Below the pieces are notes generated by a model. The model was not told the origin of the DNA and did not search any database. It saw nothing but the letters and a program-made list of their open reading frames with translations. The position numbers were made by a program, and so were the translations under genes. Source: an uncultured Poribacteria bacterium (GTDB taxonomy: Bacteria; Poribacteria; WGA-4E; PCPOR2b). Taken from it: a stretch of DNA of 64,000 nucleotides. Shown here piece after piece: positions 1 through 64,000 of the stretch (positions within the stretch are counted from its first letter, which is position 1; each line of letters starts with the position of its first letter). The stretch lies in contig OY282444.1 of assembly GCA_958296125.1 (NCBI GenBank), forward strand, positions 2,289,940 through 2,353,939, written 5' to 3'.

Positions 1-1695
1 CCCTTCACCCATCGGTCGGCGTTCCAACTGCACGCCCTCCGCTTGAATCGACTCAACAAATGTCATGAAGGCATCCGTGCCGACGACGCTCACATACTCC
101 TCCACGCCGTTGAGGTACATCCGGCGGAGTCCGCGCCCCAGGGTCTGCTCAGGTAAAATGTTGCTTTTGGCGGAATACGGACGCAGGCCCACAATGGTGG
201 TAACGTTTCTGACATCCCACCCCTCCTTGAGCATCAACACCGAAATAATCGCCTTGTATGGACTTTCTATCGAATCGATCTCCTTCGCCTGTTTACGCAG
301 TTTCTCCAATGCTTCCTTTTTCTTGCTAGATGTAGCCTCGGAGATCTCGCCGTTCTGATTTGTGTGAATCACCAGCACGGCATCTTTCAGATCCGGATAG
401 CGGTCTTCAAGATACTCCGCGACCTCATCGCAGTTCCGGGTGTTATCGGTCATCACAAACAGAATGGCTTTCTTACCTAACTTCTCATGCTCTGTATACG
501 CTTTGCGCCACTCAATAACGCCCAGATCAAGGTAGTCCGCATATTTCTCGGTGTACTTCGCGCTTTGTCTCTCAGCCAGCTTGTCTCTACTCGGTTCATC
601 GGGGAGCACGGGGTGCTTGACCACATTTTGCGAAATCGCCTCCACGAGAGGATAATCCGCCACCGTCTGCACAAAAATCGCACCATTATTATGCTTGGGC
701 GTGGCGGTTACGTCCATCTGTAACGCCAACGCGCCTCCTTTCTGCAGCAAGCGGTTGTGAATATCCTCGATCGACTTGAACCATGCCAATCTAGGGTCGT
801 GGATATGATGCGCTTCATCGTTCAGGACCATCAGTTCGTCAATGTCACGGACAATTACCCCCAAGTCTATCTTAGAATCTGTGGTCGCACCCGTCGGTCG
901 TCTCCCCAGGAAGTAGTCCATACTGTTGTCGTCATCGGGCGATGGCGGCGGCTGATCACCCGAATAGACGCGGTGGATATTGGTCAGAAAGATGTTGCCG
1001 ATAGGGCGGGTGACGCGCACCTCGTCCTGTAGGTGCAAGGTCAGTTGAAAATCGTCGCGCCAGTTACGCCCCTCAAAGCCGTTATCGGGCAACACAGGGT
1101 CCCCAAAGAAAATACGCAACCCCCGAAAGTCGTGATAGATGCGATCAAGCACAATGATATTGGGGGCAATGACCAGAAAGTTACGGGATAGTTCGGAATT
1201 GGGTTCATACAACTTGTGAAAGAAACTCCAAGCGATCGCAAGGCTCATCACCTTTGTTTTGCCCGTTCCTGTCGCCATCTTCAGCACAAATCGCCGCCAA
1301 CTTTCGGCAAACATTCCTGCCGAAACAATATCGGAACTGTCGAAGCGCATCAGATCGTATTTGTCCCTCGCCTTGATCACGTCGTATAGGTAGATAACAG
1401 TTTCCAGTGCCTCGCGTTGGGCAAAGTAGTACTGAAAATTGCTCATCGTGCCATCTGCCCCTTCCAGCGGGTGATGCGTATCGAACCACCAATTGAGAAG
1501 TGCTTTGCTCGTTTCAGCAGCCCCGTTGTAGCCGTTATCGCGCCATGTCTTGACCTGATCACGAATCCTGTGAACAAGTGGGGGCAGCAGTTTCCCGTAA
1601 TCGGTGTCTCTCAGTGTTTGGTTGTCTGGCAGCCAGCGCACTGGGGGATCAATAATTTCGTGCGGCGATTCGGGAAAATCGGGGTGTAGTGCCAT
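1..1695 (-). CDS. Type III restriction-like DEAD/DEAH helicase (Res-like), partial, runs off left edge
   Basis: The reading frame is open from an ATG at 1695 to the left edge, giving 565 residues with no stop, so the C-terminus is missing. It carries superfamily 2 helicase motifs: Walker A ATGTGKT near residues 141-147, a DEAH box in LNDEAHHIHD near 290, and motif VI EQTLGRGLRRM near 515. The N-terminal part resembles Res-like subunits of type III restriction systems, which couple ATP hydrolysis to DNA translocation and cutting. Its start overlaps the stop of the preceding gene by one base (TGATG), so translation is coupled. It is the third gene of the operon beginning at 3666. No methyltransferase is visible; it could lie beyond the left edge. 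The family is clear, but whether this is a restriction enzyme or a helicase in another defence system cannot be told from the visible part. Confidence 0.85.
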   Translation of the reverse strand, partial: MALHPDFPESPHEIIDPPVRWLPDNQTLRDTDYGKLLPPLVHRIRDQVKTWRDNGYNGAAETSKALLNWWFDTHHPLEGADGTMSNFQYYFAQREALETVIYLYDVIKARDKYDLMRFDSSDIVSAGMFAESWRRFVLKMATGTGKTKVMSLAIAWSFFHKLYEPNSELSRNFLVIAPNIIVLDRIYHDFRGLRIFFGDPVLPDNGFEGRNWRDDFQLTLHLQDEVRVTRPIGNIFLTNIHRVYSGDQPPPSPDDDNSMDYFLGRRPTGATTDSKIDLGVIVRDIDELMVLNDEAHHIHDPRLAWFKSIEDIHNRLLQKGGALALQMDVTATPKHNNGAIFVQTVADYPLVEAISQNVVKHPVLPDEPSRDKLAERQSAKYTEKYADYLDLGVIEWRKAYTEHEKLGKKAILFVMTDNTRNCDEVAEYLEDRYPDLKDAVLVIHTNQNGEISEATSSKKKEALEKLRKQAKEIDSIESPYKAIISVLMLKEGWDVRNVTTIVGLRPYSAKSNILPEQTLGRGLRRMYLNGVEEYVSVVGTDAFMTFVESIQAEGVQLERRPMGEG

Positions 1696-2279
1696 CAGGA
1701 TACCTTATTAATTAAGCGATTAAAATGAAGCCTCGGACTCCCGAAAATTTTCAGAAAAGCATCAGGGGAGTCGTGTAATCCTTTGTAAGGAGAGTAGTGA
1801 CGGGTTCTTTTTGTTTCCTTGTTACTGTTAATATCTACCATGCTTATAAATCGGTATCGGTAGCCATCAAGAAATTCTTCCCATTCCCAGAATGACCTTC
1901 CAATACATTTGCAGTAGCTGATAAAGCATTGTGCCCCTTTCAACTGTGCTACAACATGCGCTTGATTTTTACTGTCTCCTGCCTGAGTTTCAATAAAAAC
2001 AATCCACTTTCCCTGCTCCCCATTGGACACAATTACGAAATCAGCCCGCCTGCGTTCACCCTTTGAACCTTTAAAGATTGTAAGGGGGCCCTCAAAATTT
2101 TCCGCTCTGATAACAACTGAATCATGAGGCAGCTCTGTTATTTCTACAGTTGTGTTTGCCTGCCTATCCATTAGTTCAACAGAGGGTAATCCGTCTCCCT
2201 CCTGTTGTAGCGAAACTTGGGCATTACAGACAAGCATTTCCCTCAATATCTCAATGTCATTCACGGTCTCACTCCGCAC
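1695..2279 (-). CDS. Small protein with possible PD-(D/E)XK nuclease motif, middle gene of ATPase-helicase operon
   Basis: This 194-residue protein starts at a GTG (2279) that overlaps the end of the upstream ATPase gene by 11 bases, and its stop overlaps the next start by one base. I do not recognise the family. The segment around residues 75-105 has the order RRRADFVIV, then WIVFIETQAGD, which resembles the D...ExK/ExQ core of restriction-endonuclease-like folds, with Gln in place of the usual Lys. A predicted nuclease between an AAA ATPase and a Res-like helicase would fit a defence operon, but the nuclease call is inference from one motif. There is no signal peptide or membrane segment. 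Confidence 0.7.
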   Translation of the reverse strand: MRSETVNDIEILREMLVCNAQVSLQQEGDGLPSVELMDRQANTTVEITELPHDSVVIRAENFEGPLTIFKGSKGERRRADFVIVSNGEQGKWIVFIETQAGDSKNQAHVVAQLKGAQCFISYCKCIGRSFWEWEEFLDGYRYRFISMVDINSNKETKRTRHYSPYKGLHDSPDAFLKIFGSPRLHFNRLINKVS

Positions 2280-3666
2280 CCCACACGATGTCTTCCAGAA
2301 TACTGTTCATCTCATCAATTGTCTCGTCAAAGCTGGCTGCTTCAATGCCAAGCTCCGGATCGACATCCGCCGCCACGAGCATGAGTCCCCTTCTACGCCG
2401 CTTTTGCCCTTCCTCTAACGGTATCAACGCCTCTTGGGTCATATAGACCTTGACCCGATCTGAACGGATTAACTCAGACTGTCGATAACCGTTTTCTTCG
2501 GCAATTCTTTTCAGGTGTGGCTTATCGTGATTGAGCATGATGAGGGTGTTCAATTCTTTGACGATGTAATCACTGTGGGTGGTGATAAAGACCTTAACGC
2601 CCAAATTCACCAGACGCGCAAAAAGTCTCGCAACGCGGCGTTGGTTCGCCGGGTGGAGGTTTAATTCCGGATCATCTACCATAAGTAGATCACCTTTTTG
2701 CGCGCTATGGCGTAGATAAAAACCAAGATCCAAAAGCGAGCGCACAGCACTCGAACTTTCAACCATCGTCAATTTAAGTCGCGTCCCCTTGGGAGTATAG
2801 TAGAGTTGGTCATCTTGTGTTATAGCGTATTCGCCACCAATAATATCAGCGAAGTCGTCTAATACTTCAGGGTGTTCTTTGGCGATGAAACTTTGTCTTT
2901 TTGCAGTATCTTCAAGTTGACGCATAAAATCCGCATTATCTGCTATCGGCATAGGGTAACTTTGATAGGCTTTGAATAGTAATTCCTGAGGATCAATCTT
3001 TTGACCCGATCGCCCCATCTCCTCAAGCAAGCGGTTCCGAGCAAAATCGAGTTCCCTCCGGAAAGTAGCGACCCCGGTACGCTCGGCTGAAGAAATAAAG
3101 GGAGTAGGCAAAGAATCGGAAAAAATAGCATTGCCGATAATGAAGTTAACAGCTCTTTCCGTAAAAAAGCGATCAATTTCTCTCTCTTGGTCTCTGCTCA
3201 CCACCAAATTCACTGAGAGTTCTTCACTACCTTGTTCCTTTGAATACCCAAGAAATCGCTCTTGAGCAATTCTCATTTCGCGTTTGAATGCTTTATCGCG
3301 TATATCAATTGCTCCTATCTCAATGTGGAATTCGCTGGCACGAAATCGACCTTCAGTTGCCGCAAAAACAGTTCTATCCAGTTGATTGGTATATTGTTTA
3401 CACGCTGCTGCGAGCAACCGATCTGCCCTTTCGACATATCCTGCTAATCCGATCTTGATGCCACCGTCTGTAAGCAGGTGTTGAATTTGAGTCGTGTGCA
3501 CCCCAAACTCAGTCAGTCCGCGCCAAGCATTCAAGAAACCGTATAGTGCATAGGCCGCATAGGTTTTCCCGGTGTTATTTTCCCCGCAAATAAGGGTCAA
3601 ATCTCCGAGCGAAAATTCCGCATGTTTTAGGATGCCAAGATTTTTTAAGCGTATTTTCAGGCTCAT
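2269..3666 (-). CDS. AAA family ATPase, OLD/RecF-like
   Basis: The 465-residue protein begins at an ATG at 3666 preceded by GGAGG; an upstream in-frame start at 3774 lacks a comparable ribosome site. Walker A is GENNTGKT at residues 28-35, following a short N-terminal beta region typical of SMC/RecF/OLD-type ATPases. The Walker B region is LLMVDDPELNLHP near 324-336, where VDDPE replaces the more usual DEPE. The ITTHSDYIV segment near 360 is the H-loop region of this class. Such ATPases (AAA_15/AAA_21 type) often partner with nucleases in anti-phage systems. It is the first gene of an operon with the small protein and the Res-like helicase, all overlapping. No TOPRIM domain is evident in the C-terminal part, so it is not a complete OLD nuclease; any nuclease function would have to come from the partners. 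Confidence 0.85.
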   Translation of the reverse strand: MSLKIRLKNLGILKHAEFSLGDLTLICGENNTGKTYAAYALYGFLNAWRGLTEFGVHTTQIQHLLTDGGIKIGLAGYVERADRLLAAACKQYTNQLDRTVFAATEGRFRASEFHIEIGAIDIRDKAFKREMRIAQERFLGYSKEQGSEELSVNLVVSRDQEREIDRFFTERAVNFIIGNAIFSDSLPTPFISSAERTGVATFRRELDFARNRLLEEMGRSGQKIDPQELLFKAYQSYPMPIADNADFMRQLEDTAKRQSFIAKEHPEVLDDFADIIGGEYAITQDDQLYYTPKGTRLKLTMVESSSAVRSLLDLGFYLRHSAQKGDLLMVDDPELNLHPANQRRVARLFARLVNLGVKVFITTHSDYIVKELNTLIMLNHDKPHLKRIAEENGYRQSELIRSDRVKVYMTQEALIPLEEGQKRRRRGLMLVAADVDPELGIEAASFDETIDEMNSILEDIVWGAE

Positions 3667-3816
3667 ACCGATACCTCCACAATCGTCGCGACAATCTCCA
3701 CCACCTTGAGCCGATAAAGCTCCGTTGACGCTTTTCGTTACCAATCCTTGTGTGTTTTTCTTTACACCTGTCACCCCGCTTAGGGCTTTACGGGTGCGTT
3801 GTTATTCCGCTGCGAT

Positions 3817-3844
3817 AGTATCATACAACCTCACAGCATTGCAA
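3817..3844 (-). promoter_or_regulatory. Possible promoter for the ATPase-helicase operon
   Basis: Read on the minus strand there is TTGCAA, a 16-base spacer, then GATACT, in the 200-base gap between comEC and the ATPase start at 3666. Both boxes are imperfect sigma-70-type matches, so this is a weak call. It would give a leader of about 140 bases. Confidence 0.3.
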
Positions 3845-3866
3845 GCGTTTTCTACGACCGCCATTC

Positions 3867-6338
3867 TCACTGCTCCTCCACATGATGCGTAATCCAACAC
3901 CGCTGTCCATCGGTTCGCAAACGGATAGCCCCAAGCCGATCCGTCCGCAGCACACGACACCCCCGTTCACGGTAATGTTTAACGACCACCTCAGACGGGA
4001 AGCGGTATCGATTCCGTTGACCTAGCGAGAAAATCGCGTACTGTGGACGCACAGCATCGAGGAATTCCACGCTGCTCGAGGTTTTACTTCCGTGATGTGG
4101 CACCTTAATAAGCTCTGCACCTAAATCCTTTCCCGATTCGACCAACCTCAATTCCACCTTTCGTCCGATGTCTCCTGTGAACAAAATTCGCACGTTACCA
4201 TAAGTCAACTTCAGAACAAGTGAATCGTTATTGACATCACTATCGTGCAGATTTGTCGAGGCTGCGTCAAATGGGTGCAGCAACTCCAACCGCGCCGTAG
4301 AAGTCAGGTCAATTGACCCAGCATAACCGAGTTCATGGGGAATACCCTTCGCATCAATAATTTCATGCAAGGTCTGATGGGTTGACTTCAACAGATCCTG
4401 ATGTGGCACCCCCAATACCCGCTTGACACCAAACTCCCGCAAAATGTGTGCAAACCCACCGCCATGGTCGTTGTCCGGATGGCTCAAGAGGAGTAGGTCT
4501 AGCCCAAAAACACCTTCGTGGCATAAGAACGGGTCAAGCGTCCGCTCGCCATGGTCATAACCCACTCGCCTAGCAATTCCCGCTTTAGTCACCTTAATCC
4601 TCGAAGAATTGAGTCCCCCATCGACCAGCATAGTCTTTCCGTCAGGAAATCGGACGAATGCCGCGTCCCCCTGTCCAACATCAAGAAAAGTGATGTCTAA
4701 CAGTCTGCCCCGGTCACGCCAAGCCGTGTCCCAGATCCAGATTGAAAGGATTGCCAACCCAATCACCATAGCCTTCTTGCGGTGCATCCACACCCACACC
4801 CAATGCACAACTGCGAAACAGCCCACGATATAAGCCACGATGAAACCAAAACTTGGCACCGGTGTCTTCAACACCGTCCACGGTTGACCGAAAAACTCGA
4901 TCAGTCTCAAAAAGATTATAAGGATGAAGTAGTTGGCATAAACAAACAGCGTCGCAAGGGGGAGCCAGATTAAGCCGAGCAAGACCGAGACCAATGTAAT
5001 GTTGACGATCAGCGCAGCGAGTCCGACAGTAAAAAGTCCGGCAACAAGCCCGATCGGGTAAATCCGATGGAAGTGCCATGCGATGATTAAAGTCGCCCCC
5101 ACTTGCGCGGATAACGTCACCCCAAACCCCATCACCAACTGCCACACCCCCCGCACCCATACAGAGCGAGGGGGCATCGTGCGATCGGGATCTGCCGTTG
5201 GGTCGGTTCGACTGAGTCCAACGATACGGGCGATAAAGTGCTCCCACTTAGGTGCAAGATAAACGATAGCTGCCACGGCGGCGAAGGAGAGTTGGAAGCC
5301 GATGTCCCACAGCTGCGCCGGGTTCATCAACAGCAGGACGAGCGCAGCAAATGCAAGTAGATTGAACAGATCTCTATCTCGCTCTATAATCCGCGAGATT
5401 AGGAAGATAACTGCCATCAGCGACGCACGGAAAACCGATGGGCGAAAACCGACAAGGCAGGCATAGAGAATGACAGCAGCAATCGTCAGCAGGTCGGTGG
5501 CTTTTCGAGGTAGGCGCAAAAGCGAAAAGCCGAAAAAGCAGACAGTTGCAATCAGTCCAACGTGCAATCCCGACACAGCAAGAATATGTATGCTCCCACT
5601 ATTACGGAATGCGTCGAGAATATCGGGTGGGAGGTCGCTCCGTAGGCCCAGGAGCATCCCTTTGAGAACTTGGGGATAAATACGATCCTCGCGATACGCC
5701 GCATCAATAACGCGCTCCACCCGCCGACGCACCCCTTCCGTCCAATGCAATAGCGGAAAACCGGATCGATTCGTCGGGGTAATCTGCTGACCTCGATCAA
5801 GCTGCAGAATCCCAAAGACCCCCCGACGGGCGAGATAGGGACGGTAATCGAAGCCTCCCGGATTGCGTTGCCCGTTTGGACGGCGCAAGACCCCTTCCAC
5901 CTCAAGCCGATCACCGTAGCGCAGAGGGATCGGCTCACGGAATCGGATCAAGAGCTTTGCCTTTACCGCTAAATCGGGGTGTTCCACCGGTCGGATGGTG
6001 CCATTTGCATAGCCTGCCTCCCACCGTTCACCCCGCTCTGGCTGATACGTCGTCTCCCCTGAGAAATGCACCCGCTGATCATAGAAGGCCGGGGGAATGG
6101 GTGAAGTCAGCACAACCTTCAGACGGAACATGCCACAAGCACAAATCGCCCCTAAGAGGAACACCCAACCCATCCTCGCCCTACGAGTATCCGCTTTCCG
6201 CAAATAGGATAATCCAACGCCGCCGATGAGGCAGATTAGTGCAATCAGCCAGATCCAAAAGAGGGGGATGGGCAGGAACCCCGCGATAAAAACGCCGAGC
6301 GTGTAGGGAACGAGTGCGCGGAGAGTCGGTCGATGCAC
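3867..6338 (-). CDS. comEC: DNA internalization competence protein ComEC/Rec2
   Basis: The 823-residue membrane protein has the full ComEC layout: an N-terminal DUF4131 region with membrane segments, the multi-helix Competence domain (GMLLGLRSDLPP, then SGSIHILAVSGLHVG near residues 230-260), and a C-terminal metallo-beta-lactamase-like domain from about 555 (LDVGQGDAAFVRFPDGK, SHPDNDHGGG, VPHHGSKTSSS). ComEC forms the inner-membrane channel for single-stranded DNA during natural transformation, and the C-terminal domain is thought to be a nuclease. The start is GTG at 6338 with AAGGAAGGG about 11 bases upstream. The length is normal for the family. No other competence genes lie next to it. 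Confidence 0.95.
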   Translation of the reverse strand: MHRPTLRALVPYTLGVFIAGFLPIPLFWIWLIALICLIGGVGLSYLRKADTRRARMGWVFLLGAICACGMFRLKVVLTSPIPPAFYDQRVHFSGETTYQPERGERWEAGYANGTIRPVEHPDLAVKAKLLIRFREPIPLRYGDRLEVEGVLRRPNGQRNPGGFDYRPYLARRGVFGILQLDRGQQITPTNRSGFPLLHWTEGVRRRVERVIDAAYREDRIYPQVLKGMLLGLRSDLPPDILDAFRNSGSIHILAVSGLHVGLIATVCFFGFSLLRLPRKATDLLTIAAVILYACLVGFRPSVFRASLMAVIFLISRIIERDRDLFNLLAFAALVLLLMNPAQLWDIGFQLSFAAVAAIVYLAPKWEHFIARIVGLSRTDPTADPDRTMPPRSVWVRGVWQLVMGFGVTLSAQVGATLIIAWHFHRIYPIGLVAGLFTVGLAALIVNITLVSVLLGLIWLPLATLFVYANYFILIIFLRLIEFFGQPWTVLKTPVPSFGFIVAYIVGCFAVVHWVWVWMHRKKAMVIGLAILSIWIWDTAWRDRGRLLDITFLDVGQGDAAFVRFPDGKTMLVDGGLNSSRIKVTKAGIARRVGYDHGERTLDPFLCHEGVFGLDLLLLSHPDNDHGGGFAHILREFGVKRVLGVPHQDLLKSTHQTLHEIIDAKGIPHELGYAGSIDLTSTARLELLHPFDAASTNLHDSDVNNDSLVLKLTYGNVRILFTGDIGRKVELRLVESGKDLGAELIKVPHHGSKTSSSVEFLDAVRPQYAIFSLGQRNRYRFPSEVVVKHYRERGCRVLRTDRLGAIRLRTDGQRCWITHHVEEQ

Positions 6339-6449
6339 GTGCTTTCGTCCCTTCCTTACATCAAAAGAGAAATGGAAACAAGCAAATCCAATCTAGTAAA
6401 AGTAGTAGGCATAATCCGTATGCCGTAACCATTGCGCCAATCACGGCAG

Positions 6450-6476
6450 GTCGCTTTGGATCCCGATTTATCGGGG
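6450..6476. repeat. Dispersed palindromic repeat (CCCGAT-NN-ATCGGG family), copy 1
   Basis: The core CCCGATTTATCGGG at 6462-6475 is a perfect 6+6 palindrome with a 2-base centre, preceded by GTCGCTTTGGAT. The same core with related flanks recurs near 25842, 28898, 33737 and 56589. It lies in the 176-base gap between comEC and the TIM-barrel gene, where I see no gene. Confidence 0.6.
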
Positions 6477-6514
6477 TCGAATCGTGCTACTATAATCGCG
6501 CCAACGCACCAACA

Positions 6515-7270
6515 TCAATATCCGATGCTTTTCAGGTAAGCCCGATTGATTCGCATCTTCGCTTCGTCAGTCCGCTCCGTCGCTCCCGGGCAGGCGGTTA
6601 TCCAATCGCTGTAGCCAACATCTTCCAACGCCTTCAGAAAAGCGGGATAGTCGCACATGAGCCCCTCACCGAGTTCGACGTTGCCGCCATCTTTATGGTC
6701 GTGGAGGTGAACATAGGAGATACGATCCCGATAATCGTAAACAGCCTGAATGGGGTCGTAACCCCAGTGGACAGCGTGAGACATATCGAGGCAGAGGCGA
6801 CACCAATGGAGGCGACTCATAAATCGCTTCCACTCATCGGCACTGTCCACCAGATGCCCCGTATGGGGGTGGAAGGTGACAGTGACACCGAGGGGTTCGC
6901 CGTAAGCAGCGAGGTCCTCATAGACAGCGGCCATGTGGTCCAGATCGAGGTCCGTGGTTCCGCCGTCAAGTCGTCCTGGCCCCTTGGTCATGAAGGTGGG
7001 AACCTCAAGGTCGGAGGCGAATTCAATCCGCCGTTTGTTAATCTCATGGGTTGGATGGGTTACGTCGAGCGTGACATTGGGACCACAAATGGCAGCGACT
7101 TGTATACCAACGGTGTCGCAGATCTGGTTAACGCGACGCGCAGAGCCGAGCCAATCCAGCGACTGGCGGGCTTCCCAACCTTCCCAGCCAGCTTCTCGGA
7201 GTTGCACCAGCGTTTGTTCCAGATTGGGTGTTTCCCAGCGGAGGGCACTGTAGGCAAGTGGAAATGACAT
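6515..7270 (-). CDS. Sugar phosphate isomerase/epimerase family protein (TIM barrel)
   Basis: The 251-residue protein belongs to the xylose-isomerase-like TIM-barrel family (AP endonuclease 2 superfamily). Metal-site residues of the family are visible in VTFHPHTGHLVDS, in LCLDMSHAVHWG and in SYVHLHDHKDGG; the C-terminal strand holds GYSDWITACPG, where the family often has a Glu before the end of the strand. Such enzymes isomerise or epimerise sugars or inositol-type compounds; the substrate here cannot be named. The ATG at 7270 has AAAGGA upstream at a slightly long distance. It follows the ECF sigma gene on the same strand after 102 bases, so the two could be cotranscribed. Confidence 0.85.
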   Translation of the reverse strand: MSFPLAYSALRWETPNLEQTLVQLREAGWEGWEARQSLDWLGSARRVNQICDTVGIQVAAICGPNVTLDVTHPTHEINKRRIEFASDLEVPTFMTKGPGRLDGGTTDLDLDHMAAVYEDLAAYGEPLGVTVTFHPHTGHLVDSADEWKRFMSRLHWCRLCLDMSHAVHWGYDPIQAVYDYRDRISYVHLHDHKDGGNVELGEGLMCDYPAFLKALEDVGYSDWITACPGATERTDEAKMRINRAYLKSIGY

Positions 7271-7372
7271 AACAGGGGATCCTTTCGGGTTGGTGTGAGG
7301 GCATAAAAATAACGCAAGGCGATAGGTCTATAGCATGATCGGGCACGTCGTAGCTTGGTTCATATCACCTCA

Positions 7373-7996
7373 TCATCGCTCAAGCTGTTGTATCAGCTTT
7401 CGCAATGCCTGTCGCGCTTCATGCAACCGCGATCTGACACGCCCAACAGAGCAACCGAGCACTTGCGCCAATTCCTCGTAGGACAGGTCTTGCATTTCGC
7501 GAAGGATTAGTATCTTTCGGTAATCATCTTTGAGGCTAGCGAGTGCCTTCTGCAAAATCTCCCGTTGCTCTGCCAACAAGACCGTGCTTTCCGGGGTAGC
7601 CGTGTCGAGAGGCACCCACGGCTGCGAGTCGTCAATCTCCATCGGATCGGTCTTACGTCTCTGTCGTTGATCTTTCAAATTGAGACACCTGTTGGTAACA
7701 ATCCGGTAGAGCCATGTCGAAAACTGAGATCGGAACCGAAATTGTCCAATATTTTCCCAAAGCCAGAGAAAAACGTCCTGTGCCACATCGCTAGCATCTT
7801 CAGGATTTGCGAGCATCCCGTAAGCGATATTATACACCCAGTGCTGATATTGACGCATAATGGTTTCCATGGCTTGCTTGTCACCGGCTTGACATCGGCG
7901 GACGAGCTCATGTTCACCGCTGTCATGGGATCGCGCTTCGCTAGAGACTGGTTGGTCGTTCAATTTTCTAAGCCATACAGAAGTTGGGGCGTACAA
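7373..7996 (-). CDS. ECF-type RNA polymerase sigma factor
   Basis: The 207-residue frame contains sigma-70 region 2 (ELVRRCQAGDKQAM, then YQHWVYNIAYGML, EDASDVAQDVFLWLW at about 30-85) and region 4 (LKDDYRKILILREM, LSYEELAQVLGCS, VGRVRSRLHEARQAL at about 150-200). The region-4 helix-turn-helix recognises the -35 element. Regions 1 and 3 are absent, as expected for extracytoplasmic-function sigma factors. The open frame starts at a TTG at 7996 without a clear ribosome site; a second TTG at 7963 is possible, and the conserved part begins only near residue 29. No anti-sigma gene is adjacent, so the mode of control is not visible. Confidence 0.9.
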   Translation of the reverse strand: MYAPTSVWLRKLNDQPVSSEARSHDSGEHELVRRCQAGDKQAMETIMRQYQHWVYNIAYGMLANPEDASDVAQDVFLWLWENIGQFRFRSQFSTWLYRIVTNRCLNLKDQRQRRKTDPMEIDDSQPWVPLDTATPESTVLLAEQREILQKALASLKDDYRKILILREMQDLSYEELAQVLGCSVGRVRSRLHEARQALRKLIQQLER

Positions 7997-8350
7997 GGGA
8001 GGCTTGTTCCACAGTGGATTAGCCGATTAGTTAATTTTGGGTGCTGTCGTCTTGGACGGATGAAGTTGGAAAAAGTTCTGTTTTTTCGTTTTCTACGGCT
8101 TCTTCCTCACACAAGTTTGTGGGCACCCATAGTCTCCGTAACCAACAGGTCGTTTGGCATTCCCCTTTGCATGCAAAATTGTATATAAGGTCTATTTTAT
8201 CCCGTTTTCCGCAAGTTGTCAAGCAGGCGTAGCGGAAATCATAATGCTTGCGAAACTATAGCAAATCCGTTATAATAATCCAAGTTATCACAAAGTAGTA
8301 GGCTTCATCAATTCAATGAACCAATAACCGAAGCCAAGGAGGTCCTATAA
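7997..8350. other. Divergent intergenic region
   Basis: This gap separates the minus-strand sigma gene from the plus-strand ThDP enzyme. The plus strand has a strong promoter at 8248-8276. Short frames exist on both strands but none has a ribosome site or recognisable product. Apart from the promoter I see nothing defined. Confidence 0.5.
8248..8276 (+). promoter_or_regulatory. Sigma-70-type promoter for the catabolic run
   Basis: TTGCGA, a 17-base spacer and a perfect TATAAT lie about 75 bases upstream of the ThDP enzyme start at 8351. Confidence 0.7.
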
Positions 8351-9991
8351 ATGGATACAACACAAGCGATAGCGCGAATCTTGAAAATTGAAGGCGTTGA
8401 ATGGATATCCTGCTTCCCTTCTAACCAACTCATCGAGGCGGTTGCCGAGGAAGGTATCCGGACCGTTATGTTTCGGCACGAACGCGGGGCCGTTATGGCA
8501 GCCGATGGATACAGCCGCGTCAATAATCGTAATAAGTTCGGTGTCATCATCACGCAAGGCGGGCCCGGTGCCGAAAACTCTATGGGCGGTATTGCACAGG
8601 CTTTTACCGACAATGTTCCGATTCTGTATCTGCCGGGCGGTCCTGCAATTGACCAGTATGCGGTTCGTCCATCCTTCTCACCAGTTCGCACATACCAAAC
8701 GGTGTCGAAGTACGGCGAGGTCATCACAAAACCGGATCAAGTTGCTAGCGTCATGCGCCGAGCTTTCCACCACCTTCGGAATGGACGTCCCGGGCCTGTG
8801 ATTGTCGAGACACCTAGCGACATTGGGCTGCAGGAAGTCCCGGACGATGCCCTTAACTACACACCACCGAAGCGGGCCCTTCAAATCCCCGCCCCCGGCG
8901 ATATCAAAGATGCCGTTAAGGAACTGCTGAACGCGAAGAAGCCCGTCATCTGGTCCGGTATGGGTGTGCTGCTGTCCGGGGCAACCGAGGCACTCACAGA
9001 ATTTGCTGAGTTGACCGAGATACCTGTGTACTGCACCATGCCCGGCAAGTCCTCCTTTGACGAGCGTCATCCCCTTTCCGTTGGTTCCGGCAGCGGCGCG
9101 ACGACCCTCCCGGCGTGGCAGTGGCTACAGGGATCGGACGCGCTATTCGCCGTCGGTTCAAGTATGACCCGGACGCATTACGGTCAACCCATTCCGGACG
9201 GCAAAGTCATCATCCACAACGCCGAAAGTATCGAAGATATCAATAAAGACTTCTCGGTTGATATCGGACTACCCGGCGATGCTAAACTGACGCTGCAGGC
9301 TATGATTGAGGAAGCCAAAGCCCAACTCGGTGAAGATGGGAGAAAGGGCAAAACGCACGTCGCCACAGATATTGCCGAACTGAAGAAAACTTGGATGGCG
9401 GAGTGGGCACCCCTGCTGAACTCTGACGAAGAGCCGATTAATACCTACCGTGTGATCGGAGATATGGTCAAGGCACTAGATCTGGAGAACAGCATCGTCA
9501 CCCACGATGCGGGCGCGCCTCGTGATTCGATCATGCCTTTCTACCCCGGAACGGTTCCCCACAGCTACATCGGCTGGGGTAAGACCACCCACCTCGGTTT
9601 CGGCATACCGTTGATGATAGGGGCAAAGGTTGCAAAACCAGATAAGTTCTGCTTGAACTTCATGGGCGACGGTGCTTTTGGCATGTCCGGCTTAGACATC
9701 GAAACCGCTGTTCGCGCCGATGCACCCATCACCACTGTTGTTCTCAATAACGGCGGCATGGCGACCTACCCAGGGGGCTATCCAACAGCCCGCACGCAGT
9801 TTGGCACAACTGAAATGACGGGCGACTACGCCAAGATTGCTGAAGGCATGGGAGCGGTCGGCATTACCGTGATTAAGCCGATCGAAATGATTCCCGCGCT
9901 TGAGCAGGCGCAGCAACTGAACGCGGACGGTCGCACGGTATTGCTTGATGTGCACACCAACATGGAGGCTCGTCGGTCTCGCTTCGGCTAG
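8351..9991 (+). CDS. Thiamine diphosphate-dependent enzyme, acetolactate synthase-like
   Basis: The 546-residue protein has the three-part layout of the pyruvate oxidase/acetolactate synthase family. The N-terminal ThDP domain carries the catalytic Glu44 in FRHERGAVMAADGYSR. The central domain is present, and the C-terminal ThDP-binding motif begins MGDGAFGMSG near 438 and ends VVLNNGG about 30 residues later. Such enzymes decarboxylate a 2-keto acid and transfer the resulting aldehyde or oxidise it. No small regulatory subunit follows, so a catabolic or specialised carboligase/decarboxylase is more likely than biosynthetic IlvB. AAGGAGGTCC precedes the ATG. It leads a run of genes for hydroxy-acid and sugar-acid metabolism. 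Confidence 0.88.
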   Translation: MDTTQAIARILKIEGVEWISCFPSNQLIEAVAEEGIRTVMFRHERGAVMAADGYSRVNNRNKFGVIITQGGPGAENSMGGIAQAFTDNVPILYLPGGPAIDQYAVRPSFSPVRTYQTVSKYGEVITKPDQVASVMRRAFHHLRNGRPGPVIVETPSDIGLQEVPDDALNYTPPKRALQIPAPGDIKDAVKELLNAKKPVIWSGMGVLLSGATEALTEFAELTEIPVYCTMPGKSSFDERHPLSVGSGSGATTLPAWQWLQGSDALFAVGSSMTRTHYGQPIPDGKVIIHNAESIEDINKDFSVDIGLPGDAKLTLQAMIEEAKAQLGEDGRKGKTHVATDIAELKKTWMAEWAPLLNSDEEPINTYRVIGDMVKALDLENSIVTHDAGAPRDSIMPFYPGTVPHSYIGWGKTTHLGFGIPLMIGAKVAKPDKFCLNFMGDGAFGMSGLDIETAVRADAPITTVVLNNGGMATYPGGYPTARTQFGTTEMTGDYAKIAEGMGAVGITVIKPIEMIPALEQAQQLNADGRTVLLDVHTNMEARRSRFG

Positions 9992-10008
9992 GTTCTGCCG
10001 ACATTGAA

Positions 10009-10032
10009 CTAGAGCGTGTTGACGTTTAGGTG
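10009..10032. repeat. Dispersed 24-base repeat (GCGTGTTGAC type), copy 1
   Basis: CTAGAGCGTGTTGACGTTTAGGTG matches 54684-54707 at 21 of 24 bases. It lies just after the ThDP enzyme gene. Confidence 0.45.
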
Positions 10033-10155
10033 AGGCGTGTGTGTAATCGTAGGGGCGGGGTTAGTCTGCTCCTACTTGTTAAAAACCCGGTTGCTGTTAT
10101 ATGCTTTCCTAACATAAGCGATTTTTCGTTATCGATAATTACAGAGGAACACACT

Positions 10156-11121
10156 ATGATCAAGTTTGTGATGATGCCGCCGTTGGACGACCTCAAGCGC
10201 GAGTTTGCCCCGCGTTTGGAGGAAGCCCTTCCGGAGTATCGAGTCGCTGTGCCCGAAACAGCTGAAGAAGCACGCCGTGAAATTGTTGATACTGACGCGG
10301 CATTCGGTTGGGTGCCACCTGATGCGCTGAAGGTCGCAACAAAATTACGGTGGCTGCAAAATCCGGATGCAGGTCCTTTTCCGGGCTACTATTACAAAGA
10401 ACTGATTGAGCACCCTGTGGTGGTCTGTAACCCACGCGGTATCTACTTTGACCATATCAGCCACCACATCATGATGTTCCTGCTCGGACTCTCTCGTGGA
10501 CTGCCCTACTATGTCGAAGCACAGCGAGAGCGAAGATGGGACCCGAATGCCCGTAAAAATGGGTACGTCTACCTCGCTGAATCAACCGCACTAATCTTCG
10601 GTGTGGGCGGCATCGGCCATGAAACCGCAAGGCTATGTGCAGCGTTTGGCATGACGGTAATCGGTGTAGAGCCGAGGCCCGAATATGACCTACCATTCGT
10701 CGAGATGCACCCACCGGGGGATTTGGATGCGCTGCTGCCGCGCGCCGATTTCGTGATAGCGACAACGCCGCATACGCCTGAAACCGAGGGGATATGGAAT
10801 GCCCAATGTTTCCGTCTGATGAAGAACACCGCCTACTTTATCAACATCGGTCGCGGCAAAACAATGAAAATTGACGACCTCGCGGACGCGGTCGAGGGGG
10901 GTGAAATCGCAGGGTGTGGCCTCGACGTATTCGAGACAGAACCGCTGCCGGCGGATCACCGTTTGTGGCACCTACCCAACGTTCTGCTCACGCCCCACAT
11001 TGCGGTGAAGGATGCAGAGAACATCCCTGAACGCCGATTTGAGATTATCCTCGAAAATGCGCGCCGGTTCGCCGCCGGTGAAACGCTACGCAACGTGGTA
11101 AACAAAGCGGCGTGGTATTAA
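10156..11121 (+). CDS. D-2-hydroxyacid dehydrogenase (NAD-binding)
   Basis: The 321-residue protein begins at ATG 10156, with AGAGGAAC upstream; an earlier in-frame start at 10030 would add an unrelated tail. The Rossmann motif is GVGGIGHETA around 150. Catalytic residues of the D-2-hydroxyacid dehydrogenase family are visible: Arg in INIGRGKTM, Glu in DVFETEPLP, and His in LLTPHIAV. The enzyme reduces 2-keto acids to D-2-hydroxy acids with NAD(P)H or the reverse. The substrate cannot be assigned. It follows the ThDP enzyme by 164 bases and precedes the DUF3604 gene by 30 bases, which suggests a shared catabolic route. Confidence 0.9.
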   Translation: MIKFVMMPPLDDLKREFAPRLEEALPEYRVAVPETAEEARREIVDTDAAFGWVPPDALKVATKLRWLQNPDAGPFPGYYYKELIEHPVVVCNPRGIYFDHISHHIMMFLLGLSRGLPYYVEAQRERRWDPNARKNGYVYLAESTALIFGVGGIGHETARLCAAFGMTVIGVEPRPEYDLPFVEMHPPGDLDALLPRADFVIATTPHTPETEGIWNAQCFRLMKNTAYFINIGRGKTMKIDDLADAVEGGEIAGCGLDVFETEPLPADHRLWHLPNVLLTPHIAVKDAENIPERRFEIILENARRFAAGETLRNVVNKAAWY

Positions 11122-11151
11122 AATCTCGCGCGCAACGTGGAGAAATAATTC

Positions 11152-13332
11152 ATGACGGAATCCGAAATCCGTGCCTTATACGGTTGGGCGGAGATTGCCC
11201 CGGCTGCCCCTGTTGTGGCGGGGTCTGTCGGCACATGGCATATCACCTATCATGTCGGCCGCTACGGCATCGATGACGGTGGCGTTGTTAAATTCGCTTG
11301 GCGAGATGTCAGCGATTGGGCGGCACCCCAATTTGAGAATCCTTCCGCACCGGAATATGCCTCCGTTTCTACAACAGGTCCGGCATCGCTGCGGGCGAGG
11401 TTTGAAAAGCAACGCTACATCCGTCCTTGGCGGCTTTGCGTTACCGTTGATGTGTTCGACGATTCCCTCTCCGAGGGGGATAGTATCACCCTAACACTAG
11501 GAGACACTTCAGGGGGGAGCTCGGGGAATCGGGCGCAGACCTTTTGCAAAGAAGCATTTGAATTTCGCGTCGCTGTCGATTGGTGTGGGACATGGGTTTA
11601 CACGGAGGTCGCATCGCCAAAGATTCCAATTATTAGCGGTCCCCCCCATCGGTTGGTGGTATTAGGGGCATCGGAAACCACACCTGATGAGGAAACATGG
11701 ATCGGGGTTAAGGCGGAAGATGTCTGGGGCAATCCTAGCACCGGGTATGCCGGGACGGTCCGACTCAACGCCGGGGGCCTGACAGGCTTGCCGGAAATTT
11801 ATCAGTTTCAGCCCACAGATCGAGGTGTAAAACGTTTTGAAGGCGTGAAAGCACCGAAGGTGGGAACTTACCGCGTGCAGACGACAGACTCAGAGAATGG
11901 GTTGGAGGCGGAAGGAAACCCACTCCACTGCGTGGCGGTTCGCGGCACCTATCAACCCTTCTGGGGAGACCTCCATGGCCAGAGCGAAGAAACTGTTGGA
12001 ACCAACCCGGTCTCCTCCTATTTTCGCTTTGCACGGGAGGCAGCACTCATTGATTTCGCCGGACATCAAGGGAATGACTTCCAAATCACCCAAGCGGTCT
12101 GGACAGAAATCCGAGAGCAGGCGAATACCCAATATGACCCCGGCAGATTTGTCACCTTTGTCGGATATGAGTGGTCAGCGAATACGCCGTTGGGAGGCGA
12201 CCGCAATGTCTACTATCCGGGAAATGATGGGCCCTTGCACCGCTCCAGTCATGTGCTAATTCCTGATAAATCGGATAGCGATACCGATTGCACCCATGTT
12301 ACAGAACTTTACGATACGCTGCGAAGCCATGTCAAAGATTCTCGGAACGGAGATGTCCTGCTCCTGCCCCATGTTGGGGGACGCTACGCCAACCTTAATT
12401 GGCACGACCCGATACTTGAACCGCTCATTGAGGTCTATTCCGAATGGGGGGAGTTCGAGTGGTTTCTGCGGGAAGCATTGGAGAAAGGCTACCGGGTCGG
12501 TTTCACCGCCGGGAGCGACGATCATAAGGGACGTCCCGGTGCCGCCCCGCCGGGGAGCGGTTCGTTTGGTGTGTATGGCGGATTGACCTGCATCTATGCG
12601 GTAGAGTTGACGCGAGAAGGGTTGTGGGAAGCCCTTAAAACCCGTCGATGTTATGGGACGACTGGAGGGCGCATCCTGCTTGAGGTCACCGCAGACGGTC
12701 AACCGATGGGAGCAGCGTATCAGGCGAGCCAGCCGCCGGAGATTGCTGTGAAGATGGTTGGCACCGCCCCCATCGAACGGATTGACATTTTCAGAGGGTT
12801 GGAACAGGTCTACACCTTCCCCACAACGACCGAACGGGCGGAAGACCAGATCCGTGTGGCGTGGTCAGGGCAGCGCATCCGGGCGCGAAATCGGCTCGTC
12901 CGATGGGACGGCAGCCTTGAGATAGATAGGGGACGGATTCTGGAGGCGGAGGGTTACGCCTTCGATTCCCCGGCTGAAGGGATTGAGGCCGTAACGGAGC
13001 GAACCGTGTCTTGGAAATCTGTGACAACCGGTGACGCTGACGGTGTCATTCTGAAGCTCGACGCGCCGCCTGAGACAACCCTCGATTTTAAGACACCGGT
13101 AGTGAATGGGGATGTCTCGCTTCAGGAGATTGGCGATTCGTCTATTGTCGTTGATGCCGGTGGGATTGATATGAAGGTTGTATTTGAACGGTTACCGTTG
13201 GGCATTGGCAGAGAAGCGGCGTTTACGTTTCGGGAGGCAGCGTTGCCCACGGGCTGCCATCCCTATTGGGTGCGAGTGTTGCAGACAGATGGAGCAAAGG
13301 CATGGACGAGCCCCATCTATGTGACCATGTGA
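11152..13332 (+). CDS. DUF3604 domain protein
   Basis: The 726-residue protein has a beta-rich N-terminal half (about 1-260) and then a DUF3604 region starting at YQPFWGDLHGQSEETVG, which resembles the HxH start of PHP-type metal hydrolases. Further conserved segments are DFAGHQGNDFQI, FVGYEWSANTPLGG, LLLPHVGGRYAN and FTAGSDDHKGRPG, the last two carrying likely metal-binding His and Asp. No signal peptide is seen. DUF3604 proteins have no settled reaction; the PHP-like motifs suggest a metal-dependent hydrolase. It sits 30 bases after the dehydrogenase and 54 before the D-threonine-aldolase-like gene, so cotranscription is likely. Confidence 0.88.
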   Translation: MTESEIRALYGWAEIAPAAPVVAGSVGTWHITYHVGRYGIDDGGVVKFAWRDVSDWAAPQFENPSAPEYASVSTTGPASLRARFEKQRYIRPWRLCVTVDVFDDSLSEGDSITLTLGDTSGGSSGNRAQTFCKEAFEFRVAVDWCGTWVYTEVASPKIPIISGPPHRLVVLGASETTPDEETWIGVKAEDVWGNPSTGYAGTVRLNAGGLTGLPEIYQFQPTDRGVKRFEGVKAPKVGTYRVQTTDSENGLEAEGNPLHCVAVRGTYQPFWGDLHGQSEETVGTNPVSSYFRFAREAALIDFAGHQGNDFQITQAVWTEIREQANTQYDPGRFVTFVGYEWSANTPLGGDRNVYYPGNDGPLHRSSHVLIPDKSDSDTDCTHVTELYDTLRSHVKDSRNGDVLLLPHVGGRYANLNWHDPILEPLIEVYSEWGEFEWFLREALEKGYRVGFTAGSDDHKGRPGAAPPGSGSFGVYGGLTCIYAVELTREGLWEALKTRRCYGTTGGRILLEVTADGQPMGAAYQASQPPEIAVKMVGTAPIERIDIFRGLEQVYTFPTTTERAEDQIRVAWSGQRIRARNRLVRWDGSLEIDRGRILEAEGYAFDSPAEGIEAVTERTVSWKSVTTGDADGVILKLDAPPETTLDFKTPVVNGDVSLQEIGDSSIVVDAGGIDMKVVFERLPLGIGREAAFTFREAALPTGCHPYWVRVLQTDGAKAWTSPIYVTM

Positions 13333-13386
13333 CCCACTTAACGAATCAAGGAGGACAACCGTTGTTCTCTACTTGGAGGCAAATAT

Positions 13387-14529
13387 ATGGGAAAGGTAGA
13401 CACCTCTCTTTTAGCACTCGAAACACCCGCTATCCTGTTAGATCAGGGAAGGTTACAAGCCAACATCCAACTGATTCAGGACATCGCCAATACTCACGGT
13501 GTCAGTGTTCGCCCGCATATCAAAACCCACAAGTGCCTTGAACTCGTCCGGCAACAGATAGACGCGGGCGCGGTAGGCATTACCTCTTCAAAGGTAGACG
13601 AGGCCCTTACCTTTATCAACAACGGGATCCGTTCTGTCACTGTGGCGTATCCTTTGGTGGTTGATTCAAAGTTAGACCGCCTGATAGCCGCTGCCCAATC
13701 TCATGACGTTGACCTTCGACTCATCGTTGATAGTGCTGCGGGGGTCAATGCGATTGCTCAGGCAGCGGGGAGACACGAAAAACAGATTAGTATCTTTGTG
13801 AAGATAGATGTGGGGCTACACCGTTGTGGACTCACGGAAGATGATCCGGGCTTGCTCGAGTTAGTGCGGCAAATCATCCGAGAACCCGCTCTGAAGTTCA
13901 CAGGGCTTTTATCCCATGCTGGACATGTTTATGGGGCAAAAGATGGCGAGGCAGCGCAAAAAATCGCTCAAGAAGAGCTCGAAATTCTGACCCGCGTGCG
14001 GAAAAAACTCGAAAGCAACGGCATCGAAGTTTCGGAGGTGTCCATTGGATCCACCCCCACTGTCCTTGCGAGTGATAGCTACGACGGTATAACAGAGATT
14101 CGACCGGGCAATTATATCTTTATGGATAGGACCCCGTTGCGTTTGGAACTCATTGAGTTAGATCAGATTGCGTTCTCGGTGCTGGCAACGGTGGTCAGTC
14201 AAAACTCGGACTACTTTATTATTGATACCGGATCTAAAACCTTGAGCTCGGATCAGGGCGCACACGGAATGCCGGGGATGGAAGGGTTTGGGCTTGCGTA
14301 TCCCGCGGACCGGTTCGAGGATAAAAATTACGAGATGATTGTCGCTAAACTTTCGGAGGAGCATGGATTCGTAGCACGCGAGGATTTCGATCTGGCGATA
14401 GGTTCTAAAATTCGACTCATCCCCAACCACTCATGTGTCGTTGCGAACCTATTAGATACCTACACAGTGGTAAAGGATGAACAGATTGCCGAGCAATGGG
14501 ACATCGTCGCACGCGGGCAAATCCGTTAG
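13387..14529 (+). CDS. PLP enzyme of the D-threonine aldolase/alanine racemase fold
   Basis: The 380-residue protein opens with ETPAILLDQGRLQANI and has the PLP-lysine in RPHIKTHKC near residue 46, on the first strands of an alanine-racemase-type barrel. The C-terminal domain holds PNHSCVVANL, the segment that in D-threonine aldolases carries a metal ligand His. Family members cleave D-3-hydroxy-amino acids to glycine and an aldehyde, or dehydrate D-serine-like compounds. GGAGG lies upstream and the ATG is at 13387. In this run of genes it may feed an amino or hydroxy acid into the same pathway, but the substrate is unknown. Confidence 0.88.
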   Translation: MGKVDTSLLALETPAILLDQGRLQANIQLIQDIANTHGVSVRPHIKTHKCLELVRQQIDAGAVGITSSKVDEALTFINNGIRSVTVAYPLVVDSKLDRLIAAAQSHDVDLRLIVDSAAGVNAIAQAAGRHEKQISIFVKIDVGLHRCGLTEDDPGLLELVRQIIREPALKFTGLLSHAGHVYGAKDGEAAQKIAQEELEILTRVRKKLESNGIEVSEVSIGSTPTVLASDSYDGITEIRPGNYIFMDRTPLRLELIELDQIAFSVLATVVSQNSDYFIIDTGSKTLSSDQGAHGMPGMEGFGLAYPADRFEDKNYEMIVAKLSEEHGFVAREDFDLAIGSKIRLIPNHSCVVANLLDTYTVVKDEQIAEQWDIVARGQIR

Positions 14530-14637
14530 CAGACAAGCAGACATAGCCCCAGCGGGACAATAGGAAGTCACCTGGATTACAGTTAAATAACATCTAACTC
14601 ACTAACAACCCACCCCTATCTACACGGAGAGCAAACA

Positions 14638-15633
14638 ATGATGAAGATTGGCACCCGTATCAGTCCTGATTGGTTGAACCGTCCCAACGACCTTCACTTT
14701 CTCAAACAGATCGGTGTTGATTGCGTGGACATCACCTTGGACATCTGTCCCGGTTACGCGGAAGCTGGCGGGCGTGCAAACCGCGAAGGACTCACAAAAG
14801 TGGTGGAAGCCATTGACAAAGCTGGGCTCAAGATCGAGCGCGCCAATACCTCTAATGGCGACTGTCTCAAGACCTTTCTCGGTCAACCCGGATCCGAAGC
14901 AGAAATCGACAACTTGATTGTCAACGCCGAACTCTGCGGCGAGTTTAATCTACCGGTAATGGGAATCCAATGTTTTCAAGCGGGCCAATTCGGTCATTTC
15001 CCCGAATCTATGCACAGCTTCATTGAGGGACGGGGCGGATACCAGCACCTGAAAGTAGATCTGAGCGAAGCCCTCAACCAACCACTGCCAGACGGTGCAC
15101 CGACCCACGATGAGATCTGGGAGCGCACCCTAAAGATTTTCAGGAACGTTGTGCCGATTGCGGAGAGTGCCGGCGTTAAGATTGCCATGCACGGCAACGA
15201 TCCACCCGTTCCCAGCCTCTACGGTGTGCCACAGGTTCTCTACAACTTCGCCGCCTTCGACCGCCTCTTTTCCGAAGTCCCCTCCCCGAACAACGGTATG
15301 ACCTTTTGCGTGGGCACCCGCTACGAATCAGGCGAGGATGTTTTCGAGGGCATTCGGCACTTCGGTGAACAGGGCAAAATTTTCCACGTCCATTTCCGTA
15401 ACGTGCGCGGAAAGATTCCTGAAAAGAAGGGATACGAAGAGGTAATCCCCGACGCTGGGGACATGGACATGTACGGTGTGGCTAAAGCTCTGCACGATGT
15501 GGGCTACGATGCCGTCATTGACTACGACCATATCATGCGACTCACCACAGACGGACCAGAAGGCAGGGAGTACATCGCTTACTGCATTGGGCACATGCGG
15601 GGGTTACTTCAAGCACTCGAAAGCAATTCCTAA
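14638..15633 (+). CDS. Mannonate dehydratase-like TIM-barrel protein
   Basis: The 331-residue protein resembles UxuA-type mannonate dehydratases. The segment KIAMHGNDPPVPSLYGVP matches the HPDDPP region that binds metal in UxuA, and CVGTRYESG, HVHFRNVRG and DYDHIM are the following metal and substrate strands. Mannonate dehydratase converts D-mannonate to 2-keto-3-deoxygluconate in hexuronate catabolism. The replacement of HPDD by HGND and the somewhat short length mean the substrate may differ. Two adjacent ATGs (14638, 14641) follow GGAGAG. It is the last gene of the plus-strand catabolic run. Confidence 0.82.
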   Translation: MMKIGTRISPDWLNRPNDLHFLKQIGVDCVDITLDICPGYAEAGGRANREGLTKVVEAIDKAGLKIERANTSNGDCLKTFLGQPGSEAEIDNLIVNAELCGEFNLPVMGIQCFQAGQFGHFPESMHSFIEGRGGYQHLKVDLSEALNQPLPDGAPTHDEIWERTLKIFRNVVPIAESAGVKIAMHGNDPPVPSLYGVPQVLYNFAAFDRLFSEVPSPNNGMTFCVGTRYESGEDVFEGIRHFGEQGKIFHVHFRNVRGKIPEKKGYEEVIPDAGDMDMYGVAKALHDVGYDAVIDYDHIMRLTTDGPEGREYIAYCIGHMRGLLQALESNS

Positions 15634-15800
15634 TCCTATTCGCCACTAAAGGCCCAGTATAGCACGTAGGTTGGGTTGAACGGTTGACAGCACATCCCTA
15701 TCAAAGATAGTCGAGTTTATGTCTTTCAACACCTCGGATATGTCGGGACAGGCCGTTTTTACAGATAGCGATAGTGAAACCCAACACTCATAACTAAACT

Positions 15801-16628
15801 ATGTTAGAAACCCACCTTCAATCACGGTCCATATTCCGGTTCCAAAACCTGTCGAAACAGAACGGGGTAGACCACTTTGTTTCAACCCGTATTGGTGGTT
15901 TGAGTTCCCCGCCTTACGAATCTCTCAATTTAGGGTTTCACGTCGGCGATACCGCTAAAATTGTCCTGAAAAATCGTGAACGTTTGGCAGCCAATATCGG
16001 AATCTCGCTCTCCGATTTTACCATCCCCAGACAGGTTCATAGCGGGACGGTGACAATCGTGACGGAGGGGATGAGAGGCTATGGCGCGGCGGACCTCGAT
16101 ACGGCAGTGGAGGCAACAGATGCGATAGTAACAGATGTGCCCCACTTATGCCTGATGGTTCTTATGGCGGATTGTGTGCCGATTCTCTTCTTCGATCCTC
16201 AAAAGAGAGTGGTAGGTGCTGCACATGCTGGATGGCGGGGGACCGTTAAATTGGCAGCGCAGAAAACGGCAGAAACTTTAAAGGAAAAGTTTAACTGCAA
16301 GCTGACCGACGTTCTTGTAGGGATAGGGCCCTCCATCGGTCCCTGTCACTACGAAGTCGGGCCCGAAGTCATCTCACAAGTTGAGGGCACTTTTGGGGAC
16401 ACGGAGGGCTATATCAACGGCGAGGCCCCTGATGGGAAAGGGTATTTTAACCTTTGGGAAGCCAACAAACGGCAAATCATAGCAGCGGGCATCCCGAGGC
16501 AAAATATAGAGGTCGCTCAGATATGCACTTATTGCAACGCCCACCTATTCTTTTCTGAGCGGCACGAAAGGGGAAAGACGGGCAGATTTGGAGCCGGTAT
16601 TATGCTGTCAACATCAACCGATATGTAA
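15801..16628 (+). CDS. pgeF: Peptidoglycan editing factor PgeF (YfiH, DUF152 laccase-domain family)
   Basis: The 275-residue protein shows the DUF152 signature in order: ADCVPILFFDP, AHAGWRGTVK, GPSIGPCHYEVG and CTYCNAHLFFSERHERGKTGR. The His and Cys residues in these segments form the zinc site. PgeF corrects misincorporated amino acids in cell-wall precursors; older annotations call it polyphenol oxidase. The start at 15801 is the first ATG of the frame. It appears to be a single gene, 167 bases after the sugar-acid gene. Confidence 0.92.
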   Translation: MLETHLQSRSIFRFQNLSKQNGVDHFVSTRIGGLSSPPYESLNLGFHVGDTAKIVLKNRERLAANIGISLSDFTIPRQVHSGTVTIVTEGMRGYGAADLDTAVEATDAIVTDVPHLCLMVLMADCVPILFFDPQKRVVGAAHAGWRGTVKLAAQKTAETLKEKFNCKLTDVLVGIGPSIGPCHYEVGPEVISQVEGTFGDTEGYINGEAPDGKGYFNLWEANKRQIIAAGIPRQNIEVAQICTYCNAHLFFSERHERGKTGRFGAGIMLSTSTDM

Positions 16629-16629
16629 T

Positions 16630-16650
16630 TTCACGCATCACGTTTCACGA
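16630..16650. repeat. Dispersed repeat TGAAACGTGATGCGTGAA family, copy 1 (inverted)
   Basis: The complement of this site reads CGTGAAACGTGATGCGTGAA. Related copies are at 33554-33570 and 40953-40970. It lies between two convergent genes. Confidence 0.4.
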
Positions 16651-17076
16651 ATTTCCTGTAATAATCAGATACATACCACTACAGACGAGAAGTATGCCGA
16701 TAACATATCGTAAGGTGAGCGGTTCTCGAAATAATATCATGCCTACTATACTCGTCAGCAATATCCCTCCGAATCGGATAACGGGTGAGCCGAGAGAAAT
16801 TGGTGCTCCTGCACTAAAGGTGACATACAATCCTAAAGTCACGCCGCTGAAAGCAAATCCTACACCCATACTCGCTAAAACCCCTAAAATTTGGGCTTCT
16901 TGCGGTATGCCACGCGCCCGTTGCCACAGCACCCAAGCCAGTCCAGTCGAGAAGGTGCAGGTTCCGTATATTAATACCGCCAAACTGTTAGAAAGCCTGC
17001 CCACTGCCAGTTTCACACAAAGATCTGCAGCAGCCAGGGCACATGCGGTGATTGCTGCGTATTTAATCCAACTCAA
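16645..17076 (-). CDS. EamA/DMT-superfamily small membrane protein
   Basis: The 143-residue protein has four to five hydrophobic segments and resembles one EamA half-unit (ending MILFREPLTLRYVIGILLV, then CSGMYLIITG), a family of drug/metabolite transporters that often work as dimers when of this size. The start is TTG at 17076, supported by GGAGG with a 5-base spacer. The substrate is unknown. It is convergent with pgeF and divergent from the coiled-coil gene at 17330. Confidence 0.8.
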   Translation of the reverse strand: MSWIKYAAITACALAAADLCVKLAVGRLSNSLAVLIYGTCTFSTGLAWVLWQRARGIPQEAQILGVLASMGVGFAFSGVTLGLYVTFSAGAPISLGSPVIRFGGILLTSIVGMILFREPLTLRYVIGILLVCSGMYLIITGNS

Positions 17077-17266
17077 ATTTGCCTCCGAGTGGTCAACACT
17101 ACTAACGCTTATTTTCGTTCAATTTAACTGCGGTGTGCCTTTCTATTTCGGCAAAAGCGTGCCTTGATTCTTCGGGGATGATAGATGATTCTGAGGAAAT
17201 AATCAAGGAAAAAATGATTTTCATGGTTGAGCGGCTCCTTTCATGCACCAAGGTTGATTAACAGTG

Positions 17267-17295
17267 TTGCTAAGTGGTCGAAACTGTGATATCAT
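17267..17295 (+). promoter_or_regulatory. Sigma-70-type promoter for the coiled-coil membrane protein
   Basis: TTGCTA, a 17-base spacer and TATCAT lie 34 bases upstream of the ATG at 17330; the ribosome site AAAGGAGG lies between. Confidence 0.6.
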
Positions 17296-17329
17296 ACACC
17301 ATCATTTTCCCCAAAGGAGGCGGTTAATT

Positions 17330-17809
17330 ATGAAAACCCTCACCATCTGCTTGTTCCTACTCCTTCTAACATCGTCCGCGTTTGGCGAACTGACGAAGGA
17401 CGACCTACGCACTATCCTCAAAGAAGAGATTAACGCGTCCGAAAAACGCACAAGGGAATATATCAATCTCAAAATCGATGGGTTAGACAAAAGCTTAAAC
17501 GCCAGAATTGATGCGTTGGATCAGCGAATTGACGATGTGGGGAAAAACCTGAATGCCAGAATTAACGATGTGGAAAAAAACCTGAATACCAGAATTGGCG
17601 ACGTGGAGAAAAACCTGAATATCAGAATTGACGACATAAATAACAACTTTAGTTGGGTGTGGCTCGTGTTACTTGCGCTGATAGCAGCTGCGGTTGGTCT
17701 TCCGCAACTCATCATTATCTACACCGAAAAAAGACTGGGGCGGGAGACCCGGTCTGAAATTCAACAACTCCGGGAAAAGATTGAAGCCATGGAAAACGCG
17801 TCCTCATAA
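17330..17809 (+). CDS. Coiled-coil membrane-anchored protein with 11-residue repeats
   Basis: The 159-residue protein has an N-terminal signal peptide (MKTLTICLFLLLLTSSAFG), then a long helix-forming region, a transmembrane segment near 105-130 (WVWLVLLALIAAAVGLPQL) and a charged tail. Residues about 70-100 contain three near-identical 11-residue units of the type KNLNxRIxDVE; 33-base repeats are visible in the DNA. Eleven-residue periods suit a right-handed coiled coil. The ATG at 17330 follows AAAGGAGG. I do not recognise a named family; a structural or scaffold role in the envelope is only inference. Confidence 0.78.
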   Translation: MKTLTICLFLLLLTSSAFGELTKDDLRTILKEEINASEKRTREYINLKIDGLDKSLNARIDALDQRIDDVGKNLNARINDVEKNLNTRIGDVEKNLNIRIDDINNNFSWVWLVLLALIAAAVGLPQLIIIYTEKRLGRETRSEIQQLREKIEAMENASS

Positions 17810-18118
17810 CCCCGCCCTCGCTTATCCTACCCCCATTTTTGCAAGATAGAACCTACGTGTTTCAAGATAGAACCTACACAGGAAATCCCTCCTAACGATC
17901 TGCGCCGGTGATTCTCGTGATTTTATAAAATATGAGATATAGTTTTCTCCAAAAAAAACTCATGACACTTGACAGATCTTTCAATCTGTTGTATTATACA
18001 TATAATTGTTTCTTAGTTTTGACAGGGAAAGTTGTGGGAACTATCTGTATGGGGTTGACCGTTCTACGCAGGGGTTCCCATTCAATAATTGGCATTTTAC
18101 CGAAAGGGTTTTTTATTT
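17810..18118 (+). other. Upstream region of the giant surface protein gene
   Basis: The region starts with a direct repeat of CAAGATAGAACCTAC (about 17841 and 17863). It then holds a near-perfect sigma-70 promoter at 17969-17997 and a second, weaker TTGACA at 18019. A short open frame at 17932-18120 overlaps both and has no ribosome site, so I do not call it a gene. Confidence 0.5.
17969..17997 (+). promoter_or_regulatory. Strong sigma-70-type promoter ahead of the repeat-switched giant gene
   Basis: TTGACA, a 17-base spacer, then TATTAT. A second TTGACA at 18019-18024 with TATCTG 17 bases on could be an alternative promoter. The ribosome site AGGAG at 18119-18123 follows. Confidence 0.7.
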
Positions 18119-18316
18119 AGGAGATGATGATTGAACTACTCAAAGCCACTCAAAGCCACTCAAAGCCACTCAAAGCCACTCAAAGCCACTCAAAGCCACT
18201 CAAAGCCACTCAAAGCCACTCAAAGCCACTCAAAGCCACTCAAAGCCACTCAAAGCCACTCAAAGCCACTCAAAGCCACTCAAAGCCACTCAAAGCCCAT
18301 TAACCCAAAAACGTAA
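18119..18316 (+). promoter_or_regulatory. Translation start region with two out-of-frame starts feeding the 10-base repeat
   Basis: AGGAG at 18119-18123 is followed by ATG ATG (18124, 18127) and TTG (18131, at the best distance of 7 bases). The ATG frame runs through the repeat and stops at TAA 18301-18303. The TTG frame stops at TAA 18314-18316. The third frame, which continues into the giant protein, has a TGA at 18132-18134 directly before the repeat and no ATG, GTG or TTG until 18342. So with 16 repeats neither visible start reaches the giant frame. With 15 copies the TTG frame joins it; with 17 copies the ATG frame does. Confidence 0.75.
18138..18297 (+). repeat. Perfect tandem repeat, 16 copies of ACTCAAAGCC (phase-variation tract)
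   Basis: Sixteen identical 10-base units lie between a ribosome site and the signal-peptide-coding region of the giant gene. Ten is not a multiple of three, so each unit gained or lost shifts the frame. All three frames of the tract encode the same cyclic decapeptide TQSHSKPLKA without stops. Tracts like this mutate by slipped-strand mispairing during replication. Confidence 0.97.
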
Positions 18317-18341
18317 AAGCGGCGTATTTTTAGTCATCAGT

Positions 18342-21300
18342 TTGATGTTGGTTGCGGGCTTGTTCGTTAACGAGGCCGCGCCGCAGGGCAAGATATTGTC
18401 AGATGTAATAAGTTTCAGGCTTAGTGAGGGGACCGGTGCGGACTCCACAATTATTCCGATGGCGGATCTTCAACCTGGCAATACTTACGTGCTGAGCATA
18501 TTCTATACATCGCACAACGACGACAATAAGGCAGGGTTCCGGGTGTGGATTCCAGAGGGTCTTAGGTTGGTTCCAAATACCCTAAGTGCCCGGGTGCGTG
18601 CTGTCATTGTAGGAGACCCGGCTCTACACGGCACCTTCCTAGCATGGGAAAACAGGTACGATGCCGATAGGGTCGCGCGCAACGATGGGGTGATTTTCGG
18701 TGCCCCCTTCCCCCTTCAAAAAGATAGTGACCCAAGGCGCAAGTTTGATGAGGCTCCGCAGGGAGGAGCTACGCAGCAGGGGGAAGGATCCTTTACTGAG
18801 GACGGTCTATTCCTTGACGGGAATCAGATAACAATCAGGCTCTCAGCTGACGATTTGGAAACTGCAGATGCGACAGTTCGGGCGGGTTATGCCACTCCGC
18901 AGACTGCTAGATCTGCTTCTGATAAAACGAACCTCCCTGTATTGAGGCTTAACTACCTGCTCTACTGTAAAATCCGTATTCCTTCCATTACCAGTGACAC
19001 TACCTATGTATTCAGGTATAAGGTCAACGCACCAGGCAGCTCATCAAGCGACAATTGGAGAGAGCTGAACACGACAAGCCTAAACATAGCGGTAGGCAGC
19101 AGCAGGCTCCCGGCCCGTTTGCTTGCGGGTGGCTCCCTTCCGGGCCAAAGGAAGGCCAATGAGGTCTCCGACCCGCCCCCGCGGGCTGATTCCGTATCGA
19201 CAAAGTCAGGGTTGATATTTGTCCCGAATAACAGGGCACCCGAATATGGAAACCTTGGAGGAGAGTGGTTTCAAGGATATAGGGAAAGTCCTGATGAAAG
19301 TATTACAAGAAGAAGACAAAGAGGCACCCCCTCCGATGCCAACTTTTATTTAACCGTCAGAGCCGGCCTGTCAGGCCGAGTAAATGTAGGTTGGGGCCAC
19401 CGAGCTGATGCCGGGCCCACCACGACACCCGACCCGATTGTCATTCATAGTGTTACTGCACCTACTGCCCCTCTTGCTGCGGGCAGTGTTCGCAATGTTC
19501 TGGAATTTTCCTACATACCACGGATTGACAACATGGCTGGCGGTCGGTTTCGGATTGCGATACCAAGCGGTTGGAAGGTTTCTAACAAGTTCCTATCCGT
19601 TAAGGATGATGATGGGGTGATATACGCAACGGATGAAGATGGCACTGTTACCACAGGTGCTAACCTCACCGACGATGACAGCGTGACAAATGTAGACTTT
19701 ACAGCGGACCAGCGGATAACCGTCACCCTCGGTTCAGCTTGGAGTTCGAGGGATAATACTGGTAAAACAACCCTCGTCGTCCGATTGGGTGATGTGACTG
19801 CCGCTATCCCTAGGAGTCTGCCTAGCACGGACGATCGGGCTACCCCGGCCGATGAGGACGATGATGTCAAGTATTTTGGCTATCCATTCCAATGCAGTGA
19901 TGCTCCCAGGACCCTTGTGCTAAGTCTGTTATCGGGTCAACCCGTGGTCAGGGTTGGCAATATCATAGGAGATACGACTGACGATCGAGACCCCCTTGAA
20001 AGAAAGGTTGTGATTAAACCGGGGCGAGTCTTCCCGGGCGAGTCAAAGATTTCCTTTGACATTACCTTTACGGCCCCTGGGCCGATGTATGGTCAGGATT
20101 TAAAGATATCGATACCGGACACGCTCCAACCGGATGATGATGGCATCGCATTAACGGATGTTGGTGATACCTCGTCATCGCAAATTTATGTGAGACAAAG
20201 GGGCGGGGCACCTGATGATATTGGTGATCCTACGGTAGACGAAGCGGATGATATACACGGTATCACCAATAATGATGGGGACACCATAACTATCCCCATG
20301 ACTAAGATGAATATAGGTCAGCAAGTTATCGTCTCCTATACTCGCGACACCGCTATTCCCAGTAATGCTTTTAGTGTTTCTGTCGATCCTGATAATATTA
20401 ATCAAAGTGCTTTCTTGGCGGTAACCGCAGTCACCGGATCAACCGGGGAGGATAAAGCAGTAGAGAAGATCGAGGGCGGTGTGATAATTAACAGAGCCGG
20501 TTCTGGTAAGGTGGATCTGTCGCCGGTTTCAGTGGAGGCGGGTTCGCAGCGTCGGGATATCACCCTAACGTATACCGCGTATACCGACCTTACTAACACA
20601 ACGATCGTGATTACTCCGACCGGGATTGTCATAGATCCCGATGCCGATCAGGTGCTCCAGGACGACAACTCTGCTGCCTACGGGTATGTTACAGGTTCGG
20701 AGTCAGATAGTTTAGGGGTAACTGCTACGACGATAACTTGGACAGGTATCACCGTTAAGAAGGGGAAAACGGTAACGGCGAGAATCCGCAGGGTCAACAT
20801 CGTAGCCGAAGCGAACGAGTATCCCTGGACGGTGACGGTTGGAGGTTCGACAGCGAAACTTGTGGACGATCCGACCACCACAGATGTGAATGAGGAACCG
20901 ATTCTCTCGGTTGTGAAGACATCGGGGGATGCGATAACATTTGCAATCGATGGGGCCGACACATTCGATGCCGGCAGTGATGCCACCATCAATTTCAAGT
21001 TTACAGCGGAATCAACCCCGATAAGGGGTGGCTTGGTTCGGTTGACCATCCCGTCTGCGTTGGGCAGTGCGCCGACGAAGACGAAAGGGGTAGCGGGACG
21101 GGTGGCAGTCGATGGCCAAGCGAAAAAGAGCGGAGGCACGGGGAGCGTTGGGAACGATGAGATCACGGTCTCCGGTCGGACGATCACCGTTGCGGTTGGG
21201 CAGCTGAATGTCGGTGAGTTCGTCATAATTACGTATGGTAGCACGGGTGATGATGGCAAGGCGGCGGTGTTACATCATGTCGCCGCTGATGTCAAAGTAA

Positions 21301-24300
21301 CCGGCACGTTTAGAACCTCCCCGGGTGCGAGCACCCGGACGGCCGGGACGGTCACGGTTACGCTGGGCAATATCAGCGACGGTAAGGGTGCTGCGGTGCT
21401 ATCGCCGGCCTCAATAGAGGCGGGCAGTAGTCATCGGGCGCTAGAGGTGACGTTCACTGCGGCGGGCACGATGGACGGGGGCGCGGTGAGCCTCGAACTT
21501 CCATCGGGTTGGGGTTCGTTGCAGAATGACCCGCAAAAGCGGAATTATGTGACGACGCGCGGTTCGGGGGTCTCCTCATTGGAAATCGGCAACAGCCTCG
21601 TGATCGCAACGATCGATAAGCTAGCCAAAGGTGGGAGTTTCCGATTTATCTATGGTGGTGGGACCGGTGCCGATGTCGGTGCAGAGGTTCAGGACGTTGT
21701 TGGGACCGCCGACTTCACGATTAAATCCGATGGGGATGGAGATGGTGTTTTCGCCTTCATTACCAGTGATTTGGAGCACAAGGACCGGGAGAAGATAAGA
21801 AACCCTGACAAGACGGGGAAGATTTATAAAGATAAGCCCGGTGTCCTACAAATCAAAGTGACTAGTGCATTGGACGGCACCGGGACCGTGGCAGTTGATA
21901 CGACAGCGGTGCGTGCAGCTGCGGACGATGTGAAATTGGAGTTTACCTACACCCCGAGCCAGACCATTGAAGATGGGGAGTTGCAAATTACCGTGCCGTC
22001 GAGCTGGAGTAAACCACAAGTTGAAGAGGTGGGTGAACCGGGGTATACCGAAGTGGAAGGCGTTGGGCTGGGTTCCGCCACGGACGATAATAAGTTCTCG
22101 GTGACAGTGCCTATCTTTTCGCTTGACAAAACCAATACCATCAAAATCACCTATGGTGCGACTGACACCGGGCGTGCCGTTGCCTCCGCTACGACGGGCA
22201 CCGATGCGTTTCGGGTTGCGATTCGGGGACACCAAGGGGGCAACCTGGCCCCGCTACGCACGCAACCGACAATAACGGTCAACTCGCAAGCGAGTGGGAA
22301 AGGTAAAGCAGTCCTTGCCGTGACCGATGGCGATGCGGCACTCCATACCGGGGATGCCGACCGCGAGTTGACCGTCACCTACACTGCGGCGGGTCAAATG
22401 ATTGGGGGCAAGGTTCGGTTGACCATCCCCGCTGGTTGGTCTGCGCCGAGTGCGGAGACGGTGACGGTAACCCCTGCATTTTCGCCCACCTTTGACGGTC
22501 AAATGGTTATCGTTGAGGGTGTGAATTTGAGTGCGAACGGGACCGTGACGTTTGTCTATACAGGTGATGTGCAGCCGACTGCGGCGACGGGTGTTAAATT
22601 TGCCGTTGCGGTTCACGGCGGTGACGCAGCCGATTCGTTTGTTGATGTCTCCGGCGACGCGACAATGCTCACCGTTGATGTTGCAGAGGCGAGACCGGGC
22701 TCCGGTTCAGGGACCGTCACACCGAAGATTGTCCAAGCGGGTGCAACAGGGGTGGACTTGACCTTTACCTACACCGCTGTCGGCATCATTGACGCGCCCC
22801 GGGAGTTCCGAGTTCAAGTTCCTGCTCCGTGGACGGCACCCAACAGTGCTGCCGCTTCAGAGGAGGACAAAGGGACCTACACCGTGGTGCACAGGCACCA
22901 AGGTGCCTCGACGACGGTGAGTGTGGAGAAACTGGACCCTGTCGGCCGGGATATGGTTGCCCGCGTGAAGTTGGGTGGGCTTGAGGTGGAAGCGGGTGAT
23001 GAGATTGTTTTCACCTATGAGAATGCCGATGCACCGACTGCCCGTGAAGTTACGCCGTTCAAGATTCTGTTTGACGGCGAGCCGATTGTAGCCGACGTTC
23101 AGGTTAGAGTCCAAGACTCTACACCGAGCCAGCTTTCGCTGAGCAGTGCCGGTGCCGTTTCCGCTGATGCCGGGGCGATGCCACTGGCTATCACGGTTGG
23201 GCTGCAAGATGCTGATGGCAATGAAACCGCGATGGGGACTGATGTAGATGTTACCCTGACCTCAACTTCAGCCGGCACCTTCGCTGAGACCGCTGAGGCA
23301 GTGGGGACCGAAGCCATCACCGTGACTATTCCTACAGGTGATGTTGCAGCGATGGTCTACTACCGGGATTCGACCGTTGGGGCAGTGACGATCACTGCGA
23401 GCGCGCCGAACCTGACACCGGCAACGCATGCAGTGACGGTTACGACCGATATGATAACCCTTCTAAGTGCTTCGATTGATACAACGATGGCGAAGACGGG
23501 GGACACCGTAACAGTCACCGCCACCGGCACCGCGAGTCAGATGCTAACCTTCTCAATCGGTTCGATTGTGACTGGGGCCGCAATGACCGAGGCAACGGCG
23601 GGGACCTATACCGGCAGCTATACAGCCGTTGCGGACCTGCATGATGGAGTCCATGAGGTCACGGTTACGCTCACGGAAACAGGTTCGAGCTTGTCTGCGG
23701 GGATGTTGACCGTTGACACGATGGCACCGGGCGTAACAGTGACCGCATCGCCTGACACCGTTTCAAACGGGGAGATGGTGACGATCACGGCTACGGTTAC
23801 AGATGCTGGAGCGATTGCTTCGGTGATGGCGGATGTCTCAATGTTGGATTCAACGCAAACGACAGTCGCCCTGACCATGGCAGAAGATGCTTACAGTGCT
23901 GAAGTGACCATCAGTGCAGATAACGAAGCGATGAACGGTATGCAAACCATCACGGTGACAGCGATGGATGCCGCCGGCAATAGTGGCATGGCCTCTGCGA
24001 TGGTCATGTTACAAAATAGCCTCGAATACACTTCGATGATACCGGCAGGGATTAGCTTGTTCCACGTGCCACTTAAAGTTGAAGGCCTCGACACTGTGGC
24101 CGATCTCCTTGAGATGCTTGGCGATGCCGCCACGCTCGCCATTACCTATGATGGCAGTTCGTGGAATAGCCGCAGCGGTGCCTTGCCGATAACCGCTGAC
24201 CTGGGGATTGTCCTTTCGATGACCGCTGACACAACGGTCACCTTCACGGGTGAGGCGTGGGAGGATGGCACCATTAACCTCCGAGCGGGCCAGAACCTTG

Positions 24301-25271
24301 TCGGGCTGCCCCTCAACGATGCAAGCGTAACCAATATCAGCGACCTCATAACGCTGTTCGGGGGGAGTGTCGCAAACATCATTGTTTCAACCGACGGCAA
24401 CTTCCAAGCCATCAGCCAAGCCGGGGACCCCGGAGACGGGCCCGTCATGGGGGACGCAGCATATCTCATAACAGCGACTGCTGATGCTTCTGCAACGGTC
24501 ACCGGGGACGGGTGGACTAACGACACGCTGGCGGGGGCTGCACCTATTGCGCTCGCTGGATACAAGGTTGACGGTCAAACCCCGGTCCTTGATGTCCGCG
24601 GGGCTGTTGTTGACGAAATCACCGGCCTCGCAAGGGAAGGCTTCCGCGTCAAGGTGAAGAACCTGTCAACAAAAGCCTCGCTCAGCCGGATCACCTCCGA
24701 TGAAACGGCAGCAGTCCGTGCCGAGACCCCCGCGAACGGGCCTGTCCCCGTTCCGAGGGCAGGCCCGATGCAATCGGGGGCAGGCAGGGGCGGATATAAC
24801 ATGACCTTTGTTGACCTCAATGACGCTCACGCCGCACGAGTCGGTGATGTCATTGAGATTTCCGTTGATTCACCAGATCCGTTGATTGGGGTTAAGCCGG
24901 TGCGCCACATCGTTACAACAGATGATGTGAAAAGCGGTATCCTTGAGATAGAAGATCTCGTTGCTTATGAGATTCCGGCAGAGACTGAACTGCTTCGGAA
25001 CTATCCAAATCCGTTCAACCCAGAAACGTGGATTCCGTATCGTCTGGCAGAAGATGCCGATGTTACGTTGACCCTCTACGATTCTACCGGGCGGGTGGTG
25101 CGAACCCTTGACCTCGGCCATCAAACCGCAGCGGTTTATGAGTCGAGAAGCAAAGCTATCTACTGGGACGGCAGAAACCGATTCGGCGAACAGGTTGCCA
25201 GTGGCATTTACTTCTATAGCCTCAGTGCCGGTGACTTCTCTGCCACTCGTAAGATGCTGATTCTAAAGTAA
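18342..25271 (+). CDS. Giant secreted surface protein with repeated beta domains and C-terminal sorting domain; translation OFF in this repeat register
   Basis: Counted from 18342, the protein has 2309 residues. The frame stays open upstream through the repeat tract, and codons 18303-18341 add TQKRKSGVFLVIS, giving a proper signal peptide (basic KRK, then a hydrophobic stretch ending VNEAAPQG). A start at TTG 18342 or ATG 18345 would lose the basic part and has no ribosome site. The body holds about seven or eight related 110-150-residue beta units with a recurring pattern (G-K-G-K-V, F-T-Y-T-A, G-G-x-V-x-L-x-I-P-S-x-W). Ig-like repeats follow (about 1580-1890), then a segment beginning SMIPAGISLFHVPL. 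The end carries NYPNPFNPETWIPYRL, SGIYFYSLSAGDF and TRKMLILK, typical of FlgD-like/type IX-like sorting domains. It is probably a cell-surface or secreted adhesin-like protein; the ligand is unknown. Confidence 0.85.
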   Translation: MMLVAGLFVNEAAPQGKILSDVISFRLSEGTGADSTIIPMADLQPGNTYVLSIFYTSHNDDNKAGFRVWIPEGLRLVPNTLSARVRAVIVGDPALHGTFLAWENRYDADRVARNDGVIFGAPFPLQKDSDPRRKFDEAPQGGATQQGEGSFTEDGLFLDGNQITIRLSADDLETADATVRAGYATPQTARSASDKTNLPVLRLNYLLYCKIRIPSITSDTTYVFRYKVNAPGSSSSDNWRELNTTSLNIAVGSSRLPARLLAGGSLPGQRKANEVSDPPPRADSVSTKSGLIFVPNNRAPEYGNLGGEWFQGYRESPDESITRRRQRGTPSDANFYLTVRAGLSGRVNVGWGHRADAGPTTTPDPIVIHSVTAPTAPLAAGSVRNVLEFSYIPRIDNMAGGRFRIAIPSGWKVSNKFLSVKDDDGVIYATDEDGTVTTGANLTDDDSVTNVDFTADQRITVTLGSAWSSRDNTGKTTLVVRLGDVTAAIPRSLPSTDDRATPADEDDDVKYFGYPFQCSDAPRTLVLSLLSGQPVVRVGNIIGDTTDDRDPLERKVVIKPGRVFPGESKISFDITFTAPGPMYGQDLKISIPDTLQPDDDGIALTDVGDTSSSQIYVRQRGGAPDDIGDPTVDEADDIHGITNNDGDTITIPMTKMNIGQQVIVSYTRDTAIPSNAFSVSVDPDNINQSAFLAVTAVTGSTGEDKAVEKIEGGVIINRAGSGKVDLSPVSVEAGSQRRDITLTYTAYTDLTNTTIVITPTGIVIDPDADQVLQDDNSAAYGYVTGSESDSLGVTATTITWTGITVKKGKTVTARIRRVNIVAEANEYPWTVTVGGSTAKLVDDPTTTDVNEEPILSVVKTSGDAITFAIDGADTFDAGSDATINFKFTAESTPIRGGLVRLTIPSALGSAPTKTKGVAGRVAVDGQAKKSGGTGSVGNDEITVSGRTITVAVGQLNVGEFVIITYGSTGDDGKAAVLHHVAADVKVTGTFRTSPGASTRTAGTVTVTLGNISDGKGAAVLSPASIEAGSSHRALEVTFTAAGTMDGGAVSLELPSGWGSLQNDPQKRNYVTTRGSGVSSLEIGNSLVIATIDKLAKGGSFRFIYGGGTGADVGAEVQDVVGTADFTIKSDGDGDGVFAFITSDLEHKDREKIRNPDKTGKIYKDKPGVLQIKVTSALDGTGTVAVDTTAVRAAADDVKLEFTYTPSQTIEDGELQITVPSSWSKPQVEEVGEPGYTEVEGVGLGSATDDNKFSVTVPIFSLDKTNTIKITYGATDTGRAVASATTGTDAFRVAIRGHQGGNLAPLRTQPTITVNSQASGKGKAVLAVTDGDAALHTGDADRELTVTYTAAGQMIGGKVRLTIPAGWSAPSAETVTVTPAFSPTFDGQMVIVEGVNLSANGTVTFVYTGDVQPTAATGVKFAVAVHGGDAADSFVDVSGDATMLTVDVAEARPGSGSGTVTPKIVQAGATGVDLTFTYTAVGIIDAPREFRVQVPAPWTAPNSAAASEEDKGTYTVVHRHQGASTTVSVEKLDPVGRDMVARVKLGGLEVEAGDEIVFTYENADAPTAREVTPFKILFDGEPIVADVQVRVQDSTPSQLSLSSAGAVSADAGAMPLAITVGLQDADGNETAMGTDVDVTLTSTSAGTFAETAEAVGTEAITVTIPTGDVAAMVYYRDSTVGAVTITASAPNLTPATHAVTVTTDMITLLSASIDTTMAKTGDTVTVTATGTASQMLTFSIGSIVTGAAMTEATAGTYTGSYTAVADLHDGVHEVTVTLTETGSSLSAGMLTVDTMAPGVTVTASPDTVSNGEMVTITATVTDAGAIASVMADVSMLDSTQTTVALTMAEDAYSAEVTISADNEAMNGMQTITVTAMDAAGNSGMASAMVMLQNSLEYTSMIPAGISLFHVPLKVEGLDTVADLLEMLGDAATLAITYDGSSWNSRSGALPITADLGIVLSMTADTTVTFTGEAWEDGTINLRAGQNLVGLPLNDASVTNISDLITLFGGSVANIIVSTDGNFQAISQAGDPGDGPVMGDAAYLITATADASATVTGDGWTNDTLAGAAPIALAGYKVDGQTPVLDVRGAVVDEITGLAREGFRVKVKNLSTKASLSRITSDETAAVRAETPANGPVPVPRAGPMQSGAGRGGYNMTFVDLNDAHAARVGDVIEISVDSPDPLIGVKPVRHIVTTDDVKSGILEIEDLVAYEIPAETELLRNYPNPFNPETWIPYRLAEDADVTLTLYDSTGRVVRTLDLGHQTAAVYESRSKAIYWDGRNRFGEQVASGIYFYSLSAGDFSATRKMLILK
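24738..24790 (+). repeat. Dispersed repeat inserted in frame inside the giant gene
   Basis: GGGCCTGT..CCGTTCCGAG..AGGCCCGA..TCGGGG closely matches the intergenic copy at 25793-25855. Here it encodes a Gly-Pro-Ala-Arg-rich stretch (about residues 2132-2150) without breaking the frame. Confidence 0.6.
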
Positions 25272-25288
25272 ACTAACCTCAGCGACAT

Positions 25289-25333
25289 AGCTGCTAAATG
25301 CTTCACGCCGAGGCATTTAGCAGCTTTTTTTTT
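25289..25333 (+). terminator. Rho-independent terminator of the giant gene
   Basis: A 13-base-pair perfect stem (AGCTGCTAAATGC with GCATTTAGCAGCT), an 11-base loop, and a run of nine T lie 18 bases after the stop codon. Confidence 0.93.
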
Positions 25334-25380
25334 GTGCAAATGCTGAACCCCGTTGGTCGAGCTTTATCAAAATCTACGGT

Positions 25381-25674
25381 TTAGGGGAGAGATGCAACAA
25401 TCTCCCGGTATTCATCTTCCGTGAAGGCGCGAAGTGTCTCGATGCGGACGTTACCTTCCGAGGCGGTAGCAAGCGCAAACTTGGCTGCGGTTTCATCGTC
25501 TGGCGCGTCAATGATAGTGACAAAGTCGTACTGACCCATCACTATATAAAACGCCTTAAATTCCCCGCCCAAGGCTTGAACGTTTTTTCTGGCAGCGTTA
25601 GTACGCGCGGGTCCTTCTTTAATATTTTGTATGCCTTGTTGTGTATAGCGTCCCAATGCGATATAAGTAGCCAT
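25381..25674 (-). CDS. GYD domain protein
   Basis: The 97-residue protein starts at ATG 25674 with GGAGG seven bases upstream; longer in-frame starts have no ribosome site. It has the ferredoxin-like GYD pattern: MATYIALGRYTQQG, then GEFKAFYIVMGQYDFVTIID near residues 40-60. GYD proteins are small oligomeric cytoplasmic proteins with no settled function. It is convergent with the giant gene and separated from it by the terminator. Confidence 0.88.
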   Translation of the reverse strand: MATYIALGRYTQQGIQNIKEGPARTNAARKNVQALGGEFKAFYIVMGQYDFVTIIDAPDDETAAKFALATASEGNVRIETLRAFTEDEYREIVASLP

Positions 25675-25689
25675 TGGATTCCCTCCTTT

Positions 25690-25708
25690 GAAGATTATCG
25701 TAATCTTC
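25690..25708. promoter_or_regulatory. Perfect inverted repeat in the leader of the GYD gene
   Basis: GAAGATTA-TCG-TAATCTTC is an 8+8 palindrome with a 3-base centre, ending four bases from the GGAGG ribosome site. It may be an operator or a hairpin that masks the ribosome site; no T-run follows. Confidence 0.45.
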
Positions 25709-25792
25709 CGATCTAAGCCCCCGGTGAAGGGGGGTAGGGGTGGGGCATCCACCCTTTCAGAACCTGCCCCCGTTCCGCACCGTTCCGTGTGC

Positions 25793-25855
25793 GGGCCTGT
25801 GTCCGTTCCGAGACCAGGCCCGACTTGTCGGGGAGGACAGGCCCGATGTATCGGG
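25793..25855. repeat. GC-rich dispersed repeat with two CCCGAx palindromes
   Basis: It contains CCCGACTTGTCGGG (25819-25832) and CCCGATGTATCGGG (25842-25855), each a 6+6 palindrome. The left half matches the copy inside the giant gene. Confidence 0.65.
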
Positions 25856-26270
25856 AAGAGGTCGTAAGTTCCCGTAGGTTTAGGAGTCTGTCAATTATAG
25901 TAGCCTCTCAAAACACGATTCATTGTAACAAAAGGCACCAAATCTGACAATGGAAATGTAAGAGGAATTGGGGGATATCCAAGGTGTGGGTGAAGTGAAT
26001 GCCTTGAATGAATGGAAACCATTTCGGAGTATTGCATCGTGGTACATGTACAAATATGGCAATGAATTTGCCTAACAAAGGAGTAGCGAAAAAGAGGCGG
26101 TCGTCTCCGCTGAAGGGCGAGTGATTTGCTGAACAAGCGTAGATTGTCGCACCGGGGGCTGGATGTTGACCTCAACGCTTACATTGCAGCTATCACACCC
26201 CCCACCGTGGGACTGTCAACCCCCTGAGATTCGGACCGTTTCTTTATTTTGGAAGAAGTGAGGTATATGT
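25856..26270. other. Intergenic stretch without a recognisable gene
   Basis: A 94-codon minus-strand frame exists, but it has no ribosome site and a composition unlike protein (many Arg, His, Pro, Ser). No clear promoter or terminator is visible. Confidence 0.4.
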
Positions 26271-27104
26271 ATGAATAATGATGGAATTTCTGTGCGAAAC
26301 CTTGATGGTTCAATCGCAGTGGTGACGGGAGCAGCTCAAGGGTTAGGTCTTGGAATCGTTGAGCAACTTGCCCGCGACGGCGCAACGACAATCATCGCCG
26401 ACCTGCAACTGGAGAAAGCTGAGACGGAAGCTGACCGGCTACGATTCGATGGCTTGAAGGTACATGCGGCTCACTTGGACATCACCAACAGTGCCAAGGT
26501 AACGGCGTTTTTTGAAAGGATTGTCAGTGAACACGGACGGTTGGATATCTTGGTCAACAACGCTGGTGTGGGGCAGAAGGTCACCCCCATCGTTGAGTTA
26601 AGCGATGAGGAGTGGGATCGTGTGTTAAACGCTACGTTGACAGGGGCATTCTATTGCTGCCGCGCTGCGGGTGGGATTATGGAGCGTCAGGAATACGGTT
26701 GCATCGTTAATGTCGCCTCGATCAATGGTCAAAATCCAGCGGCACTGGTTGCAGCATATAACGTAGCAAAGGCGGGTATAATCAGCCTGACCAAGACATT
26801 GGCATTGGAATTGGCAGCTTATGGCGTGCGAGTAAATGCCGTGAGTCCGGGTCCGGTTTACACCGAATTTAACAGGAGGAATATGGCGCAACGCTGCCAG
26901 ACCCTCAACATCACTGAGGACGAGATGATTGAGCGCATCCGCAGTGCCATCCCGTTGGGACGGTGGGGCGAGCCAACCGACATAGCCCGTGGGGTTGCCT
27001 TTCTATGTAGCTCTCAAGCGTCTTGGATTACGGGCGAGGTACTCAGGGTTAGTGGCGGTATGGAAGGTGTCTCCGCAACTCCACCGAAACGCCAGCAGAA
27101 TTGA
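26271..27104 (+). CDS. SDR family oxidoreductase
   Basis: The 277-residue protein is a classical short-chain dehydrogenase. It has the dinucleotide motif TGAAQGLGLGIV near 20-30, NNAG in LDILVNNAGVG near 95, the catalytic Ser in NVASINGQ, and Tyr/Lys in AAYNVAKAG near 160. The C-terminal SSQASWITGEVLRVSGG is typical of the family. These enzymes interconvert alcohols and ketones with NAD(P). The substrate cannot be read from the sequence. It is followed after 97 bases by an aminotransferase gene on the same strand. Confidence 0.93.
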   Translation: MNNDGISVRNLDGSIAVVTGAAQGLGLGIVEQLARDGATTIIADLQLEKAETEADRLRFDGLKVHAAHLDITNSAKVTAFFERIVSEHGRLDILVNNAGVGQKVTPIVELSDEEWDRVLNATLTGAFYCCRAAGGIMERQEYGCIVNVASINGQNPAALVAAYNVAKAGIISLTKTLALELAAYGVRVNAVSPGPVYTEFNRRNMAQRCQTLNITEDEMIERIRSAIPLGRWGEPTDIARGVAFLCSSQASWITGEVLRVSGGMEGVSATPPKRQQN

Positions 27105-27201
27105 ACCTTAATTCTCCTACTTGGAGTGAGTGTATGTAAATCAAGGATTTCATCGGGCAAACTCCTAGGCTTGGGAGTCCGTTAAACAAGGAGATTACTA
27201 A

Positions 27202-28548
27202 ATGACTGAAGCCCAGAACGATGATCATATTTTTCATAGAACGCTTAAACAGCAGTGGCAACAGATTTCTCATGGTGAAGGTGTCTATCTATTCGATACG
27301 GAAGGCAAACGTTATCTCGATGCGTGTGCAGGGGTGCATGTGGTAAGTATCGGTCACGGTGTCAAAGAGATTGCCGATGCCATGGGCGAACAAGCGAGTC
27401 AAGTCTGTTTCACATACAGCCGCTTCCTCACACAAGCCCAGATCGAGCTCGCAGAAAAAATCGACGACATGGCACCGGATGGGCTTTCAAAAGTGTTTTT
27501 CGTCTCCGGCGGTTCCGAGGCGACAGAGTCTGCCATGAAGATGGCGCGCAAATATCATCTCGAAACCGGTAACCCCAAAAAGTATAAGGTGATTTCGCGG
27601 TGGCAAAGCTGGCACGGCAATACGATCGGCGCGCTGTCAATGTCTGGACGGACCTCTTGGCGAGACGACTATGTTCCGTATCTGCTCGATTTCCCGCACA
27701 TTCCAGCCCCTTACTGCTACCGCTGCCCTTACGGACAAGAATATCCTGACTGTCATCTCACCTGTGCGGACGAACTTGAGCGCGTGATTTATCAGGAAGG
27801 CAGCGAGTATATCTCTGCATTTATCGCTGAACCGATCCTCGGCACGTCGGCAGCAGGGGTGGCACCCCCACCGGACTACTACCCGACCATTCGGGCGATT
27901 TGTAATCGTCACAACATCCTGATGATCACCGATGAAGTGGTAACCGGATTCGGGCGGACCGGTGTCAACTTTGGTATTGAGCATTGGGATGTTATCCCTG
28001 ACATCATGACGACTGGAAAGGGATTGAGCAGCGGTTATACACCGATCGCTGCAACGGTTGCCCATGAAAAAGTCTACGATGCCATCTATAAAAAATCGAG
28101 CAGCTTTACGCATGGACATACCTATGGCGGGAATCCCCTTTCATGTGCCACCGCGCTCGCCGTGCAGAACTATATTGAGAAACATGATCTCGTTACACAG
28201 TGTGCACGGATGGGAGATCTGATGCTTGAAAAACTGAAACCCGTTCAAGAATCACCAATTGTTGGGAATATTCGCGGGAAAGGGTTGCTGATTGGTATCG
28301 AATTTGTTGCGGACAAAGAGACGGGAACGCCATTCGACGTTTCAAAAGGTGTGACCTCAGCTGTTGTGGATCTGGCTTTTGATAAAGGAATTCTGATAAT
28401 GCCCGGCGCACCCGGGCTGATTGATGGCGTGGCCGGTGATCATATCGCAATCAGTCCTCCTTTCACAATCAACGAGTCGCAAGTCCTCCAAACGGTTGAT
28501 GTGCTGAAAGAGACGATTGATGAGGTTTCAAAACGTTTGGGGTATTAA
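27202..28548 (+). CDS. Class III PLP-dependent aminotransferase (aspartate aminotransferase family)
   Basis: The 448-residue protein has class III signatures: FVSGGSEATESAMKMAR near 100, WHGNTIGALSMSGR near 138, EPILGTSAAGVAPP near 210, ITDEVVTGFGRTG near 240, and the PLP lysine in TTGKGLSSGYTP near 272. It transfers amino groups from an omega- or alpha-amino compound to a keto acid. The insert CYRCPYGQEYPDC near 175 with three Cys is found in several uncharacterised members. AAGGAG precedes the ATG. Its neighbour is the SDR gene, suggesting a shared catabolic pathway. Confidence 0.92.
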   Translation: MTEAQNDDHIFHRTLKQQWQQISHGEGVYLFDTEGKRYLDACAGVHVVSIGHGVKEIADAMGEQASQVCFTYSRFLTQAQIELAEKIDDMAPDGLSKVFFVSGGSEATESAMKMARKYHLETGNPKKYKVISRWQSWHGNTIGALSMSGRTSWRDDYVPYLLDFPHIPAPYCYRCPYGQEYPDCHLTCADELERVIYQEGSEYISAFIAEPILGTSAAGVAPPPDYYPTIRAICNRHNILMITDEVVTGFGRTGVNFGIEHWDVIPDIMTTGKGLSSGYTPIAATVAHEKVYDAIYKKSSSFTHGHTYGGNPLSCATALAVQNYIEKHDLVTQCARMGDLMLEKLKPVQESPIVGNIRGKGLLIGIEFVADKETGTPFDVSKGVTSAVVDLAFDKGILIMPGAPGLIDGVAGDHIAISPPFTINESQVLQTVDVLKETIDEVSKRLGY

Positions 28549-28563
28549 AATAGTATTAAAATC

Positions 28564-28830
28564 TCACGGGAAGATGTCCCCCTCTAGTATTGGTTCTCCC
28601 GCGTGGTGATAGGGCACCATCGAGCGGTGAAAAGGGCGTTCATAAACGCCTCCCGTGATGGCGGCGTTACGCCGAACTCGGTAATCTTCATCCCGCACCG
28701 CGTCTAAGCTGCAAGATCCAATGGTTCCCAATGCCTCGATTGCATTGCGGCGCACCCACCAGTGTTCATCATCCAATGTTTCGATTTTTTGGCCGATTTT
28801 GGCGGGTCGTCCGTGGATAGGCGAGACTAG
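28564..28830 (-). pseudogene. Remnant of a HEAT-repeat protein
   Basis: On the minus strand a 3' fragment reads GRPAKIGQKIETL, then DDEHWWVRRNAIEALGTIG and DEDYRVRRNAA, which match two consecutive HEAT repeats. It has no start codon with a ribosome site, and the frame is interrupted upstream of about 28830. HEAT-repeat proteins are scaffolds for protein binding. I take it as the leftover end of a deleted gene. Confidence 0.5.
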
Positions 28831-28837
28831 GGAATGC

Positions 28838-28911
28838 TCCCCCCTCTAATCCCCCCGCAGGCGACACCCCCCTTAATCCCCCCGCAAGTGTCTTCATCCC
28901 GATCTATCGGG
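28838..28911. repeat. C-rich imperfect repeat with a CCCGAT palindrome
   Basis: Two imperfect copies of a C(T)TAATCCCCCCGCA unit (28845-28860, 28872-28887) are followed by CCCGATCTATCGGG at 28898-28911, another copy of the dispersed palindrome. Confidence 0.5.
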
Positions 28912-28925
28912 GCGGGGGGAGGGGG

Positions 28926-29209
28926 GAGGATACCCTGCCCGAAGAATTAAATGACTCTAGATTGACGCAATTTACAGTTGAAAGATGATCCGATTTGTGG
29001 TATGCTTTCAAGTTGATGAGATCTCAAACCTTCGCAAGGTTAGGACAACCGATTTAATTCAGGAATTAAAGTGAAGTGAAATTGGGATTGTGTATAATTG
29101 CTTTGCACCAACTTTTCGAGCGGCTGCCAATGGACCGCATGAAGCGGTACAGAAACCAGTGATAGAAAGGGGCCACAAAGAGTTAGCAGTGGAGGAGACA
29201 TCGCATAAC
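28926..29209. other. Upstream region of the unknown nuclease-like gene
   Basis: A perfect TATAAT at 29093-29098 has no good -35 box at the right distance. It overlaps a possible GTG start at 29090, which argues against that start being used. Confidence 0.35.
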
Positions 29210-29833
29210 ATGCGTCTTGAAATTGGCATCATCGCGCTCGTTGAGGAGGTGTTAGGGGTTCCTGCTGAACGACACGCCCAATTCAATTGGCTGACTAATA
29301 AACCGTCTCTAGCACATTTCGGTGAATACTATCCGAAAATTGTCACTCTCTTTGAGAAGATAGGCGGTGATTGGGGTGGCTTATCCACAAAAGCAGATGG
29401 ATACCTAACCCCTGATGCCTATTTCCCTGCGCCCTATAATTTTATCTTTGAATTTGACGAATTACAACACTTTACCGCGTTTCGTCAGGCAACTTTGGGT
29501 TTTTATTCGGAGGACTTGGCTCTGGGATTTGATCGCCACGCGTATCTCCAATTGTGTGTCAAACATCAAGAGATGGCGCTTCAGAAAGGCACAGACCGCT
29601 TTCGACGAAAGACCGCGGATTTTCCGTTCCCCAACGGTCGGGCTGCACAACGCGCTTTATTCGACACCTTCCGGGACTGGCTGCCGCCGTTGCACGGGTT
29701 AAAACCAACCTTGCGTTTAGCGGAATTTGAAGTTACTGACATTCTCAGCGGTAAACTGACTGGAGAAGCCGCTAAGGACTACATTCACTCGCTAATTGGG
29801 CAGCGACTGGCTCAAATGGAGTCAGTTAGGTAG
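29210..29833 (+). CDS. Unknown protein with a nuclease-like EFDE-QHF motif
   Basis: From ATG 29210 the protein has 207 residues; a GTG at 29090 would add 40 residues but has no ribosome site and overlaps a TATAAT. GGAGG lies about 12 bases before 29210. I do not recognise the family. The segment PYNFIFEFDELQHFTAFRQ resembles the E-x-D-G-x-QHF motif of several restriction-endonuclease-fold proteins, and charged residues follow in KHQEMALQKGTDRFRRK. It stands alone between a gene remnant and cysteine synthase. A nuclease role is inference. Confidence 0.7.
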   Translation: MRLEIGIIALVEEVLGVPAERHAQFNWLTNKPSLAHFGEYYPKIVTLFEKIGGDWGGLSTKADGYLTPDAYFPAPYNFIFEFDELQHFTAFRQATLGFYSEDLALGFDRHAYLQLCVKHQEMALQKGTDRFRRKTADFPFPNGRAAQRALFDTFRDWLPPLHGLKPTLRLAEFEVTDILSGKLTGEAAKDYIHSLIGQRLAQMESVR

Positions 29834-29913
29834 CGTATTACGAGTCATTTTTCAAGGCTGCTCAACAGCAATCTTTTATATAACTCCGTTAGAAAAAGGA
29901 AGTAACATCCTAA

Positions 29914-30843
29914 ATGAGTAAACAACCGACTGGCTCCTTTTCTCTCTTAAACTATCCGCTTCTTCAACAGATCGGAAATACACCGCTGGTCAAAATAGAC
30001 CTATTTGCCGATGAGTTACCCGATGTAGAAATCTATGTAAAAGCAGAGATGTACAATCCGGGCGGGTCCATTAAAGATCGGTCTGTACTGCGTATGTTGA
30101 CTGAAGCCATCCAATCCGGCGAGCTAACGCGTGACAAGTTTATCCTTGACTCAAGCTCTGGAAACGCTGCCATCGCTTACGCCATGATCGGTGCCGTTTT
30201 AGGCTACCGAGTTGAATTGGTCATTCCCAACAACGCCAGTGAAGAACGCAAAAAGCGGATTCAAGCGCATGGTGCAAATATCATCTACACGGACGCAATC
30301 CTTGGCTATGACGAAGCCCTCCGCGAAGTCCACCGCCGCCATAAAGAGATGCCCGATAAATATTACTTTGCCGACCAGTATAAGAACGATAACAACTGGC
30401 GGGCCCATTATGATACAACAGGGGTAGAAATTCTGGAACAGACAGCGGGCAAGGTCACCCACTTTGTCGCAGGGGTGGGCACAGGGGGAACAATTACCGG
30501 CGTTGGACGACACCTGACAGAGCATAACCCGGACATTCAAATTTGTGGTATTGTTCCTGATGAATTTCCGGGCATTGAGGGTCTTAAGCCAATGGGGAGA
30601 GCCGAAGACATCGTCCCGGAGATTCTCGACGAGAGTATCATTAATCAAAAAATCGCTGTTACCATCGATCAAGCGTATGACATGTGCAACCGTCTAGCGA
30701 AGCGGGGATGGTTCGTTGGGCAGTCATCCGGAGGATACCTGCAAGGTGCTTATGAAGTTGCTAAAGAGATTAAAGAAGGGATTATCGTTACCGTCTTCAA
30801 TGATCTCGGAGAGCGATACTTCAGCACAAGGTTGTGGGATTAG
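29914..30843 (+). CDS. Cysteine synthase family protein (O-acetylserine sulfhydrylase-like)
   Basis: The 309-residue fold-type II PLP enzyme has the lysine in NPGGSIKDRSVLRM near 55, the substrate loop in DSSSGNAAIAYA near 80, the phosphate-binding glycines in VGTGGTITGVGRH near 190, and the active-site serine region in GQSSGGYLQGAY near 270. The family makes cysteine (or cystathionine-like products) from activated serine. The GSIKDR and SSGN motifs fit CysK/CysM, but I cannot decide between those and cystathionine beta-synthase. The next gene starts 15 bases after the stop. Confidence 0.9.
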   Translation: MSKQPTGSFSLLNYPLLQQIGNTPLVKIDLFADELPDVEIYVKAEMYNPGGSIKDRSVLRMLTEAIQSGELTRDKFILDSSSGNAAIAYAMIGAVLGYRVELVIPNNASEERKKRIQAHGANIIYTDAILGYDEALREVHRRHKEMPDKYYFADQYKNDNNWRAHYDTTGVEILEQTAGKVTHFVAGVGTGGTITGVGRHLTEHNPDIQICGIVPDEFPGIEGLKPMGRAEDIVPEILDESIINQKIAVTIDQAYDMCNRLAKRGWFVGQSSGGYLQGAYEVAKEIKEGIIVTVFNDLGERYFSTRLWD

Positions 30844-30858
30844 AATGGAGGGTTTCAG

Positions 30859-31890
30859 ATGTCCCAAGCCGATTTAGACACCTTAGCCTTTTCACATGAA
30901 ATGTACGATCAAGCCTCTCGTGCGATGGCGTTTCAGGCTTCGACAGGCGCGGAAGCGGAGGAGTGGCAGCGCACTTTGAGAGCCAAGCTGGTTGAACTGC
31001 TCGGCGGTTTTCCTGACGAGAGGTGTGAATTACTCCCCAGAGTCACGGAAACGAAGGAGTTCCCAACCTATACCCGTGAAACAGTGCTGTTTCAAAGTCG
31101 TCCAAATATGACTGTATTCGGCTATCTGCTGCTGCCGAAAGATTTTGAAACGTCTTGCCCCGCCATCCTTTGTCTGCATGGACACGGACGCGGTGTTGAT
31201 GACATCGTCGGGATTCAGGAAGATGGCACGATGCGAACCGAATACAGTGAGTACCAAAACGACTTTGCCCTTCAGTGTGTTGATCGCGGCTACGCTGCGT
31301 TGGCAATCGAGCAGTTCGGATTCGGACATCGCCGAGATAATGTGGCATGTCAACGGGGAGCCGGCAATTCATCGTGTCAGCCCGCTTCCGGAGCGGCATT
31401 TCTGCTTGGTCAAACGATGATCGGCTGGCGAGTTTACGACGTAATGCGTTCTCTTGACTACCTTTCAACACGCCCTGAAATTGACATGAACCGTGTTGGC
31501 GTTATGGGAATCTCCGGCGGTGGCACGACAACCTTTTATTCAGCAGCAATAGATGAGCGGTTCAAGGTTGCCGTTGTCAGCGGTTATTTCAATACATTTC
31601 GTGACAGCATCTTGAGTATCAGTCACTGTATCGACAACTATATCCCCGGTGTCCTCAAGTATGCGGAGATGTACGACATCGCTGGCTTGATTGCCCCGCG
31701 GGCGATGTTCGTCGAGTCCGGCACAGAAGATACTATCTTCCCAATTGATGCCACCCGATTTGCGTTTGACCGAGCGAAGGGAATCTTTCGCGTCTTTGGT
31801 GCCGAGGATCAGTTAGGGCTTGAGGTCTTTGAAGCTGCCCATAGCTTTCACGGGGTTGGGGCATTTCAATTTCTTGACCGAAAGCTATAA
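30859..31890 (+). CDS. Alpha/beta hydrolase family esterase
   Basis: The 343-residue protein has an alpha/beta hydrolase core: PAILCLHGHGRG (oxyanion region) near 105, nucleophile Ser in GVMGISGGGTTTFY near 220, acid Asp in VESGTEDTIFPID near 292, and His in EAAHSFHGVG near 332. It is similar to acetylxylan-esterase/dienelactone-hydrolase-like proteins. The substrate is unknown. It has no signal peptide, so it acts in the cytoplasm. GGAGGG lies upstream, and it sits 15 bases after the cysteine synthase gene, probably in the same transcript. Confidence 0.87.
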   Translation: MSQADLDTLAFSHEMYDQASRAMAFQASTGAEAEEWQRTLRAKLVELLGGFPDERCELLPRVTETKEFPTYTRETVLFQSRPNMTVFGYLLLPKDFETSCPAILCLHGHGRGVDDIVGIQEDGTMRTEYSEYQNDFALQCVDRGYAALAIEQFGFGHRRDNVACQRGAGNSSCQPASGAAFLLGQTMIGWRVYDVMRSLDYLSTRPEIDMNRVGVMGISGGGTTTFYSAAIDERFKVAVVSGYFNTFRDSILSISHCIDNYIPGVLKYAEMYDIAGLIAPRAMFVESGTEDTIFPIDATRFAFDRAKGIFRVFGAEDQLGLEVFEAAHSFHGVGAFQFLDRKL

Positions 31891-31929
31891 TAGACAGGCG
31901 AATAGATGAATAACCGCAAGGAGGTTAGG

Positions 31930-32733
31930 TTGGAACGCACCCCCGTTATTGAATTGTTTTCAATTGGCACCGAGTTAATCCTTGGGCAGATTCAAGATAC
32001 CAATGCCCATTGGATTGCACAGCAGATTCTTCAGTTAGGCGGCCAGCTGAGCCGTGTGACGATGCTTCGAGATGAGTTTGACGAGATGTTTGAAGCCATT
32101 GCGGATGCAATCCACCGGAAAACAGATCTGATCCTCACAACCGGGGGACTCGGACCCACTCCCGATGACATGACAGTGCAGATTATTGCAAAAATCCTCG
32201 GGGTACAACCTATCATACATGAGAAAACATTAGCCTCCTTTATGGAGCGGCGGGGTTTAACGAACCGTGCCGACGTAACCGATGCGATGGTTAATATGGC
32301 AACCGTTCCCGAAACCGCTGAAGTCTTTCAAAATCCGGTCGGTTGGGCACCGTGCGTTTGTGTTACAAAAGGTTCGTCGTCAATTCTGCTGATGCCCGGT
32401 CCCCCGCGGGAGATGAAGTCCATTTTTGAAACCTACATTGCACCGTTGATTTCTGAACGCTATAGCGCGAAGGTTGCGACGTTGCGCGTTTATGTAAATA
32501 TGTTTGAGGCGGAAGTTTCGCCACTTCTGCAACAAGTAATGGGGAAACACCCAAACGTCTACTTGAAAGCCTATGTCGCCTTGCGACGCGATGACAACCA
32601 GTACATGCCCGTTGATTTGGTTTCGACAGGTAGTGACGAAAATAACGCCCAATCCCAACTCCAAGAAGCAGCGGAGTATCTTCGCACACTTGTCATCGAA
32701 AAAGGAAAGAGCTTCAGTCTTGAAGACGAATAA
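31930..32733 (+). CDS. CinA-like molybdopterin-binding domain protein
   Basis: The protein matches the N-terminal (MoCF/MoaB-like) domain of CinA: FSIGTELILGQIQDTNAHW, LILTTGGLGPTPDD, and VLMPGPPREM-type LLMPGPPREMKSIF near 155. I chose TTG 31930 because AAGGAGG lies five bases before it, giving 267 residues; an in-frame ATG at 31906 has no ribosome site. The C-terminal nicotinamide-nucleotide amidase domain of full-length CinA is absent. The family is linked to pyridine-nucleotide repair. It follows the hydrolase by about 40 bases and is likely cotranscribed. Confidence 0.85.
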   Translation: MERTPVIELFSIGTELILGQIQDTNAHWIAQQILQLGGQLSRVTMLRDEFDEMFEAIADAIHRKTDLILTTGGLGPTPDDMTVQIIAKILGVQPIIHEKTLASFMERRGLTNRADVTDAMVNMATVPETAEVFQNPVGWAPCVCVTKGSSSILLMPGPPREMKSIFETYIAPLISERYSAKVATLRVYVNMFEAEVSPLLQQVMGKHPNVYLKAYVALRRDDNQYMPVDLVSTGSDENNAQSQLQEAAEYLRTLVIEKGKSFSLEDE

Positions 32734-32862
32734 ACAATCGGTTGTACTCATGAGGATCACGATTTAGCATTTCAGTCTGAGCCATGCTTGGACTCAATTT
32801 GGAAAATCACTATTTGTGACCTACGTTCTAACCCGTTAACCGTATAGAGGAGATACCTACAA

Positions 32863-33531
32863 GTGAGAGGTAAAAGACCTACACAAGGAAGAGGTACATC
32901 GCCAAGTAGAAACAGACCTGCACAGGGTAGAGGCCCTACGCAAGGTAGAGGCCCTACACAAGGTAGAGGCCCTGCACAAGGCAGAGGCCCTGCACAAGGC
33001 AGAGGCCCTGCACAAGGCAGAGGCCCTGCACAAGGCAGAGGCCCTACACAAGGTAGAGGCCCTACGCAAGGTAGAGGCCCTACACAAGGCAGAGGACCTA
33101 CACAGGGTAGAGGCCCTACACAGGGTAGAGGCCCTGCACAAGGCAGAGGCCCTACACAGGGTAGAGGCCCTGCACAAGGATCAGGAAAAGCCAGAAATAA
33201 AAAGAAAAATAAGCGTAATTTTCGTAAGGATAAGATTGAGGTTCGCGCGGAGCAAGAGACCCAAGAAACTAGAGATGGTGTCCAATCTCGAGTCCGAGCA
33301 AAGGAAGACAAAATTGAGGTCCAAGGGACAGTGATTGAAACCCTACCCAATGCCATGTTTCGGGTCGAATTGGATAACAAACATGAGATTTTGGCACACA
33401 TCTCTGGTAGAATGCGGAAGAATTTCATCAGGATTCTGCCGGGAGACAAAGTCCTCGTCGAACTTTCACCTTACGATTTAACACGTGGACGCGTTATTTA
33501 TCGAGATCCAGGGCGGCGCTCCCAAGGTTAG
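32863..33531 (+). CDS. infA: Translation initiation factor IF-1 with long Arg-Gly-rich repeat extension
   Basis: The last 75 residues are a clear IF-1: [48 protein letters not shown] and [17 protein letters not shown]-1 binds the ribosomal A site during initiation. Bacterial IF-1 is normally about 72 residues; here 222. Residues 19-108 are fifteen hexapeptides P(A/T)QGRG, followed by a Lys-rich linker ([16 protein letters not shown]). There is no ATG, GTG or TTG in frame between the repeats and the IF-1 domain, so the extension should be translated with it. The GTG start at 32863 has GAGGAG ten bases upstream. DKIEV occurs twice, before and at the domain, hinting at a duplicated junction. Confidence 0.92.
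32917..33186 (+). repeat. 18-base tandem repeats encoding P(A/T)QGRG
   Basis: Fifteen imperfect 18-base units (type CCTGCACAAGGCAGAGGC) lie inside the IF-1 gene. The unit is a multiple of three, so changes in copy number keep the frame and only change the length of the Arg-Gly tail. Confidence 0.93.
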
Positions 33532-33553
33532 CTCCGTCGCCCAACAATAGACC

Positions 33554-33751
33554 TGAAACGTGATGCGTGATAACGGGAAAACCAGAAAACGGGTTTCTTT
33601 ACCGTAGAGGCACAGAGAGTGCAGCGATTTTTTTATGTTAGGACTTACGCCATTCAGTTTATAGTCGCGCAATTCAACCAGCGTGCGGACGGGCGATAAA
33701 TCGCTCGACTCCAAACCTTTGTCCCGACGGTAGTTGCCCGATCTCATCGGG
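33554..33751. repeat. Intergenic dispersed repeats before the DUF6785 gene
   Basis: This holds a copy of TGAAACGTGATGCGTGA (33554-33570) and a palindrome CCCGATCTCATCGGG (33737-33751) followed by ATTCAAAGC, the inverse of the flank seen at 56580. No gene is visible between 33532 and 33824. Confidence 0.5.
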
Positions 33752-33824
33752 ATTCAAAGCAATTTGCGGTGGCCCCTCTCGTTTTCAGGTTTTCTGCTGG
33801 TCGGGCACTCATCTCGGAGGAAGA

Positions 33825-35774
33825 ATGAAAACATCTCCATCTCCGCGTTCCGAGTCGCGGATTACCTGGCGTGCCGTGCTATTAGGGTTTAGCCTCATGC
33901 CCGTGAACGCCTATTGGATTGCCATGGTCGAAATGGTCTGGCACGGCTTCCACTTCTCCGCAACTTCCATCCCGATGAATGTAATTTTCATCGTCTTCAT
34001 CCTTGCCCTTGTAAACGCTGGCATCCACCGTTTCTTTCCAAGTTATGCGCTGACTCAAGCCGAACTACTCGTCATCTATGTTATGATGGCAACAACAACA
34101 TCGGTAATTGCACACGATAACATGGTGAGTCTCATGGGGCCACTCACCCACGCATTCTGGTTCGCCTCACCTGAGAACGAATGGAAACAGCTGATTCATC
34201 CTCACCTTCCAAGATGGCTTGTCATGGAACACACTGAGATGGCACGCCCATTTTACGAAGGCGGCGCGAATTTCTTCACCGATGGCTATTTGCGCTACTG
34301 GATAGCTCCTATCCTAAGTTGGACAGCCATCGCTACACTAATCTTTTTTCTGGTTGCCTTCCTGAATGTCCTGATACGCCGTCAATGGATTGAACATGAA
34401 AGGATGCCGTATCCGATTGCTCAATTGCCGCTCGATATGACTGCCCCAGGGATGAGTTTCTTTCAGAACCGTGCCATGTGGTGGGGATTTGGGATTGCAG
34501 CGACAATCGAAATTATCAACGGACTCAATTTTCTTTATCCATCTGTCCCCCTGATACCGATCCGCGAGCCAACTGCCGACCTCGCCTTGTGGCTGAACAA
34601 CGAACCGTGGGATGCGATTGGAACGACCTATTTTCATCTACGATTATTCATGATTGGGTTGTGTTTTCTACTCCCAATTGATTTAAGCCTTTCAATGGCG
34701 TTCTTCTATTGGGTCCGAAAAGCCCAATTCATTGGTGGACGGGCTGCTGGTTTGTATACAATCCCTTACTACCCTTTCCAGCCAAACCAAGCGGTCGGTG
34801 CCTTTCTTGCGATTATTGCGATGGCAATTTGGGCGGGGCGGAAACACTTCCGGGAAATTTTGAAGCGGGTGGTTGGCATGAACACCCCCCTTGATGATTC
34901 GGAAGAACCGGTGCGCTATCGATCCGCCGTTATCGGCATCGTGGTTTGTCTGCTTCTACTCTATGTGATTTCCAGTCAAGCGGGGATGTCCTTATGGGTA
35001 TTCCCACTCTTTTTTGGCTTATACATGGTAATTGCAGCGGCGGTCACACGCATTCGCGCTGAACTCGGTCCACCTGTGCATAACATGGGGGGCGTTAATC
35101 CACAGACAATCCTGACATCGGTAGCTGGCGTGACAACCTTTGGCAAGGGTGACCTAACCCTGTTCTCGCTTTTTTCGTGGTTCAACGGCTCCAATCGAAG
35201 CCACCCAATGCCCCATCAACTTGAAGGCTTCAAACTTGCCCAACGCACCGGACTCAACAATCGTCGGTTGATGGTGGTTATGCTTCTTGGAATTGCCCCC
35301 AGCGTTTTCATCGCTTTTCTGGTTTATCTCTACTGCTTGTACGACTTCGGTGCCTCCATTGCTGTAGACGCTCCCGGGCAGGTGTTGGGACCGGGACAGG
35401 GGGTTTACAACCAACTCTCCGGTTGGTTCCAATTTCCGCGTGAAATAGACATTTTTGGCACCTTTACAATCGGTTTGGGATTCGCATTTACCATGCTGCT
35501 GGGGCTCCTGCGGCTCAAATTCATCTGGTGGCCCCTGCACCCGGTCGGATATGCGATGGGTATCAACGGCGGCACAATGGACCACTATTGGTTTGCCCTA
35601 ATCCTATGCGGCACCATTAAGTTCATCGTCTTCAGGGTTGGCGGAGCGCGTTTATACCGGCGTTTCTTGCCTTTCTTCCTAGGGCTTATTTTGGGAGACG
35701 TTGCAAGTGGGTGTTATTGGTCAATTTTGAGTGTGATCATCGAGACACCGTTGTATGTGGTGTGGTTCTGGTAG
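33825..35774 (+). CDS. DUF6785 family multi-pass membrane protein, probable transporter
   Basis: The 649-residue protein has about fourteen hydrophobic segments and resembles the DUF6785/DUF6784 (oligopeptide-transporter-like) family. Segments such as TQAELLVIYVMMATTTSVIA, RRQWIEHERMPYPIAQLPLD and FIWWPLHPVGYAMG are typical. It lies in the inner membrane. Function in the family is not established; its position 14 bases before an arabinofuranosidase suggests uptake of an oligosaccharide or its products. AGGAAG precedes the ATG. Confidence 0.85.
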   Translation: MKTSPSPRSESRITWRAVLLGFSLMPVNAYWIAMVEMVWHGFHFSATSIPMNVIFIVFILALVNAGIHRFFPSYALTQAELLVIYVMMATTTSVIAHDNMVSLMGPLTHAFWFASPENEWKQLIHPHLPRWLVMEHTEMARPFYEGGANFFTDGYLRYWIAPILSWTAIATLIFFLVAFLNVLIRRQWIEHERMPYPIAQLPLDMTAPGMSFFQNRAMWWGFGIAATIEIINGLNFLYPSVPLIPIREPTADLALWLNNEPWDAIGTTYFHLRLFMIGLCFLLPIDLSLSMAFFYWVRKAQFIGGRAAGLYTIPYYPFQPNQAVGAFLAIIAMAIWAGRKHFREILKRVVGMNTPLDDSEEPVRYRSAVIGIVVCLLLLYVISSQAGMSLWVFPLFFGLYMVIAAAVTRIRAELGPPVHNMGGVNPQTILTSVAGVTTFGKGDLTLFSLFSWFNGSNRSHPMPHQLEGFKLAQRTGLNNRRLMVVMLLGIAPSVFIAFLVYLYCLYDFGASIAVDAPGQVLGPGQGVYNQLSGWFQFPREIDIFGTFTIGLGFAFTMLLGLLRLKFIWWPLHPVGYAMGINGGTMDHYWFALILCGTIKFIVFRVGGARLYRRFLPFFLGLILGDVASGCYWSILSVIIETPLYVVWFW

Positions 35775-35788
35775 GAAAGGAGAGGCAC

Positions 35789-37243
35789 ATGGCAACAATT
35801 TTGGTTGACGCACGCCGGCAGATCGACGCGATCCATCCGAACATCTATGGCAATTTCATCGAACACCTGCGGCGTTGCATCTACGGCGGTATCTACGAAG
35901 AAGGCTCGCCATTGTCGGACGAGAGGGGGTTTCGGCGGGATGTGCTTGCAGCCATCAAGTCGTTAAAGGTGCCGAATATCCGTTGGCCCGGCGGGAACTT
36001 TGTCTCAGCGTACCACTGGATGGATGGCATTGGTCCCAAGGAGGAACGTCCACGCAAAATGGAGTTGGCGTGGAACACAGTCGAATCAAACCGCTTCGGA
36101 ACAGATGAGTTTATCCAATTTTGCCGCGAAGTCGGGACAGCACCCTATATCTGTGTCAATATGGGAAACGGCACAATGGAGGAGGCACAGCATTGGGTGG
36201 AATACTGCAACGGGGTGGAGGACACCTACTATGCCAACCTCCGTCGGAAAAATGGGCACGATGAACCGTATCGTGTGAAATATTGGGCATTGGGCAACGA
36301 GATTTCAGGGCACTGGAAGATTGGACACAAGCCAGCGAAGGAATACGCCGCCCTTGCCTACGAGTACGCAAAAGTGATGAAACTGGTTGATAAAAATATC
36401 GAACTGGCTGCCTGCGGCTCATTTGAGCAAAATGCCTCCGATATGAAGTGGAATCAGGTAGTGGTCGAAAAACTAGCGGACCTCGGTGATTACCTTGCCA
36501 TCCACATGTACGTTGGCGATTGGTACGGTGACTACTACGAGTACATGGCCGCATCTGAACACATTGAGAAATTTATCCGGGCGGCTCGCGGGATTATTGA
36601 TGTTGGGGTGTATTATTCGGAGCATGGGAAGAAACTAAAAATCGCTTTCGATGAATGGAATGTGATGTATAGCCATGATCCCGAGCATCCACAACACGAG
36701 CGATATACATTGCAGGATGCTTTGGCGGTCGGGATGTTCCTCAATGCTTTTCTCCGTCATGCGGACGCAATCAAGCTGGCAAATATGGCGCAGCTGGTCA
36801 ACGTCATTGCACCGATTCACACAAACACAGAAGGTCTGTTTTTGCAGACAATCTTTTGGCCCCTGCAACTGCACACGCTCGAAAATGGAACGATTGCCCT
36901 CGATGCCCACTGGAATTCGGACTGTTTTGAAACGGAAAACTGCGGCAAAGTTCCATACCTTGATTCCTCTGCGAGCTATCAGCCGGAACTCGGGCGCATT
37001 TCGATTAACCTGATTAATAGGCATCGGACGGATGCGCTGCCGGTCACAATCGAAAATCAACATGGGAATCTCAAGAGTGACGGCATCTTGTTTGAAATTA
37101 CCGGTGAAGATCCAAAAGTGATGAATGACTTCGGCGAAGAAAATGTAAAACTGGTGAAACAGACATTAGAGGTCCCCGCCAATTCGTTCACAGTTACAAT
37201 CCCGCCGCATTCGATTTCAATGGTACAGGTATACCTTGGGTGA
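35789..37243 (+). CDS. Alpha-N-arabinofuranosidase, GH51
   Basis: The 484-residue enzyme starts at ATG 35789 with AAAGGAGAGG; an earlier in-frame start at 35711 lies inside the permease gene. GH51 features: IYGNFIEHLRRCIYGGIYE near 20, WPGGNFVSAYHW near 70, the acid/base Glu in WALGNEISGHW near 170, and the nucleophile Glu in KIAFDEWNVMY near 290. It removes terminal arabinofuranose from arabinan, arabinoxylan or their oligosaccharides. No signal peptide is present, so it works in the cytoplasm on imported oligosaccharides, consistent with the permease just upstream. Confidence 0.93.
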   Translation: MATILVDARRQIDAIHPNIYGNFIEHLRRCIYGGIYEEGSPLSDERGFRRDVLAAIKSLKVPNIRWPGGNFVSAYHWMDGIGPKEERPRKMELAWNTVESNRFGTDEFIQFCREVGTAPYICVNMGNGTMEEAQHWVEYCNGVEDTYYANLRRKNGHDEPYRVKYWALGNEISGHWKIGHKPAKEYAALAYEYAKVMKLVDKNIELAACGSFEQNASDMKWNQVVVEKLADLGDYLAIHMYVGDWYGDYYEYMAASEHIEKFIRAARGIIDVGVYYSEHGKKLKIAFDEWNVMYSHDPEHPQHERYTLQDALAVGMFLNAFLRHADAIKLANMAQLVNVIAPIHTNTEGLFLQTIFWPLQLHTLENGTIALDAHWNSDCFETENCGKVPYLDSSASYQPELGRISINLINRHRTDALPVTIENQHGNLKSDGILFEITGEDPKVMNDFGEENVKLVKQTLEVPANSFTVTIPPHSISMVQVYLG

Positions 37244-37363
37244 AACTATTTGTTTTGCATTGTGATCAGTTACGTGAAACTTGACCGCGCCCCGGTGAAA
37301 AGCAGAGAATGAAACGTGAAAACAATTTCCATACACTAACTCGCACCAAAGGCTATAATAACG

Positions 37364-38803
37364 ATGGGAACAAATACAGAACGTCCGAACCTTTTGTACA
37401 TTCACTCCGACCAGCATAACCCCGCTGTCATCGGCTGTTACGGCGATCCGCTGGTGCAGACACCGAATCTCGATAGTTTAGCAGCAAAGGGAGTCCACTT
37501 TACAAACGCCTACTGTCCTTCGCCGGTCTGTGTACCATCACGGATGTCGATGTTGGCGGGACGGTATCCCTCTGAGATTGAGGTCTGGACGAACAACCAC
37601 ATCTTGGATTCCGGTGTTCCCACGCTTGCACACGCGATGGGGGCGGCGGGATACCATCCGGTGCTGATTGGCCGGATGCACGGGTTGGGACCTGACCAAC
37701 TACACGGCTATGCGGAGCGTCTGGTCGGCGACCATGGCGGTAATTACCCCGGCAGCGGGGAAGCCCCGAAAAATATGCGTGCTAGTCTGCAACAATCGGG
37801 GTCCGGTCAAAGCGGCTATCAAGTCCACGACGAGGATGTGGCTGCCGCAACTGTAAATTACCTTGACCGCCTGGGCATCCAAAAACGGGCTGGGCTGCTA
37901 GCGGAGCCGTTCTGCCTCTCGGTGGGGTTCATGCTCCCACATTCGCCCTATGTAGCGCGTCGGGAGGACTACGAACTGTATCAAGATGTGATGACCCTTC
38001 CCAAGCACCCCGAACCGTATTCCGACGCACTCCATCCTTATTTCAAGTGGTGGCGAGAGTGGGGAAAGCTCATAGATGTCCCTGAAACAGAGATTCTCAG
38101 TGCACGAACAGCATACTGGGCGTTGGTGACACGGATGGACATAATGATTGGCGAGATACTCGAAGCACTCCGAAAAAATGACCTAGCAGAGAACACGCTT
38201 ATTATCTATAGTTCCGACCACGGAGATCAGGTGGGTGAACACGGCTTGTGGATGAAGCGCACGTTTTACGAAGGCTCAGTCAAGGTGCCGGCGATTCTTT
38301 CGTGGCCCGGAGCCTTGCCGGAGGGACTTCGGTGTGACCGCGTTCTCAGTTCGCTCGATCTAAACGCGACAATGTTGGAAGCCCTCGGTGCGCCACCCCT
38401 ACCTAACGCTCGCGGGAGAAGCGTGCTTAACCTACTTCGCCATGCCGATACAGAGTGGGAGGATCTCGCCTTCTCCGAATACTGTACCTACGAGAGCTGC
38501 TTGCACCGGATGATTCGGCGTAATGAATGGAAGTTGAATTACTATCACGGTCAAGAGCCACAGCTTTTTAATCTCGCTGATGACCCTGACGAACTATCGG
38601 ATCGGGCGCAAGATACAAGTTGTCGGGAGATACGGGAGCACCTGACTGATGCGGTGCTGGAAGGTTGGGATCCCGAAGCAGTTGCCGAGAAGATGGCACA
38701 AAAACGGGCAGACCTAGAGATAATTCGAGCCTGGGCAGAACACACCAAACCGAACGACCAATTTCGTTGGGAACGCCATCCGGAGCTAGACTATTTGGAT
38801 TAA
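37364..38803 (+). CDS. Sulfatase (Cys-type, formylglycine)
   Basis: The 479-residue protein has the N-terminal metal site in NLLYIHSDQHNP, the formylglycine signature CVPSRMSMLAGR near residues 52-63 (Cys type), YSSDHGDQVGEHGLWMKRT near 285 with the second metal ligands, and the C-terminal subdomain. The Cys must be oxidised to formylglycine by a separate maturase. It hydrolyses sulfate esters, here probably from a sulfated polysaccharide. No signal peptide is visible. Neighbours are a GH51 enzyme and a prolyl oligopeptidase. Confidence 0.93.
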   Translation: MGTNTERPNLLYIHSDQHNPAVIGCYGDPLVQTPNLDSLAAKGVHFTNAYCPSPVCVPSRMSMLAGRYPSEIEVWTNNHILDSGVPTLAHAMGAAGYHPVLIGRMHGLGPDQLHGYAERLVGDHGGNYPGSGEAPKNMRASLQQSGSGQSGYQVHDEDVAAATVNYLDRLGIQKRAGLLAEPFCLSVGFMLPHSPYVARREDYELYQDVMTLPKHPEPYSDALHPYFKWWREWGKLIDVPETEILSARTAYWALVTRMDIMIGEILEALRKNDLAENTLIIYSSDHGDQVGEHGLWMKRTFYEGSVKVPAILSWPGALPEGLRCDRVLSSLDLNATMLEALGAPPLPNARGRSVLNLLRHADTEWEDLAFSEYCTYESCLHRMIRRNEWKLNYYHGQEPQLFNLADDPDELSDRAQDTSCREIREHLTDAVLEGWDPEAVAEKMAQKRADLEIIRAWAEHTKPNDQFRWERHPELDYLD

Positions 38804-38838
38804 ACCCCGTCCAATCAACGCAAGGAGATCCACATCAG

Positions 38839-40938
38839 ATGTTACCGATTATTTACTGGTTAGCCACCGCTGCCCCGATTGCATCGGGAGCCGCTTCCCT
38901 AACCCCTCCCGTCGCAAAAATCGACCCAAAAGTGGACACGGTGCATGGTGAAGAGCGTGTCGATAACTATTTTTGGATCAGGGAGAAATCAAATCCGGAA
39001 GTCATCGAATATCTTGAAGCCGAAAATAGATATACCGAAGCGATGATGCAGCATACCGAGGATTTTCAGGAACAACTGTATCAAGAGCTTTTGGGAAGAA
39101 TCAAAGAAACCGATCTCTCCGTTCCTGAAAAGCTAGACGACTACTACTATTACACCCGCACCGAAGAGGGGAGACAGTATCCGATCTACTGTCGAAAGCA
39201 GGGAAATTTGGAGGCAGCGGAGGAGATACTTCTAGATCAGAATGCCCTTGCCGAAGAGCATGAATATCTGGAGATGGGGGTCTATAAAATAAGCCCGAAC
39301 CATCAACTGTTGGCATATTCCACCGATACGACTGGTGGAGAGAGCTATACCTTGTATATCAAAGACTTGAATACCGATCAACTGTTAGCGGACCAAATTC
39401 CCAATACCTACTACAGCGTTGAATGGGCGAGCGATAACCAGACCCTCTTTTACACCACACTGGATGCGGCAAAACGTCCCTATAAACTTTACAGACACCA
39501 ACTCGGCAGCACTCCCGAAGCGGACATGCTTATCTACCATGAGACAGATGAGTCGTTTTTCCTAGACGTTTCCAAGACGAGAAGCAAGGCTTACCTGCTG
39601 ATGGAGTTGGAGAACATCAACACTTCTGAAGTCCACTATCTGGAAGCCGCTCAACCCACAGGCGATTTCAAAGTCATTGCGCCACGCCAGCCGGAGTTGG
39701 AGTATTCTGTTGAGCATCACGGCAATCAATTCTTCATCGTCACCAATGCGGACGCGGTGAATTTCAAGTTGATGCGTGCTGCTGCCAGCAATCCGTCAAG
39801 GGCAAATTGGGAGGAAATGATACCCCATCGGGAGACGGTAAAACTGGACAGCGTCAGTGCCTTTCAGAATCATCTGGTGATTTCTGAACGAGAAGCTGGG
39901 CTCCAAAAAATCCGGGTGCACAACCTCACCACAGACGCAGAGCACGCGGTAGATTTCCCTGAGCCTGTCTATACGGTCAGGCAGGGAAGGAACCCGGAGT
40001 TCAATACAAATACCCTCCGTTTCAACTACGCCTCGCTCGTTACCCCGATGTCGGTCTTTGATTACGAGATGGACACCGGAACTCGCGAATTAAAGAAGCG
40101 GGACGAAGTTCTCGGCGGATATAATCCGTCCCTTTACGAATCGGAACGAATTTTTGCCAACGCAACTGATGGCACGCCCATCCCGATCTCGCTAGTTTAC
40201 AAAAAAGGACTCATCAAAGACGGGGGGAGTCCCCTGCTTTTATACGGATACGGCTCCTACGGCATCAACAGCGAACCCTATTTTTCATCAAACCGATTGA
40301 GCTTGTTAGATCGAGGGTTCAGATACGCCATCGCTCACATCCGGGGCGGCGAAGAGATGGGACGGACCTGGTATGAAACTGGCAAACTCCTCCACAAAAG
40401 GAACACCTTCACCGACTTCGTCGCCTGCGCCGATCACTTGGTCGCTGAGAAATATACTACGAGCGACAAGCTGGTTATTCAGGGCGGTAGCGCGGGCGGG
40501 CTGCTCATGGGTGCCGTCACAAATATGCGTCCGGAACTTTTTGAGATTGTCATCGCAAAAGTGCCTTTCGTCGATGTTGTCAACACCATGCTCGACACCT
40601 CTATCCCGTTGACGGTCATCGAATATGATGAGTGGGGCAACCCCAACGAGAACGTGTTTTACGATTACATCAAATCGTATTCCCCCTATGACAATATCGA
40701 GGCGAAAGTGTACCCGCATATATTGGTGACAGCGGGACTTAACGACCCGCGGGTCCATTATTGGGAGCCTACCAAATGGACAGCGAAGTTACGCGCATTG
40801 AAAACGGGGGACAATCGGCTGCTTCTCAAAACCGAGATGGGTGCGGGCCACGGGGGACCTTCGGGACGGTATGACTACTTGAGGGAGATTGCCTTTGAGT
40901 ATGCGTTTATCTTCGATCTGTTGAGGATAGACAAATAG
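38839..40938 (+). CDS. Prolyl oligopeptidase family serine peptidase (S9A, oligopeptidase B-like)
   Basis: The 699-residue protein starts at ATG 38839 (AAGGAG eleven bases upstream). After a short hydrophobic N-terminus comes the propeller domain opening with DPKVDTVHGEERVDNYFWI. The catalytic domain carries Ser in IQGGSAGGLLMG near 555, Asp in GLNDPRVHYWEP near 637, and His in GAGHGGPSGRYDY near 673. It cleaves short peptides after Pro or basic residues; the sequence is closer to oligopeptidase B types. The N-terminus may be an export signal, which would be unusual for S9A but is seen in some bacteria. Confidence 0.92.
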   Translation: MLPIIYWLATAAPIASGAASLTPPVAKIDPKVDTVHGEERVDNYFWIREKSNPEVIEYLEAENRYTEAMMQHTEDFQEQLYQELLGRIKETDLSVPEKLDDYYYYTRTEEGRQYPIYCRKQGNLEAAEEILLDQNALAEEHEYLEMGVYKISPNHQLLAYSTDTTGGESYTLYIKDLNTDQLLADQIPNTYYSVEWASDNQTLFYTTLDAAKRPYKLYRHQLGSTPEADMLIYHETDESFFLDVSKTRSKAYLLMELENINTSEVHYLEAAQPTGDFKVIAPRQPELEYSVEHHGNQFFIVTNADAVNFKLMRAAASNPSRANWEEMIPHRETVKLDSVSAFQNHLVISEREAGLQKIRVHNLTTDAEHAVDFPEPVYTVRQGRNPEFNTNTLRFNYASLVTPMSVFDYEMDTGTRELKKRDEVLGGYNPSLYESERIFANATDGTPIPISLVYKKGLIKDGGSPLLLYGYGSYGINSEPYFSSNRLSLLDRGFRYAIAHIRGGEEMGRTWYETGKLLHKRNTFTDFVACADHLVAEKYTTSDKLVIQGGSAGGLLMGAVTNMRPELFEIVIAKVPFVDVVNTMLDTSIPLTVIEYDEWGNPNENVFYDYIKSYSPYDNIEAKVYPHILVTAGLNDPRVHYWEPTKWTAKLRALKTGDNRLLLKTEMGAGHGGPSGRYDYLREIAFEYAFIFDLLRIDK

Positions 40939-40952
40939 GAGGCAGCATTTCT

Positions 40953-40970
40953 GTGATGCGTGAAACGTGA
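40953..40970. repeat. Dispersed repeat GTGATGCGTGAAACGTGA, copy 3
   Basis: It follows the oligopeptidase gene by 14 bases; related sites are at 16630 and 33554. The rest of the 205-base gap shows no feature. Confidence 0.4.
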
Positions 40971-41143
40971 GAAAAGGCAGATACCTCCTCATATTTTGCG
41001 TTTCATTAGGTTGATAGGCACATATTGAACAGCCAATACTTTGAACTATTTGACGCACTCCCAAAGCTACCCTCTTGTCAGGAGGGTCAGGATTGGGATT
41101 TAACACTAAAATGATTTTTCGTTAATCACTCACGAGGTGACCG

Positions 41144-41911
41144 ATGAGTTTACAAGACAAAGTTTGTATCATCACCGGAGGCGGCAGCGGCATCGGCCGT
41201 GGTGCAGGGATAATGATGGCACAACAAGGTGCCAAGATAGTGTTGGTCGGCAGGACAGCGGCAAAGGTCGAGGCGGTCAGAGACGAGATTATGGCCGACG
41301 GCGGCACAGCCGTAACCTTTTCATTGGACGTTGCTGACCACGATGCCGTTCATCAGATGGCAAAGGATGTTCTCGACACCTTTGGTCGCATTGATGTGCT
41401 GGTGAACAATGCCGGTCACAGTTCCAAAAATCGGAGGCTGCTGACTATCACACCGGAGGAGATTCGCAGCGTCTTCGATTCCAACCTGATTGGCACGATT
41501 TACTGCACACAAGCGGTGGTCCCCGCCATGCTGAAGGCAAAACAGGGCACCATTCTCAACGTCTCCTCCCTAGCTGGCGTAACACCCGGACCTTTTAGCG
41601 GATTGGCGTACGGACCCGCCAAGGCAGCGGTCATCAATTTCACCGAATTTCTCAATGTCGATCTCCGGAACACCGGCATTCGGGCAAGCGTCATTATTCC
41701 CGGCGAGGTTGACACCCCCATCCTCAATAACCGCCCCATTCCGCCCCCCGACGAGACTCGCCCCGAAATGGTGGATGTCGACGAAACCTCGGCGACAATC
41801 TGTCTCATCGCTAGCCTTCCACAACGGACTAACATTCCCTCACTGGTCATCAGACCGACGATGCAGCGGGATATGTCTAAAGAGGTGGAGGCGATGCCAG
41901 CGGTCAACTGA
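41144..41911 (+). CDS. SDR family oxidoreductase
   Basis: The 255-residue short-chain dehydrogenase has TGGGSGIGRGAG near 13-24, NNAGHSS near 90, catalytic Ser in LNVSSLAG near 143, and Tyr/Lys in LAYGPAKAAV near 156. It ends early compared with many SDRs, with IPSLVIRPTMQRDMSKEVEA replacing the usual GG-x-x-x terminal motif, as in the 3-oxoacyl-reductase-like clan. Its substrate is not evident. The M28 peptidase gene follows after 115 bases. Confidence 0.92.
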   Translation: MSLQDKVCIITGGGSGIGRGAGIMMAQQGAKIVLVGRTAAKVEAVRDEIMADGGTAVTFSLDVADHDAVHQMAKDVLDTFGRIDVLVNNAGHSSKNRRLLTITPEEIRSVFDSNLIGTIYCTQAVVPAMLKAKQGTILNVSSLAGVTPGPFSGLAYGPAKAAVINFTEFLNVDLRNTGIRASVIIPGEVDTPILNNRPIPPPDETRPEMVDVDETSATICLIASLPQRTNIPSLVIRPTMQRDMSKEVEAMPAVN

Positions 41912-42026
41912 GAAACCGAGTTGCTTAATCTCGACCCTATCGAGGTTGGAACTTAGGAGCGAGAGAAAAATCCGCCGCTTGGTGACCGCCCAAGGTACAG
42001 CGGAAGATAGAAGGAGAAAAGACAGC

Positions 42027-43430
42027 ATGCCAACGCCCAACCCTTACCTCCAACTAGATCGGAAAATCGTTGGGGATATATACACCTCAACTGAACCGAT
42101 GGCGTTGCTGACAACGCTCTGTGATGAGTTTGGATCGCGATTTGGTGGAACGGAAGGCGCATACCTTGCCGCTAATCTACTAGAAGAGAAATTGGCTGCC
42201 TACGGGTTGGCTAACGTCCATAAAGATGCCTATAACTATGATGGGTGGTATCGTGGGGCGGCCACCTTGGAGGTTCTCAACCCTATAGTGCGCGAAGTGC
42301 CGTGTATCTCGCTGCCATACTGTCCAGCTGCAGCGGTGGAGGGAGACCTCGTTTTCGTCGATGAAGGGGTTGAGAAAGATTTCGAGAAAGAGAAAGACCG
42401 TCTTGCAGAAAGTATTGTCATTTCTCGGAGTGGCGGCATCCACCGTATGGAGAAGTATGACCGCGCTATTTTATACGACGCAAAGGGATTCATCTTCCAG
42501 AACCACTATCCCGGCTATGGTGAGGTTACCGGCACCGTCGGTTGGAATCACGAAGCGGTTATCCCCGGCATTGGGATCTCCTATGAGACCGGCGAATTTC
42601 TGCACCGACTGTCTCGGCAAAACGGGGCAGTGCGTGTCAGGATTAAGACTACCGATACGTACCGACGCACAACGGCGTGGAACATCGTAGGGGAGATTCG
42701 CGGCCAAACGTATCCCGAAGAGGTTATTATTGTTGGGTGTCATTACGATGGGCACGACATCACGCAGGGTGCCAATGACCCACTCAGTGGGATGGTGGTC
42801 GTCACAGAGATGGCGCGGGTGCTGTCGGCTTATGCAGGGGCTGGACTGTCCCGCACCGTGCGATTTATCGCTTGGAGCAATGAGGAGGTGGGGTTATTCG
42901 GCGCGTATCATGATGCCCAGCAGTTAGGCGACACCCCTACGCACGTCCGCTTTGTTTGGAACTTGGATTCTGCCGGTAACCCCGGTGGACGCAAAGGGAT
43001 TCAGCTTCACCGACTGCCGGATTTTGAGCCTTTCATCGGAAACGCAGCCGAAGAAATGGGACAAGACATCTCCGTTGGAGGGGGCATCAGCTGCTACTCC
43101 GATCACTACCCCTATTTCCTCAAGGGTATTCCGACCGGCAGCATGACGACAGTTGGTCGCCCGCTCGGCAGAGGGTTTGGACACACGGCGTTTGACACGG
43201 TGGATAAGACCGACGCTATGTCGATCCGAGAAGCAGCGGCACTCGGTGCACGGCTCGTTCTGCGTCAGTTGAATGCGAAGTCGTTGCCGCTTCAACTCCG
43301 AAAGACGGAAGCGGTCGAGCGGTTACTGAAGGAAGACTCCGGATTGGAACAGCATCGGCTGCGAGAGGCGGTTTACGAGAAACTTGGCAAGGAGAATCTG
43401 CGGCAGTATTGTGATGTTGTCAGCACGTGA
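42027..43430 (+). CDS. M28 family zinc aminopeptidase
   Basis: The 467-residue protein starts at ATG 42027 after AAGGAG; an upstream in-frame start at 41655 lies inside the SDR gene. Zinc ligands of M28 are visible in order: GCHYDGHDITQGANDP near 235, the catalytic/bridging pair in WSNEEVGLFGAYH near 290, WNLDSAGNPGG near 312, and SDHYPYFLKGIPTG near 365. The enzyme removes N-terminal residues from peptides or trims carboxypeptide substrates. No signal peptide is seen, so it is probably cytoplasmic. Confidence 0.92.
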   Translation: MPTPNPYLQLDRKIVGDIYTSTEPMALLTTLCDEFGSRFGGTEGAYLAANLLEEKLAAYGLANVHKDAYNYDGWYRGAATLEVLNPIVREVPCISLPYCPAAAVEGDLVFVDEGVEKDFEKEKDRLAESIVISRSGGIHRMEKYDRAILYDAKGFIFQNHYPGYGEVTGTVGWNHEAVIPGIGISYETGEFLHRLSRQNGAVRVRIKTTDTYRRTTAWNIVGEIRGQTYPEEVIIVGCHYDGHDITQGANDPLSGMVVVTEMARVLSAYAGAGLSRTVRFIAWSNEEVGLFGAYHDAQQLGDTPTHVRFVWNLDSAGNPGGRKGIQLHRLPDFEPFIGNAAEEMGQDISVGGGISCYSDHYPYFLKGIPTGSMTTVGRPLGRGFGHTAFDTVDKTDAMSIREAAALGARLVLRQLNAKSLPLQLRKTEAVERLLKEDSGLEQHRLREAVYEKLGKENLRQYCDVVST

Positions 43431-43502
43431 TGTGAGCAATTAGGTGTCCTTTTTGCCATCTTGACCCTTTCGCAAGAGGGTTTCGCCAATCTCCCCTACG
43501 GT

Positions 43503-44297
43503 TCACCGCATGAAGTCTACACTGTTGGTAATGGTAACCCCTAGTTGGGACATATCGTGCAAGAACGCATCGCCAAATGACTCAAAGCCGGGGACATTCG
43601 ACGAACAATCCGCAAGGATAACAAACTTCTTCGCCCCTTCGTCTCCAAGCTCAGCGGTGACATCTCGCATTGTACTTGCGACGCAGTGGGATAACGCTTC
43701 GCCGACGATAATCACCTGATCACACCGTTCTAGTGTCTGGATTAGGTCGGTATTGAGCTGCGTGGCGGGGTCTTCTGGATCAGGGACATCCGCCTGCACC
43801 GCGCTGTAGTGTTCGGTGAAGATATTTGAACCCTTCGGCACGAAATCAACAATTCCCAACTGAGATGTTTCCCAGTCTCGTACCACCTCATCCACAGAAG
43901 GATAAAGCGCGCTCCCCCACGTTGCGATCCGGCAGTGTATTGGCCAAATCGTCAGTTGATACCGATTATTTTCCTCCAACAACCGGGTGTAATCCAGCAT
44001 CCGTTGGGTAAATGCTGGATTGTACGGCAGCCAGTTTCCAGCTTTGATATCCTCATGTGTGATGGTGGTAAACGGTTCCGGCGACTCACCGGCACTATTT
44101 TTCCAAAATATCGGATGCCCGACATCAATCGTGTGATGGGTGTCCAGTGTAAAGTGCATGTTGTGTAGACGAGCCCCGACTCGGGCAATAAACGACCCCA
44201 AGCGGGACATATCGTTCTCTGCGCTCGGCACATAAAGCGCGCCTTTCGGGTCACAGAAGTCATTCTGGCAATCAATCGCTAAAAGTTCAACGCGCAT
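43503..44297 (-). CDS. Isochorismatase-fold cysteine hydrolase (nicotinamidase-like)
   Basis: The 264-residue protein starts at ATG 44297 with AAGGAGG six bases upstream. Catalytic residues of the family are visible: Asp in LLAIDCQNDFCDPKG near 10, a Lys in the middle (FVPKGSNIF near 140), and Cys in IIVGEALSHCVASTMRDV near 205. It also has FTLDTHHTIDVGHP, a metal-binding pattern like nicotinamidase. It hydrolyses an amide or vinyl-ether bond; it is longer than the usual 180-210 residues because of an insert around 80-130. It is convergent with the M28 peptidase. Confidence 0.88.
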   Translation of the reverse strand: MRVELLAIDCQNDFCDPKGALYVPSAENDMSRLGSFIARVGARLHNMHFTLDTHHTIDVGHPIFWKNSAGESPEPFTTITHEDIKAGNWLPYNPAFTQRMLDYTRLLEENNRYQLTIWPIHCRIATWGSALYPSVDEVVRDWETSQLGIVDFVPKGSNIFTEHYSAVQADVPDPEDPATQLNTDLIQTLERCDQVIIVGEALSHCVASTMRDVTAELGDEGAKKFVILADCSSNVPGFESFGDAFLHDMSQLGVTITNSVDFMR

Positions 44298-44413
44298 GGG
44301 CAACCTCCTTTTTCCTCCATGAATTCTCTGAAACAAATTGCTGCTTGGGAATCTGCCGATTTGATCGTGGCGTAATTATACTACAGTAGGGGTTTGATAA
44401 ACGATATAAAAAG

Positions 44414-44572
44414 ATGTATAATAAGGTTAAGCTGCCACCTAAACCGGGGAAAACATCATTGCTGCAAAAGCGCGGAGGGTTTTACGTTGAAAAACCAAGC
44501 GGTTCTCAGCAAGCAATTTATCAAACAAGCACTTGCGGACAATTAGGATATATTGCGAAAATACGGTGTTAG
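44414..44572 (+). pseudogene. Possible decayed HicA-like toxin
   Basis: A 52-codon frame reads KLPPKPGK, then LLQKRGGFYVEKPSGSQQ, which recalls the HicA core (GK..LL.K.GF...rQkGSH) with a short deletion and the key His replaced. It overlaps the MntA remnant in another frame. The match is weak. Confidence 0.25.
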
Positions 44573-44690
44573 GTAGATTGGACTGTTCGGATTTTACGTG
44601 AATGGAACGGCACACGCCACGATTGCCTTTTCACGACTACATGGGGCTCGTTATATTGAAAAAGAGGTAGAGTATGTTGCGAACCTATGA
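44487..44690 (+). pseudogene. Decayed MntA-like nucleotidyltransferase (antitoxin) with two in-frame stops
   Basis: In one frame from TTG 44487 the translation reads FIKQALADN, stop, DILRKYGVR, stop, IGLFGFYVNGTAHA, and ends ARYIEKEVEYVANL, stop. This matches the ends of the MntA family, whose signature is IGLFGSY-x-RG followed by an Asp pair. Here the Ser of GSY is Phe, the Asp region is deleted, and stops lie at codons 20 and 30. MntA normally inactivates the HepT toxin by adding AMP groups. Confidence 0.6.
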
Positions 44691-44745
44691 CATATATCTT
44701 CAAGATATAGTGGAGGTAATTAATCGTATTGAATCGTATGTTTAA
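44674..44745 (+). pseudogene. HepT toxin fragment (N-terminal 23 residues)
   Basis: ATG 44674 opens MLRTYDIYLQDIVEVINRI and stops after ESYV. It matches the start of HepT (DUF86, HEPN ribonuclease), and overlaps the end of the MntA remnant by 17 bases, the usual MntA-HepT arrangement. The rest of HepT with the RxxxxH motif is missing. Confidence 0.55.
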
Positions 44746-44849
44746 CTGGTCATCGAGTACAAATTTAGCGTTACGGCTATCAACGTGTCAAATAAATTGG
44801 CAGATTTTGCACTGAACAGGTAGGCGGTACTTTATTAAGGATTTGCATT

Positions 44850-47402
44850 ATGAGCCAACTTTTCCCAAATTATGTCGATCTCTCACAGGAAGATTCCATT
44901 AATCAACTAGACTTAAGTACCCGTTCTTTCAATGTTCTTACACGCGCGGGTATTCAGACGATTGGAGAACTCATACAACTAGTTCAATCGGACGGGCTTC
45001 AAACTATTCCCGGTCTTAGAAGGGGATCTATTTTAGAAATAAAAAATAGGCTGGCCCGGGTGAAAATCTTCAATAATATTGTCAATGAGGCTGAAATTGA
45101 CAGTGTGTTCAAAGACCTTATCACCATACTAAAAGAGGAAATTCCAAAACGGGTTATTAGGGGACAATCACAATTAGTCTGCAAGCAGCTATCCAGGGGG
45201 TTACTCCATGAAGATGCGATTATTGGAGAAAAATCGATAGAAGATTGGCTCGCGGAGATTGAAACGACAGAGAGTAACCGCGTATATGAGGTGTTAGCAA
45301 CCATTTTGGGCTCCTCAGTTAACATCTGTGAGGAAATTGAATTCCTTCTCAATCGGATTCCTGGACAGTATCGTATAACTGTTTTGCTCTCTACGTATGG
45401 TTTAGAACCTAAAAGCTTAAAACAAACTGGGGAGGAGCTAGGCATCTCACATGAAAGCGTGAGGCAGATACGCAATGAACTCAAGGATAGGGCTACATCC
45501 ATCAGTAACCTAAAGGCTAAACCTGATTTACTTAGAATGCAGTCTGCTTTCCTCATCGCCGAAGATTTAGGTTTCGATATTACCTATGAGCAATGGGCGC
45601 AGCACATTCGATTATCAGGCCTCGTTGGTGATTGGAAATCTCAGGATTTTGTCGGTACGGATGCGGTCGAAGTTATGATTGCAATCTACAATCTACTTAC
45701 CGATTGTAAGATTCGCTGGCTACAAATGCCCAAGAAGCGGGTTATTAGGTGGCAATCACAATTAGTCTGCAAGCAGCTATCCAGGGGGTTACTCCATGAA
45801 GATGCGATTATTGGAGAAAAATCGATAGAAGATTGGCTCGCGGAGATTGAAACGACGGAGAGTAACCGCGTATATGAGGTGTTAGCAACCATTTTGGGCT
45901 CCTCAGTTAACATCTGTGAGGAAATTGAATGTGAGGAAATTGAATTCCTTCTCAATCGGATTCCTGGACAGTATCGTATAACTATTTTGCTCTCCACGTA
46001 TGGTTTAGAACCTAAGAACTTAAGACAAACTGGGGAGGAGCTAGGCCTCTCACGTGCAAGAGTGGGGCAGATACGCAATGAACTCAAGGATAGGGCTACA
46101 TCCATCAGTAACCTAAAGGCTAAACCTGATTTACTTAGAATGCAGTCTGCTTTCCTCATCGCCGAAGATTTAGGTTTCGATATTACCTATGAAAAATGGA
46201 CGCAGTGTATTCGGTCATCAGGCCTCGTTGGTGATTGGAAATCTCAGGATTTTGTCGGTACGGATGCGGTCGAAGTTATGATTGCAATCTACAATCTACT
46301 CACCGATTGTAAGATTCGCTGGCTACAAATGCCCAAGAATTTGCAGTATGCTGTACAACTTGCAGCTTCAGGCACACCAAATATCCCTGCGAAGATTCCA
46401 CACGCGCGTGATACTCTACCTGATGAAGTCAAAAGACTTATCAACCGGCATACAAGGTTTTCCGGAAGCGTATATGCTAGGTGGTTGTCTCAAGAAATGG
46501 AAATGGAGTTAGAAGAGGTAACAGATATATTGCAGGGGCTAGGATACAGAGCTCTTTCCGAAGGATGGTTTACTCTCAATCCTTCCCAAATCTCATATCG
46601 CTATGTTTTTCATCGTTGCCTGCGTAAAATGTTTCATTACTGTGGACGATTGGATATTGATGACATCTGTGCTGGTATCAGACATAGGGTATCAAGGTCA
46701 GGGTTCACTGAACCAGAATATCTAGTCAGCAAGGGCACTGTCCAATCGCGGTCAGTATTCCCTGTACCTCCACCTAATGTAATGGCTGAAATACTTAGGA
46801 TTGGAGGTTACCAGTATGACGATGAATTATACTATTGGGATGGAATCTATGAAAAGAGTCTAAACGCCGGCGAGGTCATCATAATGAATTGTTTAAAGCA
46901 AATCGGGCCTGTGTTGCATCATTCCGAATTAGTTCGCGCCTTTATAGAAAGCGATCTGTCTGTTCCGGCCTTATCTGCGACCCTAAATTATTCTCCCTTG
47001 TTTGATAAGATAGAATCGGGTTTATACAAACTGCGCGGGAGGGAAGTAACCTATCAAGACATAGAACGCGCCAAAGCTGCTAGAGAAATGCACCCACTTA
47101 GACCGGAGGTTGAATACGATACAAACGGAAACATCATCGTGAGTATTACCCTCAGCGCAATTGCTGTGGGCTCAGGTACAATTCTTTGTGAACGGTTTCC
47201 AGATCTAAGCGGTGAAGATTGGGAGTGCTACATCGATGGCGAGAGAGCCGGTGAACTAAGTGCAGTTGAGAATAAGTTTCGACGCTTGAAAAAGCCCTTT
47301 GAACTGCTAAATTGCCAGCCAGGAGAGCGGCTGAAGTTTATATTTAACACATGGGAAAGAAGGGTTGCAATCGAAAAGGAGGGGCTGGATGCAGCAAGCT
47401 GA
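44850..47402 (+). CDS. Large DNA-binding-like protein: alpha-CTD-like, two sigma region-4-like repeats, winged-helix-like C-terminal part
   Basis: The 850-residue protein begins with a helix-hairpin-helix like the RNA polymerase alpha C-terminal domain (SINQLDLSTRSFNVLTRAG, TIGELIQL, residues 15-75). Residues about 101-296 and 297-497 are two nearly identical copies of a 196-201-residue unit, each with a sigma region-4-like helix-turn-helix (TGEELGISHESVRQIRNELK and TGEELGLSRARVGQIRNELK). Near 672-725 a segment (LHHSELVRAFIESDLSVPAL, then SGLYKLRG) resembles HARE-type winged helices. It is the first gene of a three-gene operon with overlaps. I infer a role in DNA or transcription-complex recognition for the operon; no enzyme domain is visible. 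Confidence 0.8.
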   Translation: MSQLFPNYVDLSQEDSINQLDLSTRSFNVLTRAGIQTIGELIQLVQSDGLQTIPGLRRGSILEIKNRLARVKIFNNIVNEAEIDSVFKDLITILKEEIPKRVIRGQSQLVCKQLSRGLLHEDAIIGEKSIEDWLAEIETTESNRVYEVLATILGSSVNICEEIEFLLNRIPGQYRITVLLSTYGLEPKSLKQTGEELGISHESVRQIRNELKDRATSISNLKAKPDLLRMQSAFLIAEDLGFDITYEQWAQHIRLSGLVGDWKSQDFVGTDAVEVMIAIYNLLTDCKIRWLQMPKKRVIRWQSQLVCKQLSRGLLHEDAIIGEKSIEDWLAEIETTESNRVYEVLATILGSSVNICEEIECEEIEFLLNRIPGQYRITILLSTYGLEPKNLRQTGEELGLSRARVGQIRNELKDRATSISNLKAKPDLLRMQSAFLIAEDLGFDITYEKWTQCIRSSGLVGDWKSQDFVGTDAVEVMIAIYNLLTDCKIRWLQMPKNLQYAVQLAASGTPNIPAKIPHARDTLPDEVKRLINRHTRFSGSVYARWLSQEMEMELEEVTDILQGLGYRALSEGWFTLNPSQISYRYVFHRCLRKMFHYCGRLDIDDICAGIRHRVSRSGFTEPEYLVSKGTVQSRSVFPVPPPNVMAEILRIGGYQYDDELYYWDGIYEKSLNAGEVIIMNCLKQIGPVLHHSELVRAFIESDLSVPALSATLNYSPLFDKIESGLYKLRGREVTYQDIERAKAAREMHPLRPEVEYDTNGNIIVSITLSAIAVGSGTILCERFPDLSGEDWECYIDGERAGELSAVENKFRRLKKPFELLNCQPGERLKFIFNTWERRVAIEKEGLDAAS
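45150..46340 (+). repeat. Recent in-frame tandem duplication (588 and 603 bases)
   Basis: The stretch from CGGGTTATTAGG at 45150 recurs at 45738 with few differences. The second copy carries a 15-base internal duplication (TGTGAGGAAATTGAA) that adds five residues. Differences cluster in the helix-turn-helix (HESVRQ against RARVGQ) and just after it. Confidence 0.93.
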
Positions 47403-47967
47403 TTTTTCAAAATCACAACTTGTGACAATAGCGGTAGCACTCTTAGGCGGAGATACCGTGTATGTCGATCGTGAAGATGTTGCTCTCAAGGTGAATGATA
47501 TTGCACCGGGCCGTTTTAATTGGCGCAAATACCCTGAACAAATTGACCTAGACGCTGTCGGCGGATCTTTGAGAACCGCAAAAAAGCGAAACTTAGGATT
47601 GGTGGTTGGAAACAATACAAAAGGTTGGATGCTCAGTCCCACAGGCTTGAAGTGGATAAAAACTGTAGACCTCACTGCTGTTCACAACGAACTTCCAGTT
47701 AAACACAGGAAAGCTTCTATCTCTGCAAATCAGGAGCTAGAACGCAACCGCTTGTTCAACACAAAAGCGTATAACCTATTCGTTGAAGGCAAATCTAAAG
47801 CGATAACCGTTCAAGATTTCTACGAGTTTGCACGAGTGAATGAGTATTTTCAGACCAAAACCAGACAGAGGCGATACGCAATCATAGCGAACGCGGTAAG
47901 CAATGATGACACATTATCGAAATTGTGGGATTTGCTTCAAACGAAATTTTCAAAGGAGATAAAGTAG
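47389..47967 (+). CDS. Unknown protein, middle gene of the GHKL operon
   Basis: The 192-residue protein starts at ATG 47389 with AAGGAGG six bases upstream, overlapping the end of the large gene by 14 bases. Its stop shares one base with the next start (TAGTG). The first 100 residues (VTIAVALLGGDTVYVDREDV, then GWMLSPTGLKWIKTV) have a pattern compatible with a winged helix that reads like a regulator or adapter. The C-terminal half is helical and charged. I do not recognise the family. Confidence 0.8.
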   Translation: MQQADFSKSQLVTIAVALLGGDTVYVDREDVALKVNDIAPGRFNWRKYPEQIDLDAVGGSLRTAKKRNLGLVVGNNTKGWMLSPTGLKWIKTVDLTAVHNELPVKHRKASISANQELERNRLFNTKAYNLFVEGKSKAITVQDFYEFARVNEYFQTKTRQRRYAIIANAVSNDDTLSKLWDLLQTKFSKEIK

Positions 47968-49499
47968 TGGCGAGACAACGCTCTATTGAGGTTACTTCGC
48001 ATGTGGCTAGGGATTTCCTTCAGAACGCTGCATATTTTAACACCATGCCCAAGGTGGTTTGGGAATACGTTGCGAACTCGCTGGATGCCGTCAAAGATGA
48101 CATCTTAACAGTCATCGCGGTTGAGCTAACAAGCCATGAAGTTAGCATATCTGACAATAGTCGCGGCATGTCCAGAAAAGAGTTGGGCAGCTTCTTCCAG
48201 ATGCACGGGGAGAACATTCTTAGAAAACAGGGAAGGAGAGTCCGAGGACGATTTGGCACAGGCAAATGCGCCGCCTTTGGCTTGGCAAATTCCCTTCGTA
48301 TTGAAACAACTCAGGCAGGCTTGAGGAATGTCGTTGAATTACACAGAAAAGACATTGAAAAAGCGCGAAATGGCGAACCGTTTGCTGTTCGAGACATCGA
48401 GATTAATCAGCGGACGGATGAAGACGATGGAACAATCGTAGTCATTTGCAAGTTCAACCTAAAACGTCTGGACATTGACAAGGTAATTTCATACGTTGAG
48501 CGCCATCTCAGCCGTTACCGCACCCGTGCCCATGTTACTGTAAACGGGCATGTGTGCAAGTTCAAAGCCCCACCGTTTGTGGCACAATTTGAGCGTTCTC
48601 CGCCAACAGAAGTTGCCAAACATATTGGTAATGTATCCCTGAGTGTGAAAGTATCTCCCGCGCCATTAGACGATGATACGCGAGGGATTGATATTTTATC
48701 ACACGGCATCTGGCATGAAACAACGCTTGAAGGAATTGAGCGGAAAGAGAACGCGAACCAAATTTTTGGACAGATTGATGTGCCGGTCCTAGAGGACGGT
48801 GAGTGGCCCATTCCAGCTTTTGACAATACGAGAAATAACACGCTGAACCGACAAAATCCCATAGTTGTGGTACTATTGGGTTGGCTTTCAAAGGAGCTTG
48901 AAGAAATAAGATCAGAGCTTGTGAAACAAGCTCGTGAAAAGCGTCGGTCAGAGATAGAAGCAAAGCTGGCGAAAGAAGCTGATAGGATCTCGAATATCCT
49001 CAACCAAGACTTCGCTCAACAAGAGATGGAACTTGAAATGACTCGAAGGGTTAAACCTGTTAGGAGGAGAAGCGTACCCGGAAAAACTCCGAAACCGAAA
49101 CCACCTACACCCCCAGACAACAAACCCAAGCCGAGAAAGAATCCAAGCGGAAAGAACGAAAAACGGAGAAAAGCAGTTTTCTCGATTGAATTTGAGCGTG
49201 TCACCGCCGAGGAAAATCGATCAAGGTATGCTGGAGATACAAAGACGATTTATATAAACTTAGACCATCCCCAGATCGCTAGTGCATTTGAAACTGGAGG
49301 AAATTCTACCGACTCACGAGAATTTCGAGAAGTTTGCTATGAAGTTGCAGCGGTTGAATATGCGATTGCTTTACCGTATGAGAAACTTGAGAAGGACGAG
49401 TTATATCCCGCAGAAGACGCGCTGTTTGATGTAAAAGAAATCATCGATCGGGTAACTAAGCGGTTTATGGAGCACTTTCATAATGTAGGTCGTGTGTGA
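47967..49499 (+). CDS. GHKL (Hsp90/MORC-like) ATPase
   Basis: The 510-residue protein starts at GTG 47967, whose first base is the last base of the upstream stop; AGGAG lies eight bases before it. The ATP-binding GHKL motifs are clear: N box VVWEYVANSLDAVKDD near 30, G1 box ISDNSRGMSRKE near 61, and G2 box RGRFGTGKCAAFGLA near 92. A transducer-like region follows, then a helical segment (about 310-360), a Pro/Lys-rich linker (about 365-410) and a conserved C-terminal domain (FREVCYEVAAVEYAIALPYE). Related ATPases (MutL, Hsp90, MORC) clamp around DNA or clients on ATP binding, and relatives occur in bacterial conflict operons. No nuclease domain is visible. Confidence 0.9.
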   Translation: MARQRSIEVTSHVARDFLQNAAYFNTMPKVVWEYVANSLDAVKDDILTVIAVELTSHEVSISDNSRGMSRKELGSFFQMHGENILRKQGRRVRGRFGTGKCAAFGLANSLRIETTQAGLRNVVELHRKDIEKARNGEPFAVRDIEINQRTDEDDGTIVVICKFNLKRLDIDKVISYVERHLSRYRTRAHVTVNGHVCKFKAPPFVAQFERSPPTEVAKHIGNVSLSVKVSPAPLDDDTRGIDILSHGIWHETTLEGIERKENANQIFGQIDVPVLEDGEWPIPAFDNTRNNTLNRQNPIVVVLLGWLSKELEEIRSELVKQAREKRRSEIEAKLAKEADRISNILNQDFAQQEMELEMTRRVKPVRRRSVPGKTPKPKPPTPPDNKPKPRKNPSGKNEKRRKAVFSIEFERVTAEENRSRYAGDTKTIYINLDHPQIASAFETGGNSTDSREFREVCYEVAAVEYAIALPYEKLEKDELYPAEDALFDVKEIIDRVTKRFMEHFHNVGRV

Positions 49500-49570
49500 A
49501 ACTCATAATGGACCGATATATTATAACGCAAGTTGCCACTTTTAGTGGTTATTACACAAGGAGCACAATC

Positions 49571-50425
49571 ATGCGGACGACACATAAATGGAGTGATGAA
49601 ACGGCAACAATTTGTATTGAGGGATTGAATCAAACGGTTCGGATGCTCCACGTCACCGATTCACACATTGCCCTCATTGATGACCGTGATGCAGAACATA
49701 TAGAGGCTTGTACCGGAGCGTGCGAGCGTTTTGAATCGAGAGAACAAATCTTTGATACGCTCATGGAAGAAGCAAAAGAGAGTTCTCTGGATCTGGTTGC
49801 GTTGACAGGTGATATGGTGCATTTCCCCTCTCAGGCGGGTGTCGAAAGCCTTGTAAGGTCGATTGATAAGGCAGGTGTCCCGGCACTGTATACCTCCGGA
49901 AATCACGACTGGCATTATCCGGGTGTGGAGGGACGTGGGGAATTACGGGAAGTGTGGTGGGAGGCGTTGGCACCGCTGCATCACGGGCAGGCGGCGTATG
50001 CCCGACATGAAATCAGTGGCATCCAATTTTTGTCGGTTGATGATTCCATCTATCAAGTGAACGCGGAGCAGACAGCATTTGTGGATACACATTTGGCAAA
50101 TGGAATGCCGACGGTGCTGCTCACCCATATCCCTTTGAGCCTTCCAACGTTACGGGAGCCGACATTAGAACACTTTGATGCCCCAATTCTAATCGGTGAT
50201 CCAGAATGGGGCCCTGAGAGTCGAGATCGATGGGGCACGGGAGAGAATCTACCCCCAACCTTAGAATTTGCGCGCACTCTTGTGAGGGCGGAAAACCTTG
50301 TCGCTGTTTTTTGTGGTCACATTCATTTTGCACATACGGATAGCATCAATCTAAATGCTGTCCAGTATGTAGGAGCTCCTGGGTTTGATGCCAACAGCCG
50401 GTTAGTGGAGTTCCGTCCACTGTAG
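49571..50425 (+). CDS. Calcineurin-like metallophosphoesterase
   Basis: The 284-residue protein starts at ATG 49571 with AAGGAG seven bases upstream; an earlier ATG at 49496 lacks this. Metal-site motifs appear in order: LHVTDSHIAL, LVALTGDMVHF, YTSGNHDWHY, LLTHIPLSLP and FCGHIHFAHTD. The family hydrolyses phosphomonoesters or phosphodiesters. The substrate is unknown. It begins 71 bases after the GHKL gene but has its own good ribosome site and an ordinary metabolic look, so I do not count it as part of the defence-like operon. Confidence 0.9.
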   Translation: MRTTHKWSDETATICIEGLNQTVRMLHVTDSHIALIDDRDAEHIEACTGACERFESREQIFDTLMEEAKESSLDLVALTGDMVHFPSQAGVESLVRSIDKAGVPALYTSGNHDWHYPGVEGRGELREVWWEALAPLHHGQAAYARHEISGIQFLSVDDSIYQVNAEQTAFVDTHLANGMPTVLLTHIPLSLPTLREPTLEHFDAPILIGDPEWGPESRDRWGTGENLPPTLEFARTLVRAENLVAVFCGHIHFAHTDSINLNAVQYVGAPGFDANSRLVEFRPL

Positions 50426-50488
50426 GGAGCGCAGATCCGCGTTCCCCACAAGCTCGCAGCAGGTAAGGAGAAATAGGTTCGTTTGGGG

Positions 50489-50517
50489 TTGAAACATATC
50501 GCATAATTTGTTAAAAT
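50489..50517 (+). promoter_or_regulatory. Sigma-70-type promoter for sppA
   Basis: TTGAAA, a 17-base spacer and TAAAAT lie 45 bases before the ATG at 50562, with AAAGGA close to the start. Confidence 0.65.
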
Positions 50518-50561
50518 AAACTCGTTCAGATTTCACCCATCACCTAAGAAAGGATAGCACC

Positions 50562-52397
50562 ATGCAGAAACTGACACAGCTATTCTGGCTACTGACTGTC
50601 ATCAGCCTCCTTCTAATTTGGCCCTCTGCTTTCGCTCAAGAGGAAGCGGTTGAGCCGCAGGTATCCGCCGATTCCTTAGACGCACCTTCAGACGCACAGC
50701 AGAGACCTTCGCGCAAGTATGTTGAACTATCAATCCGGGGACCACTTGCAGAGGTCAGACCCACATTTGTATTTTCGGCACAAGTCAAAACCCTCCGAAG
50801 CATAACAAAACAGATTGACAAAATCCGCAAGGACGATGAAGTTGCCGGTGTCCTGCTGAAGATCGGGGGACTTGGGATCGGTTGGGCGAAGCTACAGGAA
50901 CTCCGCGACAAAATTATTCAACTCCGGAGCGGCGGGGTCGAAGTCATCAGTTATCTCGAAAGCGGCGGCAATGCGGAATACCTACTCGCCTGCGCCGCGG
51001 ATCGGATTGTGCTGATGCCGACGGGGATGGTCGGTTTGACCGGGCTACGAGCTGAAGTGATGTTCTACAAGGGGCTGCTGGATAAACTAGATATCAAAGC
51101 GGATATGTACACCGTCGGCAAGTATAAATCGGCACTTGAACCGTTCATGCGAGACAGTATGTCGGAAGCCCAGAGAGAGGTGCTGAATGCAATCCTTGAT
51201 GACCTTTATGCTCAGCAGGTTGAAATGCTCGCCAACGGACGGGGTGAAATTGATGCGGCGTTGGCCGCGGATCTCATTGATCAGGGGCCCTTTACCGCCG
51301 AAGAAGCATATCAGACGAAGTTGGTTGATGCACTCCAATACTACGATGAACTTGTTCAATCACTTGAAGGGCGTGCGGCGGAAAAAATCGAAGTGGTTTC
51401 GAGGCACGGCAAAAAATCGACGGAGGCACCTGAACTCATCGGCTTTGCGGGTTTCATGAGACTTTTTTCGATGCTTACATCGTCGAAGAAGCCAACCTCC
51501 GGAGCGGGAAAACCGAAGATTGCATTAATTTACGCCACCGGTCCCATTATGCCTGATGCACCTACCAATCCGTTCTCAACCGGGCAGGTGATTACCCCCG
51601 GCGTAGTGGCAAAGGCACTTCGTGAAGCCCGCGAGGACAGTGACATTCAAGCGGTCATAATGCGGATTGATAGTCCCGGCGGGTCTGCGGTTGCATCAGA
51701 CATCATTTGGCGGGAAGTGCTACTGACCCAACGTGAAAAACCCCTTGTTGTATCGATGTCAGACGTTGCCGGATCGGGTGGATATTATATTGCCATGGCT
51801 GCAGGCACGATTGTCGCTGAACCGGGGACAATCACCGGCTCTATTGGGGTCCTTGGCGGAAAACTGAATCTCAAAGGATTTTACAACAAAATCGGGCTGA
51901 CAAAAACGGTTATCACGCGCGGGAAGAATGCGAACCTCTATTCGGATTACGGCGATTTTACGCCGACGGAACGGGAGCGGCTGCAGAAGTTACTAGAGAC
52001 GATCTATCAGGATTTTGTCCGAAAGACTGCTGAGGGGCGGGATAAAACTGAAGCGGAGATTCACGAACTCGCACAGGGACGGATTTGGACCGGAAAACAG
52101 GCGAAGAAGATTGGACTTGTCGATGAACTCGGGGGACTTGATACCGCACTCGCAATTGCCAAAAAACAGATTGGACTGGATCGCGCCGATGAGATTGATA
52201 TTATCATACTGCCAAAGCCAAAGACCTTCTTCGAGACACTGATAGAGGATATGGAGATGGACATACGGATTCCGATGATGTCTCACCTCCCCATGCCGAC
52301 ACCGATTGAGGGCACTTTGTCCAATTTTTACTGGCTGCATCTATTCGCCAATGAGTCTGTTGCAGCGGTAATGCCGTTTGAAATTGTTATTCGCTAG
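50562..52397 (+). CDS. sppA: Signal peptide peptidase SppA, 67K type
   Basis: The 611-residue S49 peptidase has an N-terminal signal/anchor (LFWLLTVISLLLIWPSAFA) and two S49 domains. The catalytic dyad of this type is split: Lys in GKYKSALEPFMRDSMS near 189 in the first domain and Ser in DVAGSGGYYIAMAA near 405 in the second. It degrades cleaved signal peptides at the membrane. Length matches the long SppA type. The trpF gene follows after 14 bases, so they may be cotranscribed. Confidence 0.93.
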   Translation: MQKLTQLFWLLTVISLLLIWPSAFAQEEAVEPQVSADSLDAPSDAQQRPSRKYVELSIRGPLAEVRPTFVFSAQVKTLRSITKQIDKIRKDDEVAGVLLKIGGLGIGWAKLQELRDKIIQLRSGGVEVISYLESGGNAEYLLACAADRIVLMPTGMVGLTGLRAEVMFYKGLLDKLDIKADMYTVGKYKSALEPFMRDSMSEAQREVLNAILDDLYAQQVEMLANGRGEIDAALAADLIDQGPFTAEEAYQTKLVDALQYYDELVQSLEGRAAEKIEVVSRHGKKSTEAPELIGFAGFMRLFSMLTSSKKPTSGAGKPKIALIYATGPIMPDAPTNPFSTGQVITPGVVAKALREAREDSDIQAVIMRIDSPGGSAVASDIIWREVLLTQREKPLVVSMSDVAGSGGYYIAMAAGTIVAEPGTITGSIGVLGGKLNLKGFYNKIGLTKTVITRGKNANLYSDYGDFTPTERERLQKLLETIYQDFVRKTAEGRDKTEAEIHELAQGRIWTGKQAKKIGLVDELGGLDTALAIAKKQIGLDRADEIDIIILPKPKTFFETLIEDMEMDIRIPMMSHLPMPTPIEGTLSNFYWLHLFANESVAAVMPFEIVIR

Positions 52398-52411
52398 GAA
52401 GGAGGGGCGAG

Positions 52412-53050
52412 TTGACGCGAATTAAGATTTGTGGGATCACCAACATCGATGATGCACTGATGGCGATTGAGGCGGGTGCAGATGCCCTCGGCTTCGTATT
52501 TGTTCCTGATACCCCGCGCTACCTTAAAGATACAACAGCTGCAGCAAAGATTATTGAACACCTTCCCCCTTTCATCACGACGGTTGGACTGTTTGTCAAC
52601 GCGGACCCGATGGTGATTCGGGTAACTGCTGATGAGTGTCATCTGGACATGCTACAGTTGCACGGCGATGAATCCCCTCAATTTTGCCGGGCACTCAATC
52701 GCAGGATTATCAAAGCAGCGCGAGTCAAAGACGAATCGAGTTTTGCTCATCTGTCCGATTACCGTGTCAGTGGGTATCTGCTAGATACTTATGTCAAAGG
52801 AGCCCTGGGCGGCACAGGGGTGGCGTTTGACTGGCACCTTGCTGTCAAGGCGAAACAGTATGGTCGGATCATCCTCGCAGGCGGACTCGATCCCGATAAC
52901 GTTGGGTCGGCTGTCGAACACGTGCGTCCCTACGGCGTTGATGTCAGCAGCGGAGTCGAGGCGAGACCCGGGCGGAAAGATCCGGTCAAAGTGGGGGCAT
53001 TTATTCAGAACGTGAAAGAGGTAGATCGCGAATGGAAACAGTTGAACTGA
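52412..53050 (+). CDS. trpF: Phosphoribosylanthranilate isomerase
   Basis: The 212-residue enzyme starts at TTG 52412 with AAGGAGG six bases upstream. It has IKICGITNIDDALMAIEAGAD at the start with the catalytic Cys, MLQLHGDESPQF in the middle, and ILAGGLDPDNVG with DVSSGVEARPGRKD at the phosphate-binding end. The catalytic Asp is in LLDTYVKGALGGTG. It opens the phosphoribosylanthranilate ring in tryptophan synthesis. No other trp genes are near. The DUF402 gene overlaps it by 19 bases. Confidence 0.95.
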   Translation: MTRIKICGITNIDDALMAIEAGADALGFVFVPDTPRYLKDTTAAAKIIEHLPPFITTVGLFVNADPMVIRVTADECHLDMLQLHGDESPQFCRALNRRIIKAARVKDESSFAHLSDYRVSGYLLDTYVKGALGGTGVAFDWHLAVKAKQYGRIILAGGLDPDNVGSAVEHVRPYGVDVSSGVEARPGRKDPVKVGAFIQNVKEVDREWKQLN

Positions 53051-53520
53051 TTTACAAACGCCCGCCGGCTCGCGTAAACTACTTTCAACAAAATCTGCTT
53101 TACGAAGATGACGACATCATTGTCACCACGCAACGCATCAAACCTTCCAACCCGATCGTTATTGATGGCGTGACTGTCCTTGGGGATAACTACCGGGCGG
53201 TTTGGTTTGTCTTCGCGAATCGCTGGTATGACATTGGGAAAATCTATAACCTTGAAGATGACTTCACCGGGTACTACTGCGACATCATCTTGCCAATGAA
53301 ACGGACAGACACCCATTTTGAAATAACCGATTTATTTTTGGATCTGTGGGTTTCACCGGACGGTAGCTATCAGGTTGAAGATGCAGATGAATTTGAGTCA
53401 GCTATAGCGCAGAATTGGATACAGACCGATTTGGCAGATCAGGCGAGGAAGGCACTTCAAGATTTGATTGCTCAGATTGAAGCCGGTGCGTTCCCACCGG
53501 AGATTACAAATCGCTGGTGA
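53032..53520 (+). CDS. DUF402 domain protein
   Basis: The 162-residue protein carries the DUF402 signature WFVFANRWYDIGKIYNLEDD, then GYYCDIILP and TDLFLDLWVSPDG, with the acidic residues that bind divalent metal in the family. Related proteins (FomD) hydrolyse nucleoside diphosphate conjugates. Its start lies inside trpF (19-base overlap), so it is translated in the same operon. A nucleotide-hydrolase role is likely but the substrate is unknown. Confidence 0.9.
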   Translation: METVELIYKRPPARVNYFQQNLLYEDDDIIVTTQRIKPSNPIVIDGVTVLGDNYRAVWFVFANRWYDIGKIYNLEDDFTGYYCDIILPMKRTDTHFEITDLFLDLWVSPDGSYQVEDADEFESAIAQNWIQTDLADQARKALQDLIAQIEAGAFPPEITNRW

Positions 53521-53603
53521 TGAGAAATCAGCAATTTACCTTACGTTTGGCGTTTGCTAGGTGATAGCGAACCCGTCACGTATTACGCTTTATGGAGATC
53601 TTT

Positions 53604-54599
53604 ATGCTCGCAATAACCAACGGAGAAGTTCAAGATGATTTCCGGCTTTTTGCCGGGCGTGCCAATCCGGAATTGGCGAAGGAGATTGCTACGATTTTAG
53701 GGGATGAATTGGGGAAAATGTCAGTCAGCACGTTTCCCGGCGATGAAACTCACGCTCAAGTTGAAGAGAGCATCCGAGGTGCTGACATCTATATTGTCCA
53801 GCCAACCTGCCCACCAACAAACGATAATCTGATGGAGTTGTTGGTCATAATTGACGCTGTGAAACGCGCTTCTGCCCGACAAATCACCGCTGTCATCCCC
53901 TATTTCGGCTATGCGCGACAGGATCATAAATCGACAGGCCGCGAGCCAATTAGCGCGAAATTGGTAGCAAACCTACTAACAACCGCGGGCGCGAATCGGG
54001 TTGTCGCCGTTGATTTGCACGCCGCGCAGATCCAAGGTTTCTTCGATATTCCCGCCGACCATCTGACAGCACTGCCGACACTGGCAGATTATTTTAGGGA
54101 GAAGCAGATTGAAGATGGCGTAATTGTGTCTCCCGATGTCGGTCGGGCGAAATTGGCGGATAAGTATGTCGATATGCTCGGCATGCCACTGGCAATCATG
54201 CACAAACGGCGAAGCGGGACTGGTGGACGAGAGGTGAAGGTTGTCACCGAAATCATCGGTGACGTTGTGGACAAAACCCCAATTATCATTGACGACCTTG
54301 TAACGAGTGGGAGCATCTATCAGCAGGCGGATGCTATCGCCGAAGCGGGTGCCAAGCCAGCGTACCTGAGCATTACGCATCCGGTGCTTGTGGGTCCGGC
54401 ACTAGAACGTTTGAATCGGCCCTCGATTCAGGAGGTTGTTGTCACCAATACAATTCCCGTCCCTGCTGAGAAACAGATTGGCAGCAAAGTCAAGGTCTTG
54501 TCGATTGCTCCACTTCTTGCCGAGGCGATTCTGAGGATTCACCAGCGACGTTCTGTCAGTCAGGTCTTCTTTGATCAGAAACTAGTTTTTCCGGTGTAG
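53604..54599 (+). CDS. prs: Ribose-phosphate pyrophosphokinase family protein
   Basis: The 331-residue protein starts at ATG 53604 with GGAG six bases upstream; an ATG twelve bases earlier has no ribosome site. It has LFAGRANPELAKEIA, VQPTCPPTNDNLMELL, IPYFGYARQDHKSTGREPIS and VAVDLHAAQIQGFF, as in PRPP synthetase. The enzyme makes PRPP from ribose 5-phosphate and ATP. The PRPP-binding loop reads IIIDDLVTSGSI, one residue shorter than the usual DD-x-x-x-T-x-G-T. A subfamily difference rather than inactivity is likely, because all other motifs are intact. Confidence 0.9.
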   Translation: MLAITNGEVQDDFRLFAGRANPELAKEIATILGDELGKMSVSTFPGDETHAQVEESIRGADIYIVQPTCPPTNDNLMELLVIIDAVKRASARQITAVIPYFGYARQDHKSTGREPISAKLVANLLTTAGANRVVAVDLHAAQIQGFFDIPADHLTALPTLADYFREKQIEDGVIVSPDVGRAKLADKYVDMLGMPLAIMHKRRSGTGGREVKVVTEIIGDVVDKTPIIIDDLVTSGSIYQQADAIAEAGAKPAYLSITHPVLVGPALERLNRPSIQEVVVTNTIPVPAEKQIGSKVKVLSIAPLLAEAILRIHQRRSVSQVFFDQKLVFPV

Positions 54600-54683
54600 T
54601 GTATCGATCCGTGCGAAAGTTTGAAACCTTTGCGTTGCCACTTATAGGAAATGTTGCTAACCGAGAAAAACTGCACAAGATAC

Positions 54684-54800
54684 CTAGGGCGTGTTGACAT
54701 TTGGGTGTCGAGCTATAAATATAGACCTACGGGGTTGGATTGAGCGAGTGGGTCGGGCTAGGAAGCCCGATCTACCAAGCCCGACCTACCAACGATCGGG
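54684..54800. repeat. Cluster of dispersed repeats before the PEP-hydrolase-family gene
   Basis: It contains the second copy of the GCGTGTTGAC-type repeat (54684-54707) and a hairpin TCGGGCT-AGGA-AGCCCGA (54753-54770) followed by GATCTACCAAGCCCGACCTACC, related to 56491-56515. No T-run follows, so it is not a standard terminator. Confidence 0.5.
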
Positions 54801-54833
54801 GGTAGCGAATCTAAATGGACTTGGAGGTGTAAA

Positions 54834-55661
54834 GTGAAATTCAAACGTGAAGATATTTTAAGCCGATTGCGGGCAAACGTTGAGGCGGGTAAACCGATTA
54901 TCGGTGCAGGCGCAGGCACCGGCATCTCTGCCAAGTGTGAGGAAGCTGGCGGCGTAGACCTCATTGTGATTTATAATTCGGGACGCTTCCGCATGGCGGG
55001 GCGCGGGTCGCTCGCGGGAATGATGCCCTACGGTGATGCAAACCAAATCGTTGTTGAAATGGCGAGCGAAGTGCTGCCGGTTGTGCAAAATATACCTGTG
55101 CTCGCAGGTGTTTGTGGGACAGATCCGTTTCGCTTGATGGATGTATTCCTCAAACAGATTGACGCAGTTGGCTTTTCTGGGGTGCAAAATTTCCCGACTG
55201 TGGGTTTAATCGATAGCACATTTCGACAAAATTTGGAAGAGACGGGGATGGGGTATGGGCCAGAGGTGGAGATGATTCGCACCGCCCATAATTTTGGTAT
55301 GTTGACAACGCCCTACGCCTTCAATGAGTCGGAGGCGGAACAGATGGCAGATGCCGGCGCAGACATCCTTGTTGCCCACATGGGATTGACAACGAAGGGA
55401 AGTATTGGCGCAAAGACCGCCTTGACGCTTGAAGAATCCGCCAAACGGGTGCAAGCCATCCACGATGCAGCGAAGTCGGTCACCCCTGAAGTCTTAGTCA
55501 TTTGCCACGGCGGTCCCATCGCCGAGCCGGAAGATGCCCAATATATCCTTGACAACACGAATGGGGTTGTCGGATTCTACGGTGCGTCAAGTGCCGAACG
55601 TCTGCCAACAGAGCGTGCGATTACCGCTCAAATGGAGTCGTTCAAGTCGATTCATTTGTAA
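54834..55661 (+). CDS. Phosphoenolpyruvate hydrolase family TIM-barrel protein
   Basis: The 275-residue protein starts at GTG 54834 with GGAGG six bases upstream. It matches the PEP hydrolase family (PF09370 type): [67 protein letters not shown] and [14 protein letters not shown]. The family shares a barrel with the Tm-1 resistance protein and its reaction is poorly defined. It sits ten bases before a phytanoyl-CoA dioxygenase gene, probably cotranscribed. Confidence 0.9.
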
Positions 55662-55671
55662 GGAGATATTG

Positions 55672-56475
55672 ATGCAAACGCCACACCCCTCTCAGGCACG
55701 CACGAAATATGAGGCAGATGGGTTCTACCTTTTCCCGGAGTCGATTATTGATGAAGCGGTGATTCAACGTGCCATCAAAGGCATGGATGCGGTCCGAGCC
55801 GGGGAATACGAAACGGGCACTCCCCCGCGTCCATCGGCTTGGAATCCCGGGGACGATTTAAAGAAGTTATGCAAGATAGAGATGTCTCAGATTGCGAACC
55901 GTGCGATCATGGAGTTGGTCAGCCACCCGTCAATTGGAAAACTGGCAGCGGAGATTACAGGTGCCCAGATGGTGCAGGTGTGGTGGGTCCAACTCCTCTA
56001 CAAACCCCCCGCAGCTCCAGACGGGATGGTGCCCACGAACATTGGCTGGCATCAAGACCGTCACTATTGGCAGGCGTGGGAGGAGGGTAGCGAGCTCTTG
56101 ACAGCGTGGGTTGCGCTCAGTGATGTGACCCCGGAAGTCGGTCCCATGAAATTTGTTCGCGGTTCGCACAAGTGGGGATTGCTCGACCATAGCGATTTCT
56201 ATGGACAAGACCACGAAGCACAGCGCGAAGAGATTGAAGTGCCTGATGGTGAAAGCTGGGAGGAGGTCCCCGCCATTCTTCGTCCCGGCGGGATTAGCTT
56301 TCATGACAACCTCGCCTATCATGGCAGCGGTCCCAATCTCTCAGGGGAACCACGGCGGAGTTTTGCAGTCCATTTGTGCACGGAAAAATCAAGACCTGTT
56401 GACGATCTCCGACAAGGGTTAACGGCATTCATCGATAGGCCTACACACTGTCCGGTGATCTATCGGAAGGGATAG
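55672..56475 (+). CDS. Phytanoyl-CoA dioxygenase family protein
   Basis: The 267-residue protein starts at ATG 55672 (AAGGAG upstream). It is a Fe(II)/2-oxoglutarate oxygenase: the iron-binding HxD is in GWHQDRHYWQAW near 123, the second His in AYHGSGPNLSGEPRRS near 222, and the 2-oxoglutarate-binding Arg in the same segment. It hydroxylates an unknown substrate; the family is broad and often misnamed for the human enzyme. It follows the PEP-hydrolase-like gene by ten bases. Confidence 0.93.
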   Translation: MQTPHPSQARTKYEADGFYLFPESIIDEAVIQRAIKGMDAVRAGEYETGTPPRPSAWNPGDDLKKLCKIEMSQIANRAIMELVSHPSIGKLAAEITGAQMVQVWWVQLLYKPPAAPDGMVPTNIGWHQDRHYWQAWEEGSELLTAWVALSDVTPEVGPMKFVRGSHKWGLLDHSDFYGQDHEAQREEIEVPDGESWEEVPAILRPGGISFHDNLAYHGSGPNLSGEPRRSFAVHLCTEKSRPVDDLRQGLTAFIDRPTHCPVIYRKG

Positions 56476-56490
56476 AAGTTCATTGGTGCA

Positions 56491-56602
56491 GTCAGGCTAG
56501 GAAGCCTGACCTACAGGGCTCATAAAAACAGTGCAAAATGCTAAGAGAAGCCGAGTTTTTGTCAGGGCAACCACAAGTCGCTTTGAATCCCGGTCCATCG
56601 GG
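56491..56602. repeat. Dispersed repeats before the alcohol dehydrogenase gene
   Basis: GTCAGGCT-AGGA-AGCCTGAC (56491-56510, an 8+8 hairpin) is followed by CCTACAG, related to 54753. Then comes CTTTGAATCCCGGTCCATCGGGG (palindrome 56589-56602), a member of the CCCGAT family. No gene is seen in this 192-base gap. Confidence 0.55.
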
Positions 56603-56667
56603 GGGTTGCCCCTACGGTTTCTGTTGTCCGATTTCTTAATATGAGATGAGCCAAAGGAGTTTTTCTG

Positions 56668-57702
56668 ATGAAAGGTGTCGTCAAATATCAGCGAGGTGAC
56701 GGGTTCACCGAACTCCGTGATGTTGATGTTCGGAAGCCTAACCCCAACGAAGTTCTCATTGAGGTGCACAGTGCGGGCCTCTGTGGGTCTGATCTGCACA
56801 TCCATCACGATCACATCAACCTCCCGATGCGGCCGCCGGTCGTTATCGGGCATGAGTTTAGCGGCACCATTATCGAGTGTGGTTCGGAAATTAGCCGCGT
56901 CAAGGTCGGAGATCGCGTGACCGTTGAGCCCACCTTTTCGATCTGTGGACGGTGCGACTATTGCCGTTCAGGATTTTATAACCTATGCAATCAGCGGGAG
57001 ATTATCGGCTATTGGCATAACGGAGCATTCACAAAATATTGCACCACCCCTGAACACGGCTTACACAAACTCCCCGAAAACGTAGACTTGACCTCTGGAT
57101 CTTTGACGGAGCCGGTCGCTTGCTGTGTTCACGGTGTAATCGAGCAGACGCAGGTCTCCGCTGGCGACTTTGTCGTGATCACCGGACCAGGAACCATTGG
57201 ACTGCTCAGTTTGCAACTGGCGAAGGCGGAAGGGGGCATTGTTGCTGTGTGCGGCACCTCTGTTGACGCAAATCGGCTCGAACGTGCGACTGAGCTGGGT
57301 GCGACCCTGACAATCGAGGTTGAAAAGGAAAACGCGGTGGAAATCATCAAGGCACACACCAACGGCTACGGTGCTGATGTGGTGTTGGAATGCTCAGGGG
57401 CAGCATCGGCAGCATCACTAGGGCTTGAACTGGCCCGCAAGCGTGGGAAATATACGCAGATGGGTTTGTTCGGCAATCCAATTAACATCGATTTTGAACA
57501 AATTGCCTTTAAGGAACTTCAGGTGACGGGCTTCATCTCGCAGAAAAAAACCGCATGGGAGCGTGCACTCAAACTGATGGAACACGGCATGGTTTCCACA
57601 AAGGCGTTGATTACCCACGAAATGCCCATCTCCGAATGGCAGGCGGCCTTCGATCTATTTGAGAGGCGGGAAGGCTTGAAGTTAATGTTGCGCCCTGAAT
57701 AG
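56668..57702 (+). CDS. Zinc-dependent alcohol dehydrogenase (sorbitol/threonine dehydrogenase type)
   Basis: The 344-residue medium-chain dehydrogenase has the catalytic zinc Cys in SAGLCGSDLHIHHDH near 40, GHEFSGTIIECG near 65, and four structural zinc Cys in CGRCDYCRSGFYNLC near 95-110. The Rossmann motif is ITGPGTIGLLSLQLA near 172. It oxidises a polyol or secondary alcohol with NAD(P). AAAGGAG precedes the ATG. It stands between the PhyH gene and the histidine kinase. Confidence 0.93.
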   Translation: MKGVVKYQRGDGFTELRDVDVRKPNPNEVLIEVHSAGLCGSDLHIHHDHINLPMRPPVVIGHEFSGTIIECGSEISRVKVGDRVTVEPTFSICGRCDYCRSGFYNLCNQREIIGYWHNGAFTKYCTTPEHGLHKLPENVDLTSGSLTEPVACCVHGVIEQTQVSAGDFVVITGPGTIGLLSLQLAKAEGGIVAVCGTSVDANRLERATELGATLTIEVEKENAVEIIKAHTNGYGADVVLECSGAASAASLGLELARKRGKYTQMGLFGNPINIDFEQIAFKELQVTGFISQKKTAWERALKLMEHGMVSTKALITHEMPISEWQAAFDLFERREGLKLMLRPE

Positions 57703-57734
57703 GGAAGAATAATAGTAGTAAAGGAGAAAACAGA

Positions 57735-60700
57735 ATGGCAAACGCAAAGATAATGATTGTTGAAAGCGATACCCTTATTGCCAAAGACATCGAAGAACGA
57801 TTAAAAACGCTAGAATACACCGTTTGCGCCGTGGCTCCCTCCGGCTCGCAAGCCATTGAAAAAGCGTCAGAAACGCGTCCCGATTTAGCCCTGATCGCTA
57901 CAGCACTTGGAGATAAGGAGGATGGCATCGAGGTTGCTCGGGAGATATACAACCGTTTCGATATTCCAGTAGTATATCTGACTAATTATGTAAACGAAGA
58001 TTTATTGAAGAAGGTAAAGACAACCAGGGCATTTGGCCATGTCTTCACACCGTATGAAACGAACCAATTACACCTGAGTATCGAAAATCACCTTTACTGG
58101 CATAAGGAAGATTCAAAATTCAAAGAACAAGAGGAGTGGCTCTCTACGATTCTCAACAGTATTGGGGATGCCGTGATTACCACAGATGAAAGTGGATTTA
58201 TAACATTTATGAATCCGATTGCCGAGTGCTTGACAGACTGGCAGCTGGAAAAAGCTGCTGGGATGTACATAACGGACGTTTTCAAGGCGTGTGCCAGCGA
58301 ACAGGGAAGGTCTGTTAGAACCAACCTGGAAAATGCACTCTGCAGAGGAACTATTGTCAACCGGGGATTATCTGTGACAGACCATGATATCACGCTCATT
58401 GCCAAATCTGGTCTAAAAATCCCTATTGACTATAATGCCAAGCCCCTCAGAAACAAACGAGGAGACATCACCGGCATTGTTGTGGCCTTCTGTGATGTCA
58501 CGAAGCATAAAGACATAGAGGATCAGTTAGAACAAACTATCGACAAACTACTAGATCAGACCCAACTCATGGAAACCGTGCTTAATAGTATCAGTGACGG
58601 CGTGATTGCCTCCGATACAAACGGGGAATACTTAATTTTTAACCCAAGTATGGAACAACTCATTGGTAAGCGTCTTATGCCGGACATAGAACTGGATCGA
58701 CGCTCTGAGGTATACAATCTCTTTTGGCCCGATGGAGAAACGCTTGTTCCAGCAGAGGAGCTTCCCCTCACACGGGCTATCCGCGGTGAGGCGACAGACA
58801 ACGTTGAGTTATTGATATGCAATCCGGAAATGCCGCAGAATGTTCGTATCAGCGTCACCGGGCGACCGATACGAGACCAAAACGGGAATAGAATAGGTGG
58901 CGTTGTCCTTGTCCGCGATATCACGGCACTCAAGGAGGCAGAGGATAAGTTACAACAAACCGTCCAGCAACTGCAAGACCAGACCCAACTCATGGACACC
59001 ATTTTTAATAGTATCAGCGATGGGGTGGTCGCTACTAGTGAAAAGGCGGAATTTTTACTCGTTAATCCAAGTGCAGAAAAAATAGTCGGTATGGGGGAAA
59101 CGGAGGCTAATTCCGGTGAATGGGCTAAAGAATATGGGACTTTTTATCCCGATAAAGTTACACCCTTTCCATCAGAGGAACTTCCGCTCGTCCAAGCCAT
59201 GCAGGGTAAGAAGACAGACGGAGTCGATCTGTTTATCCGCAATCCGGAGAGGCCGGATGGGCTTTATATCAGGGTCAGTGGGAGACCCCTCTGGGACGAG
59301 CAAGAAAACGCTCTGAGAGGGGGTGTTATCGTCTTACGCGATATCACGGCACTCAAGGAGGCAGAAGACCAGTTACAACAAACCGTCCAGCAACTGCGAA
59401 ATCAGACCCAACTCATGGACACCATTTTTAATAGTATCAGCGATGGGGTAATCGTTGCCGATGGGGAGGGGAGATACACAATGTATAATTCCAGTGCAGC
59501 ACAAATAACCGGTCACGAATTCGAGAGCATAAAAATTGAGGACGGGCCTGAAAAGTACGGCCTCCTTCTCCCCGATAAAAAAACGCACTTCCCCGCAGAT
59601 CAGCTTCCGCTCGCACAGGCCCTCCGCGGTAAGGCGACAGACAACGTTGAGCTATTTGTGCACAATCCGGCAAAACCGGGACTGGGTACTCATGTGATTC
59701 TCAGTGGCAGGCCCCTACGGGACGAGCAAGGCATTGTGAGAGGGGGCGTTGCCGTTGCCCGCGATATCACGAAGCTCAAGGAGGCACAGCTCGAGTTACA
59801 ACAAACCGTTGGCAGGCTGAAAAATCAGACCGAACTGATGGAAACCATTTTTCATAACCTCAGTGATGGCATAGTCGCTGCCGATGCAAGGGGGCGATTC
59901 ACATTTGCTAATCCAAGTGCAAAAAAGCTAATAGGTCTAGATTTAACGGAAGTAGGCTTCCAACACCAAATATCCCTTGGTGAATGCACTGAAACATACG
60001 GCTTTTTTTATCTGGATAAAGTTACGCCCTATCCAGGAAATGAACTTCCGCTCATACGTGCCATCCACGGTAAGGAAACAAACAACGTTGAGATGTTTGT
60101 ACGCAATGCGGCAGTGCCGGAGGGTAAGTTTATCAGCGTCAGTGGGAAACCGATACGGAACCAGTTAGGCATTAAGAAAGGTGGCGTTATCGTTATGCGA
60201 GATGTGACAGAGCAGGCACTCGCTCAAGAAGCACTGGCCCGAGCATTCGCACAAGGGCGGTTGGAGATTGTCGATACCATCCTCCACAATATCGGAAACG
60301 CAATCAATACCGTAACAGCGGGAATTGAGACCCTCCACAGGAATTTGACGAACAATCGGTTAATCGGCAGATTCTCCGCGGTCGCCGATGCAATAAAAGC
60401 GCGTGAGGATGATTGGAGTGATTACATCAAAAATGACCCACAAGGCCAGAAGGTGCTACCGTTTATGATTGCGCTCGCCGAAGATTTTACCGAGCAAAAC
60501 GACAGGTTGTTACGGCGGGTTGAGCGCGTCAGGCACCGGGCGGCACACATCGCTGATATTGTCATCACACAAAAGTCGTTTGGCAACCTGAATTTGGTGC
60601 GCAAAGATATCAGTGTTCAGAAGGCGATCGGTGATGCGGTGAATTTACAGCAGGATGCGCTCCACAAAAGAGGGATCCAGCTCGATATTGACTGCGAAAA

Positions 60701-61088
60701 TGCACCCAAAGAGATTCGGATTCAGGAGAGTCAATTTCATCAAATGTTGGTCAACCTTGTCAAAAATTCGATTGAAGCCATTGATGAACTGGCTGAATCG
60801 GGCGGCCTCAAAGAAACGCCGCGTATCCAGATCCGATCCTATATCAATGAGGATTTTCTCAACATTGATATTACCGATAACGGCATCGGAATTGCGGAGG
60901 AACATGCTAAGGCAATCTTTGCCGCGGGTTATACCACGAAGGAATCGGGAAGCGGGCTCGGTCTGCATTCGAGTGCCAATTTTGTGATTGGGGCCGGCGG
61001 GCAAATTCAACCGTTGAGTGAAGGCGAGGGCAAAGGCGCAACAATGCGCGTTATGTTGCAGCTCTCTTCTGTCAACGGGCGGGGATAA
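57735..61088 (+). CDS. Multi-PAS sensor histidine kinase with N-terminal degenerate receiver domain
   Basis: The 1117-residue cytoplasmic protein has a receiver-like domain (1-120), one PAS domain (about 135-262), four more PAS units of exactly 141 residues each (from about 274), and a kinase core. The H box is EIVDTILHNIGNAINTV near 843-859, of the HNIGN type. The N box QMLVNLVKNSIEAID and G boxes DITDNGIGIAEEHAK and SGSGLGLHSSANF lie at about 1010-1080. In the receiver the phosphorylated Asp (expected in LALIATALGDKEDG) is Ala and the conserved Lys is Thr (HVFTPYE), so it should not accept phosphate in the usual way. No membrane segments are present. The response regulator gene follows after 154 bases. 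Confidence 0.92.
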   Translation: MANAKIMIVESDTLIAKDIEERLKTLEYTVCAVAPSGSQAIEKASETRPDLALIATALGDKEDGIEVAREIYNRFDIPVVYLTNYVNEDLLKKVKTTRAFGHVFTPYETNQLHLSIENHLYWHKEDSKFKEQEEWLSTILNSIGDAVITTDESGFITFMNPIAECLTDWQLEKAAGMYITDVFKACASEQGRSVRTNLENALCRGTIVNRGLSVTDHDITLIAKSGLKIPIDYNAKPLRNKRGDITGIVVAFCDVTKHKDIEDQLEQTIDKLLDQTQLMETVLNSISDGVIASDTNGEYLIFNPSMEQLIGKRLMPDIELDRRSEVYNLFWPDGETLVPAEELPLTRAIRGEATDNVELLICNPEMPQNVRISVTGRPIRDQNGNRIGGVVLVRDITALKEAEDKLQQTVQQLQDQTQLMDTIFNSISDGVVATSEKAEFLLVNPSAEKIVGMGETEANSGEWAKEYGTFYPDKVTPFPSEELPLVQAMQGKKTDGVDLFIRNPERPDGLYIRVSGRPLWDEQENALRGGVIVLRDITALKEAEDQLQQTVQQLRNQTQLMDTIFNSISDGVIVADGEGRYTMYNSSAAQITGHEFESIKIEDGPEKYGLLLPDKKTHFPADQLPLAQALRGKATDNVELFVHNPAKPGLGTHVILSGRPLRDEQGIVRGGVAVARDITKLKEAQLELQQTVGRLKNQTELMETIFHNLSDGIVAADARGRFTFANPSAKKLIGLDLTEVGFQHQISLGECTETYGFFYLDKVTPYPGNELPLIRAIHGKETNNVEMFVRNAAVPEGKFISVSGKPIRNQLGIKKGGVIVMRDVTEQALAQEALARAFAQGRLEIVDTILHNIGNAINTVTAGIETLHRNLTNNRLIGRFSAVADAIKAREDDWSDYIKNDPQGQKVLPFMIALAEDFTEQNDRLLRRVERVRHRAAHIADIVITQKSFGNLNLVRKDISVQKAIGDAVNLQQDALHKRGIQLDIDCENAPKEIRIQESQFHQMLVNLVKNSIEAIDELAESGGLKETPRIQIRSYINEDFLNIDITDNGIGIAEEHAKAIFAAGYTTKESGSGLGLHSSANFVIGAGGQIQPLSEGEGKGATMRVMLQLSSVNGRG
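58554..60245 (+). repeat. Four tandem PAS units of exactly 423 bases
   Basis: The phrase QTQLM(D/E)T recurs at 58554, 58977, 59400 and 59823 (taking the base before each CAGAC motif), spaced 423 bases each time. The copies have diverged at DNA level except for the linker, which is nearly identical (GAGGCAGAGGATAAGTTACA type). Confidence 0.9.
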
Positions 61089-61242
61089 AAACTTTGGCTC
61101 ATGTTAAGCAGAAGCCCGACCTACTCGTCGAATTCAATCTCTATACCATGCGCTCACCCCAAGTGGACTGACAATCCGCTGCACCTCCGCAGAGACTACG
61201 CTATACACCGTGATATAAGAGGCAATTTTAAGAGGCAATTTA

Positions 61243-63141
61243 ATGAAATCAAGAGATAATTGGAACAATCGCGTTTTGATTGTTGATGACCAAAAAGAGA
61301 TTCACGATGACATTGAAGATATGTTGAATCTTTCTATACAGGCAGCAACGGATGATTTTGGCGACTTATTTCTCGATGAACCTGAAGAATTCCATCTGCC
61401 AGATTTTGAAATTTTTCACGCGGCAAACGGAGAGCAAGCGTGCGAAATTGTAGAAGCAAGCAAGGAATCGAGCTGTCCTATCGCTGTGGGATTCGTTGAT
61501 ATCAGAATGCCGCCGGGCATTGATGGTATTGAAACAATCCATAAGATAAGACAGTTCGAGAAAGATATTGAGTTCGTCATCATGACCGCTTACACAGATA
61601 GGCCACTGCCTGAGATTATCCGTGATATGGAATTGCTTCACAAATTGCTCTATATCAGAAAACCTTTTTCGCAGGAGGAGATTCAGCAGATTACCCTTTC
61701 CCTTATGGAAAAGTGGAACATCGAACAGGAATTAGCTAAAAACCGGGAGCAACAGAGAATCAGTCATAAAAGGCTCGAAACGGTGCTTGATTCTACGGGA
61801 GATGCCATCGGAATGTTCGATGGTGATGGGTCTCTGTTGTTTGCAAATCAATGGTATGAAGAGTTGTTTGACTTACCCGAAAAAAAATTGAAGCAGATGA
61901 CACCGAATGAACTCAGAACCTCGGTTCAAGCGCGTTTCCAAGAGCAGGAGCTCCCTGAAGAGATGACAACCTCACCCTTTGACGGGATCAGAATGGTGGA
62001 AGATATTGTGGACATCAGCCAGTCAGAATACAGGTTGTTTCATCGTTCGACCACGCCCGTGCACGATGATCAGGGAAACATTATCGGCAATGTGGTCACT
62101 TACCGCGACCGGTCCAAAGATATCGAAATCGAGCAGATGAAATCCGAAGTCTCTCGCTTACGCAACGAACTTGAAGTGACCTATTCCTTTGATGGAATCC
62201 TAGGTAAAAGTCCAAAAATGCAGGAAGTGTTCGCCCTGATGCAACGGGCGGCTGAAAGCGATATCACGGCGTTAATTTGGGGGGAAAGTGGGACCGGTAA
62301 AGAACTGGTCGCCAAGTCAATCCACTTTAATAGCTCTCGCAAAGCGGGGCCATTTATCGCGATCAACTGCGCCGCCATCCCTGAAACGCTTATTGAAAGC
62401 GAGCTGTTTGGACATGAACAGGGAGCTTTCACAGATGCGAGAGGTCAACGAATCGGGCAATTCGAGCAGGCCCATAGCGGCACAATTTTTCTCGATGAAA
62501 TTGGCGATATGCAACTTACCCTGCAAGCCAAGTTGTTGCGGGTCCTTCAAGAGCGGCAGTTTCGGCGCGTCGGTGGAACCGAAACGATTCCCCTCAACTT
62601 CCGAGTCATCGCGGCAACAAATCAGGACTTAAGGACCGCGGTGGAAAAAGGGACCTTCCGTGTAGATTTGTTCTATCGGATCGCCGCTTATCCGATCGAG
62701 ATTCCACCCCTCAGAGAGCGGCGCGAAGATATTCCGCTGTTGGCCAGGCACTTTCTAAAAAAATATGCCGAAAGTGCCAATAAATCCATTAGTGAAATAT
62801 GCCCAAGTGCCTTACAACTGCTGATATGGCATGACTTTCCCGGCAACGTGCGTGAGCTAGAGAACATCATTGAGCGCGCTGTCCTGCTTGAGACAACGGA
62901 CATCCTACAAAGGCACCATCTGTCTCCGTCGACCCTTTCTATGCCCCCTTCCCAAACTGCCCCCACTACAGATCTTGACTCAAGGCCAATCCTTCCGCTT
63001 GAAGAGGTCGAGAAGCAAGCAGTTACCCACGCGCTCGAAACTACGAACAATAATGTCGCCAAGGCAGCGCAAGCATTGGGTATCAATCGAGCGACCCTTT
63101 ATCGAAAATTAAAAGTGTATCAGCTACCCGCGTCGGATTAA
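61243..63141 (+). CDS. Sigma-54-dependent response regulator (REC-PAS-AAA-HTH_8)
   Basis: The 632-residue protein has a receiver domain (about 10-165) with acidic pair VDDQKE, phospho-Asp in [14 protein letters not shown] and Lys in [13 protein letters not shown] domain (about 175-285) and a sigma-54 activator AAA+ domain follow. The AAA+ part has Walker [10 protein letters not shown] near 347, GAFTDARGQ near 396, Walker [14 protein letters not shown] near 412, and R-finger region [10 protein letters not shown] near 475. A C-terminal HTH_8 ([20 protein letters not shown]) binds DNA. The GAFTGA loop that contacts sigma-54 reads GAFTDA. The partner kinase is directly upstream. Confidence 0.95.
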
Positions 63142-63204
63142 ATGATCCATTATCCCCAGTAAGGGGAGTCGTTGATTCACCCGGTCTTGATTTCGATCGT
63201 AAAA

Positions 63205-63219
63205 TGCGATTTTGTCGCA
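63205..63219 (+). promoter_or_regulatory. Palindrome TGCGA-TTTTG-TCGCA, possible activator site 1
   Basis: A 5+5 inverted repeat starting 63 bases after the response regulator stop. The half-site TGCGA/TCGCA recurs at 63296. Such sites suit HTH_8 activators. Confidence 0.5.
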
Positions 63220-63295
63220 AAATGCAACACTTCCCCCGCATCCCGCATCACCACAAGCTCTTCGTCGATTTCCCCGATCTAATCCCTTCCCAACC

Positions 63296-63310
63296 GTCGC
63301 ATTGTGCGAC
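63296..63310 (+). promoter_or_regulatory. Palindrome GTCGCA-TTG-TGCGAC, possible activator site 2
   Basis: A perfect 6+6 inverted repeat with a 3-base centre, about 125 bases upstream of the sigma-54 promoter -24 element. Confidence 0.6.
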
Positions 63311-63433
63311 ACTCAAAGCCATTCAATCATCAAGTGGTAGTCCCTTTCTGTCTGCATCCGCTACAGCCCGGACCCTTGCCCTCAAAGGCTTTACCCGCTT
63401 TCCGAGTAATCTTTACCAACTCCGATTGGGTAT

Positions 63434-63449
63434 TGGCACGCTGCTTGCT
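63434..63449 (+). promoter_or_regulatory. Sigma-54 promoter
   Basis: TTGGCACG-CTGC-TTGCT matches the sigma-54 consensus TGGCACG-N4-TTGCW at every defined base. It ends 67 bases before the ATG of the hydrolase gene at 63517, with two activator-like palindromes upstream. Confidence 0.85.
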
Positions 63450-63516
63450 CATACTAAGCACATCATAGCAAGTTCAACAAACTTTTAGCAGATTCACAGA
63501 AAGGAAGTTATTCACA

Positions 63517-64000
63517 ATGGACAGGCACAATATGGACAAGCACAATGTCGAACTTAGTTTGGACGGTTTTCGTTACTTCTACCGCGTTCTCCCCAATCCT
63601 GAAAGCAATCTTGACCCGATTGTGTTGCTTGGTGGGATTTTCCAGTCAATAGATACATGGACTAAATACGCCCAATACCTTAATCAGTTTGCGCCGGTCA
63701 TTTTGGTAGACCCGCCCGGCAGCGGCGATTCCGACCTGCTTCCCGCCCATTACGGTGCCGATTTCTTGGCAGCCTCCCTTTTGAAGGTGCTCGTAACAGA
63801 GAGAGTGCCTCGGGCAAATGTGGTCGCTTCCTCTTACAGCACGCCTATCGCTTACCGTTTTGGTCAGTTGTATCCCGATAAGATGAGTCGAATGGTATTG
63901 GTTGGAACCATGAAGGAGACCCCTCCTGACCAGGTCGAAAACTGTAAAACCGCCCTCACATTTTTGCAAACACAGCAAATGAAGGAATTTACAAAGATTG
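63517..64000 (+). CDS. Alpha/beta hydrolase family protein, partial (runs off right edge)
   Basis: The first 161 residues are visible, starting at ATG 63517 after AAGGAAG. The fold is recognisable: IVLLGGIFQSIDTWTKYAQ (oxyanion region) near 30-48, VDPPGSGDSDLLP near 68, and the nucleophile elbow region VVASSYSTPIAYRF near 105, where GxSxG is replaced by ASSYST. SQLYPDKMSRMVLVG-type residues follow as FGQLYPDKMSRMVLVG. The acid and His of the triad lie beyond the edge. It is the first gene behind a sigma-54 promoter and so the likely target of the two-component pair just upstream. Confidence 0.82.
   Translation, partial: MDRHNMDKHNVELSLDGFRYFYRVLPNPESNLDPIVLLGGIFQSIDTWTKYAQYLNQFAPVILVDPPGSGDSDLLPAHYGADFLAASLLKVLVTERVPRANVVASSYSTPIAYRFGQLYPDKMSRMVLVGTMKETPPDQVENCKTALTFLQTQQMKEFTKI

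Follow-up and report, generated by a model that had tools for sequence, protein, structure and literature searches.

GHKL ATPases are established components both of restriction systems and of MORC silencing in eukaryotes. The alpha-CTD helix-hairpin-helix and the sigma region-4 helix, for their part, are the promoter-contact parts of RNA polymerase. Aravind and Iyer reportedly mentioned, in 2012, bacterial alpha/sigma fusion proteins alongside HARE-HTH domains. GHKL-S5 proteins have been tied to restriction systems (Iyer, Abhiman and Aravind 2008, PMC2292703), and VcSduA is an anti-phage protein with a GHKL ATPase domain (PMC12137116). MORC2 is reported as a DNA-compaction ATPase (PMC12216690). 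CapK/CapS is a GHKL kinase switch with STAS-domain partners (PMC13373217). In PglW of BREX type 2, an alpha-CTD-like domain is followed by winged helices (PMC12839542).

The window analysed here, a stretch of 64,000 nucleotides from an uncultured Poribacteria bacterium, carries three same-strand genes, A, B and C, in an overlapping array. The ORF coordinates confirm the overlaps of 14 bases (A/B) and 1 base (B/C) given in the original prediction, which also assigned a strong ribosome site to each gene; the Shine-Dalgarno-like sites of B and C are strong, but that of A is weaker (AAGGA). B probably starts at ATG rather than at the alternative TTG at 47365 proposed by the ORF tool, since AGGAGG lies immediately upstream of the ATG. 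Comparison with relatives gives dN/dS values of about 0.06-0.2 (B and C) and about 0.2 (A), which mark the three genes as more than chance ORFs; all of them are under purifying selection. The features discussed below are as follows.

44850-47402, + strand: gene A, 850 aa (Pfam domains, conserved linkage, dN/dS)
44889-45056, + strand: alpha-CTD-like helix-hairpin-helix of A, residues 14-69 (RNA_pol_A_CTD, 3.6e-13)
45147-45734, + strand: tandem duplication copy 1 in A, with sigma region-4 helix 'ISHESVRQI'
45735-46337, + strand: tandem duplication copy 2 in A, with sigma region-4 helix 'LSRARVGQI' and a 15-nt micro-duplication
46857-47045, + strand: C-terminal block of A, conserved in alignments A2 and A4 and winged-helix-like to the eye
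47389-47967, + strand: gene B, 192 aa, ATG start (AlphaFold2 model, homologues in every complete locus)
47967-49499, + strand: gene C, 510 aa, GTG start (Pfam HATPase_c_3, alignment A3, model and fold search)
48063-48266, + strand: ATP-site motifs of C: N box E33..N37..D40; G1 D63..G67-M68; G2 G94..G97-T98-G99-K100
49170-49490, + strand: conserved C-terminal domain of C ('KTIYINLDHPQI...EYA'), no family assigned, with residues conserved across homologues
44823-49510, unstranded: inserted module, approximate ends, comprising A, B and C only (empty site in congeners; composition)
44480-44745, + strand: decayed MNT/HepT toxin-antitoxin remnant beside the insertion point, a pre-existing locus outside the module

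The C protein consists of a GHKL domain (HATPase_c_3, 8.2e-17 in Pfam) followed by S5, a long helix and a conserved C-terminal domain. The N, G1 and G2 boxes, predicted to be intact, are invariant or nearly so in 16 homologues (alignment A3), and the GT motif is conserved in them as well. S5 is evident from the AlphaFold2 model and from Foldseek matches spanning GHKL-S5 modules, the fold matches being to the ATPase modules of Hsp90/TRAP1, MORC2-4 and GyrB. The same alignment bears out the predicted conservation of the C-terminal domain, where F405, R418, I428, N431, H434, Q436, A461, E464, Y465 and R495 are invariant; the conserved residues of this domain form no D...ExK pattern. A nuclease hidden in C was considered and rejected, as the Pfam, NCBIfam, PDB sequence and fold searches for a nuclease motif were all negative. 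The predicted lack of a nuclease domain holds for A, B and C of the window; in some relatives, however, a restriction enzyme gene belongs to the same apparent operon.

Pfam matches in A to RNA_pol_A_CTD and, in two stretches, to Sigma70_r4 (5.5e-9) bear out the predicted combination of an alpha-CTD helix-hairpin-helix with sigma region-4 motifs. Both families are retained in all 12 near-complete homologues (alignment A2), and most relatives of A have 1 to 6 detectable alpha-CTD-like units. Pfam found region 4 but not region 2 of a sigma factor, so that A does not qualify as one, and the C-terminal but not the N-terminal dimerisation domain of RNA polymerase alpha. Because sigma region 2 and the alpha N-terminal domain are both missing, no RNA polymerase-binding part is visible in A. 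The winged-helix-like part that had been placed in A corresponds to a conserved C-terminal block, but this block has no Pfam or PDB profile match (the PDB profile gave chance matches only), and the clear winged helix is that of the B model.

The original prediction did not mention the tandem duplication within A. Its two units, of about 590-600 nt, are 94-98% identical, and the duplication is recent. The codons that diverge most between the copies lie in the sigma recognition helix. Residues conserved in relatives are missing from both sigma region-4 helices of the window's A, a loss that could reflect altered specificity or decay. A was also considered as a duplicated pseudogene; this is ruled out because its frame is open and its dN/dS is low.

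B is modelled as an N-terminal winged helix with a helical C-terminal part (pLDDT 85). PDB sequence profiles returned only chance glutathione-transferase matches, and the fold search only weak winged-helix ones (E 0.016 or worse). B-like proteins also adjoin divergent GHKL proteins (L084, L086, L087, L089 and L098), and distant B relatives accompany other GHKL ATPases without A.

Unlinked homologues, named at the outset as evidence against a common system, were looked for; A, B and C instead stay together in 20 genomes or records from five phyla (Poribacteria, Chloroflexota, Bacillota, Actinomycetota and Alphaproteobacteria). Among 85 Poribacteria genomes, one set of 5 carries A, B and C alike, and the other C matches in this phylum are partial GHKL ones. 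The C and B trees have in common a deep split between clade I, that of the window, and clade II, and in both the Chloroflexota copy L049 clusters with Poribacteria copies. The module has moved between distant bacterial phyla. Searches of phage, plasmid and viral contigs yielded no full-length relative.

All five congeners of the host are without the module, and the isochorismatase and phosphoesterase genes that neighbour the window's operon are adjacent there. The module was thus gained by horizontal transfer, as an insert of about 4.7 kb; its G+C content is low, 0.44 vs 0.51. The phosphoesterase gene (49571-50425) was considered as a fourth operon member and rejected because it is in place in these five module-less congeners. 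The decayed toxin-antitoxin genes said to adjoin the operon are of the MNT/HepT type, and an intact pair occupies the equivalent place in congener L100 (NTP_transf_2 6e-15, HepT-like 8e-31).

DNA methyltransferases are found near all five clade II loci with readable flanks (L048, L078, L079, L095 and L097). In two of them, A, B and C form apparent operons with restriction enzymes, the order on one strand being REase-MTase-A-B-C in L079 and MTase-REase-B-C-A in L048. L097 adjoins Dsr1 and a PLD-SNF2 helicase. In the window's clade, a restriction-enzyme-like gene lies 35 nt downstream of C in L041. The window locus lacks methyltransferase and nuclease genes, as do most of the loci in its clade, and methyltransferase models are absent from clade I neighbours among the PADLOC families listed. 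Several relatives are located among housekeeping genes, HigB toxin and HigA-like genes flank the operon of L038, and AbiEi adjoins L049.

The favoured reading, with a probability of roughly 0.55, is that A-B-C constitutes a horizontally mobile, self-contained conflict module that targets DNA, in which A and B would read DNA and C would act as an ATP-driven clamp, related to restriction-associated GHKL ATPases. A defence role is likely. Because some relatives have A-B-C within restriction-modification operons, it probably represents a hitherto undescribed system directed against invading DNA. The conflict with invading DNA originally envisaged draws support from this mobility and from the restriction-modification genes beside one whole branch. 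C, a putative paraMORC-type GHKL-S5 ATPase, would bind ATP, dimerise and thereby clamp onto DNA. B would be its constant DNA-binding partner and A a variable reader, the numbers of alpha-CTD helix-hairpin-helix and sigma region-4 helices differing between loci. Forming a complex, A with B may load C onto certain DNA, possibly invading DNA that is rich in promoters or actively transcribed, and the closed ATPase would then block or compact its target. Recruitment through promoters is suggested by domain types only. In the restriction-linked branch, cleavage would come from the partner restriction enzyme. Counting against this reading are the lack of methyltransferase and nuclease genes at the window locus and most others of its clade, the housekeeping surroundings of several relatives, the absence of full-length relatives from the phage and plasmid records searched, and the residues lost from both sigma region-4 helices of the window's A. 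A more specific proposal, tentative and rather doubtful, is that of nuclease-independent bacterial silencing, in which A, mimicking RNA polymerase, and B, a winged-helix adaptor, would find invading DNA by its promoters and load C as a MORC-like ATP clamp that shuts it down.

A-B-C might instead be a restriction accessory, a regulator or helper that controls expression of an endonuclease or activates or restrains it, its stand-alone copies acting on unlinked systems or being leftovers. The methyltransferases beside every readable clade II locus, the two whole restriction operons and the restriction-enzyme-like gene next to C in L041 would fit such a role, as would the matches of the PADLOC REase_II and NCBIfam BbrUII models to the GHKL part of C. 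However, no methyltransferase model was listed near clade I loci, and leftovers are disfavoured because the stand-alone Poribacteria copies show low dN/dS. We regard this as a serious but unlikely explanation.

The conservation of alpha-CTD and sigma region 4 in near-complete A proteins, together with the divergence of the recognition helix between the A repeats, is also consistent with a transcription regulator, in which A would imitate the polymerase parts that contact DNA and act together with B to repress or redirect host promoters, C being an ATP switch. This is improbable: A is without sigma region 2 and the alpha N-terminal domain, the scattered distribution, the empty sites and the neighbouring restriction genes are atypical for a host regulator, and a GHKL switch of the CapK/CapS type has STAS-domain partners (PMC13373217), a domain absent from A, B and C. 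That a small mobile operon lies beside toxin-antitoxin loci, as in the window, L038 and L049, might suggest a selfish or toxin-antitoxin-like module kept by addiction. Such loci are, however, common landing sites; no toxin family is recognised in A, B or C, and A is large and multi-domain, making addiction a very improbable basis for its maintenance.

As a small three-gene unit with a dedicated reader made of promoter-recognition parts, and one that occurs inside and outside restriction operons, A-B-C turns the way GHKL ATPases are aimed at DNA in bacteria into a testable question: assays of one and the same core are possible in the presence and in the absence of a nuclease.

The match to an already described system that would have told against the original prediction did not materialise: at family cut-offs, neither PADLOC 2.0 nor NCBIfam gave a match to a named defence system, and the identification of A-B-C with one was rejected, the matches being partial and far below threshold. 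A literature search, most subscription journals being outside its scope, found no description of the operon. The best sequence match of C is to the BbrUII/HgiDII restriction enzymes (NCBIfam NF050001; E 9.7e-17, residues 39-196), but it covers the GHKL part only, scores 60.7 bits vs a cut-off of 550 and leaves the remainder of the enzyme unmatched. MzaB of the MZA system scores 19.1 bits vs 850. A weakly matches the alpha-CTD/winged-helix part of the PglW models, but at 10.4 bits vs 990, and the window operon includes neither a kinase or NERD nuclease nor any further BREX gene. The reported alpha/sigma fusion proteins of the HARE-HTH group would resemble A in joining features of the alpha and sigma subunits of RNA polymerase; HARE-HTH itself was not detected in A by Pfam or by PDB profile. 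VcSduA, a Shedu protein with GHKL (paraMORC3; PMC12137116), shares the GHKL ATPase, but C has no DUF4263 or other PD-(D/E)XK domain by Pfam, NCBIfam or Foldseek. The TIR domain of paraMORC4 was not found by Pfam in A, B, C or the scanned flanking genes.

By its predicted architecture, C is paraMORC-like. Like the paraMORCs (PMC2292703), it has an N-terminal GHKL with S5 and intact ATP motifs, a patchy distribution and an association with restriction-modification; the GHKL-S5 architecture without the MORC motif is present, and the restriction context is found in clade II and is absent at the window. Unlike them, the window operon has no SFII helicase and no recognised nuclease, TIR or HxH C-terminal domain, A-B-C has fixed partners in B and in an A with RNA-polymerase-type DNA-binding parts, and many copies stand alone. 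As for MORC itself, the S5 motif GhXhhpXXRhl occurs in 0 of 21 C proteins, whereas the GHKL motifs are intact, S5 is present and the fold matches the ATPase modules of MORC2, MORC3 and MORC4. Should A-B-C prove protective in the absence of cleavage, it would connect immunity in bacteria with DNA compaction of the MORC type, and its nuclease-independent silencing would be a bacterial parallel of eukaryotic MORC silencing.

The original prediction of three overlapping genes is borne out by an ORF check, both in the coordinates and in the overlaps of 14 nt and 1 nt:

44850-47402, + strand: A, an 850-residue reader-type protein
47389-47967, + strand: B, a 192-residue winged-helix protein
47967-49499, + strand: C, a 510-residue GHKL-S5 ATPase

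The domains named at that time are also found: in A, an RNA polymerase alpha-CTD is clearly recognised and sigma region 4 is matched twice, and C has a GHKL ATPase domain. No nuclease domain was found, and the original prediction had seen none. B has no family match in Pfam, PADLOC or NCBIfam; its structural model (mean pLDDT 85) starts with a winged helix, and its C-terminal part is helical. The best solved matches to the C model are Hsp90/TRAP1, MORC2-4 and GyrB, but C differs from the MORC family in that its signature motif (Iyer et al. 2008, PMC2292703) is missing. Compared with its relatives from Poribacteria and in the Chloroflexota locus L049, C has a linker ahead of its C-terminal domain (49085-49170) that is shorter by 25 to 35 residues.

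Homologues of A, B and C are not dispersed in other genomes, which would have counted against the original prediction, but linked, since the three co-occur in 20 genomes or records (a count that takes in loci split across contig ends, L031/L090 and L033) and, in Poribacteria, full-length C, B and the C-terminal part of A are confined to the same 5 of 85 genomes. One further Poribacteria genome, G042, which lacks B and full-length C, holds a decayed relic of A with two stop codons (L113, C17:34364-35098). With C as query and each species represented by a single genome, 16 loci were found; they come from Poribacteria, Chloroflexota, Bacillota, Actinomycetota and one alphaproteobacterium, and most of them also hold B and A. 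A profile of B added complete or truncated loci from 400 Chloroflexota (L078, L079, L080) and 346 Actinomycetota genomes (L095, L096, L097); among 398 Pseudomonadota genomes it found no A-B-C locus besides the one already known. A-B-C is the commonest order; L048 has B-C-A, and A is divergent in L078 and L095. B was not found in the genomes of three C homologues, L045-L047. These form a Chloroflexota branch with a proline-rich N-terminal extension, no A alongside, and constant downstream genes for SH3-like and FecR-like proteins (by eye); C lies at about 9000-10600 in L046 and L047 and at the start of L045.

B and the GHKL ATPase look like an older pair to which A was later added as a reader, because distant B relatives stand directly 5' of divergent GHKL proteins without A (L084, L086, L087, L089, L098). 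In the Chloroflexota pairs L084:5322-8167, L086:5320-8421 and L087:5532-8588 the B-like winged helix has a long lysine/alanine/proline-rich linker and the gene neighbourhood is constant. Similar small genes of about 80 residues, without Pfam match, precede A-B-C in L044 (5424-5669) and the B-GHKL pair in L098 (263-490), and are possibly an extra component. Up to six helix-hairpin-helix units are detected in A, the maximum being in L049 (4327-8412), where A has 1362 residues, TPR-like repeats and a CPxC pair resembling a zinc site.

Within the window copy of A, a segment of about 590-600 nt is duplicated in tandem, which the original prediction had missed; no duplication of such size was seen in the aligned relatives. 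Of 196 codons, 20 differ between the repeat copies, and 13 of these differences are non-synonymous. Seven of the 13 cluster over the sigma recognition helix, in a 17-codon stretch (scan permutation p ~0.0008 with a window size picked post hoc, 0.003-0.01 with wider windows). The TRERVRQ core conserved in relatives is eroded at different residues in each copy (ISHESVRQ and LSRARVGQ). From sequence, the divergence may reflect either a new DNA specificity or relaxed constraint.

The module is absent from all five congeners, where its flanking genes in the window, for an isochorismatase, a phosphoesterase and an S49 peptidase, are neighbours. Alignment of these empty sites places the insert at approximately 44823-49510 and established no target repeat at its ends. 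Its G+C is 0.44, against 0.51 in the rest of the window, and it adjoins an MNT/HepT pair, decayed here and intact in one congener. For each of A, B and C, comparison of the window with relatives gives low dN/dS, with dS near saturation in some pairs. The C tree indicates transfer between phyla, since L049 groups with the Poribacteria copies (fully supported) and stands far apart from the other copies in Chloroflexota. In L038 (5211-11029), A-B-C has a HigB toxin gene on one side and a HigA-like gene of helix-turn-helix type on the other, an arrangement that resembles insertion into a toxin-antitoxin operon.

Five loci split off from the remainder in both the C and B trees, and DNA methyltransferase genes lie near all of them:

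L048: C5-type methyltransferase (Pfam 6e-57); order methyltransferase, Eco29kI-like gene (2.7e-6, just below the Pfam cut-off), B-C-A, all on one strand
L078: N4/N6-type methyltransferase
L079: Eco57I-type methyltransferase; order REase_II match (PADLOC, 9e-11), methyltransferase, A-B-C, all on one strand
L095: Eco57I-type methyltransferase
L097: Eco57I-type methyltransferase; neighbours also include Dsr1 and a PLD-SNF2 helicase

In the other branch, the 25 best PADLOC families listed for 77 neighbour genes include no methyltransferase model. Five of five loci in one branch and none of about 13 in the other make a suggestive contrast, drawn from related loci, short contigs and those best 25 families. 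L049 has AbiEi as a neighbour, and L044 has SoFic. In L041, a REase_II-like gene (10655-11446; PADLOC 8e-22; ELKLMGKGNPES motif by eye) lies directly 3' of C, starting about 35 nt past its end. No methyltransferase was seen near it, an unusual situation if the gene encodes an active restriction enzyme.

GHKL-S5 ATPases such as MutL, Hsp90, GyrB and MORC dimerise shut upon ATP binding. Given its two constant DNA-binding partners, C is most plausibly an ATP-driven clamp that, with A and B, would act on DNA. Judging by its domain types, A would steer C to promoters or transcribed foreign DNA, in keeping with the clamp or switch, sensing transcription or invading DNA, of the original prediction. 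Cleavage would be supplied by the restriction enzyme in restriction-linked copies, while stand-alone copies might block or compact DNA. We put the probability that A-B-C is a conflict module at roughly 0.55. Its closest known kind is the restriction-associated GHKL systems, and we rate it as a variant of these.
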